In this document: positions 1-37,158 of the stretch, one piece after another
Position numbering within the stretch: the stretch's first letter is position 1
Layout of the letters: every line of letters starts with the position of its first letter
Assembly: GCA_001898425.1 (NCBI GenBank)
Contig: MKTV01000060.1
Location: 83,519 to 120,676, forward strand
Reading direction: 5' to 3'
Source of the DNA: Rhodospirillales bacterium 69-11
Lineage (GTDB): Bacteria > Pseudomonadota > Alphaproteobacteria > Acetobacterales > Acetobacteraceae
DNA length: 37,158 bases
Translations under genes and position numbers: made by a program
The notes under the pieces: model-generated
Told to the model about the DNA's origin: nothing
Database searches by the model: none
What the model saw: only the letters and a program-made list of their open reading frames with translations

Positions 1-1
1 C

Positions 2-442
2 ACGCTCTACCGCCACTTCCCGACGCGGGAGGCGCTGCTGGAGGCCCTGCTGCGCGCCGATTTCGACGCCCTGGCGCGGCGGGCGGAAACGCTCGCGCAG
101 GAGCCCGACGCCGCACGCGCGCTGGTGACCTGGCTGCGCGAGGCCGTCGCGGTGACGCATGGCTTCAGCGGGGCGATCGCGTTGATGGTGGCGGCGATCT
201 CGGACGAGGCGTCGGCCCTGCATGCCTCCTGCACCACCCTGCGTTCGGCGGGAACGCGGCTGCTGCGACGGGCGCAGCAGGACGGCGCGGCGCGCGCCGA
301 CATGGACGGCAACGACCTGTTCGCGCTGATCAGCGCCCTGGCGTGGCTCGCCGACCAGCCGCCGCTGGTTCCGCGGGCGGATCACCTGTTCGACGTCATC
401 GCCGATGCCATCCTGCCGGGACGATCGGGCGGGGTCGGGTGA
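2..442 (+). CDS. TetR/AcrR-family transcriptional regulator, C-terminal part (5' end outside window)
   Basis: The reading frame is open from base 2 and ends at TGA 440-442, so the N-terminus is missing. The first visible residues, TLYRHFPTREALLEALL, are the end of the helix-turn-helix typical of TetR regulators (consensus GTLYRHFPSKEAL). What follows is an all-helical ligand-binding/dimerisation domain of about 120 residues, rich in Ala and Leu, containing VAAISDEASALHASC and a tail LFDVIADAIL. TetR proteins are usually dimeric repressors released by a small ligand. The ligand and target cannot be read from this fragment. The downstream LysR gene faces it (convergent, 40 bp gap), so any controlled gene probably lies upstream of the window. 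Family assignment is firm; function is open. Confidence 0.85.
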   Translation, partial: TLYRHFPTREALLEALLRADFDALARRAETLAQEPDAARALVTWLREAVAVTHGFSGAIALMVAAISDEASALHASCTTLRSAGTRLLRRAQQDGAARADMDGNDLFALISALAWLADQPPLVPRADHLFDVIADAILPGRSGGVG

Positions 443-482
443 TCCACGCCTGAGGTCAGATGCGCGTCACCCCGCGTCGGGC

Positions 483-1346
483 TCAGGCATGCGCGAGGCG
501 GGCGACGATCAGGTCCCGCAGCGCGCGCAACCGGGGCAGCCGTCGCAGGTCGCGGTGATAGCCGATCCAGGTGTCGCGGGCGGGCGGCGCCTCCCCGAGT
601 TCAACCAGGGTCAGGCCGGGAGTCGCGTCGCCGAGCGGCTGGGGGAGGATCGCGAGTCCGGCGCCCAGGGCGCAGAGACGTGCCTGCACGTCGCGGCTGT
701 TGCTGCGGGAGACGACGGCCGCGCGGGGCAGCACGCGGGCGGCCCAGGCGACGTCGGGCATGCCGCCGAAGGCCGTATCCATCAGCACCAGCCGGCACCC
801 GGCGCCATCGCCGGCGCGCGGGGCCCAGCGATCGGATCCGGTGTAGAGCCCATAGGGGATCGTCACCAGCTTGCGCGCGATCACCTCGGGCTCCGTGAAG
901 GGCACGATGCGCATGACGAGGTCCGCCTCCCGTCGGGCGAGGCTGTAGATCCGCGCATCGGTCAGCAGTTCCACGGTGACGCCCGGATGGCGCTCCGCGA
1001 ATTCCGCGAGCACCGGGCTCAGCAAGGTCGTGCCGAACCAGTCGGAGCATGAAAGGCGCAGCGGACCCTGGAGGGTGCCGGGCTGGCCGGCGAGCGTGCG
1101 CTGCAGGGCCAGCGCCTCCTGCTCCATGCGGACGGCGTGTGCGAGCATCGCCTGCCCCTCATCGGTCAGCACGAAGCCGTCGCTGGTGCGCTGGAACAGG
1201 GTCGCCCCGGTCGCCTGCTCCAGCGCGCGGAGGCGCCGGCCCATGGTGGGCTGGGTCTGCCCGAGGCGGCGCGCGGCCGCGCCCAGCGTGCCCTCACGCG
1301 CGATGGCGAGGAAGACGGGCAGGTCGTTCCAGTCCAGGCCGCGCAT
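483..1346 (-). CDS. LysR-family transcriptional regulator
   Basis: The 287-residue product has the usual LysR length. Residues about 1-62 form the winged helix-turn-helix (DLPVFLAIAREGTLGAAARR, then QTQPTMGRRLRALEQATG and LFQRTSDGFVLTDEG). Residues about 90-287 are the periplasmic-binding-protein-like effector domain (GPLRLSCSDWFGTTLLSPVL, then a late GAGLAILPQPLGD). The ATG at 1346 fits the family N-terminus. The gene is divergent from the oxidoreductase starting at 1441, with 94 bp between them, the classic arrangement for a LysR activator and its target. A palindrome in the gap (1376-1392) is a plausible operator. The effector is unknown. The subgroup with this short N-terminus often controls a neighbouring oxidoreductase, but that link is inference. 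Confidence 0.9.
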   Translation of the reverse strand: MRGLDWNDLPVFLAIAREGTLGAAARRLGQTQPTMGRRLRALEQATGATLFQRTSDGFVLTDEGQAMLAHAVRMEQEALALQRTLAGQPGTLQGPLRLSCSDWFGTTLLSPVLAEFAERHPGVTVELLTDARIYSLARREADLVMRIVPFTEPEVIARKLVTIPYGLYTGSDRWAPRAGDGAGCRLVLMDTAFGGMPDVAWAARVLPRAAVVSRSNSRDVQARLCALGAGLAILPQPLGDATPGLTLVELGEAPPARDTWIGYHRDLRRLPRLRALRDLIVARLAHA

Positions 1347-1375
1347 GATGCCAAACGCTTTCGCATGGGGATCGT

Positions 1376-1392
1376 GCGATCATGATGATCGC
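1376..1392. promoter_or_regulatory. Palindrome in the LysR/oxidoreductase divergent promoter region (candidate operator)
   Basis: GCGATCATGATGATCGC is a perfect inverted repeat with 8-bp arms around one base. It is flanked at a distance by a second matching pair (ATCGT at 1371-1375 and ACGAT at 1398-1402). It lies midway between the start codons of the divergent genes, where a LysR regulator would bind to control both. Binding is inferred from position and symmetry only. Confidence 0.45.
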
Positions 1393-1440
1393 CATGCGAC
1401 GATGGCAGGGCCAGCTTGCGAGGTGCAAGGAGACACGGCC

Positions 1441-2445
1441 ATGCACAGTCCCACGCAGAGTATGAAAGCCGCCCTGGTCGAAACCATCGGCGGCCCGTTC
1501 CGGATGGTCGAGCGCCCTCGTCCTGTCCCTGGTCCGGGCGAGGTGCTGGTCCGCATCCACGCCAGCGGCGTGAACCCGCTGGACACCAAGATCAGGGCCG
1601 GCGCCGCCGAACATGCGCGCCACGCACTGCCCGCGATCCTCGGGCTCGACCTGGCCGGGGTCGTGGCGGCGGTCGGGCCCGAGGTCACCGGCTTCAAGCC
1701 CGGCGACGAGGTCTTCGGCATGACCGGCGGTGTCGGCGGCATCCCCGGGACGTTGGCCGAATACGCGGCGGTGGACGCGCGCCTGCTGGCGATCAAGCCC
1801 GCGGCGCTGACCATGTGGGAGGCGGCGGCACTGCCGCTGGTCACCATCACGGCGTGGGAGGGCCTGGTGGACCGCGCCCGCATCCAGCCGAACCAGACCT
1901 TGCTGGTGCAGGGTGGCGCGGGCGGCGTCGGCCATGTCGCCGTGCAGATCGGGCGCGCATTCGGCGCCCGCGTCTTCGCCACCGGCAACGCCTCCAGCGC
2001 GGAGGTCATCCGCAGCCTGGGCGCCGAACCGATCGACTACGCCACCGTCCCGGTCCAGGAGCAGGTCGCGCGCCACACGGGCGGCGAGGGTTTCGACGTC
2101 GTCTACGACACGGGCGGTGGCGCCATCCTCGACGCGTCCTTCCTCGCGGTGAAGCGCTTCGGTCATGTCGTGAGCGCGCTCGGCTGGGGGACCCATTCGC
2201 TGGCGCCACTCTCGTTCAAGGGCGCGACCTATTCCGGCGTGTTCACCCTCGCGCCGCTGCTGACCGGAATCGGGCGGGCGCATCACGGCGAGATCCTGGC
2301 GCAGGCCGCGGCACTGGCGGAAGCAGGCAAGCTGCGGCCCCGCGTCGATCCCCGCGTGTTCACGCTGGAGACGGTCGCGGAAGCGCATGCGGCGGTCGCC
2401 GCCGGGAGTGCGGCCGGAAAGGTGGTGGTCTCGGTGGCGGCCTGA
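1441..2445 (+). CDS. Zinc-free quinone-oxidoreductase-type medium-chain dehydrogenase/reductase
   Basis: The 334-residue product is a medium-chain dehydrogenase/reductase. Residues about 1-125 are the GroES-like domain (MKAALVETIGGPF, then PGPGEVLVRIHASGVNPLD and GLDLAGVVAAVG). Residues about 130-290 are the Rossmann domain, with GGAGGVGHVAVQIG as the NADP-binding loop. The Cys/His zinc ligands of alcohol dehydrogenases are absent, which places it with quinone oxidoreductase and enoyl-reductase-like enzymes that use NADPH to reduce quinones or activated alkenes. The frame extends far upstream, but the start is set at ATG 1441 by AAGGAG at 1427-1432, 8 nt before it. A second ATG lies at 1462. 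It is divergent from the LysR gene and probably regulated by it. The substrate is unknown. Confidence 0.88.
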   Translation: MHSPTQSMKAALVETIGGPFRMVERPRPVPGPGEVLVRIHASGVNPLDTKIRAGAAEHARHALPAILGLDLAGVVAAVGPEVTGFKPGDEVFGMTGGVGGIPGTLAEYAAVDARLLAIKPAALTMWEAAALPLVTITAWEGLVDRARIQPNQTLLVQGGAGGVGHVAVQIGRAFGARVFATGNASSAEVIRSLGAEPIDYATVPVQEQVARHTGGEGFDVVYDTGGGAILDASFLAVKRFGHVVSALGWGTHSLAPLSFKGATYSGVFTLAPLLTGIGRAHHGEILAQAAALAEAGKLRPRVDPRVFTLETVAEAHAAVAAGSAAGKVVVSVAA

Positions 2446-2448
2446 GAT

Positions 2449-2463
2449 CCCGCCGCCGGCGGG
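2449..2463. terminator. Short GC hairpin between convergent genes
   Basis: CCCGCC-gcc-GGCGGG forms a 6-bp stem with a 3-nt loop, just after the oxidoreductase stop and 20 bp before the convergent IclR stop. No T-run follows. It may help termination in both directions; this rests on position only. Confidence 0.35.
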
Positions 2464-2483
2464 CCGCCCGCGTGCCTCCCCGG

Positions 2484-3278
2484 TCAGCCCGAGGCGGCGG
2501 GCGTCGCCCCCCCCACCTGCGACGAGATGTCGTGGGCAGCCTGCTGCACCAGCGTCAGGCACGCGTTCGCATCCTGCAGCTTGGCGAAGCGCGGCAGGAA
2601 CGGCAGCGTCAGCGCCGCGACCGCCTGGCCGTGCTCATCCAGGATCGGGCAGGAAATGTCGACGAAGCCGTCGATCAGCTCGCTCGCGACCAGGTCGTGT
2701 CCCGCGGCGGCGATGCGGTCGAGGCGCGCGGTCAAGGATGCCTCGCTCTCACCACCCTCGGCGGCGAGCAGCCGCACCATCTCCTCCCGCCGCCGCCCCT
2801 GCTGGAACGCCGCCAGCACGCGCGCCGAGACATAGGTGGCCGCGAACGGGAAGACGCCGCCCAGCTTCACGGCCCAGCCCATCGGCCGGTCCGGATCGGC
2901 CACCGCCACGATCAAAAACTGCCCGCTGCTTGGCATCGAGAGATGGCAGCCGAGGCCGGTCGTCTCCGCCAGCACCTCCATGACCGGCCGCGCGACACGC
3001 TGCAGCCGCCGCATCGGCGGGTGATGGGTCGCGAGGCGGAACAGGGTCAGCGCCAGCGAATACTCGCCGGTCTTGCCGTCGCGCACGATGTAGCCGCGCC
3101 GCTCCAGCACGCCCAGCATGCGGAAGACCTCGCTGACCGAACGCCCGACCTTGGCGGCGAGCTGCTTCTGGGTGAGGCCGCCATCTTCGGCCGCCAGCGC
3201 CTCCAGCAGATCGAGCCCCTTCTCCAGCGCCGGCGCTCCCGCCGGCGCCTGCCTGTCCCCATTGACGTCCGCTCGCAC
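2484..3278 (-). CDS. IclR-family transcriptional regulator
   Basis: The 264-residue product has the two IclR domains. An N-terminal winged helix occupies about 15-75 (ALEKGLDLLEALAAEDGGLT, then KQLAAKVGRSVSEVFRMLGV and LERRGYIVRD). A GAF-like effector domain occupies about 90-255 (PVMEVLAETTGLGCHLSM, then FPFAATYVSARVLAAF and VDISCPILDEHGQAVAALTL). The start is GTG at 3278, with AAGGG about 10 nt upstream. IclR proteins often repress or activate a divergent catabolic operon. Here that is the dioxygenase/MFS pair starting at 3351, across a 72-bp gap that holds a palindrome (3296-3312). Binding of a carboxylic acid or aromatic intermediate is typical of the family, but the effector here is unknown. 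Confidence 0.9.
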   Translation of the reverse strand: MRADVNGDRQAPAGAPALEKGLDLLEALAAEDGGLTQKQLAAKVGRSVSEVFRMLGVLERRGYIVRDGKTGEYSLALTLFRLATHHPPMRRLQRVARPVMEVLAETTGLGCHLSMPSSGQFLIVAVADPDRPMGWAVKLGGVFPFAATYVSARVLAAFQQGRRREEMVRLLAAEGGESEASLTARLDRIAAAGHDLVASELIDGFVDISCPILDEHGQAVAALTLPFLPRFAKLQDANACLTLVQQAAHDISSQVGGATPAASG

Positions 3279-3295
3279 TCGATGTCACCCTTGGA

Positions 3296-3312
3296 ATTAG
3301 CCCATCACTAAT
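3296..3312. promoter_or_regulatory. Inverted repeat between IclR gene and dioxygenase operon (candidate IclR operator)
   Basis: ATTAG-N7-CTAAT is a perfect 5-bp inverted repeat in a locally AT-rich patch of otherwise GC-rich DNA. It sits 18 bp upstream of the IclR start and 38 bp upstream of the dioxygenase start. IclR operators are short AT-rich palindromes of about 15 bp in this position. The assignment is inference. Confidence 0.4.
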
Positions 3313-3350
3313 GAAATCACGCCGGCAACGGCACGATAGGAGGAGATGCG

Positions 3351-4208
3351 ATGAGCGCCAAACTCGAGGCTACCCGCCCGCTCAAGAAGCTGTCGCCCGA
3401 CGCCGTCGCCTTCTACGAGGCGCATGGCTACTACGCCCCGGTGCAGGTGATGAGCACGGCGGAGGCCAGCGCGTTGCGGGCGAAGCTGGAAGCGCACGAG
3501 GCGGCGCACGGCCGGCTCAAGGGTCCGCTGCGGCACAAGACACATCTGGTCTTCACCTGGCTCGACGAGCTGATCCGCCACCCGGCGATCCTGGACGCCG
3601 TGGAGGACCTCATCGGTCCGAACATCCTCGCCTGGGGCTCCAGCTTCTTCACCAAGGAAGCGCATGATCCGAGCTTCGTGTCCTGGCACCAGGATTCGAC
3701 GTATTGGGGTCTGGATCCGGCGGACATCGTCACGGCCTGGGTCGCGTTGTCGGACAGCACGGCCGAGAACGGCGCGATGCGCGTGATCCCCGACACGCAC
3801 AAGATGGAGCAGGTGGCGCATCGCGACACGTTCGCCGAGGGCAACCTGCTGTCGCGCGGCCAGGAGATCGCGGTCGAGGTCGACGAGAGCAAGGCCGAGA
3901 TGCTGCAGCTCCGCGCGGGCGAGATGTCGCTGCACCATGTGCGGCTGATCCACGGGTCCGACCCGAACCCGTCCGGCGAGCGGCGCATCGGCTTCGCGAT
4001 CCGCTACCTGCCGACCTATGTCCGCCAGATCGTCGGCTCGCACGACCACGCGACGCTGGTGCGGGGCGTCGACGAATTCGGGAATTTTGGTCCCGAGCAG
4101 CGGCCCGATGCGGATTTCTCGGCAGGTGCGCTCGCGCATCATGCGGAGATCACCGGTGGCCACCAGCAGATCCTGATGCGAGGGACCGGCCGCCCGGCGG
4201 CGGCCTGA
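3351..4208 (+). CDS. Phytanoyl-CoA dioxygenase (PhyH)-family Fe(II)/2-oxoglutarate oxygenase
   Basis: The 285-residue product matches the PhyH family in length and layout. The iron-binding facial triad is visible as H113-x-D115 in SWHQDSTYWG and H201 in RLIHGSDPN. The 2-oxoglutarate-binding arginine is probably in RRIGFAIRYLP. Such enzymes hydroxylate an unactivated carbon using O2 and 2-oxoglutarate and are cytoplasmic. The start is ATG 3351, preceded by AGGAGGAG at 3338-3345. It is followed by an MFS carrier after a 90-bp gap and is divergent from an IclR regulator, so the three genes look like an uptake-and-oxidation unit for one small organic acid or amine. The substrate cannot be deduced; bacterial PhyH proteins act on very diverse compounds. 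Confidence 0.88.
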   Translation: MSAKLEATRPLKKLSPDAVAFYEAHGYYAPVQVMSTAEASALRAKLEAHEAAHGRLKGPLRHKTHLVFTWLDELIRHPAILDAVEDLIGPNILAWGSSFFTKEAHDPSFVSWHQDSTYWGLDPADIVTAWVALSDSTAENGAMRVIPDTHKMEQVAHRDTFAEGNLLSRGQEIAVEVDESKAEMLQLRAGEMSLHHVRLIHGSDPNPSGERRIGFAIRYLPTYVRQIVGSHDHATLVRGVDEFGNFGPEQRPDADFSAGALAHHAEITGGHQQILMRGTGRPAAA

Positions 4209-4215
4209 GCGTGCG

Positions 4216-4238
4216 GCCCGCCCCCAAGCGGGGCGGGC
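4216..4238 (+). terminator. Strong hairpin between dioxygenase and MFS gene
   Basis: GCCCGCCCC-caagc-GGGGCGGGC is a perfect 9-bp, all-GC stem, 8 bp after the dioxygenase stop. No T-run follows, so it may be an attenuating or mRNA-stabilising hairpin inside a two-gene operon rather than a full terminator. That would lower transporter expression relative to the enzyme. Confidence 0.45.
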
Positions 4239-4298
4239 GATCACCCACGACGTGACGCGACCGGCCAGCAGACGCCGGCGTTCGGGAGGAAGTCCGCC

Positions 4299-5585
4299 AT
4301 GTACGCGCGTCTTCGCTGGTTCATCATCATCCTTCTCTTCATCGGTGGCGGGATCAGCTACCTCGACCGGGCGGCGCTCTCGATCGCAGCACCGATGATC
4401 GCGCACGATCTCGCGCTCGATCCCGCGCGGCTCGGCATCGTCTTCAGCAGCTTCTTCTTCGGCTATGCGCTGTTCTGCTTCGTCGGCGGCTACGCGTCGG
4501 ACAAGATCGGCCCGAAGAACGTGTTCTCGATCGCGATGTCGGTATGGTCGGTGTTCTGCGGCCTGACCGCGGCGGCGACGGGCATCGTCTCGCTGCTGAT
4601 CATCCGCGTGATCTTCGGCATGGGCGAGGGCCCGTTCAGCTCGACGGCGAGCAAGCTCGTCAGCAACTGGTTCCCGCGCCATGAGCAGGCGAGCGCCGTG
4701 GGCCTGGCGAATGCCGGCCAGCCGCTCGGCGCGGCGCTGGCCGGGCCGGTGGTCGGGTTCATCGCGGTGGCGGCGGGCTGGCGCATCTCTTTCGTGGTGA
4801 TCGCGGCCGTGGGGCTGATCTGGACGGTGGCGTGGCTGATCTGCGCGACCGATCGCCCGTCCCTGCACCGCTGGCTGGCGGCGGCCGAGAAGCGGGAGGC
4901 CGCGCAGGTCGTCCCCGACCCGGCGGCCTCGGCCGAGACCGCGCTTCCGCTCAGCGCCTATCTGCGGCGTCCCGCGATCCTGGCGACGGCGTTCGCATTC
5001 TTCGGCTACGCCTACATCCTGTATTTCTTCCTGTCCTGGTTCCCCACCTATCTCGCGACCGTCCAGCACCTGAGCATCCAGCGGATGGGCGTGGTGAACG
5101 CCATTCCGTGGCTGATCGGCTTCATCGGCCTGGCCTCGGGCGGGTTCGTGGGCGACGCGATCTACCGCCGCACCGGGGATGCGCTGTTCGCCCGCAAGCT
5201 GATCCTGGTCGGCAGTCTCGCCATTGCGGCGGTGTGCGTGGCGGTGGCCGGGCTGGTCACCTCGATCTTCGCGGTGGTGGCGTTGATGGCGGTGTCGGTG
5301 TTCTTCATGTACCTGACCGGGAACACCTATTTCGCGATCATCCTGGACACGGTGCCGCCGGCGCGGGTCGGCGGCGTGGGCGGGTTCGTGCACCTGATCG
5401 CGAACCTCGCCGGCATCGTGGCGCCCTCGGCCACCGGCTTCCTGATCGAGGGCACGGGCAGCTTCACCAGCGCCTTCGTGCTGACCGGCGCGATTGCGAT
5501 CTGCGGCGCGTTGAGCGTGGCGGTGCTGGTGCGCCAGGACCGGCCGGAGCCGCTGCCCGGCGCCGCGCGGGTGAAGCCGGTCTGA
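4299..5585 (+). CDS. MFS transporter, anion:cation symporter (ACS)-like
   Basis: The 428-residue product has about 12 hydrophobic segments. The N-terminus fits the ACS branch (WFIIILLFIGGGISYLDR followed by AALSIAAPMIAHDL). GYASDKIGPKNVF is the loop 2-3 motif and FGMGEGPFSSTASKLVSNWF the family signature in the first half. ACS carriers import organic anions such as hexuronates, tartrate or phthalate with protons. The start is fixed by GGGAGG at 4284-4289. It follows the PhyH dioxygenase in the same direction, so the imported compound may be that enzyme's substrate. The last codons are followed at once by the palindromic repeat cluster. Specificity is unknown. Confidence 0.9.
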   Translation: MYARLRWFIIILLFIGGGISYLDRAALSIAAPMIAHDLALDPARLGIVFSSFFFGYALFCFVGGYASDKIGPKNVFSIAMSVWSVFCGLTAAATGIVSLLIIRVIFGMGEGPFSSTASKLVSNWFPRHEQASAVGLANAGQPLGAALAGPVVGFIAVAAGWRISFVVIAAVGLIWTVAWLICATDRPSLHRWLAAAEKREAAQVVPDPAASAETALPLSAYLRRPAILATAFAFFGYAYILYFFLSWFPTYLATVQHLSIQRMGVVNAIPWLIGFIGLASGGFVGDAIYRRTGDALFARKLILVGSLAIAAVCVAVAGLVTSIFAVVALMAVSVFFMYLTGNTYFAIILDTVPPARVGGVGGFVHLIANLAGIVAPSATGFLIEGTGSFTSAFVLTGAIAICGALSVAVLVRQDRPEPLPGAARVKPV

Positions 5586-5590
5586 GCCCT

Positions 5591-5642
5591 TCGTGTCATG
5601 GCCGCGCTTGTCGTGCCCCTCGTGTCATGGCCGCGCTTGTCG
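5591..5642. repeat. Two direct copies of a 23-bp repeat carrying GTGTCATGGCCGC
   Basis: The 23-mer beginning TCGTGTCATGGCCGC occurs at 5591-5613 and again at 5620-5642 without mismatch. The reverse complement of its core (GCGGCCATGACAC) reappears twice at 5695-5737. The block lies between convergent genes and looks like part of a dispersed palindromic repeat family of the REP/BIME kind. Confidence 0.75.
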
Positions 5643-5643
5643 C

Positions 5644-5686
5644 GGCCATCCACGACTTCATGTGCGGCACGAAGTCGTGGATGGCC
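5644..5686. repeat. Perfect 16-bp inverted repeat (long hairpin)
   Basis: The arm GGCCATCCACGACTTC (5644-5659) is followed by an 11-nt loop and its exact reverse complement (5671-5686). The hairpin lies after the MFS stop (5585) and contains the stop codon of the opposing PPDK-like gene (5658-5660). It can serve as a two-way terminator. Confidence 0.8.
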
Positions 5687-7343
5687 GCCCTTCGGCGGCC
5701 ATGACACTAGGCGCGGGCCCTTCGGCGGCCATGACACTGGGCGCGGCACTGGGGACCTCGGCCTGCGCCCGCCAGCCCGCCACGACCGCCAGCTCCCGCT
5801 CCGGCACGTCCCGCACGATCGGGAGCGCGCCGGCGTAGACCGCGCCGGCATTGCCATCCAGGCTCAGCAGCTCGCCTTCCGCCAGCACGCGGTCCCCCAG
5901 CCGGCACGTGCGGGTCGCGCGGTCGATCACCAGCGCCGTGCAGCCGACGAGGCAAGGCGTGCCGAGTTGCCGCGCGACGACCGCGGCATGGGCAGTGCGG
6001 CTGCCCGACGCGGTCAGGATGCCCGCCGCGCGCGCCATGCCCGCGATGTCGTCCGTCGCGGTCTCGGGCCGCACCAGGATCGGCAGCGTGCCGGACTCGG
6101 CCATCGCCTCGGCGGTCGCGGCATCCAGCGCGATCGGCCCCGCGGCGACGCCCGGCGCGGCGCTGACGCCGTCCCCCAAGGGCGGGGGTAGCGGGTCGGC
6201 TAAGCGCGTGCGGACCAATGTCGCCGGGTCCAGGTCGGCGACCCTTGTCAGCCCTTCGGCGGGCGTGATCAGCCTCTCCTCCACCATCTCCACCGCGATC
6301 CGCAGGGCCGCGAGCGGCGTGCGCTGGGCGCGGCGGGTCTGCAGCAGGAACAGGCGCCCGTCCTGGATGGTGAACTCGAAATCCTGCGCGTCGCGGAACA
6401 GCGCCTCGAGCCGCTCCTGCGCCGCCGCCAGCTCCGCGTGGGCGACGGGCAGCACGCGGCGCAGCCGGTCGTCGTCGGTCACGGTGCGGCGGCCGGCGAC
6501 CACGTCCTCGCCCTGGCCGTTGAAGCAGAAATCGAAGTAGAGCCGCCGCGCGCCGGTGGCCGGGTCGCGCGTGAACCCCACCCCGGCCCCCGATCCGCCC
6601 CCGGCGTTGCCAAACACCATCGTCTGGACGGTGACGGCGGTGCCGCCCAGGTCCGAGAGCCCGTTCAGCCGCCGGTACGCCACCGCCTTCGGTGCGTCCC
6701 AGGAGGCGAGCACCGCGGCGGCGGCCTCGGTCAATTGCCGCATCGGGTCGGCCGGGAACGGGCGGCCGGCGCCCGCGGCGAACAGCCCCAGCATCCGCTC
6801 GCCGAGGGTCCGCAGCGTGCGGTGGTCGAGGGCGCGGTCGGTCTCCACACAGGCCGTCGCAACCGCTTCGGCCAGGGCCGCCTCGAAGGGGGCGGGATCG
6901 AGGCCGGCGACCACCTCGGCGAAGCCCTGCACCAGCCGGCGATGGCAATCCCAGGCGAGGCGCGGGTTGCCGGTCGCGCGGATCAGCCCGGCGACGCTCT
7001 GCGGGGTCAGGCCGACATCCAGCACCGTCTCGAGCATGCCGGGCATCGACAGGGCGGCGCCCGACCGGACGGAGACGAGCAGCGGCCGCCGCGCCGCGCC
7101 GAAGGCGAGACCGGTCGCGGCTTCGAGCTCGCGGATGCCGGTTGCGAGCGCCTCGGACAGGGACGCCTGGTCGAGCGGGCGCACCCGGCACCAGTCGGTG
7201 GGCAGGACGAAGGCGGGCGGCACGGGCAAGCCGGCCTCGGCCATGCGCATCAGGTTCCAGGCCTTGTTCCCCACCTGCTCCGGGCCGGTGGCAGGCAGCG
7301 GCCGGCCAGGGAGGATCGGGATCGGTGCGAGCGGGTCAGCCAC
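5658..7343 (-). CDS. PPDK/PEP-synthase-like protein: ATP-grasp plus phosphohistidine domains, no PEP-binding barrel
   Basis: The 561-residue product keeps two of the three domains of pyruvate phosphate dikinase. The ATP-binding part (about 20-365) shows SVRSGAALSMPGMLETVLDV near residue 90, then GVGFTRDPATGARRLYFDF and NGQGEDVVAG, then DFEFTIQDGRLFLLQTR near 350. The swivel domain shows GILTASGSRTAHAAVVAR with the phospho-acceptor H452. The C-terminal barrel that binds PEP/pyruvate (about 350 residues in PPDK) is absent. The start is GTG 7343, overlapping the upstream stop by 8 bp, so translation is coupled. Chemically it should move phosphate from ATP to a histidine; the final acceptor is unknown. 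Rifampin phosphotransferase is a known relative that uses another acceptor. The last ~25 residues are encoded by intergenic repeats. Confidence 0.85.
   Translation of the reverse strand: MADPLAPIPILPGRPLPATGPEQVGNKAWNLMRMAEAGLPVPPAFVLPTDWCRVRPLDQASLSEALATGIRELEAATGLAFGAARRPLLVSVRSGAALSMPGMLETVLDVGLTPQSVAGLIRATGNPRLAWDCHRRLVQGFAEVVAGLDPAPFEAALAEAVATACVETDRALDHRTLRTLGERMLGLFAAGAGRPFPADPMRQLTEAAAAVLASWDAPKAVAYRRLNGLSDLGGTAVTVQTMVFGNAGGGSGAGVGFTRDPATGARRLYFDFCFNGQGEDVVAGRRTVTDDDRLRRVLPVAHAELAAAQERLEALFRDAQDFEFTIQDGRLFLLQTRRAQRTPLAALRIAVEMVEERLITPAEGLTRVADLDPATLVRTRLADPLPPPLGDGVSAAPGVAAGPIALDAATAEAMAESGTLPILVRPETATDDIAGMARAAGILTASGSRTAHAAVVARQLGTPCLVGCTALVIDRATRTCRLGDRVLAEGELLSLDGNAGAVYAGALPIVRDVPERELAVVAGWRAQAEVPSAAPSVMAAEGPAPSVMAAEGRPSTTSCRT
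5688..5746. repeat. 30-bp tandem repeat, two copies, translated on the minus strand
   Basis: Units at 5688-5716 and 5718-5746 differ at one base in 29. Each contains CTTCGGCGGCCATGACACT. Read on the minus strand in the frame of the PPDK-like gene they encode PSVMAAEG twice, so the repeat family has become the C-terminal tail of that protein. Confidence 0.75.
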
Positions 7344-9216
7344 CGGAGGTCTCCATCAGGCGGTCGCGCAGCAGCAGCGCGGCTCGTTTCAGGGCGTCCG
7401 CGCCTTCCTCCAGCCGGGTGCCGAGCGCGGTGCAGAGATGGAGCTGGCGGAAGTCCGCCGCGTCCCGGACGGCGGTGGCGGCGAGCGCGCGTTCGGCGTC
7501 GTCGGCGGCGTGTTCCAGCGCGAGCACCCGGTCTATCGCGACCAGCGCGTCGTCCTGGTCCTCGGGCGCGGGTTCGCCGGCGCCCAGCAGCGCCTTGACC
7601 CATTCCTGGGCGGCTTCGACGAGCAGGGCGGCGAGGGACTGGAGCCTGTCGAGGACCGGGGCCGGCAGGCGAGCGGGGAACTGGGCGAGCAGGAACACCG
7701 CCTCTTCCAGCTCGTCCGCCGCGTCGTCGGCGGCGTGCATCAGCGGCAGGAACGCGGCGTGGTCGGGGCGCCGCCGCACCGCGGCCCGCACGTCGCTCAC
7801 CAGCCGGTCGGCATCGCGCTCGAACGCCGCGGCGCGGGCCTGCTGGCGTCCGAGCTCCGGCTCGCCGATCGCGAGCGCACCGTCGCGGGCGAGGCTCGCC
7901 AGTTCGAAGACGAGGCCCGCATGGTCGGCGGCGATCCCGATCAGCCGGCTCTGCTCGTTGCTGAAATGCCGCGCGAGTTCGGCGCGGATCCGGTCGCGCA
8001 GCAGCGGGACGGAGCGCCGCTCGCGCAGGCAGTCGGTCGCGCCGGTCAGCACGAAGCGCAGGAAGGCCTCGGTCTCCGGCACGCCCAGCACGTCGGAGAG
8101 CCGGTCGCCGAAATGCATGGCGGAGCCTGCGGCGGACTCGATCGTCTCGTTCACCAGCTTCGCCCCGCCCAGGGCGAGGAAGCCGCGATGCCCGATCTCC
8201 TGCTCCGCGGCCCAGCGCAGCAGGGCGAGCCGGGGCACGCGGGGGAGGAAGGAGCGGAGCTGGCGGCGGGCGCGGTTCCAGTCGATCAGGAAGACGAGGC
8301 GCGACCCGAGGGTGCCGAGGAAGGATCGGCAGGCGGCCTCGTCGGGGGCGGCGAGCCGGCCGGTCGCCATGTGGAAGGGCGTGCCGCCGAGCTGGCCGGA
8401 CTGGGAGAGGGTCCAGGTGACGGGATGGGCGGAGAGCACGTCCTGGAAGAAGCGCAGCCGTTCGGGATGCACATCCGTGTAGGTCACGGTGACGGCCAGT
8501 GCCTCGACATGGACCACGAGGACGTGGGCGTCGGTGGTGCCGATGTCGTTCTGGATCACCAGCCGCTCCCCCTGGCGGGTGGCCGTGGTCGCCAGACCGG
8601 GATGGTCGAACTTGAGCGGCGCGGTGCGGTTGAGCCCGGCCATGAAGGCGGCGACGCGCGGCCGGTCCTCGGGCGCGAGGCCGTAGGCAGCGGCCCCGTC
8701 GATCCGTTCCTCGGCCAGCGCCGCCTGCTGGGCGTTGAGCGCGCGGTGCAGGTCCATCACCAGCCGGTGGAGGCTGTCGGCATCGGGCCGTGCCTGGGTG
8801 ATGGCGGCGAGGGTGGCGGGATCGAGCGCCTCGTCCTCGCCGGCCGGCAGCGCCGCGAGCAGGGCGTCGAGCCGGGGCTGGATGGCGGGATCGGCCGCGA
8901 TGACCGGCGCGGCCATCGTGCGGAGATCGGCCGCGACCCGGCGCAGGAGGGCGGCGAGGCCGGGTATGCGGTAGCCGCCCGCGTCGCGGCGTGTCGCGGC
9001 GGGCAGATCGTCGAGCGCCTGGTCCTGGATACCGCAGGCCAGCCGCTCCCGCCGGAGAATGGCGGGCGGCTGCCCTGGCTGGTCGGCATGGGCGGCGGCC
9101 ATCTGCAGCAGGGTGAACACGTATTTGACGCGGTCATTGGCGGCGAGCGCGGCGTTCACCGCGGCGGGCTGCCGCAGCCCGGCTTCACCGATCGCGGCGA
9201 GGACGTCGGATTTCAT
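7336..9216 (-). CDS. Uncharacterised large protein with PhoU/DUF47-like C-terminal helical region
   Basis: The product is 626 residues from ATG 9216, which has GGAG about 9 nt upstream; a TTG at 9285 would add 23 residues and is less likely. Residues 1-400 match nothing I can name; NDRVKYVFTLLQMAAAHAD near 30 looks conserved. Residues about 400-626 are helical with repeated acidic motifs (AFERDADRLVSDVR, HAADDAADELEEAVFLL, EHAADDAERAL, EEGADALKRAA), the pattern of PhoU/DUF47 proteins, where such residues bind metal or contact phosphate-transport partners. No signal peptide or clear membrane segment is seen. The stop overlaps the start of the PPDK-like gene, so the two are made together and probably act together. 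The PhoU resemblance is moderate; a function in phosphotransfer or phosphate sensing is inference. Confidence 0.7.
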   Translation of the reverse strand: MKSDVLAAIGEAGLRQPAAVNAALAANDRVKYVFTLLQMAAAHADQPGQPPAILRRERLACGIQDQALDDLPAATRRDAGGYRIPGLAALLRRVAADLRTMAAPVIAADPAIQPRLDALLAALPAGEDEALDPATLAAITQARPDADSLHRLVMDLHRALNAQQAALAEERIDGAAAYGLAPEDRPRVAAFMAGLNRTAPLKFDHPGLATTATRQGERLVIQNDIGTTDAHVLVVHVEALAVTVTYTDVHPERLRFFQDVLSAHPVTWTLSQSGQLGGTPFHMATGRLAAPDEAACRSFLGTLGSRLVFLIDWNRARRQLRSFLPRVPRLALLRWAAEQEIGHRGFLALGGAKLVNETIESAAGSAMHFGDRLSDVLGVPETEAFLRFVLTGATDCLRERRSVPLLRDRIRAELARHFSNEQSRLIGIAADHAGLVFELASLARDGALAIGEPELGRQQARAAAFERDADRLVSDVRAAVRRRPDHAAFLPLMHAADDAADELEEAVFLLAQFPARLPAPVLDRLQSLAALLVEAAQEWVKALLGAGEPAPEDQDDALVAIDRVLALEHAADDAERALAATAVRDAADFRQLHLCTALGTRLEEGADALKRAALLLRDRLMETSGG

Positions 9217-9311
9217 GGTCGGCTCCGTCTCCGAACGGGCCGGATCGAAGCCGCGGGCGGCGGAGCCCGCCTTGACGTGGGTCAACGGCGGCGGGCTGCC
9301 ATGGAAACGTC

Positions 9312-9503
9312 ATGCATTGCGGCGGGCGGGTGGAACCAGTGCGCGCGCCCGGCCCGCTTGGGGCCCACGGTCTGGCCGCCGGCTTCCGCCAGGGGCGGCG
9401 AATCGTGCCGCAGATTGCCTCCGTGCTGGCGGCGCTCGCCCGCATGGGACATCTCGCCACCACCGATGGCGGACAAACCTTCCGGCTGCGCCGAGCGGCC
9501 TGA
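9312..9503 (+). pseudogene. Possible gene remnant with winged-helix-like tail
   Basis: In the 331-bp gap between hicB and the PhoU-like gene, the plus strand encodes a 63-residue frame. Its last ~40 residues look protein-like: GFRQGRRIVPQIASVLAALA followed by RMGHLATTDGGQTFRLRRAA. This resembles the winged-helix tail found at the end of larger DNA-acting enzymes. The N-terminal part is low complexity and no ribosome binding site is seen. It may be the tail of a lost gene or a chance frame. Otherwise this gap shows nothing recognisable. Confidence 0.25.
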
Positions 9504-9547
9504 CGGCCGGCCGGCACGGGGCGTGGGGCTGCGAGGACTCGCCCCGC

Positions 9548-9952
9548 CTACCGCGACGGGGGACCCGCTTCCAACGTGCGATGCGCGATGTAGCCCGACC
9601 GCGTTTCGCCGGCCGCACGGGCCAGCGCATCGAGGCGGCGCAGCACCCGGCGTGGGAGCGTGATGTTCACCCGCTCGATCGTGTCGTCCAGCAGCGCCGG
9701 ATCGACGGTGATGACCCCGAACGTCCAGCCGGAATAGGCGGGATCGTGGCGGAGCGCGTCCAGGCTGGAGGGCGGCGGCACCGCTTCGCCCGCATCGAGA
9801 GCGGCGTCGATCCAGGCGGAGGCCGCCTCCTCCGCGGCGGTTAACGCCTCGTCCAGCGTGTCCCCCGCCGAGAAGCAGCCGGGCAGATCGGGCACGACCA
9901 CACCGAAGGCGGTCGTGTCGGTCCCTGGCTCGATGACGATCGGGTAGCGCAT
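9548..9952 (-). CDS. hicB: HicB-family antitoxin
   Basis: The 134-residue product begins with the HicB fold (MRYPIVIEPGTDTTAFGVVV, then PDLPGCFSAGDTLDEALTAA and EEAASAWIDAALDAGEAVPP) and ends with a ribbon-helix-helix DNA-binding domain (ERVNITLPRRVLRRLDALAR). HicB binds and neutralises the HicA RNase and represses the pair's promoter. The start is ATG 9952, 10 bp after the hicA stop, giving the usual toxin-first order. The partly degenerate RNase-H-like fold is normal for HicB antitoxins. Identification is firm from the N-terminal motif plus the adjacent hicA. Confidence 0.92.
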   Translation of the reverse strand: MRYPIVIEPGTDTTAFGVVVPDLPGCFSAGDTLDEALTAAEEAASAWIDAALDAGEAVPPPSSLDALRHDPAYSGWTFGVITVDPALLDDTIERVNITLPRRVLRRLDALARAAGETRSGYIAHRTLEAGPPSR

Positions 9953-9962
9953 GCCCTGTTTC

Positions 9963-10142
9963 CTACAGTCCAGCCTGCTTGCGGATGGCGGCGACGAGGC
10001 CCACCCCGAGGTCTTTCTTCGGGTGCGGGACCACCACCCGTCCGGCACGCGTGGGGTGCTTGAAGACGTGGTGCGATCCGCGAATCCGGTCCAGCACCCA
10101 CCCGGCTGCCTGCAGTTCACGGATGAGCGCTGCGCTCTTCAT
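9963..10142 (-). CDS. hicA: HicA-family mRNA interferase toxin
   Basis: The 59-residue product is a complete HicA: a double-stranded-RNA-binding-like fold with RELQAAGWVLDRIRGSHHVF, in which the histidine of GSHHVF is the catalytic residue, then VVVPHPKKDLGVGLVAAIRKQAGL-type strand and helix (shown here only as family pattern: PHPKKDLG then IRKQAGL). HicA cleaves mRNA independently of ribosomes and arrests growth when HicB is lost. ATG 10142 is chosen over TTG 10145. No Shine-Dalgarno sequence precedes it, and a promoter ending at 10151 would start transcription within a few bases of the ATG. Confidence 0.92.
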   Translation of the reverse strand: MKSAALIRELQAAGWVLDRIRGSHHVFKHPTRAGRVVVPHPKKDLGVGLVAAIRKQAGL

Positions 10143-10150
10143 CAATGCGC

Positions 10151-10178
10151 ATCATACACACCGCCATCTCCCGCGCAA
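10151..10178 (-). promoter_or_regulatory. Sigma-70-type promoter of hicAB, probably leaderless
   Basis: On the minus strand TTGCGC (10173-10178) is separated by 16 bp from TATGAT (10151-10156). Transcription would begin near 10144-10145, next to the hicA ATG at 10142, giving a leaderless or nearly leaderless mRNA. This fits the missing ribosome binding site. The HicB repressor would be expected to bind here. Confidence 0.5.
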
Positions 10179-10304
10179 GCGGAGGCAGTCATCCAGGGCG
10201 GCACGCCGCGGCTGACCGCGGCGAATGGATGACACCGGGGGCCGGACTCTCTATCTGTCCCCCAACGTGGCCCACCCCGGCCCGACCTCCAACGCAGCCA
10301 GGTC

Positions 10305-12110
<1,806 letters not shown>

Positions 12111-12163
12111 AATCGGGGTTTTCCGGGGGCGCGGGGTCTGCTATGTCCGCCGCCTCCGGCGCT

Positions 12164-12253
12164 GGAGAGATGGCCGAGCGGCTTAAGGCGCACGCTTGGA
12201 AAGCGTGTGTACGTGCAAGCGTACCGTGGGTTCGAATCCCACTCTCTCCGCCA
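12164..12253 (+). tRNA. tRNA-Ser (anticodon GGA)
   Basis: The acceptor stem GGAGAGA (12164-12170) pairs with TCTCTCC (12243-12249). The discriminator is G 12250 and the CCA end is encoded (12251-12253). The D-arm begins TGGCCGAGCGG. The anticodon stem CACGC/GCGTG encloses loop TTGGAAA with anticodon GGA at 12198-12200, which reads UCC and UCU. A long variable arm with a GTACG/CGTAC stem marks it as class II, and the T-arm is GTGGGTTCGAATCCCAC. Confidence 0.97.
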
Positions 12254-12361
12254 GAAATCCAGACTCCCCTCGATGGTTCGCCTCTCGCTCTGGCACGGGC
12301 CCGCTCTGGCATGTCTCTGGCGAAGACCAGGCCGGGCAGCCCGCTGATCGACCCGGAGGGC

Positions 12362-12390
12362 TGGGCACAACCCGCGACGATCCATACAAT
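12362..12390 (+). promoter_or_regulatory. Candidate promoter for the DUF6481 gene, leaderless
   Basis: TACAAT (12385-12390) is a good -10 box only 6 bp before the ATG at 12397, with TGGGCA (12362-12367, 4 of 6 matches to the -35 consensus) 17 bp upstream. No ribosome binding site precedes the ATG, so a leaderless mRNA is likely. The rest of the gap after the tRNA shows nothing else. Confidence 0.35.
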
Positions 12391-12396
12391 ACCACC

Positions 12397-12828
12397 ATGC
12401 GAAGTCACAAAGATCATTTCGGAAAGCGGCTAAACACGTCCGCGGATGCCAAGAAGACCATGCTGGCGAAGTTCGCCGCCAGGCCGCCGGCAGATGATCC
12501 GGCAGTCCTCGAACAGCAGGCTGCCCGGAAGGCCATTGCAGCCGCGCGTGAGGCTCGGGCGGCTGACCGCAAGGCCGCGCGCGAGGCCGAGGCAGCCAGG
12601 CTCGCCACAGAACGAGCGAACGAAGCAGCCGCGCAGGAAGCCCGCAAAGCTGAAGCGGCTGCCCGCGAAGCAGAAGAAGCCGCTCGCGCCTCGGCGGCCG
12701 CAGCCGAACGCGAAGCGCATGCGGCAGCGATCGGTGCCGAGAAGAAGGCGCGCGCTCTTGCCTTGGCGGCAGATCAGAAGGCGGCGCGCGATGCCCGCTA
12801 CGCGGCCCGACAGGCGCGGCGGCGCTAG
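12397..12828 (+). CDS. DUF6481-family alanine-rich helical protein
   Basis: The 143-residue product starts MRSHKDHFGKRLNTSADAKK and has the DUF6481 pattern: a short N-terminal motif (TMLAKFAARPPADDPAVLEQ, then QAARKAIAAAREARAADRKA), a long Ala/Glu/Arg/Lys-rich helix, and a conserved end DQKAARDARYAARQARRR. The family is common in alphaproteobacteria and has no known function. The composition predicts one long soluble charged helix or coiled coil. It has no signal peptide. ATG 12397 is the only start giving the family N-terminus; upstream the same frame runs through the tRNA. The gene is monocistronic. Confidence 0.8.
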   Translation: MRSHKDHFGKRLNTSADAKKTMLAKFAARPPADDPAVLEQQAARKAIAAAREARAADRKAAREAEAARLATERANEAAAQEARKAEAAAREAEEAARASAAAAEREAHAAAIGAEKKARALALAADQKAARDARYAARQARRR

Positions 12829-12889
12829 GAGAACAGGCGGGAATTGGCATCTGCCCGCCGGGCGTGCTCCGCGGCGCCCGTCGCCCCCC

Positions 12890-12964
12890 GTCCGGGTGCT
12901 GTGTCCGGGTGACGTGTCCGGGTGCCGTGTCCGCTCCCCGGACACGAACGTCCGCAACACGGAC
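12890..12964 (+). promoter_or_regulatory. Phased GTCCG array, candidate enhancer (UAS) for the NtrC-class regulator
   Basis: GTCCG starts at 12890, 12903, 12916 and 12929, an exact 13-bp period, the first three as (G)TCCGGGTG half-sites. Two full palindromes GTCCG-N5-CGGAC follow, at 12929-12943 (extended to GTGTCCG/CGGACAC, 12927-12945) and 12950-12964. Their centres are 21 bp apart, two helical turns. The array ends 42 bp before the -24 element of a sigma-54 promoter, the usual place for activator binding. That the regulator encoded at 15466-16809 binds here is inference. Confidence 0.6.
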
Positions 12965-13006
12965 ATGCCCTGCAAAATTTGCAAGCAATTTCAACGATCC
13001 ACGTAC

Positions 13007-13020
13007 GGCACGCGGCTTGC
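13007..13020 (+). promoter_or_regulatory. Sigma-54 (-24/-12) promoter
   Basis: GGCACGCGGCTTGC matches the RpoN consensus (t)GGCACG-N4-TTGC with the obligatory GG and GC separated by exactly 10 bp. Transcription should begin near 13032, about 30 bp before the first gene of the operon. It precedes an operon that itself encodes an NtrC-class, GAFTGA-containing activator, which raises the likelihood. Confidence 0.72.
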
Positions 13021-13062
13021 CATGACTCCTCCCGGGCACCAACCGCCCAAGGAGGTATCATG

Positions 13063-13848
13063 ATGAGGCTTCGATCCGCTCTCCTCGCCGCCACGCTGCT
13101 CGCCGCAGCCGGAGGTGCTGCCTGGGCGCAGACGACCGCCGCCCCCGGCACCTATGACGTCCAGCAGCTGCCGGTCACGAACGGCCGCGTCGCCGCGTAC
13201 AGCCTCACCCCGCGCGGCGACGTCGACGGCGTCATCCTCGACGACGGCACGCAGGTGCTGCTGCCGCCGCATCTCGGCACCCAGCTAGTCTTCGCCGTGA
13301 AGCCGGGCGACGCGGTGACGGTGCATGGTCTGAAGGCGCGTGCGATCCCGGTGGTGCAGGCCATGCAGGTCACCGACGACGCCTCGGGCAAATCCGTCAC
13401 CGATGACGGACCACCCGCCGCCCCGCCCGGACCACCCGCCGCCCCGCCCGGACCGCTGGTCGCCCCGCCCGGGCCACCCGGTCCGCGCCAGGCCGGACCT
13501 GCGCTCCAGGCGCAGGGAGAGGTCAAGGCACCGCTCTACGGCCGTGGCGGCGAGATCAACGGTGTCCTGCTCGCGGACGGCACCCAGGTTCGCCTGCCTC
13601 CGCGCGAAGCCCAGCGTCTCGCAGCGGATCTCAGCCCCGGCCAGACCGTGGTGGTGCAGGGCACCGGGATCGACAACGCCCTTGGCCGCGTGATCGAGGC
13701 CCGGGCGATCGGCCCCTCGGCCGACAAGATGGCGCAGATCGCGCTGCCGCCGCCGCCGCCCCCGCCGCCGCCGCCGGGCGGTCCTCGCATGGGACCTCCG
13801 GGCGGTCCGCCGCCCCCGCCGCCCCCGCCGCAGCCGCCCGCCGAGTGA
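13063..13848 (+). CDS. Secreted proline-rich protein with duplicated beta-domain
   Basis: The 261-residue product (262 from ATG 13060) begins with a signal peptide (MRLRSALLAATLLAAAGGAA, cleavage after AWAQ). AAGGAGG at 13049-13055 sits 7 nt before ATG 13063. Two related domains of about 70 residues follow. The first has GDVDGVILDDGTQVLLPP and KPGDAVTVHG; the second has GEINGVLLADGTQVRLPP and SPGQTVVVQG. They are joined by a PPAAPPG repeat linker and followed by a polyproline tail. The domains look like small OB-type beta-barrels and are probably periplasmic. The gene leads an operon with a sensor kinase and its regulator and is preceded by a sigma-54 promoter. It could be the signal-binding partner or the target of that system; no enzyme motif is seen. 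Confidence 0.75.
   Translation: MRLRSALLAATLLAAAGGAAWAQTTAAPGTYDVQQLPVTNGRVAAYSLTPRGDVDGVILDDGTQVLLPPHLGTQLVFAVKPGDAVTVHGLKARAIPVVQAMQVTDDASGKSVTDDGPPAAPPGPPAAPPGPLVAPPGPPGPRQAGPALQAQGEVKAPLYGRGGEINGVLLADGTQVRLPPREAQRLAADLSPGQTVVVQGTGIDNALGRVIEARAIGPSADKMAQIALPPPPPPPPPPGGPRMGPPGGPPPPPPPPQPPAE
13411..13473 (+). repeat. 21-bp coding repeat (PPAAPPG), three copies
   Basis: Units at 13411-13431 and 13432-13452 are identical and the third (13453-13473) is diverged. Each encodes seven residues of the proline-rich linker between the two beta-domains. Copy number may vary by slippage. Confidence 0.7.
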
Positions 13849-13963
13849 CATGGCCGCCGCGCAGGACCGCCCGGTCTGGCGGTCCGGCCGGCGGCCGGCA
13901 GGCAGGGAGGTCCCGGCCTCCCTGCCGTCGATCGGCGATTGGGATACAAGGGGCGCACCCGTG

Positions 13964-15469
13964 ATGCACTCGCTCCACGCCCGCCTGCTCGTGCTCTGGC
14001 TTCTCTCGCTGCTGGCATGCGCCGTGGTGGGCGTGCTGCTCGTGCAGCTCTACCAGGTCTCCAACGTGGCGCGGGTCGGGCAGGCCGAAGCGGTCATCGC
14101 CCGCGCCTGCGACCTGGTGCGGGACCGCTACGCCTTCTACGTCGCCGGCTGGCACGGACCGGTCCCGCCCGGCGCCGACGCGCGCCTGCGGACCGACCTC
14201 ACCGCCGTGGTCTCCCTCGCGCTCGCACCGGTGCCGGAGGTCGAGGGCGGCATCTGGCAGCAAGACACCGGGTCGCTCGCCTACGCCTATCCGACCTATC
14301 CGGGCTCAGGCCCCAAGACCGACCTGCCGCAAGCCGAAGCGGCGCGGATCCAGGCGGTGAACGAGCGCGCCGTCGCCGACGAGCAGCACGTGTCGCAGAT
14401 GTTCCACAGCGCCTCCGAAGCGCTCCTGCTGGAAGCCTGTCCGCTGCGCGGTCCCATCCCTGGACTGAGCGCATGGACCATGACCCGGGTGCAGGCCGCG
14501 TTCGGTTACGGGCGGCTGAGCGCCGGTCTGGGCGCCCTCGCCATTCTCGTGGTGGGCAGCGCCGTCTGCCTGACGGCCCTGGTGGTCGACTGGTCACGCC
14601 GTGTCCGCAGCATCGAATCCGGACTGGCCGAGATCGGGCGGGAGATGCCCGCCCTGTCGCGCACCGGCTCGCGTGAGCTCGACCGGATCGTCGACGCGCT
14701 GAACGAGGCCGGGCGGCGCCTGGCTGAACAGCGGCGCCGCGCCGAACACCTCGCCGAACGGGTCGCCGCCTCCGAACGTCTCGCCGCGCTCGGACGCGTC
14801 GCCGGCGGCATCGCGCATGAGATCCGCAATCCGCTCGCCGCCATGCGCCTGCGCGCCGAGAACGCGCTCGCCTCCCCCGATATCGAACGGCCGCGCCGCG
14901 CGCTGGCCGACATCCTCGACCAGATCGTGCGCCTCAACCGGCTCGTCACCGAGTTGCTGGCGATGACCCAGCGGGGCACGCCACGACCGGTGCCCGTCGC
15001 GCTCGAGACCTTTCTCGACGCGCTGGTCGCGCGGCATGCCGATGCCGCCGCCGCCGAGGGCGTGACCCTGACGACGGACTGCGGGGTGGACACTGCCGTG
15101 ATCGATCCCGAGATGGTCGGGCGCATCCTCGACAACCTGCTGCAGAACGCGGTGCGCCACACCCAGGCCGGCGGACGCGTGTGGGTCCGGGTGACGGCGG
15201 GAGCAAGCGACGATCGCCTGCGGTTCATCGTCGCCGATACAGGCCCGGGCGTGCCGCCCGACCTGCAAGCCACCATGTTCGAGCCGTTCGTCACCGGCCG
15301 CGCCGACGGCACGGGCCTCGGCCTCGCGATCGCGCGCGAGCTGGCGATGGCGCATGGCGGCGATCTGCGCCTGATGGCGGAGGGGGACGAAACGCCCGGC
15401 CAAGGCGCGGCGTTCGTGCTGGATCTCTCCCAGGCTCCCGCCCAGGCCATCGGACCCGATCACGAATGA
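13964..15469 (+). CDS. Membrane sensor histidine kinase of the NtrB/AtoS type
   Basis: The 501-residue product has a first membrane segment at about 8-28 (LLVLWLLSLLACAVVGVLLV), a periplasmic sensor loop of about 155 residues with no recognised fold, a second membrane segment at about 187-210, and a HAMP-like linker. The dimerisation domain shows AALGRVAGGIAHEIRNPLAA with phospho-acceptor H285. The ATPase domain has the N box (DNLLQNAVRHT), G1 (DTGPGVPP) and G2 (GTGLGLAIARELAMAHGG). ATG 13964 is preferred because it places the first membrane segment at the N-terminus; GTG 13961 is an alternative. The stop overlaps the next start by 4 bp. It probably phosphorylates the regulator encoded next. 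The periplasmic signal is unknown. Confidence 0.9.
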   Translation: MHSLHARLLVLWLLSLLACAVVGVLLVQLYQVSNVARVGQAEAVIARACDLVRDRYAFYVAGWHGPVPPGADARLRTDLTAVVSLALAPVPEVEGGIWQQDTGSLAYAYPTYPGSGPKTDLPQAEAARIQAVNERAVADEQHVSQMFHSASEALLLEACPLRGPIPGLSAWTMTRVQAAFGYGRLSAGLGALAILVVGSAVCLTALVVDWSRRVRSIESGLAEIGREMPALSRTGSRELDRIVDALNEAGRRLAEQRRRAEHLAERVAASERLAALGRVAGGIAHEIRNPLAAMRLRAENALASPDIERPRRALADILDQIVRLNRLVTELLAMTQRGTPRPVPVALETFLDALVARHADAAAAEGVTLTTDCGVDTAVIDPEMVGRILDNLLQNAVRHTQAGGRVWVRVTAGASDDRLRFIVADTGPGVPPDLQATMFEPFVTGRADGTGLGLAIARELAMAHGGDLRLMAEGDETPGQGAAFVLDLSQAPAQAIGPDHE

Positions 15470-16809
15470 CCACGATCCTGATCGTCGACGATGACGCCGC
15501 CCTGCGCGCCGGCCTCGCCGAGACGCTGTCCGACCTGGGTCATGGGACCGCCGAGGCGGCGGACGGCGCCGCCGCACTGGAGTGGCTGCGCCGCGGACGG
15601 GCGGACGCGGTGCTGCTGGACCTGCGCATGCCGGGGCTCGACGGCATGGAGGTGCTGCGCCGCATCCAGGCGAGCCCCGATCCGCCGCCGGTCGCGGTGC
15701 TCACCGCCGTGCCGACCGCCGCGAACACGATCGAGGCGATCCGGCTGGGCGCCGTCGACCACCTCGCCAAGCCGATCGGGCGCGCCGACCTCGCCGGACT
15801 GATCGAGCGGCTGCTCTCCGCCGCGGCCGCTTCGCCCCCCGGCGCGGCCGGCCCGGCAGCCGTCGAGGATGGCGAACTGGTGGGGCCGAGCGCCCCGATG
15901 CGGGAGGTGCAGAAGCAGCTCGGGCGGCTGGCGGACAGCAACGCCACGGTGCTGATCACCGGCGAGACGGGCAGCGGCAAGGAAGTGGTGGCGCGGGCGC
16001 TGCATCGTCACAGCCGCCGCGCGCGGCATCCGTTCGTCGCCATCAACTGCGCCGCGATCCCCTCCGAACTGCTGGAGAGCGAGCTGTTCGGCCATGTGCG
16101 GGGGGCGTTCACCGGCGCGCTCGCGGATCGCGTCGGCTCGTTCCGCCAGGCCGATCGCGGTACGCTGTTCCTGGACGAGGTCGGCGACATGGCGCCCGCG
16201 CTCCAGTCCAAGCTGCTGCGCGTGCTCCAGGAGCGGGTGGTGATCCCGGTCGGCGGCCGGCCGGTTTCGGTGGACGTGCGCGTGGTGGCCGCCACCCACC
16301 GGGACCTGCCGCGGGCCGTGCGCGAGGGGCAGTTCCGCCAGGACCTGTTCTATCGGCTGAGCGTCGTGCCCCTGCACCTGCCCCCGCTGCGGGAGCGGCT
16401 GGCGGACATCGTCCCCCTGGCCGAACACTTCCTGGCCCTTGCCGCGGATGGGACCGGCGCGGTGAAGCGCCTCTCGGCCGAGGCGGCCGCGCGGCTGCTG
16501 GCGCATCCCTGGTTCGGCAATGTGCGCGAGCTGCGCAATGCCATGGAGCGCGTCGCGGCGGTGGTGCGGAGCGCGGTGGTGAGCGCCGAGGACTTGGCGT
16601 TCCTGTGCGAGGAGTCGGCCAGTGGCGAGCCGACCCACTGGCTGTCCGGCACCCTGCCGGAGGCGCTGGCGCGACTGGAAGCGGCGATGATCCAGCGGGC
16701 CTTGGCGGCGTCGCGCGGGAACCGCACGGAGGCGGCGCGCGCGCTGGGAATTCACCGGCAGCTTCTGCACGAGAAGATCAAGCGGCTGGGGATCGATCCG
16801 GAACGGTAG
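15466..16809 (+). CDS. Sigma-54-dependent response regulator, NtrC class
   Basis: The 447-residue product has three domains. The receiver (about 1-120) shows ILIVDDDAALR, phospho-acceptor D52 in LLDLRMPGLDG, and the switch lysine in HLAKPIG. The AAA+ domain (about 140-370) shows the Walker A GETGSGKE, the sigma-54 contact GAFTGA, and Walker B GTLFLDEVGDM. A Fis-type helix-turn-helix closes the protein (GNRTEAARALGIHRQLLHEK). All catalytic motifs are intact, so it should open promoters bound by RpoN holoenzyme when phosphorylated by the kinase. Its ATG lies in the ATGA overlap with the kinase stop. The likely target in the window is its own operon promoter at 13007, with sites at 12890-12964. 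Confidence 0.94.
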   Translation: MTTILIVDDDAALRAGLAETLSDLGHGTAEAADGAAALEWLRRGRADAVLLDLRMPGLDGMEVLRRIQASPDPPPVAVLTAVPTAANTIEAIRLGAVDHLAKPIGRADLAGLIERLLSAAAASPPGAAGPAAVEDGELVGPSAPMREVQKQLGRLADSNATVLITGETGSGKEVVARALHRHSRRARHPFVAINCAAIPSELLESELFGHVRGAFTGALADRVGSFRQADRGTLFLDEVGDMAPALQSKLLRVLQERVVIPVGGRPVSVDVRVVAATHRDLPRAVREGQFRQDLFYRLSVVPLHLPPLRERLADIVPLAEHFLALAADGTGAVKRLSAEAAARLLAHPWFGNVRELRNAMERVAAVVRSAVVSAEDLAFLCEESASGEPTHWLSGTLPEALARLEAAMIQRALAASRGNRTEAARALGIHRQLLHEKIKRLGIDPER

Positions 16810-16845
16810 CGCGTCGCCACCGTCCTGCGCGGAGGGCGAGGCCCG

Positions 16846-17058
16846 TTACCGGTCCACAGTCTCCACGAGCTTGGCCCGCAGCTCGCCGCTCACCGCCCTG
16901 GTCGCCGCCGCATCGGCAAGCACCTGCTCCGCCAACTGGCGACTGCGCAGGGCCTCCACGCGGAAGCGCGCGATGTCGTCCCGGACCGCTGCGACGTCCG
17001 GGAATGGCTCTGATGGGGACGGTAAGAACGACTTCAGCTTGCGCAGCAATGTCGACAT
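16846..17058 (-). CDS. Small hypothetical protein
   Basis: The 70-residue product, from ATG 17058, is a basic N-terminus (MSTLLRKLKSFLPSPSEPFP) followed by one predicted amphipathic helix ending GELRAKLVETVDR. I recognise no family. Longer starts at 17103 or 17157 are possible in the same frame, but the added sequence lies in AT-richer, intergenic-looking DNA. No convincing ribosome binding site is visible for any of them. Codon usage over the last 55 residues looks coding. It is convergent with the NtrC-class gene. Confidence 0.45.
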   Translation of the reverse strand: MSTLLRKLKSFLPSPSEPFPDVAAVRDDIARFRVEALRSRQLAEQVLADAAATRAVSGELRAKLVETVDR

Positions 17059-17155
17059 CTCAATACCCGGCTGATGATGAACCGAGAAAGCAACTACTGC
17101 CATTGAGAAAGGAAATCCACATTTTACCGCGCGCGTTCGACGCAAGCGGCTGCGC

Positions 17156-17191
17156 ACTCACGGGATATTAATCCCATGGTCGTGAGTTTTT
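17156..17191 (+). terminator. Hairpin followed by a T-run
   Basis: ACTCACG (17156-17162) pairs with CGTGAGT (17181-17187), with a nested GGAT/ATCC pair inside, and the stem runs straight into TTTTT. This is the form of a Rho-independent terminator on the plus strand, in an AT-rich stretch. It could stop read-through from the sigma-54 operon. The surrounding gap (17059-17335) holds nothing else I can name. Confidence 0.35.
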
Positions 17192-17285
17192 CTCTGTGCA
17201 CTCAAGACGGTGACGCGGAGCGGGGCGAAGGAGCGGACCGCTAACCGCCGACCGGCCCCGCACCGCGCCACCCCGCGAACGCCGA

Positions 17286-17312
17286 AAGGTCCGGCCGCGC
17301 GGGCCGGACCTT
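17286..17312. terminator. Strong hairpin downstream of csbD
   Basis: AAGGTCCGGCC-gcgcg-GGCCGGACCTT is a perfect 11-bp stem, starting 24 bp after the csbD stop on the minus strand. It is a likely terminator for csbD, though no long T-run follows. Confidence 0.6.
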
Positions 17313-17335
17313 CGCCGTCCAACGGATCGCGACGC

Positions 17336-17518
17336 CTACTTGTCGAGCGCGTCGCGCACCCCGTCCTTCGCGCCCCCGACGGTGTTCTGCACCTTGCCGG
17401 CGGCCTTCTCGGCCTTGCCTTCCGCTTCCGTCTTGCCGTCACCGGTGACCTTGCCGATGGCCTCCTTCACGGAGCCCTTCACCTGCTTGGCCATCCCCTC
17501 GACGCGATCACGGTCCAT
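17336..17518 (-). CDS. CsbD-family stress protein
   Basis: The 60-residue product is a full-length CsbD-like protein: MDRDRVEGMAKQVKGSVKEA, then GKVTGDGKTEAEGKAEKAAG and KVQNTVGGAKDGVRDALDK. These small, charged, flexible proteins accumulate under general stress in many bacteria; their molecular role is unknown. The start is ATG 17518, with GAGGAGAG just upstream. The longer frame to 17638 is intergenic. It lies directly downstream of the PAS-LuxR gene on the same strand, 135 bp away, and is followed by a strong hairpin, so it is probably a short separate transcript. Confidence 0.88.
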   Translation of the reverse strand: MDRDRVEGMAKQVKGSVKEAIGKVTGDGKTEAEGKAEKAAGKVQNTVGGAKDGVRDALDK

Positions 17519-17653
17519 AACTTGTCTCTCCTCTGTCCATGCATCCCGCCGCGGTGGGGCGAACGCACGCATGTTGAACAAGGAAGGCGCCACGCGGTTT
17601 CGTCGAAGCGAACCGGCGATCTGGTGTTCCTGCACCAATCGCGACGGCCAGGA

Positions 17654-19168
17654 CTAGTCCGCCGCCGCGCGCAGGATCATGTCCTGCCGCGACACGCCGG
17701 ACAGGCCCTGGTCCCGCGCCCAGATCACCAGGTCCGCCCGCTTGTTCACGCCGACCCGCCGATACAGTGCCGCGAGGTGGTTGCGGACCGTGTTGCGCGA
17801 GATGCCGAGATCGCGCGCGATGCGCGAATCGTCGAAGCCGCTGCAGATGCGTTCGAGCACCTGCAAGGCGCGGGGGGAGAGACGGCCGAGTTCGCGCCCG
17901 TCCGCGGGGGACGCGGGTTGCCGTTCGCGGCGTGCACTCTCCAGCTTCTTCAGGATCGCCTTGCTCAGCCAGGATGTGTCCTGCAGCACCGCTTGCAGCG
18001 CCTGGACGATCTCCGCCTCGGTCTGCTGGTGGCGCGTCATGTCCTGCGCCACGAGCAGCACGCAGCGCTGACCGGACAGCTCCACCGCCTCCCCCGAGAC
18101 GAGGCATTCGAGCAGGCTCCCCTCCCGTGTGCGCAGGCGCATCGGCAGGCTGCGCGCGGATCCGGTCTGCAGGTGCCGCGCCAGCTCCTCCTTCCCGCGG
18201 GGATCCGTCCAGAGCCCGACATCCGCCGCATCCTTCCCGACGGCCTCGGGGGCGGGGTAGCCCAGCTCGCGGCTGAACGCCTCGTTCACCATCAGCAGCC
18301 GCCACGTGTCGTGCAGCATCAGGGCGGTCGGGACCGGCGACAGGCGGAAGATCGAGGCGAAGCGATCCTCGCTCTGCCGGAGCGCCTCCTCCGCCTGGCG
18401 GCGGCCCTGCAGATCGGCAAAGGTGAAGAGCATGCATGGCGTTTCGCCCACGTCGATGGGCTGGCCGGCGACGATCACGCTCTTCTCGCCGCCGCCCGGC
18501 AGCTGGAGCACCGCTTCCATCTGCGGGATGGTGCGACCTTCCTGCAGCCGCTCGATCGCGAGCTCCCGGCGAGCGGCCCCTTCGAGCACATCGATCTCGT
18601 AGGCCGTCCGGCCGATGACGTCCTCGTCCTGGTACCCGGTCATCTCGAGGAAGCCGCGATTGACCTTGATGTAGCGCAGGTCCGAGAGCCGCAGGATGAT
18701 CGCCGGCGCGGGGTTTGCGGCGAAGGTCTTCTCGAACCGCTGCTCCGCCTCGAAGCGTTCGGTCTGGTCGTCGATCACGAGCGCCAGGCAATCCGGCTGC
18801 TTGTCCTCCGTGGTCAGGACGAGGCTGCGGATCCGATGCGTCCACCGCTGGTCGCTCTTTCCGACGGGCGCGACTTCGACCACGACCTCGTCGAACGCCT
18901 CCCCGGCCAGGACGCGGTCCATCGGGTAGCTGCCGTCGGGAACCTGGTGCTTGTTGCGGTAACGGAGCTCGAACCGGTCCCGGTATTCCGAGACGGTGCG
19001 CCCAAGCTGGGAGACACGTTCGACACCGTGCATCTCCAGGGCCGCCGCATTGGCCCAGATGATCGACTGGTCCGGGTCGATCAGGATCACGCCGTCGCTC
19101 AGCCCGGCAACGAGTTCCTGCAACTGGCGATGGTCCGCGCGGTGGCGCGGTGGAATGGCGCCGCTCAT
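17654..19168 (-). CDS. Triple-PAS regulator with LuxR-type DNA-binding domain
   Basis: The 504-residue product has three PAS domains at about 15-130 (LSDGVILIDPDQSIIWANAA), 145-255 (PAPAIILRLSDLRYIKVNRG, FLEMTGYQDEDVIG) and 265-385 (LSPVPTALMLHDTWRLLMVN, FSRELGYPAPEAVG). A LuxR/GerE helix-turn-helix follows at about 430-490 (LSPRALQVLERICSGFDDSR, IARDLGISRNTVRNHLAALY). No membrane segment or kinase domain is present, so it is a one-component cytoplasmic sensor-regulator. Its ligand or cofactor is not evident. GGGGGA lies about 8 nt before ATG 19168. It is divergent from the PhnA-like gene (239-bp gap) and upstream of csbD, suggesting control of either or both; that is inference. Confidence 0.88.
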   Translation of the reverse strand: MSGAIPPRHRADHRQLQELVAGLSDGVILIDPDQSIIWANAAALEMHGVERVSQLGRTVSEYRDRFELRYRNKHQVPDGSYPMDRVLAGEAFDEVVVEVAPVGKSDQRWTHRIRSLVLTTEDKQPDCLALVIDDQTERFEAEQRFEKTFAANPAPAIILRLSDLRYIKVNRGFLEMTGYQDEDVIGRTAYEIDVLEGAARRELAIERLQEGRTIPQMEAVLQLPGGGEKSVIVAGQPIDVGETPCMLFTFADLQGRRQAEEALRQSEDRFASIFRLSPVPTALMLHDTWRLLMVNEAFSRELGYPAPEAVGKDAADVGLWTDPRGKEELARHLQTGSARSLPMRLRTREGSLLECLVSGEAVELSGQRCVLLVAQDMTRHQQTEAEIVQALQAVLQDTSWLSKAILKKLESARRERQPASPADGRELGRLSPRALQVLERICSGFDDSRIARDLGISRNTVRNHLAALYRRVGVNKRADLVIWARDQGLSGVSRQDMILRAAAD

Positions 19169-19407
19169 CTCCTGTCCCCCGAGGCGGGCTGCGTGCCCGG
19201 TATCGGGAGCCGAACGCGGGAGGCGGCGGCACGTCCCGGCCGGCGCCGTTCACGGTTCGCGGACTAGTGCGGAACGGCGCGCACGGTCCGCGCGCACCAG
19301 TGGCCGGACATGACAGCCAGAACCGAAGCGGCGAGGAATTCCCACGCCCCCGGCCCAAGCGACGCAGGCGTTGCCGCCGGGGCGTGTGAACAACAAAGGA
19401 CCGGTTC

Positions 19408-20307
19408 ATGGAAGTCACCTCCCACCCCGCCGACGCCTCGGCAGCGATCGCCGCGGACGAGATGCGGATGCAGCTGCGTCACCGCGCCGCCTGGGGCGCC
19501 GTCGTGGCCGGGGTCGCCGTCGCCCTGGTGGTCCAGCTTCTGTTCAACATCCTCGGGATCGGCGTCGGCGCCTCGTCGCTCAACGCGTCGAGCCTCGCGG
19601 ACAATCCGACGGCATCCGGGTTCTCGATGACGGCGGGGGCGTGGTGGATCCTGTCGGGCATCCTCGCGTCCCTGATCGGCGGCCTCGCCGCCGGCCGCCT
19701 CTGCGGCTCGACGGATCGCAACACCGCCGGGTGGCATGGGCTGCTGTCGTGGTGCGTCACGACGCTGGTCGTCGCCTATCTCGTCACCTCCGCGGTCGGC
19801 GGCCTGGTGGGCGGCACGGTCAGCGCCCTCGGCAGCACGATCGGCGCGGTCGGGCGCGGCGCCGCCTCGGCGGTGACGGGCGTGGCACAGACCGGCGACG
19901 CCGATGCCCTGCAGGCGCGGGTGCGCCAGCTGGTGAAGCCCGACGATGCGCAGAGCGTGCAGGACGCCGTGCTGGCGTATGTCCGCGCGCGCCTCAACGA
20001 CAACGGCGCCGCGGCGGATGCGGCACGCGAGCGCGCGGTGACGGGCCTGGCCCGCGCCGCGAACGTCAGCCCCGACGAAGCGCGGGCGCGGCTGGACAAG
20101 ATGGTGGAGCAGGCGCGGGACACCGCCGCCAAGGCGGCACAGAAGGCGCAGGCGGCGGCCGAGGCCGCGCGCCAGGCGGCCGCGACCGCCGGGATCTTCG
20201 GCTTCGCGGCCCTGGTGCTGGGCGCCGTCGCGGGCTGGTTCGGCGGCAGGTTCGGCGTGCCGCGCACCGACATCCCGCGCCCTCTCTCGGCCATGCGCAC
20301 GCGCTGA
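19408..20307 (+). CDS. Multi-pass membrane protein of the type annotated 'PhnA-like'
   Basis: The 299-residue product has a paired N-terminal membrane region (AAWGAVVAGVAVALVVQLLF, then NILGIGVGASSLNAS; WWILSGILASLIGGLAAGRL; WCVTTLVVAYLVTSAVGGLV). A soluble, Ala-rich helical middle of about 110 residues follows, then a last membrane segment (IFGFAALVLGAVAGWFGGRF). This is the layout of alphaproteobacterial proteins labelled PhnA-like, a label without functional support. AAAGGA at 19395-19400 sets ATG 19408. It is divergent from the PAS-LuxR regulator and followed by a hairpin at 20308. The middle may act as a coiled-coil spacer. Function is unknown; an envelope-stress role is only suggested by its neighbours. 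Confidence 0.72.
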   Translation: MEVTSHPADASAAIAADEMRMQLRHRAAWGAVVAGVAVALVVQLLFNILGIGVGASSLNASSLADNPTASGFSMTAGAWWILSGILASLIGGLAAGRLCGSTDRNTAGWHGLLSWCVTTLVVAYLVTSAVGGLVGGTVSALGSTIGAVGRGAASAVTGVAQTGDADALQARVRQLVKPDDAQSVQDAVLAYVRARLNDNGAAADAARERAVTGLARAANVSPDEARARLDKMVEQARDTAAKAAQKAQAAAEAARQAAATAGIFGFAALVLGAVAGWFGGRFGVPRTDIPRPLSAMRTR

Positions 20308-20329
20308 CCGGCCCCGACGATCGGGCCGG
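20308..20329 (+). terminator. Hairpin after the PhnA-like gene
   Basis: CCGGCCC and GGGCCGG form a 7-bp stem with an 8-nt loop immediately after the stop codon. It is a probable terminator. Confidence 0.45.
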
Positions 20330-20425
20330 GACACCCGGCCGGCGCCGCCCCTCGCGATGGCGCCGGCCGCCCGTCACGACCGATCCGCAGCTTCCATCCA
20401 GCGGAAGCGGACGGAACGTCCCGCG

Positions 20426-20449
20426 GGCCATCCGGTGACCTGGATGGCC
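20426..20449. repeat. Inverted repeat GGCCATCC-N8-GGATGGCC
   Basis: A perfect 8-bp inverted repeat in the 274-bp gap before the small minus-strand gene. Its arm equals the first 8 bases of the arm of the long hairpin at 5644-5686, so it may be a degenerate member of the same repeat family. The rest of this gap (20330-20581) holds no gene I can support. Confidence 0.45.
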
Positions 20450-20581
20450 GCGTCCCGTGCGGCACGTACGGGCGATCGGACATGACGTCACTCCATGAGT
20501 GTGACTGCGCCGGTGCGGGGAGGTTGGCCGTGTTCTCGGATCGCCGGGCGCCGGCACCCGGCTGGCGAGCGTGTCCGATCG

Positions 20582-20749
20582 TCAACACCAGCGGCCTCCG
20601 TCGCTGCTGTCGCCTTCCGCCGCGTCCGCTTCCTGTTCGAGCCGAACCGCCTCGGCCTCCAGCGCTTCCTGCAGCCACGTTTCCGGGGCGATCGCCTTGA
20701 TGCGGCGATACCGGATGGCGCGACTCCTGAGATCGTCTGGGGCTTCCAT
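20582..20749 (-). CDS. Small helical protein, unknown function
   Basis: The 55-residue product reads MEAPDDLRSRAIRYRRIKAI, then APETWLQEALEAEAVRLEQE, then a Cys-ending acidic tail. It resembles a group of short alphaproteobacterial proteins with the pattern LRxRAxxYR and a second helix ending in a run of Glu/Leu; their function is unknown. The start is chosen at ATG 20749 because GGGAG lies 7 nt upstream; an ATG two codons earlier is possible. The frame continues far upstream, but through AT-richer DNA with no coding signature. Confidence 0.5.
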   Translation of the reverse strand: MEAPDDLRSRAIRYRRIKAIAPETWLQEALEAEAVRLEQEADAAEGDSSDGGRWC

Positions 20750-20973
20750 AGCCATGCTCCCGGACCGGCGGCGCATGGCAAGCGTAGCGACAATGGGCAG
20801 GTCGAGGATGGACACATCACGCAAATCTCGTCGCGCGATGATGGAGTAGACCGACAGTAAACTTGGGAAAGAAGAAAGATGATGGCGCGGGAATTTTTTT
20901 TGCATCTGATCTTCGGACGCCCGATCGCCCGCCAGGCGGCGCGCGGCGGCCGTTCGGCCGCGCGAGGTCACGG

Positions 20974-20995
20974 CGACGGACGGTTCCGTCCGTCG
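20974..20995. promoter_or_regulatory. Palindrome upstream of the beta-helix/Hint gene
   Basis: Two 10-bp arms, CGACGGACGG and CCGTCCGTCG, are separated by TT. The site lies 130 bp upstream of the ATG at 21126 in a 376-bp non-coding gap. It could be a repressor operator or a hairpin in the leader. An 8-base T-run at 20894-20901 is the only other notable sequence in this gap. Confidence 0.45.
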
Positions 20996-21125
20996 AGAGG
21001 CGATAGGGCGTTCGGACTCCACGACGTTCCGCCGTGATCGCGCCGAAAGAAGCTGGCGCAAGCGATCCCGCCGTCCTAGGTTCCCGATCGTAACGGCGAA
21101 ATAATCGCTGCAACGGGAGGAAACG

Positions 21126-23702
21126 ATGGCGGTATTCACGGTCGACACTCTGAACGATTCCGGCCAGGGCTCCCTGCGCGCAGCCCTCATCGCCGCCAAC
21201 GCGGATACCTCCGGAACGCCGACACGGATCCAGTTCGACGTGGCCGGAACCATCACGCTGTCGAGCGACCTTCCCGCCATCACCCGCACCATGGCGATCG
21301 ACGCCACCACGGCGCCGACCCACACCACCAACGGCCCGCCCGTGGTCGGCCTCGACTGCAACGGCCATGCCGGCCTCGTCTTCGCCCCCGGCTCCGACGC
21401 TTCCAGCCTCCTCGGCCTCGCGCTCGGAGGCGCCAGCGGCAACGGCGTGACGCTGGAAGCCGGGTCGATCACCCTCGACGGCAACTATGTCGGGCTGACC
21501 GTCGCCGGGGAGGCGTTCGGCAACCTCGGCGACGGGATCTGGATCTCGGCCTCCTCGGGCAACAACCTCATCGGGGTCAATCCGTCGGTCTCCCTCGACG
21601 GGACCACGGCCGTCGGCGGCTATGTCGCGAACGTCATCTCCGGCAACGCCGGCAACGGCATCAGCCTGCACGGATCGGCCAACAACAGCATCGTCGACAA
21701 CCGCATTGGCACCGATCCCACCGGCACGATCGCCATCGGCAATGGCGGCAACGGAATCTGGGTGACCGCGCTGTCGCATGACAACGAGATCGGCGGCACC
21801 GCCTACATCGATTCCACCTCCGGCGCGGTCAACGACCCGACCGGCGACAAGGGGCAGGTCACCCCCGTCTTCGTCGTCCCGCCCCTCGGAAACCTGATCT
21901 CCGGCAACGGCGCCAACGGCGTGCTGATCGATGCCGGCGCGCATGGCAACGGCCTGAGCGGGAACTTCATCGGCACCTCGGCCGCCGGCGACACCGCCAT
22001 CGGCAACACGCTCGACGGCGTCAAGATCGATGGCGCGGACGACAACGCGCTCACCGGCTGCCTGGTGACCAACAACCCGTTCGTCTACTACAACGTCATC
22101 AGCGGCAACGGCGGCAACGGGCTGCACGTCACCGGCTCCAACGGCACCGTGGTGCAGGGCAACTTCCTGGGTGTGGGGGCTGACAACGCCAGCATCGTGG
22201 CCAACCAGCTCAACGGCATCCTGGTCGACGGCACCTCCACGAACACCACCGTCGGCGGCGTCATCCCCCTCGGCAATGTCTCCGCCGGCAACGGGCTGAA
22301 CGGTATCGCCGTGGTCGACACGGCCAGCGACTTCATCACCTTCAACACGTTCGGCGGGCTCTATGCCTTCGGCGGCGCCGCGCCGAACGGCCAGGACGGT
22401 CTGCTGATCACCTCGACCGGCGGCAACAACACCGTCCGCACCAACGTCTTCTCAGGCAATCTCGGGAACGGGATCGAGCTCGCGGGCGACGCATCCGGCG
22501 TCACCATCGACCCGAACATCGTCGGGCTGGACACGGTCGGCAATGCGGCGCTGCCGAACGGGCAGAACGGGTTGGAGATCGGCGGCACCGCGCATGGCAA
22601 CGTGATCGGCGGCACCACCGTCTCGGTCATTCCGCAGAACACCTTCTCCGGCAATGCGGGCTACGGCGTCGTCATCGAGGGCAGCGCCTACGCCAACCAG
22701 CTCTTCCTGTCGTCGATCGGCCTGAGCGCCGGGGGCACCACCGCGTTCGGCAACGGCCTGGGCGGGATCCTGATCGGCGGGTCGGCGCACGACAACACGA
22801 TCGGCGGCTCCGTCCCCGGCCAGCCAGGCACGCCGGGCGGCAACACGATCAGCGGCAACACCGGCAATGGGATCACCCTCGCGGCCGGGTCGAGCGCCAG
22901 CACCGTGACCAACAACGCGATCGGCTACGACCGCTTCGGCCTGCCGCGCTTCCCCAACACCGGCGAGGCGATCGTCAACGACAGCGGGCCCGGCAACCTC
23001 GTTGCCGACAATACCATCGCCTGCTTCACCACCGGGACGCGCTTCGTCACCGCGCGCGGGGAGGTCGCGGTGGAGGCGCTGCGGATCGGCGACCGGCTCT
23101 GGGGCGAGCTGCACCAGCGATGGCACGAGATCATCTGGATCGGCCGTCGCGCGATCGACTGCCGCCGGCACCCCGCGCCCGACGAGGTGCAGCCGGTCCG
23201 CATCGCCGCCGGCGCGTTCGGCCCGGGACAGCCCGCGCGCGACCTGCTGCTGTCGCCCGATCACGCGGTCTACGCCAACCGGGTGCTGATCCCGGTGAAG
23301 CATCTGGTCGACCGGCGCGGCATCACGCAGCTCCAGGTGGACCGCGTGGAGTACTGGCATGTCGAACTGGCGCGGCACGACGTGGTGACCGTCCAGGGCC
23401 TGCCGGTCGAGACCTACCTGGACACCGGCGATCGCGGCAATTTCGCCAATGGCGGCGGCGCGGTCCGCCTGTTCCCCGATTTCGGCGGGGCGCGGTCCGA
23501 CATCCGGGCGATCTGGGAAGCGAACGGCTGCGCGCGGCTCGTGGTTCAGGGTGTGGAGGTCGAACGCGTGCGCAAGCACCTGGCCCTGGTCGCCCTGCAG
23601 CCGCGGCCGGACGCGTCGCGGCCCGAGACATCGCGGCTCGAGGCGCCGCCCCCGGCGCGTGCTCCCCGCCGGGGGCGGACCAAACTCGCCATGAGGGCCT
23701 GA
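21126..23702 (+). CDS. Beta-helix repeat protein with C-terminal Hint domain
   Basis: The 858-residue product has two parts. Residues 1-630 begin like CSLREA-type surface proteins (MAVFTVDTLNDSGQGSLRAA) and continue as a right-handed parallel beta-helix with repeated NVISGNAGNGI, NLISGNGANGV and NTISGNTGNGI motifs. Residues about 633-800 are a Hint_2 domain: C633 in ACFTTGTRFVTARGEVAVEA, LLLSPDHAVYANRVLIPVKH with the block-B-like His, and ELARHDVVTVQGLPVETYLD. Hint domains catalyse self-cleavage at the N-side of that Cys. There is no Sec signal peptide, which fits type I secretion of such proteins in Acetobacteraceae. GGGAGG precedes the ATG. The basic tail after 800 is low complexity. Probably an exported, self-processing adhesin-like protein; ligand unknown. 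Confidence 0.85.
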   Translation: MAVFTVDTLNDSGQGSLRAALIAANADTSGTPTRIQFDVAGTITLSSDLPAITRTMAIDATTAPTHTTNGPPVVGLDCNGHAGLVFAPGSDASSLLGLALGGASGNGVTLEAGSITLDGNYVGLTVAGEAFGNLGDGIWISASSGNNLIGVNPSVSLDGTTAVGGYVANVISGNAGNGISLHGSANNSIVDNRIGTDPTGTIAIGNGGNGIWVTALSHDNEIGGTAYIDSTSGAVNDPTGDKGQVTPVFVVPPLGNLISGNGANGVLIDAGAHGNGLSGNFIGTSAAGDTAIGNTLDGVKIDGADDNALTGCLVTNNPFVYYNVISGNGGNGLHVTGSNGTVVQGNFLGVGADNASIVANQLNGILVDGTSTNTTVGGVIPLGNVSAGNGLNGIAVVDTASDFITFNTFGGLYAFGGAAPNGQDGLLITSTGGNNTVRTNVFSGNLGNGIELAGDASGVTIDPNIVGLDTVGNAALPNGQNGLEIGGTAHGNVIGGTTVSVIPQNTFSGNAGYGVVIEGSAYANQLFLSSIGLSAGGTTAFGNGLGGILIGGSAHDNTIGGSVPGQPGTPGGNTISGNTGNGITLAAGSSASTVTNNAIGYDRFGLPRFPNTGEAIVNDSGPGNLVADNTIACFTTGTRFVTARGEVAVEALRIGDRLWGELHQRWHEIIWIGRRAIDCRRHPAPDEVQPVRIAAGAFGPGQPARDLLLSPDHAVYANRVLIPVKHLVDRRGITQLQVDRVEYWHVELARHDVVTVQGLPVETYLDTGDRGNFANGGGAVRLFPDFGGARSDIRAIWEANGCARLVVQGVEVERVRKHLALVALQPRPDASRPETSRLEAPPPARAPRRGRTKLAMRA

Positions 23703-23706
23703 CGAC

Positions 23707-24312
23707 ATGACCACGCTCTTCTACTCTGCCGGTTCGCCCTATGCCCGCATCTGCCGCATGGCATTGCGTGAAGGCGGGCTCGCGGACCGCGTCGAGGAGC
23801 GCGAGACCACGTTGCGCGACGCCGCCGCGTCGGTGCTGCCGCACAACCCCGTCGGGCGCGTCCCGGCCCTGCTGCTGGACGACGGCGTCACCCTCACGGA
23901 AACGACGCTCGTGCTGCACTGGCTCGACCGGATGGGCAGCACGCCGCGCATGCTGCCGCAGGACGCGCACGGCATGGCGGCGTACGGGCGCGTCCTCGGC
24001 CTGCTGGATGGCATCGCCGTCTGGAACCGGGAACTGCGCCGCCCCGTCCATGAGCGCAGCCCCGGCGTGATCGCGCTCGAGGAAGCACGCGCCGCGCGGG
24101 TCGCCGATGCGCTGGAGCAGGACGTGGCGACGGGCGCCTATGCGCAGCTCGATGCCGCATTCCTCGCCCTCGCGGCGGTTCTCGGCTACGCCGACCGGCG
24201 CCACACCGTCTGGCGCTGGCAGGAGGGGCGGCCGTCACTGGCGGCGTGGTTCGCCACCGCCGCGGCACGCCCCGCCTTCGCGGAGACGCTTCCGCCCCCG
24301 AGCGGCATCTAG
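23707..24312 (+). CDS. Glutathione S-transferase family protein
   Basis: The 201-residue product has the two GST domains. The thioredoxin-like N-terminus (about 1-80) shows LFYSAGSPYARICRMALREG, NPVGRVPALLLDDG with the cis-proline, and LTETTLVLHWLDR with the glutathione gamma-glutamyl contacts (E,T). The helical C-terminal domain (about 90-201) shows YAQLDAAFLALAAVLGYADR. The SPYAR motif places Ser/Tyr at the usual catalytic position. It begins 4 bp after the Hint gene stop and is probably co-transcribed, though a functional link is not obvious. Cytoplasmic detoxification is the general role; substrate unknown. Confidence 0.88.
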   Translation: MTTLFYSAGSPYARICRMALREGGLADRVEERETTLRDAAASVLPHNPVGRVPALLLDDGVTLTETTLVLHWLDRMGSTPRMLPQDAHGMAAYGRVLGLLDGIAVWNRELRRPVHERSPGVIALEEARAARVADALEQDVATGAYAQLDAAFLALAAVLGYADRRHTVWRWQEGRPSLAAWFATAAARPAFAETLPPPSGI

Positions 24313-24344
24313 GCACCCCGACGGCCCCGGCGTCTGCCCGCCCG

Positions 24345-24448
24345 CCGCGCGACATCGGCCCGTGGCGCGTCATTGGCCCGCCGCGTCATTGGTCCCCCGC
24401 GCATCATCGGCCCGCCGCGCATCATCGGCCCGCCGCGTCATCGTCCCC
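24345..24448 (+). repeat. Six degenerate 16-18 bp tandem repeats (CCGCGCATCATCGGCCCG)
   Basis: Units begin at about 24345, 24363, 24381, 24398, 24415 and 24433, varying between ATCAT, GTCAT and GACAT in the middle and GGCCCG or GTCCCC at the end. They lie in the 233-bp gap between the GST stop and the glycosyltransferase start. The glycosyltransferase frame stays open through them, so its true start is hard to place. Confidence 0.65.
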
Positions 24449-24545
24449 ACGCGCAGCCGGCGTCCTCCGGGCGGCACGACACCGCACCGCGACTCCGGCG
24501 CGGCGCTGGGTTATCCAGGCGCCCCCAGCGGAACAGAGCCCGTCC

Positions 24546-26411
24546 GTGACCTCGCATGCCCCGCCGACAGACCACGGCCCCCGGCGCCTGTGCCTCATCC
24601 ATCCCGGCACGGCGCCGCTTCCCCCCGCATGGGAGGCGTTGCGGGCCGCGCTGTGCGAGGCCGGCCATCGGGTCACCCTCGCCAGCCCCGACGCGCGCGG
24701 GATCGACGTGACCGACGCGGATCGGCCCGATGCCGCGCCGGCCCGCATCACCCCGTTCGCGCCCGATCACCTGGTCGGGGCACCGGCGGAGCGCGCGGCC
24801 TACCTGACCTATCTCTGGCTGTCCGAGCAGGCGTTCGACGGGGTGTACGCGCCGGCGCGCGAGGCTCCGGTGTTCTATGCCCTCCTGGCGCGCGCCCAGG
24901 GCCTGGATCTGCAGGGCACCACGGCGGTGATTCTGGCCGACGGCCTCACCTTGCTGGACCGCGCACGAGCGCAGGAGATGCCGCGGGGCGTCGACGACCT
25001 CGCGCGGGACGAGATGGAACGGCAGAGCCTCGCACTGGCGGACCACCTCGTGTTCCTGGATGAGACGGTCGCGGCATGGGTCGGTGACCGGGGCTGGCGA
25101 CTGGGCGCGCCCGCACGCGGCCTGCCCGGCTCGATGGGGGAGTGGCAGGCGCTGCTGCGCGACACCGCGTGTCGACGCCCCTCTCCGGCGGCGCCCCGGA
25201 CGAGCGACCTCCCGCTCGTGTCCGTCTGCATTCCCCATTTCAACCGCGCCGGGTTGCTGCGGCTGGCGATCGAGTCGGTGCGGCGGCAGGACTACCCGCG
25301 CATCGAGCTCGTCGTGGTCGACGATTCGAGCGACGAGCCGGAGACGGTGCGGGCGCTCGACGCGATCGCCGAGGACCTGGCGCGGGACGGCGGCCGCCTC
25401 CTCCGCCACCCGGCCAACCGCTATCTCGGCGCCGCTCGGAATACCGCGGCCGCGGCGGCGCGCGGGGACTACGTCCTGTTCCTCGACGACGACGACTACG
25501 CCAAGCCCGACCAGGTCTCGACGCTGGTCCGCGCCGCGCTGCATACGGGCGCCGATATAGTCACCTCGCTCTTCGACCGGCTGCCGAGCGACGGGCCCCC
25601 CGCGGCAGATCAGGCGATGACGGGGCGGTGGCTGGCGGTGGGTGACGCGCCGTCCGTCGGCCTGTTCACCAACCTGTTCGGGCCGGCCACGGCGCTGTTC
25701 CGCAAGACTTCCTTCCAGGCACTGGGCGGGTTCACGACGATGCGGGGCGTCGGCAGCGAGGATTGGGAGCTGTTCGCCCGCGCGTGCTTCGCGGGGATGA
25801 ACCTGCAACTCGTCCCGCGCGCGCTGTTCTGGTACCGGGTCACGCCGCACAGCATGGTGCAGACCGCCAGCAGCCATGCGGGCAACATGCGCGGCCTCGC
25901 GCCGTACCTGGAGCGGGTGCCCGCTGCCGTGCGGCCGGGGCTCTGCTTCGCGCAGGATGCCGGCCAGCGCGTCGCCACCGCGGTGACACGCGCGACCGAG
26001 ATGGAGAGGCTGCTCGCCAGCTGCTTCGAGCAGATCACCGGGCTGCAGGCGCACATCACAAGGCAGGATCAGGCCCTCGCCGCGTCCCAGAGCCATGCGC
26101 AGGCGCTCCACGCGGCGCTGGAGGAAGCTCACGCCCATCTCCGCGCACGGCAGGCCGCGCTGGACGAGGCGCACGCCCATCTCCGCGCCCGGCAGGAGGC
26201 GCTCGACGACGCCCACGCCCAGCTCCACGCGCGGCAGGAAGCGCTGGACCTGGCGCGGGTCGAGCTGGAGGCGGCGCGGGAGCGCAACCAGCATCTGTGC
26301 GAGGACGTGGCTGCGCTGCGGGCGGAGGAGAGCCGGCGGTCCGCGGCTCTTGCCCCGGAAGCGCGTGGCCTCGGCCGCCTGCTGCGGCCGCGCGGCGAAC
26401 CGAAGCGCTGA
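24546..26411 (+). CDS. Glycosyltransferase: GT4-like N-terminus fused to GT2 domain, coiled-coil tail
   Basis: From GTG 24546 the product is 621 residues. Residues about 12-190 resemble the N-terminal Rossmann domain of GT4-type transferases (RRLCLIHPGTAPLPPAWEAL, AGHRVTLASPDARG). Residues about 220-440 are a GT2/GT-A domain: LVSVCIPHFNRAGLLRLAIE, IELVVVDDSSDEPETVRALD, and the metal-binding acidic run in YVLFLDDDDYAKPD near 316, then GSEDWELFARACFAG. The last ~120 residues are coiled coil with four 14-residue repeats. It probably transfers sugars to a surface glycan or glycoprotein. The start is uncertain: no good ribosome binding site, and the frame runs back to 24246 across repeats. No membrane segment is seen. 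Confidence 0.82.
   Translation: MTSHAPPTDHGPRRLCLIHPGTAPLPPAWEALRAALCEAGHRVTLASPDARGIDVTDADRPDAAPARITPFAPDHLVGAPAERAAYLTYLWLSEQAFDGVYAPAREAPVFYALLARAQGLDLQGTTAVILADGLTLLDRARAQEMPRGVDDLARDEMERQSLALADHLVFLDETVAAWVGDRGWRLGAPARGLPGSMGEWQALLRDTACRRPSPAAPRTSDLPLVSVCIPHFNRAGLLRLAIESVRRQDYPRIELVVVDDSSDEPETVRALDAIAEDLARDGGRLLRHPANRYLGAARNTAAAAARGDYVLFLDDDDYAKPDQVSTLVRAALHTGADIVTSLFDRLPSDGPPAADQAMTGRWLAVGDAPSVGLFTNLFGPATALFRKTSFQALGGFTTMRGVGSEDWELFARACFAGMNLQLVPRALFWYRVTPHSMVQTASSHAGNMRGLAPYLERVPAAVRPGLCFAQDAGQRVATAVTRATEMERLLASCFEQITGLQAHITRQDQALAASQSHAQALHAALEEAHAHLRARQAALDEAHAHLRARQEALDDAHAQLHARQEALDLARVELEAARERNQHLCEDVAALRAEESRRSAALAPEARGLGRLLRPRGEPKR
26115..26282 (+). repeat. 42-bp coding repeat: four copies of a 14-residue coiled-coil unit
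   Basis: Units at 26115-26156, 26157-26198, 26199-26240 and 26241-26282 encode ALEEAHAHLRARQA, ALDEAHAHLRARQE, ALDDAHAQLHARQE and the diverged ALDLARVELEAARE. Each is two heptads, so copy changes lengthen or shorten a coiled coil without breaking its register. Confidence 0.85.
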
Positions 26412-26415
26412 CCGG

Positions 26416-26558
26416 CAAGGGGCGGCCGACGAGGGGGCGGCCGACGAGGGGGCGGCCGACGAGGGGGCGGCCGACGAGGGGGCGGCCGACGAGGGGGCGG
26501 CCGACGAGGGGGCGGCCGACGAGGGGGCGGCCGACGAGGGGGCGGCCGACGAGGGGGC
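26416..26558. repeat. 15-bp tandem repeat GAGGGGGCGGCCGAC, eight perfect copies plus partial ends
   Basis: Eight identical units fill 26431-26550. A ninth unit with two changes precedes them (26416-26430) and 8 bases of a further unit follow (to 26558). The array lies 5 bp after the glycosyltransferase stop. Perfect copy identity points to recent expansion. The 15-bp period keeps all frames open but no gene signal is seen in it. Confidence 0.92.
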
Positions 26559-26604
26559 CGGCTTCTACCGTGACCACGCCGGGCCGAACCCGGGACGCCG
26601 TCTT

Positions 26605-26628
26605 CGGCCGGAGCCGAAGCTCCGGCCG
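26605..26628. terminator. Two-way hairpin between glycosyltransferase and MFS genes
   Basis: CGGCCGGAGC-cgaa-GCTCCGGCCG is a perfect 10-bp stem with a GNRA-like 4-nt loop, 18 bp from the MFS stop on the minus strand. It is a likely terminator for the convergent pair. Confidence 0.6.
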
Positions 26629-26646
26629 GCGATCACCGGACAGGCG

Positions 26647-27957
26647 TCAGGGATACTCCTCGCGCTCGAAGATCTCGAGCTCCGAACGCATCTCCATGCC
26701 CTTCGTCTCCGGCCCGAGATAGACGGCGACGACGTAGACGATCAGGGAGCCGACGGTGCCGTACAGCATCGGCATCGCGAACCCCATGCCCTGGTTGACC
26801 GCGAAATAGGTCAGCACCGGCGCGACGAACGCGCCCCACACGGCACCCTGGTGATACACGAAGCCGGCCGCGGTCGCCCGCACCTCGGTCGGGAACCGCT
26901 CGGACAGCCAGCCGGGGTTCAGCGCGTCCTTCCCGCCGACGAAGCAGATCATCAGCATGAACCAGACCAGGAACATGGTCGGATCGGTGGTCAGGAGATA
27001 GAGCGGCGCGATGAAGATGCCGATGAAGGTCGGGATCATCAGCGCCCAACGGCGCCCCACCTTTTCCGACATCGCGCCCCAGAACGCGCAGGCCAGGAAG
27101 GTCAGGATGTTGCCCCAGAACACCGGGACCGAGACCTGCGCCGGCGTCCAGCCCAGCTCCTTCTGCAGGTACGTGCCCAGCATGGCCCAGATCGCGTAGT
27201 AGACGCAGAAATTGGCGGCCATCCACAGGCAGCCGGTGATGGTGTTGAACAGGTATTTGCGCTTGAAGATCGCGAACAGCGGCAACGACACCTGCTTCTG
27301 GCTCGTGTCCTGCTGCTTCTTGTTCTCGGCCCAGACCTCCGGCTCCTTCACGTAGAAGCGGATCCAGACGCAGGCGAGCGCCGGGAGCACGCCCAGGACC
27401 AGCATCCCGCGCCAGCCATAGCCGGGGTGCCATGCCTCCAGCGGCGAATAGAGCAAGCCATACGCGGCGGCCGACAGGGCGAAGCCCAGCCCCCAGGACC
27501 CCTGCAGCACCCCCGACATGAAGCCGCGCGAGCGCGCCGGCCAGGATTCCATGGCCAGCGCCGCGCCGGCGGGCCATTCGGCGCCCATCCCGATCCCCAG
27601 CAAGGCGCGCACCACGAAGAGGAAGGTGAAACTCGGGGAGAACCCGGCCAGCAGGTTGCAGATCGAATACCACAGGATGGAGATCATCAGCGGCGCGCGC
27701 CGGCCCATCCGGTCCGCCAGCCAGCCCGAGGCGGTCGCCCCCGCCAGCCGCATGATCAGCGTGATCGTGAAGATCGCGGTGACCTCGATCAGCGGAACGC
27801 CGAACTCCTGCGCGATGGGCGCCATGATCAGGAGGAACACCGTGAAGTCGAACGCATCGAGCGTCCAACCCAGCCATGCCGCCGTGTAGGCATACCACTG
27901 GTCCCGGGTGGGTTCCTTCCACCAGGGCACGTCAGGTCCTTCGGCCGTTGCGGACAT
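26647..27957 (-). CDS. MFS transporter, sialate/lactate:H+ symporter (SHS)-like
   Basis: The 436-residue product has 12 predicted membrane segments. The N-terminus WWKEPTRDQWYAYTAAWLGW then TLDAFDFTVFLLIMAPIAQE is characteristic of the SHS branch (sialic acid and monocarboxylate carriers). GWLADRMGRRAPLM is the loop 2-3 motif, GIGMGAEWPAGAALAMESWP the family signature, and YLGPETKGMEM the C-terminal motif. It probably imports an organic acid with protons. GGGAG lies upstream of ATG 27957. It is divergent from a DHA2-type MFS gene. Substrate unknown; lactate, pyruvate or similar acids are the nearest guess. Confidence 0.88.
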   Translation of the reverse strand: MSATAEGPDVPWWKEPTRDQWYAYTAAWLGWTLDAFDFTVFLLIMAPIAQEFGVPLIEVTAIFTITLIMRLAGATASGWLADRMGRRAPLMISILWYSICNLLAGFSPSFTFLFVVRALLGIGMGAEWPAGAALAMESWPARSRGFMSGVLQGSWGLGFALSAAAYGLLYSPLEAWHPGYGWRGMLVLGVLPALACVWIRFYVKEPEVWAENKKQQDTSQKQVSLPLFAIFKRKYLFNTITGCLWMAANFCVYYAIWAMLGTYLQKELGWTPAQVSVPVFWGNILTFLACAFWGAMSEKVGRRWALMIPTFIGIFIAPLYLLTTDPTMFLVWFMLMICFVGGKDALNPGWLSERFPTEVRATAAGFVYHQGAVWGAFVAPVLTYFAVNQGMGFAMPMLYGTVGSLIVYVVAVYLGPETKGMEMRSELEIFEREEYP

Positions 27958-28272
27958 TTCCAGTCTCCCGTTGTTTTTTGCGCGCGTCTCGAGTGGACGT
28001 CGTCGTCGGGGATCGGGCAGCGCCGGCGAAGATCGGCGGTATCACCCGCCTCCCCCGCGCGGGAGCATGCGCCGCCGGTCGTCGCACCGTCCAGGAATTG
28101 CGCAACTCTGGATGCGTCCGCCTGCCGAGCGTTGCGCCGCGGCGACGCTGGGCGCGCATGACCGTGGCCCTGCGCCCGCCCGCTCCCGTACGCCGAACCG
28201 TGCTGCGCCCTGCCCTTCTCCGGCCGGGACATCGCTGCTCGAATGCGGGCACCGACTCGGGAAGGACCAGCG
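27958..28272. other. Divergent intergenic region between two MFS genes
   Basis: This 315-bp stretch must hold promoters for both transporter genes. Visible elements are the palindrome TTGCGCAA at 28098-28105 and the ribosome binding sites at each end. I see no gene, repeat or clear -10/-35 pair. Confidence 0.5.
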
Positions 28273-29640
28273 ATGGACGATGCGGACGGCATGCCGGCAG
28301 GCCGGCGCCGATGGGTGATGCTGTGCGCGCTGCTGGGCGTGGTGCTGGCCGGACTCGACAGCGCCATCGCCAACATCGCGCTGCCCACGATCGCCCGCGA
28401 CCTCGCCGCGAGCGATGCCGCGACGATCTGGGTGGTCAACAGCTACCAGCTCGCCACCACGATCTGCCTGCTGCCCGCCGCGACACTGGGCGAGACATGG
28501 GGGCTGAAACGCATCTACGGCGGCGGCATGGCGCTGTTCACCGTCGCCTCGCTGGCCTGCGCCCTCTCGCCCACCCTGCCCATCCTGGTCGCGTCACGCC
28601 TGGTGCAGGGCGTCGGCGGCGCCTGCATGGCCGCCCTCGGCGGCGCCCTGGTCCGCACCGTCTATCCCCGCGCGCAGCTCGGGCGCGGCTTCGCGGCCAT
28701 CGCCCTCGCCGTGGCACTGTCGGCGGCGGCGGGACCGACGCTCGCCGCCCTCACCCTCTCCATCGCCCACTGGCCCTGGCTCTTCCTGGTCAACGTCCCG
28801 GTCGGACTGGTCGCGGTGCCGCTCTTCCTGGCCGTCGCCCCGCGGGGGGAGCGGCGGCAGCGCCCGTTCGACCGCGTCGGTGCGCTGCTGAACGCCGCGG
28901 CGTTCGGGCTCGTGGTGATGGGGGTGGACGGGCTGGGCGGCGATGCGCCGCGCCTGGCTGCCCTTGAGCTCGCGGCCGGGGTGGGGTTCGCGGCGCTGCT
29001 GGTGTGGCAGCAATCGCATCGCACGGCGCCGATGCTGCCGCTGGATCTGCTGAAGCTGCGCCTGTTCGCGCTGTCGATGGCGACCTCCATCTGCTCCTAC
29101 GCGGCGCAGATCCTGGCCTACGTGTCGCTGCCCTTCCTGTTCCAGGTGGTGATGCACCGCAGCGCGATCGCCACGGGCCTGCTGGTCACGCCCTGGCCGC
29201 TGGCCGTGGTCGCCGCCGCCCCGCTCGCCGGCCGCCTGTCCGGCCGCTACCCCGCCGCGCTGCTGGGCAGCATCGGGCTGGCGGTGCTCGCCCTCGGCCT
29301 GCTGCTGCTCGCCACGATGCCGGCCGTGCCGGCGGACTGGGACGTCGTCTGGCGCATGGCGATCTGCGGCATCGGCTTCGGCTTCTTCCAGACCCCGAAC
29401 AACATCACGCTGATGACCGCCGGCCCGCCCGAACGCAACGGCGCGGCGAGCGGGATGGTGGCGGTCGCCCGCACGATGGGCTGGTCGCTGGGATCGGCGC
29501 TGGTCGCGCTGATCTTCGGCCTGCGCGGCGGCCAGGGCGCAGGCACCTGCCTCTACGTGGCGATGGGCTTCGCCGCGGCCGGCGCGGTGGTCAGCGTCTC
29601 GCGCACCGGGGCGAAGCCGAGTGCCGCCGCCGCCCGATGA
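28273..29640 (+). CDS. MFS drug:H+ antiporter, DHA2 (EmrB/QacA)-like
   Basis: From ATG 28273 the product is 455 residues with 13-14 hydrophobic segments. Family motifs are LAGLDSAIANIALPTIARDL (motif D1), IWVVNSYQLATTICLLPAAT, and VASRLVQGVGGACMAALGGA (motif B/C region). DHA2 carriers export drugs, dyes or metabolites using the proton gradient. The start is set by GGGAAGG at 28259-28265, 7 nt upstream; an ATG at 28243 would add ten residues. No membrane-fusion (EmrA-like) partner is adjacent, so it likely acts alone in the inner membrane. Substrate unknown. Confidence 0.88.
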   Translation: MDDADGMPAGRRRWVMLCALLGVVLAGLDSAIANIALPTIARDLAASDAATIWVVNSYQLATTICLLPAATLGETWGLKRIYGGGMALFTVASLACALSPTLPILVASRLVQGVGGACMAALGGALVRTVYPRAQLGRGFAAIALAVALSAAAGPTLAALTLSIAHWPWLFLVNVPVGLVAVPLFLAVAPRGERRQRPFDRVGALLNAAAFGLVVMGVDGLGGDAPRLAALELAAGVGFAALLVWQQSHRTAPMLPLDLLKLRLFALSMATSICSYAAQILAYVSLPFLFQVVMHRSAIATGLLVTPWPLAVVAAAPLAGRLSGRYPAALLGSIGLAVLALGLLLLATMPAVPADWDVVWRMAICGIGFGFFQTPNNITLMTAGPPERNGAASGMVAVARTMGWSLGSALVALIFGLRGGQGAGTCLYVAMGFAAAGAVVSVSRTGAKPSAAAAR

Positions 29641-29663
29641 GGCGGCGGGGTGGCCGCGCGCCG

Positions 29664-30143
29664 TCAGCCGCGCCGCGCCGCCTCGATCGCCGCGACGTCG
29701 ATCTTCTTCATCTGCATCATCGCGGCGAAGGCGCGCTGCGCTTGGCCGCCACCGGCGGACAGCGCCTCGGTCAGCACGCGCGGCGTGATCTGCCAGGAGA
29801 TGCCCCAGCGGTCCTTGCACCAGCCGCAGTCGCTCTCCGTGCCGCCATTCTCCACGATCGCGTTCCAGTAGCGGTCGGTCTCCGCCTGGTCGTCGGTGGC
29901 GATCTGGAAGGAGAACGCCTCGCTGTGCCGGAACGCGGGTCCGCCGTTGAGGCCGAGGCAGGGGATGCCGGCCACGGTGAACGTCACGGTGAGCACGTCG
30001 CCCGCCTTCCCGGACGGGTAGTCACCCGGGGCCCGGTGCACCGCGCCCATCGCGCTGTCGGGGAACAGGCCGGTGTAGAAGCGGGCAGCCGCCTCGGCGT
30101 CCTTTTCGAACCAGAGGCAGATCGTGTTCTTCGCGACGGTCAT
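29664..30143 (-). CDS. VOC-superfamily protein (PhnB/3-demethylubiquinone-methyltransferase-like label)
   Basis: The 159-residue product is a single VOC-fold protein of the PF06983 type: TICLWFEKDAEAAARFYTGL, FPDSAMGAVHR, GIPCLGLNGGPAFRHSEAFS, FQIATDDQAETDRYWNAIVE and CGWCKDRWGISWQITPR. Members are often annotated as 3-demethylubiquinone methyltransferases, but they lack a SAM-binding fold and the label is not reliable. The family is cytoplasmic and usually dimeric; its reaction is unknown. The start is ATG 30143 with AGGAGG upstream. It stands alone, convergent with the DHA2 transporter (23-bp gap). Confidence 0.88.
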   Translation of the reverse strand: MTVAKNTICLWFEKDAEAAARFYTGLFPDSAMGAVHRAPGDYPSGKAGDVLTVTFTVAGIPCLGLNGGPAFRHSEAFSFQIATDDQAETDRYWNAIVENGGTESDCGWCKDRWGISWQITPRVLTEALSAGGGQAQRAFAAMMQMKKIDVAAIEAARRG

Positions 30144-30237
30144 GGACCTTCATCCTCCTGCTTCGGTCAGTCCCGCGACCGACCTCTGCATCATGGACGC
30201 ATGAGGGTCCACCCTCCCGACACCCATCCGGTCACAC

Positions 30238-31500
30238 CTACCCGCCTGGGGTCGCCCGAGCGGCGCTGGCGGGTCCGGGCGGGGGGACGGCTTCGACGTC
30301 CTTGCGGGTCACAGCTCCCCCGCGCTGCCCGAAATGCCCGATCGTCCAGTTCGCGACCGCGGCCAGTTCCTCGCTGCCGTAGGCGCCGCCGAACGCCGGC
30401 ATGAAGGCCGTCGGACCACCCGTCGCGATGGCGCCGCCGCGCACCAGGATCTGCAGCAGGTTGGTGCCGTTCGGATCGCGCACGCTGTGGGCGCCCTGCA
30501 GCGCGGCGTAGGGCGTCTGCCGCCCGCCGCCGTCGAGCAGGTGGCAGCTCACGCAGGCCTCGCGAAACACCCGCTCGCCCAGCGCATCGGCCCGCACCGG
30601 CCTGGGCGGCGGGGTTTCGGTGCGGACCGGCTTCACGTCGCGCAGATAGGTCACCAGCGCGCGGATATCGGACTGCGCGAGGTGGCGCAGGCTGTGGTCC
30701 ACCGCTTCCGCCATCGGTCCCGAGGCGGGGCCATGGTTCGGGGCATGGCCGGTCGAGAGATAGGCCGCGAGATCGTCATCCGACCACGCGCCGACGCCCG
30801 ACTCCTTGTCGCTCGTGATGTTGTAGGCGAGCCAGTCCTGCACGACCGCGCCGCCATAGGCGCGTCCGCTCTCGAGCCCATACAGGAAGTTCCGCGGCGT
30901 GTGGCAGGCCTGGCAGTGGCCCAGCGCCTCGGCCAGGTAGGCGCCGCGGTTCCAGGCCGGGGATTTGGCGGTGTCGGGCCGGAAGCGATGGTCGGGGTTG
31001 TTCAGCAGGTTCCAGAAGACCATCCCCCAGCGCTGGTTGTAGGGGAAGCTCAGGTCGTTGGGCGGCGATTCCGCGTGGACCGGCGTCAGGCTGAACAGAT
31101 ACGCCTTGATGGCGAGCACGTCCTCGCGGCTCATCAGCGTGTAGTTCGTGTAGGGCATGGCGGGATACAGGTGCTTGCCGCCGCGCCCGACGCCGCGCTG
31201 CAGGGCGGAGACGAACTCGTCGTCGGTGTAGTCGCCGATCCCGGTCGCCTTGTCGGGCGTGATGTTCGGCCCGTAGATCGTGCCGAAGGGCAGGCTGAAC
31301 TTGTACCCGCCGGTGAATTCCTGGCCGTTGGGCGGCGTGTGGCAGGCGGCGCAGTCCGCCGCGCGCGCCAGGTATTCGCCCCGCTGCACCACCGTCTGCC
31401 CGGGCGCGCCGGTCGGCGACTGCGCCCGCCCCGTATCGGCGAACGCGATGCCGACCAGCGCGCACAGCGCGCCCAGCAGCACCGGACGCAGGCGCCGCAT
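30238..31500 (-). CDS. Tri-haem cytochrome c subunit of a molybdenum oxidoreductase
   Basis: The 420-residue product has a signal peptide (MRRLRPVLLGALCALVGIAF, cleavage near GRAQ) and three CxxCH haem sites: CAACH at 50-54, CQACH near 195 and CVSCH near 320. This is the layout of the cytochrome subunit of acetic-acid-bacterial alcohol and aldehyde dehydrogenases. It should carry electrons from the Mo/Fe-S subunits to ubiquinone or the respiratory chain in the periplasm. The ATG overlaps the stop of the preceding gene by one base (TGATG), so translation is coupled. Methionine axial ligands are plausible in LYPAMPYTNY and AFMPAFGG. Membrane attachment would be through the partners or peripheral. 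Confidence 0.92.
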   Translation of the reverse strand: MRRLRPVLLGALCALVGIAFADTGRAQSPTGAPGQTVVQRGEYLARAADCAACHTPPNGQEFTGGYKFSLPFGTIYGPNITPDKATGIGDYTDDEFVSALQRGVGRGGKHLYPAMPYTNYTLMSREDVLAIKAYLFSLTPVHAESPPNDLSFPYNQRWGMVFWNLLNNPDHRFRPDTAKSPAWNRGAYLAEALGHCQACHTPRNFLYGLESGRAYGGAVVQDWLAYNITSDKESGVGAWSDDDLAAYLSTGHAPNHGPASGPMAEAVDHSLRHLAQSDIRALVTYLRDVKPVRTETPPPRPVRADALGERVFREACVSCHLLDGGGRQTPYAALQGAHSVRDPNGTNLLQILVRGGAIATGGPTAFMPAFGGAYGSEELAAVANWTIGHFGQRGGAVTRKDVEAVPPPGPASAARATPGG

Positions 31501-33665
31501 CACGCGCCCACCAGCTGGGTGCCAATCGGCAGGCGCCGCAGCCGCTTGCCGGTCGCGGCATGGATCGCGTTCACCAGCGCGGGCGCGGCGGCGACCGTCC
31601 CCGTCTCGCCGATCCCGCCGGGGCCTTCGTCGTTGCGGATCATGTGGACCTCGATCCGCGGCGCCTCGTCGATGCGCAGGACGCGGTAGTTGTTGAAGTT
31701 CGACTGCTGGACGCGGCCGTCCTGCACCGTGATCTCGTTGTAGAGGGCCGCGCTGAGGCCGAAGATCAGGCCCCCTTCGATCTGCGCCACCACGCCGTCG
31801 GGCTGCACCACGGTCCCGCAATCCACCGCGACCACGGCGCGGCGCAGGCGCACCTCGCCACGCGGCGTCACCTCCACTTCGAGCACGTGGGCGAGGAAGC
31901 TGCCGAAGGAGAGCTGCAGCGACACGCCCTGTCCCACGCCCTTGGGCAGCTTCCGGCCCCAGCCCGATTTCTCCGCGACCAGGTCGAGCACCGCGCGGGC
32001 GCGTGCGTTGTCGCCGATCATGTCGCGGCGGAACGCGATCGGGTCCTTGCCGGCGGCGAACGCCAGCTCGTCCATGAAGCTCTCGACCATGAAGACGTTG
32101 TGGGTGGCGCCCACGCCGCGCCACCAGGCCGTGGTGATCCCCGGCGGCTCGACGCGGGTGAAGCCCACGCGCATCGCCGGAATGGCGTAGGGCGTCTCGG
32201 TCGCGCCCTCGATCGTGTCCGGGTCGAGCTTGCCGTCCTTCTGCATGCCCTTGGGCTGCCAGCGCGCCATGACCGAGGCGCCGGTGCCGTGATGCGTCCA
32301 GCCGGTGATGCGTCCCTGCGCGTCGAGCCCGGCGGACAGGCGGTCGTAGTAGTACGGCCGCAGCAGGTCGTGCTGGATGTCCTCCTCCCGGGTCCAGACG
32401 ATCTTGACGGGATAGGGCACCTGTTTGGCGATCGCGGCGGCCTGAGTGATGAAGTCGACGTCCAGCCGCCGGCCGAACGCGCCGCCCATCAGGTGGTTGT
32501 GCACCTGCACCGTCTCCGGTCGCAGGCCGGTCACCTTCGCGACGGTGTCGCGTGCCCGTGCCGGCACCTGCGTGCCGACCCAGAGATCGGCCCCGTCGGG
32601 ACGCACGTGCAGCGTGGCGTTCACCGGCTCCATCGGCGCGTGCGACAGGAACGGCAACTGGTAGGCGGCCGAGACGGTCTTCGCCGCGGCCTTGATCGCG
32701 GCGGGCGCATCGCCCTCGTCCTTCGCGATCACCTCCGGATCGCGCTGGGAGGCTTTTTCCTGCGCGCCGATGATGTCCGCGGTCTGCAGCCTGGCATGCT
32801 TCCCCTCGTCCCATTGCGGGTCGAGCGCCGCGAGTCCCTGTTTCGCCGCCCAGAAATGGTCGCCGATCACCGCCACCGCATCGTCGAGCCGCACCACGTC
32901 GCGCACGCCGGGCACGCGCTTCGCCGCCGCCTCGTCCACCGATCGCAGGCGCCCGCCGATCACCGGACAGGCGAGCACGGTGCCGACCTTCATGCCCGGA
33001 ACCCGCACGTCGATCCCGAACACGAGCGAGCCGTCGACCTTGGCGGGCGTGTCGACCCGGGGCTGGCTGTGGCCGATCAGCTTGAACGCCGAGGACGGCT
33101 TCAGCGGCAGTTTGTCCGGGACGGGCTGCGCGGCCGCCGCCGCCGCGAACGTCCCGTAGGGCGCACGCTTGTCGTCGGGTCCGATCACCACGGCGCGTTC
33201 GGCGCGGCAGGCGGCGGGGTCGACCCCCCATTGCTGCGCGGCGGCGGCGACCAGCATGGTGCGCACCTGCGCGCCGGCCTGGCGCAGCCGCTGCCAGTCC
33301 CCGCGGATGGAGGTGGAGCCGCCGGTCGCCTGCTCGCCCAGCAGCGGGCTGACATAGGCCTTCAGCGCGGTGTGATACTGGCCCGTGTCGGGCGGCGCCG
33401 CTTCGAACGCGACCTGGTCCAGCCCGACCTCCAGCTCCTCGGCGATCAGCATCCCGGCGCTGGTGTAGATGCCCTGGCCGAACTCCGTGTCCGGCATGAT
33501 GAAGGTGATCGCGCCCTGCGGGTCGATGCGGATGAAGGCGTTCGGCGTGAAGGGGCCGGCCGCGGCCGCACGCGCGGGGCGCAGCGGCAGCCGCACGCCG
33601 ACCAGGAGCGCGCCGCCGAGGAGACCGACCCCGAGGAGCCCGCGGCGGGAGAGGGAGACGGGCAT
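31500..33665 (-). CDS. Molybdopterin-binding large subunit, xanthine-oxidase family (aldehyde/isoquinoline oxidoreductase type)
   Basis: The 721-residue product starts with a Tat-like signal (LSRRGLLGVGLLGGALLVGV), so it is exported folded. The body has xanthine-oxidase-family motifs: MPDTEFGQGIYTSAGMLIAE, HNHLMGGAFGRRLDVDF for the cofactor, WWRGVGATHNVFMVESFMDE, and the active-site loop GPGGIGETGT with the catalytic Glu. No FAD domain is present, as in IorB and AldH-type enzymes, where electrons leave through 2Fe-2S clusters and cytochrome c. It probably oxidises aldehydes or N-heterocycles in the periplasm. GGGGAGG lies 7 nt before ATG 33665, 2 bp after the upstream stop. Substrate specificity cannot be read from sequence alone. 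Confidence 0.92.
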   Translation of the reverse strand: MPVSLSRRGLLGVGLLGGALLVGVRLPLRPARAAAAGPFTPNAFIRIDPQGAITFIMPDTEFGQGIYTSAGMLIAEELEVGLDQVAFEAAPPDTGQYHTALKAYVSPLLGEQATGGSTSIRGDWQRLRQAGAQVRTMLVAAAAQQWGVDPAACRAERAVVIGPDDKRAPYGTFAAAAAAQPVPDKLPLKPSSAFKLIGHSQPRVDTPAKVDGSLVFGIDVRVPGMKVGTVLACPVIGGRLRSVDEAAAKRVPGVRDVVRLDDAVAVIGDHFWAAKQGLAALDPQWDEGKHARLQTADIIGAQEKASQRDPEVIAKDEGDAPAAIKAAAKTVSAAYQLPFLSHAPMEPVNATLHVRPDGADLWVGTQVPARARDTVAKVTGLRPETVQVHNHLMGGAFGRRLDVDFITQAAAIAKQVPYPVKIVWTREEDIQHDLLRPYYYDRLSAGLDAQGRITGWTHHGTGASVMARWQPKGMQKDGKLDPDTIEGATETPYAIPAMRVGFTRVEPPGITTAWWRGVGATHNVFMVESFMDELAFAAGKDPIAFRRDMIGDNARARAVLDLVAEKSGWGRKLPKGVGQGVSLQLSFGSFLAHVLEVEVTPRGEVRLRRAVVAVDCGTVVQPDGVVAQIEGGLIFGLSAALYNEITVQDGRVQQSNFNNYRVLRIDEAPRIEVHMIRNDEGPGGIGETGTVAAAPALVNAIHAATGKRLRRLPIGTQLVGA

Positions 33666-33667
33666 GC

Positions 33668-34120
33668 TCAGGCCTCCCCGGCGCGCTTGATGGCGTCGCG
33701 GATGCGCACATACGTGCCGCAGCGGCAGATGTTGCCCGCCATGGCGGCGTCGATGTCGTCATCGCTGGGCTTCGGGGTGGCGGTGAGCAGCGCGGTGGCC
33801 GACATGATCTGCCCGGACTGGCAGTAGCCGCACTGCACGACCTCGACGTCGAGCCAGGCGCGCTGGACCTTCCGGCCGACCGGATCCTGCGCCATCGCCT
33901 CGATCGTCTTGACCTCACGGCCTTGCGCGAGCGCGGCCGGCAGGACGCAGCTCCGCACCGCCTGCCCGTCGAGATGCACCGTGCAGGCGCCGCACTGGGC
34001 GATGCCGCAGCCGAACTTGGTGCCGGTCAGGCCGATCACGTCGCGCAGCACCCAGAGCAGCGGCATGTCGTCGGGCACGTCGAGCTGGTGCGACGTGCCG
34101 TTGATCGAGAGTGTCAGCAC
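33668..34120 (-). CDS. 2Fe-2S small subunit of the molybdenum oxidoreductase
   Basis: The 150-residue product has both clusters of the family: a plant-type ferredoxin site in [20 protein letters not shown] with a fourth Cys in VRSCVLP, and the helical site [10 protein letters not shown] plus [11 protein letters not shown]. It passes electrons from the molybdenum centre to the cytochrome subunit. It has no signal peptide and is presumably exported bound to the Tat-dependent large subunit, as known for this class. The start is GTG 34120, with AGGAG at 34127-34131. That ribosome binding site lies inside a perfect hairpin (34126-34156). It is the first gene of the operon. Confidence 0.93.
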
Positions 34121-34125
34121 GCGGG

Positions 34126-34156
34126 TCTCCTGCGGATGGGTGGGATCCGCAGGAGA
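34126..34156 (-). promoter_or_regulatory. Hairpin that sequesters the ribosome binding site of the molybdenum oxidoreductase operon
   Basis: TCTCCTGCGGAT at 34145-34156 (minus-strand reading) pairs perfectly over 12 bp with ATCCGCAGGAGA at 34126-34137, with a 7-nt CCCACCC loop. The second arm contains the AGGAG that serves GTG 34120. As RNA, the ribosome binding site is fully paired; as DNA, it is a symmetric 31-bp operator-like site. Either use would control the whole three-gene operon. Confidence 0.65.
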
Positions 34157-34252
34157 GCGCGATTTTGCACGGGATGATTGAACGATGCGGCCTCACGGGA
34201 CCCTGGACCGCCGGACAGGACCGGGCGGGGGACAACCCCCGCCGTCGTGGCG

Positions 34253-36076
34253 TCAGCCGCCCAGGCTGCCCGCCAGCAGCGTGGTGACGCGCCGCGCGAA
34301 GGCGGTGGCGTCCCGCGGCAGGTCGCCCTCCTGCACGCGCGCCAGGTCGAGCAAGGTCGCGGCCGCCTCCTCGATGAGCGCCGTATCCTCGAGCTTGCCC
34401 GACAGGGTCTCGATCAGCCGGTGGCGCGGGTTCACCTCCAGGATCGGCTTGGCCGGCATCATCGCCCGCCCCGCGCGGCGCAGCAGGCGCTGCATCTGCA
34501 GGTCGGGGCCCGATTCCTCGGCGGCCAGCACCACCGCGCTGTCGGACAGGCGGGCGGTCGCGCGCACGTCGGACACCTCGGCCTCCAGCGCCTTCTTCAG
34601 CGCGGCGAGCAGCGGGGACACGTCCGGCAGGTCCTCGCCCTTGCCGAGGTCGCCCGCCGCCTGTGTGACGCTGCGCAGCTTCTTGCCCTCGAACGTGTCG
34701 AGCCGCTCCGGCCAGAACGCATCGATCGGGTCGGTCAGCAGCAGCACTTCCAGGCCCTTGGCGCGGAACCCTTCGAGCTGCGGGGAGGTCTTCAGCGCGT
34801 CCACGCCGTCGCCCGCCAGGTAGTAGATCGTGTCCTGGTCCGGCTGCATGCGCCCGACATAGTCGGCGAGCGAGGTCCAACCCTCCTGCGTCGAGGAACG
34901 GAAGCGCAGCAGCCCGGCGATCTCGGTGCGGTGCTCGCTGTCCTCCCAGACGCCCTCCTTCAGGATCGGGCCGAAATTCTCCCAGAACTTGGCGTAGTCC
35001 TCGGCCTCCTTGCTGCGGGTCTTGAGTTCGGAGAGCACGCGGGTGACCAGCGCCTTGCGGATGCGGCCCAGCACCGGCGTGGTCTGCAGCATCTCGCGGG
35101 AGACGTTGAGCGGCAGGTCCTCGGTATCGACCACGCCGGCGACGAAGCGCAGCCAGGGCGGCAGCAGCTCTGCCTTGTCGGTGATGAACATGCGCCGGAC
35201 GTGCAGCCGGACATGCGACTCGCGGTCGTTGTCCACCGGGTCGAACGGCTTCATGCCAGGGATGAACAGCAGGCAGAAGTATTCGAACGTGCCCTCGGCC
35301 TTCCAGTGCAGCGTGGCCCAGGGGCTGTCGAAGATGTGGCCGAGATGCCGATAGAACTCGGCGTAGTTCTGCTCCGTCACCTCGGACTTGGACTTGCGCC
35401 AGAGCGCCGTGCCCTCGTTGGCCGGCTGGTCCGTGCCATCCTGCGCGATGGTGATGGGGACAGTGATGTGGTCCGCCCATTTGCGCACCACGGTCTCGAG
35501 CCGCATCGGCTCGAGGTATTCCTCGGCCTCCGCCTTCAGGTGCAGCACGATATCGGTGCCGGGCGCCTCGCGCGTGGCCGGCGCCAGGGTGAACTGGCCG
35601 GCGCCGTCGGAGGCCCAGGTGAACGCCTCCTCGCTGCCGGCCTTGCGGGAGGTCACCTCGACGCGGTCGGCGACCATGAACGCCGAGTAGAAGCCGACGC
35701 CGAACTGGCCGATCAGGCTGGGCCGGTCCTCGGGCTTGGCTGAGGCCAGATTCTGGGCGAAGGCGCGGGTGCCGGAGCGGGCGATGGTGCCCAGATTGTC
35801 GATCATCTCCTGCCGCGACATGCCGATCCCGTCATCGGCGATCAGCAGGGTGCGGGCCTGCTTGTCGGGCACGATGCGGATCCTGGCGTCGGCGGGCGGG
35901 GCGAGGGCCGGGTCGGTCAGCGCCTCGAACCGGCGGCGATCCATGGCGTCCGCGGCATTCGCCACCAGCTCGCGCAGGAAAATCTCCCGTTCGGAGTAGA
36001 GCGAGTGGACCACGAGGTCGAGGAGCCGGCCGACCTCGGCGCCAAAAGCATGCTGTTCCAATGCGGTATCGTTCAT
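34253..36076 (-). CDS. htpG: Chaperone HtpG (Hsp90)
   Basis: The 607-residue product has the expected HtpG layout. The GHKL ATPase domain (about 1-215) shows [40 protein letters not shown] and [19 protein letters not shown]. The middle domain (about 230-500) shows [20 protein letters not shown] and [12 protein letters not shown], with the catalytic-loop arginine in the latter. A C-terminal dimerisation domain follows. HtpG is a cytosolic ATP-driven chaperone. The start is fixed at ATG 36076 by a perfect AAGGAGGT 5-6 nt upstream, although the frame stays open to 36628. An RpoH-like promoter lies directly upstream. It stands alone. Confidence 0.98.
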
Positions 36077-36097
36077 CGCGACCTCCTTGCGGGGCGC

Positions 36098-36126
36098 GAT
36101 ATGCGACGTGAGGCGGGGAGTTTCAA
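36098..36126 (-). promoter_or_regulatory. RpoH (sigma-32)-like promoter of htpG
   Basis: On the minus strand TTGAAA (36121-36126) is 17 bp from CATATC (36098-36103), close to the alphaproteobacterial RpoH pattern CTTGAAA-N17-CYTAT. The start site would lie about 15 bp before the AAGGAGGT of htpG, giving a very short leader. Heat-shock control of htpG is known in many bacteria. Confidence 0.5.
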
Positions 36127-36279
36127 TCCACCTGCGTGACGGGCGGGAGGGCGCGGAGGGCGGCAAGGCCCCTGGAGTGGGGGTAGCCTCGCGTCCCCCT
36201 CCGTCTTGCCGGGCCTCGGGGCGGGCATCCCACCCGCCCGGGCGTGCGATCGCCGGTGAGGCCCGTGCGGATGGGCGGC

Positions 36280-36486
36280 AGCCGCGATTCAACACAGAGG
36301 AAGCAAGGCGAGGCACAGAGGACACAGAGAAGGATTTCGAAATGCGGTTTGCGACGGCATGACCTCGATCACCGCCCAGCCTGTCTGCTGCGCGGGGCGA
36401 GGCAGGGAGATGGCTGGTCCGGGCGGCTGAAAATCCTCTGTGTGCTCTGTGCCTCGCCTTCCTTCCTCTGTGTTGAATCGCGGCTC
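36280..36486. repeat. Large imperfect inverted repeat, arms of about 58 bp
   Basis: The arm at 36280-36338 contains GATTCAACACAGAGGAAGCA and AGGCACAGAGGACACAGAG. The arm at 36430-36486 is its reverse complement with only a few changes and a 2-bp length difference. About 91 bp separate them. Such AACACAGAGGA/GGCACAGAG motifs are a dispersed repeat seen in proteobacterial genomes. There is no gene between the arms, so it may be a non-autonomous mobile repeat (MITE-like) or two inverted copies. Together with the direct repeats it accounts for much of the 644-bp gap between htpG and the helicase. Confidence 0.85.
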
Positions 36487-36559
36487 CCGCCCGCCGCACG
36501 AACCCAGCCGGCGAGCGCACGGGCCATGCCGGTGGGGATGCCCGGCTCGACGGCCGGGC

Positions 36560-36650
36560 ATGACGGAGGGGGCGGCGCGGCTGCGCGGCTCGCAGCCGGC
36601 ATGACGGAGGGGGGCGGCGCGGCTGCACGGCTCGCAGCCGGCATGACGGA
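36560..36650. repeat. 41-42 bp direct repeat, two copies plus a partial third
   Basis: Copies at 36560-36600 and 36601-36642 begin ATGACGGAGGGGGCGGCG and end CTCGCAGCCGGC, differing by one inserted G and one substitution. A third truncated copy (ATGACGGAGGGG) starts at 36643. The array ends about 70 bp before the helicase start and lies within a run of repeats after htpG. Confidence 0.85.
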
Positions 36651-36720
36651 GGGGCTCCCTCATCCTCCCCTCCTCACCGTCGCGCTTGCATTTCGCGCCG
36701 CAGCATCCAACCATCCCTGC

Positions 36721-37158
36721 ATGCGCGGCTTCGATTCCGGTTTCGCACCTCGCGTCAAAGCCGTCCTCGGCCCGACCAACACCGGCAAGACGCATCTCGC
36801 GATCGAGCGGCTGCTGGCGCATGCCTCGGGCATCATCGGCTTCCCGCTCCGCCTGCTCGCCCGCGAGAACTACGACCGCATGGTCGCCGCGAAGGGGGAG
36901 CGCTTCGTCGCGCTGATCACCGGCGAGGAGAAGATCATCCCGCCCGAGGCGCGCTGGTTCTCCTGCACCGTGGAGGCCATGCCGCTCGACCGAGCGGTCG
37001 AGTTCGTGGCGGTGGACGAGATCCAGCTGTGCGCCGATCCGGATCGCGGCCATGTCTTCACCGACCGGCTGCTGCATGCGCGCGGGATGGTCGAGACCAT
37101 GTTCCTGGGCGCGGAGACGATCCGCCCGCTGCTGCAGCGCCTGGTGCCGCAGGCGAGC
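36721..37158 (+). CDS. SUV3-like ATP-dependent RNA/DNA helicase, N-terminal part (runs off window)
   Basis: From ATG 36721 the frame is open to the window edge (146 codons). It reads MRGFDSGFAPRVKAVLGPTN with Walker A GPTNTGKTH, then GFPLRLLARENYDRM, GEEKIIPPEARWFSCTVEAM, and Walker B/DExH-type VAVDEIQLCADPDRGHVFTD. This is the start of the alphaproteobacterial relatives of mitochondrial SUV3, a 3'-5' helicase of the RNA degradosome. The full protein is usually 700-1000 residues. No ribosome binding site is seen before the ATG, so a leaderless start or a different start codon is possible. Family assignment is firm. Confidence 0.88.
   Translation, partial: MRGFDSGFAPRVKAVLGPTNTGKTHLAIERLLAHASGIIGFPLRLLARENYDRMVAAKGERFVALITGEEKIIPPEARWFSCTVEAMPLDRAVEFVAVDEIQLCADPDRGHVFTDRLLHARGMVETMFLGAETIRPLLQRLVPQAS

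Follow-up and report, generated by a model that had tools for sequence, protein, structure and literature searches.

NtrC-class activators bind paired dyads upstream of -24/-12 promoters. Two described systems come closest to the locus that we report here. In ZraS-ZraR-ZraP, which is sigma-54-dependent, the targets are an exported protein and the genes of the system itself (PMC4987338). The targets of QseEGF are reported to be glmY and rpoE, and its kinase, QseE, has a periplasmic partner in QseG (PMC6075780). In a QseEGF-type system of Proteus mirabilis, the target gene comes first and forms one operon with the system (PMC8745638).

The locus lies in a stretch of 37,158 nucleotides (the window) from Rhodospirillales bacterium 69-11. 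It is a genuine bacterial signal-response operon that encodes an exported protein, which we call SecA (a name used here only), a sensor kinase, and a regulator. Among open-licence papers, we found no literature on this system. The type of control is known, but SecA and the transporters apparently under the same control seem not to have been characterized in that literature.

RESULTS

Genes of the operon and their predicted products

The open reading frames confirm the series of genes given in the preliminary description, all on the plus strand: secA (13060-13848; product P0001), the gene for a membrane-bound sensor histidine kinase (13964-15469; P0002), and the gene for an NtrC-class response regulator (15466-16809; P0003). 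The reading frames of the kinase and the regulator share 4 bp (ATGA). A gap of 115 nt (13849-13963, plus strand) separates secA from the kinase gene; by fold analysis, it is strongly structured, and it has no T run.

SecA has a signal peptide (judged by eye), two predicted OB-like domains, and a proline-rich linker and tail. No Pfam or NCBIfam family matched it above cut-off, and sequence searches of PHROGs and the PDB gave nothing convincing (best PDB E value, 0.063). A DUF5666 (PF18914) match was obtained for a SecA relative (P0008) below the cut-off (22.5 versus 27 bits); SecA itself has none up to an E value of 0.1. Its structural model (pLDDT 84.4) predicts a tandem OB fold: Foldseek returned OB-fold proteins, with a best E value of 3.3e-4, a low whole-length TM score, and a TM score of 0.57 by target length for 4dam_C. 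The SSB and RPA proteins among these matches would indicate the fold class and not DNA binding.

The kinase carries two conserved cysteines (residues 49 and 159), and the helix and strand order in the model of its sensor part (pLDDT 81.2) would suit a PDC/Cache-like domain. The regulator comprises a receiver, a Sigma54_activat AAA+ domain, and a Fis-type HTH, all three above cut-off, and the HTH segment GNR..AAR.LGI.R is common to the aligned regulators with small variations. The arrangement typical of the NtrC class, a -24/-12 promoter with upstream dyads, is present in the sequence.

A probable sigma-54 promoter and two dyads precede secA

The letters bear out the GG-N10-GC sigma-54 promoter placed earlier at 13007-13020. 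The -24/-12 element CGGCACGCGGCTTGC (13006-13020, plus strand) has its GG at 13007-13008 and its GC at 13019-13020 (GGCACGCGGCTTGC), with a C before the GG, where the usual base is T; RpoN is encoded in the host genome. We placed the start site near 13032, about 12 bp past the -12 GC. Upstream, the two palindromes of the preliminary description were found again as predicted enhancer dyads, TGTCCGCTCCCCGGACA (12928-12944) and CGTCCGCAACACGGACA (12949-12965), to which no strand is assigned. Their GTCCG-N5-CGGAC cores (12929-12943 and 12950-12964) start 21 bp apart, or about two helical turns, and their centers lie about 96 and 75 bp upstream of the inferred start site, in agreement with the 75 to 100 bp given before, and at -78/-57 relative to the -24 element. 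Of 500 dinucleotide-shuffled versions of the 220 bp that precede secA, 0.2% attained the sigma-54 score and not one attained that of the dyad pair.

A 13-bp tandem repeat, GTCCGGGTGCCGT, with 3.4 copies (12890-12933, plus strand) supplies extra GTCCG half-sites at 12890, 12903, 12916, and 12929. The exact 13-bp spacing claimed for these sites is correct, but their reading as a phased enhancer is not supported: no such array was seen in the relatives whose promoter regions were inspected, a 13-bp step does not correspond to full helical turns, and only the dyads, at 21 bp, are about two turns apart. The array is a local tandem repeat and probably lies outside the conserved switch.

Promoter and dyads recur in relatives

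Relatives of the secA gene, the kinase, and the regulator were found across the phylum, often on plasmids. Conservation was the key check on the preliminary description, and it holds: distant relatives carry promoter and dyads at this same gene. Of 22 scored loci, many of which are related and so not independent, 21 have TGTC-N9-GACA dyads upstream of a sigma-54 site. The relatives' dyads, sought with the N9 pattern, include counterparts of both dyads in the window; their most frequent position relative to the -24 element is -90/-68 (16 of 22 loci). The sigma-54 score was at least 18 of 22 in 21 of the 22 loci, and the dyad pair beat its shuffles at P ≤ 0.006 in 20.

Several loci deviate. L181 has dyads and no good -24 element, the dyad pair of L153 is weak (P = 0.028), the sigma-54 score of L182 was reached in 5.6% of shuffles, and one dyad is weak in each of L180, L182, and L183. 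L185 has a secA-type gene, but neither a promoter of this kind nor a regulator match nearby. In favor of the proposed switch, L158 has a divergent phosphoesterase operon preceded by a sigma-54 site whose dyad stands at -91.

We also scored YAANNNNTTGATW, which we take to be the IHF consensus. It is perfect 30-31 bp before the TGG in 4 of 20 loci (L179, L180, L182, and L183), and the score over the 20 loci was 133, versus 114.2 in shuffles (sd 2.8). The window agrees with it at 6 of 9 positions, a level reached by 87% of shuffles, and we claim no IHF site there.

In a phylogenetic tree, the window and L163 join with support of 94/87. Since most of its deep forks are open, the tree alone does not show transfer; its rooting was not used, and L032, one of three outgroup rows, has an extreme branch that probably stems from translation of the wrong strand.

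Gene order differs between loci. Among 21 loci with both the regulator and a secA-type gene, kinase and regulator lie upstream of secA in the same direction in 17 and on the opposite strand in 2 (near-duplicates); secA comes first in only 2, the window and L154. The self-activation of the regulator's own operon that had been proposed is possible only in these last two and is not a general feature. Nor is the earlier description of the system as self-contained supported as a general feature: in relatives, it is joined by a cytosolic paralogue and by a set of phosphoesterase and transporter genes. The suggestion that the secreted protein is an output is supported, and SecA is likely a target of the regulator.

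The composite pattern is rare

Apart from the two before secA, the window contains no exact GTCCG-N5-CGGAC dyad. With one mismatch, the window holds 6 matches versus 6.2 expected, and the exact dyad occurs 17 times genome-wide versus 54 times for its reversed control; therefore, single dyads are not enriched. Two of the 17 are those of the window; of the remaining 15, 8 were inspected (L001-L008), and only L004 and L002 showed sigma-54-like candidates. Neither was accepted as a target: the L004 site is inside a coding frame, with the sigma-54-like sequence 124 bp on, and L002 has a second, looser dyad and a weak sigma-54-like score of 17. At two other exact TGTCSG-N5-CSGACA sites (L166 and L167, on contigs C71 and C107), there was no sigma-54-like candidate.

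The paired-dyad pattern occurs at two places in the 6.48 Mb, the window and contig C105 (reversed control, 1 forward and 1 reverse). Taken without a sigma-54 site, the pair is thus no more frequent in this genome than the control pattern, and the C105 pair has no good sigma-54 site nearby (best score, 14 of 22). When the sigma-54 site is included, the window is the only place in the host genome (control, 0). Across 398 genomes, this composite pattern gave four matches in three genomes (control, 0). Two of them are in G641, where one adjoins a regulator orthologue and the other, on a separate contig, lies at -91/-69 before an MPE-MFS-ArsB-YdcZ operon (MPE, phosphoesterase). At other loci, this set of genes comes after secA.

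Proposed mechanism and alternatives

Since promoter and dyads are shared by 21 of 22 loci and the pattern led, in a relative, to a further operon with the genes that follow secA at other loci, the dyads are very probably the enhancer of the co-encoded regulator. Together with the RpoN gene, this upholds the earlier proposal that paired enhancer sites lie upstream of a sigma-54 promoter, with the co-encoded regulator as the likely activator.

Gene content, motifs, recurrence, and geometry, as observed, make it likely in our judgment that the locus belongs to a two-component sigma-54 module in which the regulator binds the dyads and drives SecA. In this module, which seems to travel between bacteria, the membrane kinase would sense a signal, whose class is a guess, through its periplasmic part and phosphorylate the NtrC-class regulator. 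The regulator would then bind two adjoining TGTC-N9-GACA dyads, about two helical turns apart and 57-78 bp above the -24 element (68-90 bp in most relatives), and drive open complex formation by sigma-54 polymerase. We infer these steps of phosphorylation, binding, and activation, as well as any feedback. SecA, the exported protein with the predicted tandem OB fold, would be the core target. Promoters of this type in relatives would also serve the cytosolic paralogue SecB and the phosphoesterase-MFS-ArsB/CitMHS-YdcZ set, suggesting a response that concerns the envelope or efflux. With the kinase and regulator genes placed after secA in the window, read-through past the structured gap could add positive feedback, though as a local arrangement.

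The earlier reading as a closed positive loop, with the regulator acting mainly on its own operon and SecA serving the kinase as its periplasmic partner, is possible but distinctly less probable. The window and L154 do have secA, kinase, and regulator after the promoter in one direction, and a crude scan found no sigma-70-type promoter between secA and the kinase gene. There are also precedents, in QseG for such a partner of QseE (PMC6075780) and in zraSR for a regulator that has the genes of its own system as targets (PMC4987338). However, the arrangement differs in 19 of 21 loci, and the gap that read-through would have to cross is strongly folded.

That another NtrC-class activator of the cell uses a real promoter and real dyads appears improbable. 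The genome has at least five matches to the regulator, with E values up to 1e-60, and G622 has the composite pattern without a regulator orthologue. On the other hand, the architecture accompanies this regulator in other lineages, and the pattern occurs in 2 of 7 genomes with the regulator (the window being among the 2) versus 1 of 391 without it (P = 0.0008). We give hardly any credence to chance, whereby GC-rich sequence and a tandem repeat mimic sites where there is no promoter: the GTCCG array is indeed a simple repeat and single dyads are not enriched, yet the recurrent geometry, the shuffle tests, and the recovery of a second operon by the pattern all argue otherwise.

DISCUSSION

Since the control logic is textbook, a specialist would find little unexpected in the promoter by itself. 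What the comparison adds is a well-defined predicted enhancer at nearly fixed offsets, which leads to a predicted regulon holding an uncharacterized protein family and a transporter set. More speculatively, and in our view doubtfully, a mobile and so far undescribed sigma-54 regulon may place SecA and its twin in the cytosol, together with a phosphoesterase and transporters of three types, under one kinase-regulator pair whose periplasmic sensor retains two cysteines. SecA would capture a noxious or signaling ligand outside and present it to the kinase; inside, this part would fall to SecB, and the transporters would clear the ligand.

Among known regulators, NtrC provides the best curated whole-length model for P0003 (TIGR01818), although the score of 432.8 bits is below the equivalog cut-off of 558.6. 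Unlike in NtrB-NtrC, the kinase here is membrane-bound, and the NtrC dyads, given as TGCACC-N4-TGGTGCA (PMC4987338), differ from those found here. ZraSR-ZraP is likewise a sigma-54-dependent two-component system with an exported-protein target. ZraP is a zinc-binding exported protein, whereas SecA matches no Pfam family above cut-off and shows no sign of the ZraP type; P0003 scores 338.5 bits against the ZraR cut-off of 760, and P0002 scores 133.8 against 479 for ZraS. In Enterobacteriaceae, QseE-QseG-QseF (GlrK-GlrR) likewise comprises a kinase, an exported protein, and an NtrC-class regulator, with tandem TGTC dyads above a sigma-54 promoter. Its dyads are described as TGTC-N10-GACA (PMC8745638, PMC4987338), versus the N9 spacer in the window and its relatives. 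QseG is described as an outer-membrane lipoprotein (PMC6075780), whereas no lipobox is visible in SecA, which has a predicted OB-like fold; against the GlrR equivalog cut-off of 763 bits, P0003 scores 348.4. The locus lies below the family cut-offs of both systems, yet it would work like ZraSR-ZraP or QseEGF.

The operon and its promoter region

On re-reading of the sequence, the coordinates that a preliminary description had assigned to the promoter, dyads, repeat array and genes were correct. A GG-N10-GC sigma-54 element (13007-13020) lies between a DUF6481 gene ending at 12828 and secA (13060-13848), our label for the exported-protein gene. Upstream of it, a pair of GTCCG-N5-CGGAC dyads occupies 12929-12943 and 12950-12964, at a spacing of 21 bp, and before the pair a 13-bp unit is repeated 3.4 times (12890-12933). 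The sensor kinase gene (13964-15469) and the NtrC-class regulator gene (15466-16809) follow, with an ATGA overlap. A longer kinase frame would start at 13850; we took 13964 because the kinase of a relative (L163) starts similarly there. The 115-nt secA-kinase gap (13849-13963) folds strongly (-86.8 kcal/mol, z -4.15, computed for 13840-13980) and contains no T run; it may damp read-through and could set a lower level of kinase and regulator. Nearby, a tRNA-Ser (gga) gene lies at 12164-12253, between lepA and the DUF6481 gene. Downstream of the operon, a CsbD-like gene (17336-17638, minus strand) adjoins a PAS-LuxR regulator; a CsbD annotation also lies close to the orphan SecA gene at the Methylocapsa locus L185.

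Single dyads are not above chance, with six loose matches in the window against 6.2 expected, and 17 exact matches in the whole genome versus 54 for the reversed control. Without a promoter, the dyad pair has two genomic matches (control, one per strand), and the pair combined with a sigma-54 site matches only at the window site (control, 0). When the 220 bp upstream of secA were shuffled, none of 500 shuffles reached the dyad-pair score and 0.2% reached the sigma-54 score. Elsewhere in this genome (L004, 1624-1640), a sigma-54-like site, TGGCATAGCGATTGCA, stands ahead of a gene resembling, by eye, one for a transporter substrate-binding protein; no dyad pair was found there.

Conservation of the promoter elements

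The dyads and the -24/-12 element recur at orthologous loci, as the preliminary description had anticipated. We compared the window with 21 other loci; L181, L072, L191, L186, L187 and L189 were left out. Several of the 22 are closely related and thus do not represent 22 independent events. A sigma-54 site scoring at least 18 of 22 is present at 21 of them, starting 47-65 bp upstream of the start codon in the 20 such loci with a SecA-type gene; at L182, 5.6% of shuffles reach the score. The dyad pair has a shuffle P of at most 0.006 at 20 of the 22 loci, the others being L153 (0.028) and L185 (0.572), where no dyad was found in the promoter region of the SecA-type gene. Measured from the T of TGG, 16 loci have their dyads starting near -90 and -68; the window has them at -78/-57, L179 at -101/-80, and both L157 and L188 at -100/-68. 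These offsets appear to shift by roughly one turn, which would keep the sites on one face of the DNA. L180 has a single good dyad, at -90; the second dyad is weak in L182 and L183; and L181 carries both dyads and lacks a good -24 element. The 13-bp GTCCG array, previously counted as part of the enhancer, was not seen in the relatives' sequences inspected.

In L179, L180, L182 and L183, a site identical to the IHF consensus lies 30-31 bp upstream of the -24 element; the window has no such site. On a Methylocystis plasmid (L154, 7429-7445), a second sigma-54-like site precedes an MFS gene, with no dyad found nearby.

We also scanned 398 genomes for the dyad pair and sigma-54 site as one composite pattern. 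Three genomes gave matches, four in all: one at the window, two in G641 and one in G622. One G641 match adjoins its regulator; the other, on a different contig, has dyads at -91/-69 ahead of a phosphoesterase-MFS-ArsB-YdcZ operon. Similarly, at L158, a sigma-54 site with a dyad at -91 precedes a divergent phosphoesterase operon. G622 has no regulator orthologue at the 1e-112 limit. The pattern occurs in 2 of 7 genomes with the regulator versus 1 of 391 without (P 0.0008), or in 1 of 6 when the window is excluded. Since the remaining five regulator genomes have no match, the strict pattern misses most orthologous promoters.

Gene neighborhood and distribution

Among 24 regulator loci including the window (MFS, kinase and regulator matches below 150 bits discarded), 21 have a SecA-type gene, which is absent from the stretches of L072, L073 and L181. 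SecA follows kinase and regulator in the same direction in 17 loci, lies on the opposite strand in L160 and its near-duplicate L191, and comes first only in the window and L154. The stretches examined also contain genes for MFS (16/24), ArsB/CitMHS (12/24), YdcZ (8/24) and phosphoesterase (5/24) proteins. Genes for transporters, phosphoesterase or SecB, our label for a SecA paralogue with the N-terminus MHWIDP or MHWLDP and no signal peptide, were found neither in the window nor in 19 kb partly upstream (L168). At L185, L186, L187 and L189, a SecA- or SecB-type gene occurs without a regulator match in the stretch examined; in the last three it is a solitary SecB gene, carried by plasmids of Caballeronia and Paraburkholderia. 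L072 has a regulator orthologue, no kinase or SecA match in its stretch, and a sigma-54 site with a dyad at -89 downstream of the regulator.

In 32 other genomes of the window's genus, no regulator match equaled the orthologues found elsewhere (best 6.7e-102, 46%), and G033, from the same family, has one at 65% (1.5e-165). Window included, 2 of 385 genomes in the class sample pass 1e-108 and 7 of 398 in the phylum sample pass 1e-112. At a threshold of 1e-90, the regulator is found in 15 of 72,556 plasmid records: five each from Caballeronia and Paraburkholderia, two from Burkholderia, and one each from Bradyrhizobium, Methylocystis and Acidiphilium. This patchy, partly plasmid-borne occurrence suggests that the regulator module spread by transfer, a matter that the tree alone does not decide.

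Protein features

The regulator comprises receiver, Sigma54_activat, AAA lid and HTH_8 domains, and the kinase HisKA and HATPase_c; neither reaches a curated NCBIfam cut-off among the best 25 models each, of 80 and 120 matched. The kinase periplasmic part has no Pfam assignment, and its AlphaFold2 model (pLDDT 81.2) has an alpha-beta fold flanked by two long helices. Both kinase cysteines (residues 49 and 159) are kept in 17 of 18 aligned kinases, the exception, L183, having no N-terminal part as read here. In G033, the kinase gene (L071, 3360-4787) contains an internal TGA.

SecA reaches no Pfam or NCBIfam family cut-off, and secA is single-copy in the window's genome (sole other match, E 0.02). 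Its model (10-row alignment, pLDDT 84.4) has two beta domains, which Foldseek aligns mostly to OB-fold proteins with low whole-length TM; the matches would point to the OB fold class only.

Proposed mechanism and known systems

Phosphorylated NtrC-class activators bind dyads, assemble and open sigma-54 promoters through ATP hydrolysis. RpoN is encoded in the window's genome. By this scheme, the regulator, once phosphorylated through the kinase system in response to a presumed signal, would bind the dyads at 12929-12943 and 12950-12964, assemble there and open the promoter by ATP hydrolysis. By comparison among the loci, this predicted wiring, from regulator through dyads to sigma-54 promoter, is well supported. 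The self-activating loop of the preliminary description is possible in the window, but is not the general arrangement among relatives. SecA could act as a co-sensor. Of more interest than the promoter are the SecA/SecB proteins as a family and the transporter set that goes with them.

The window proteins do not reach the NCBIfam cut-offs for the QseEGF and ZraSR-ZraP families, and we do not class the system as a member of either, although it probably functions like both QseEGF (PMC6075780, PMC8745638) and ZraSR-ZraP (PMC4987338), with QseF sites reading TGTC-N10-GACA in contrast to the N9 spacer here. E. coli qseEGF is described as not autoregulated (PMC6075780), whereas P. mirabilis has the target and the QseEGF system in a single operon (PMC8745638), and the two gene orders found here parallel these two situations.
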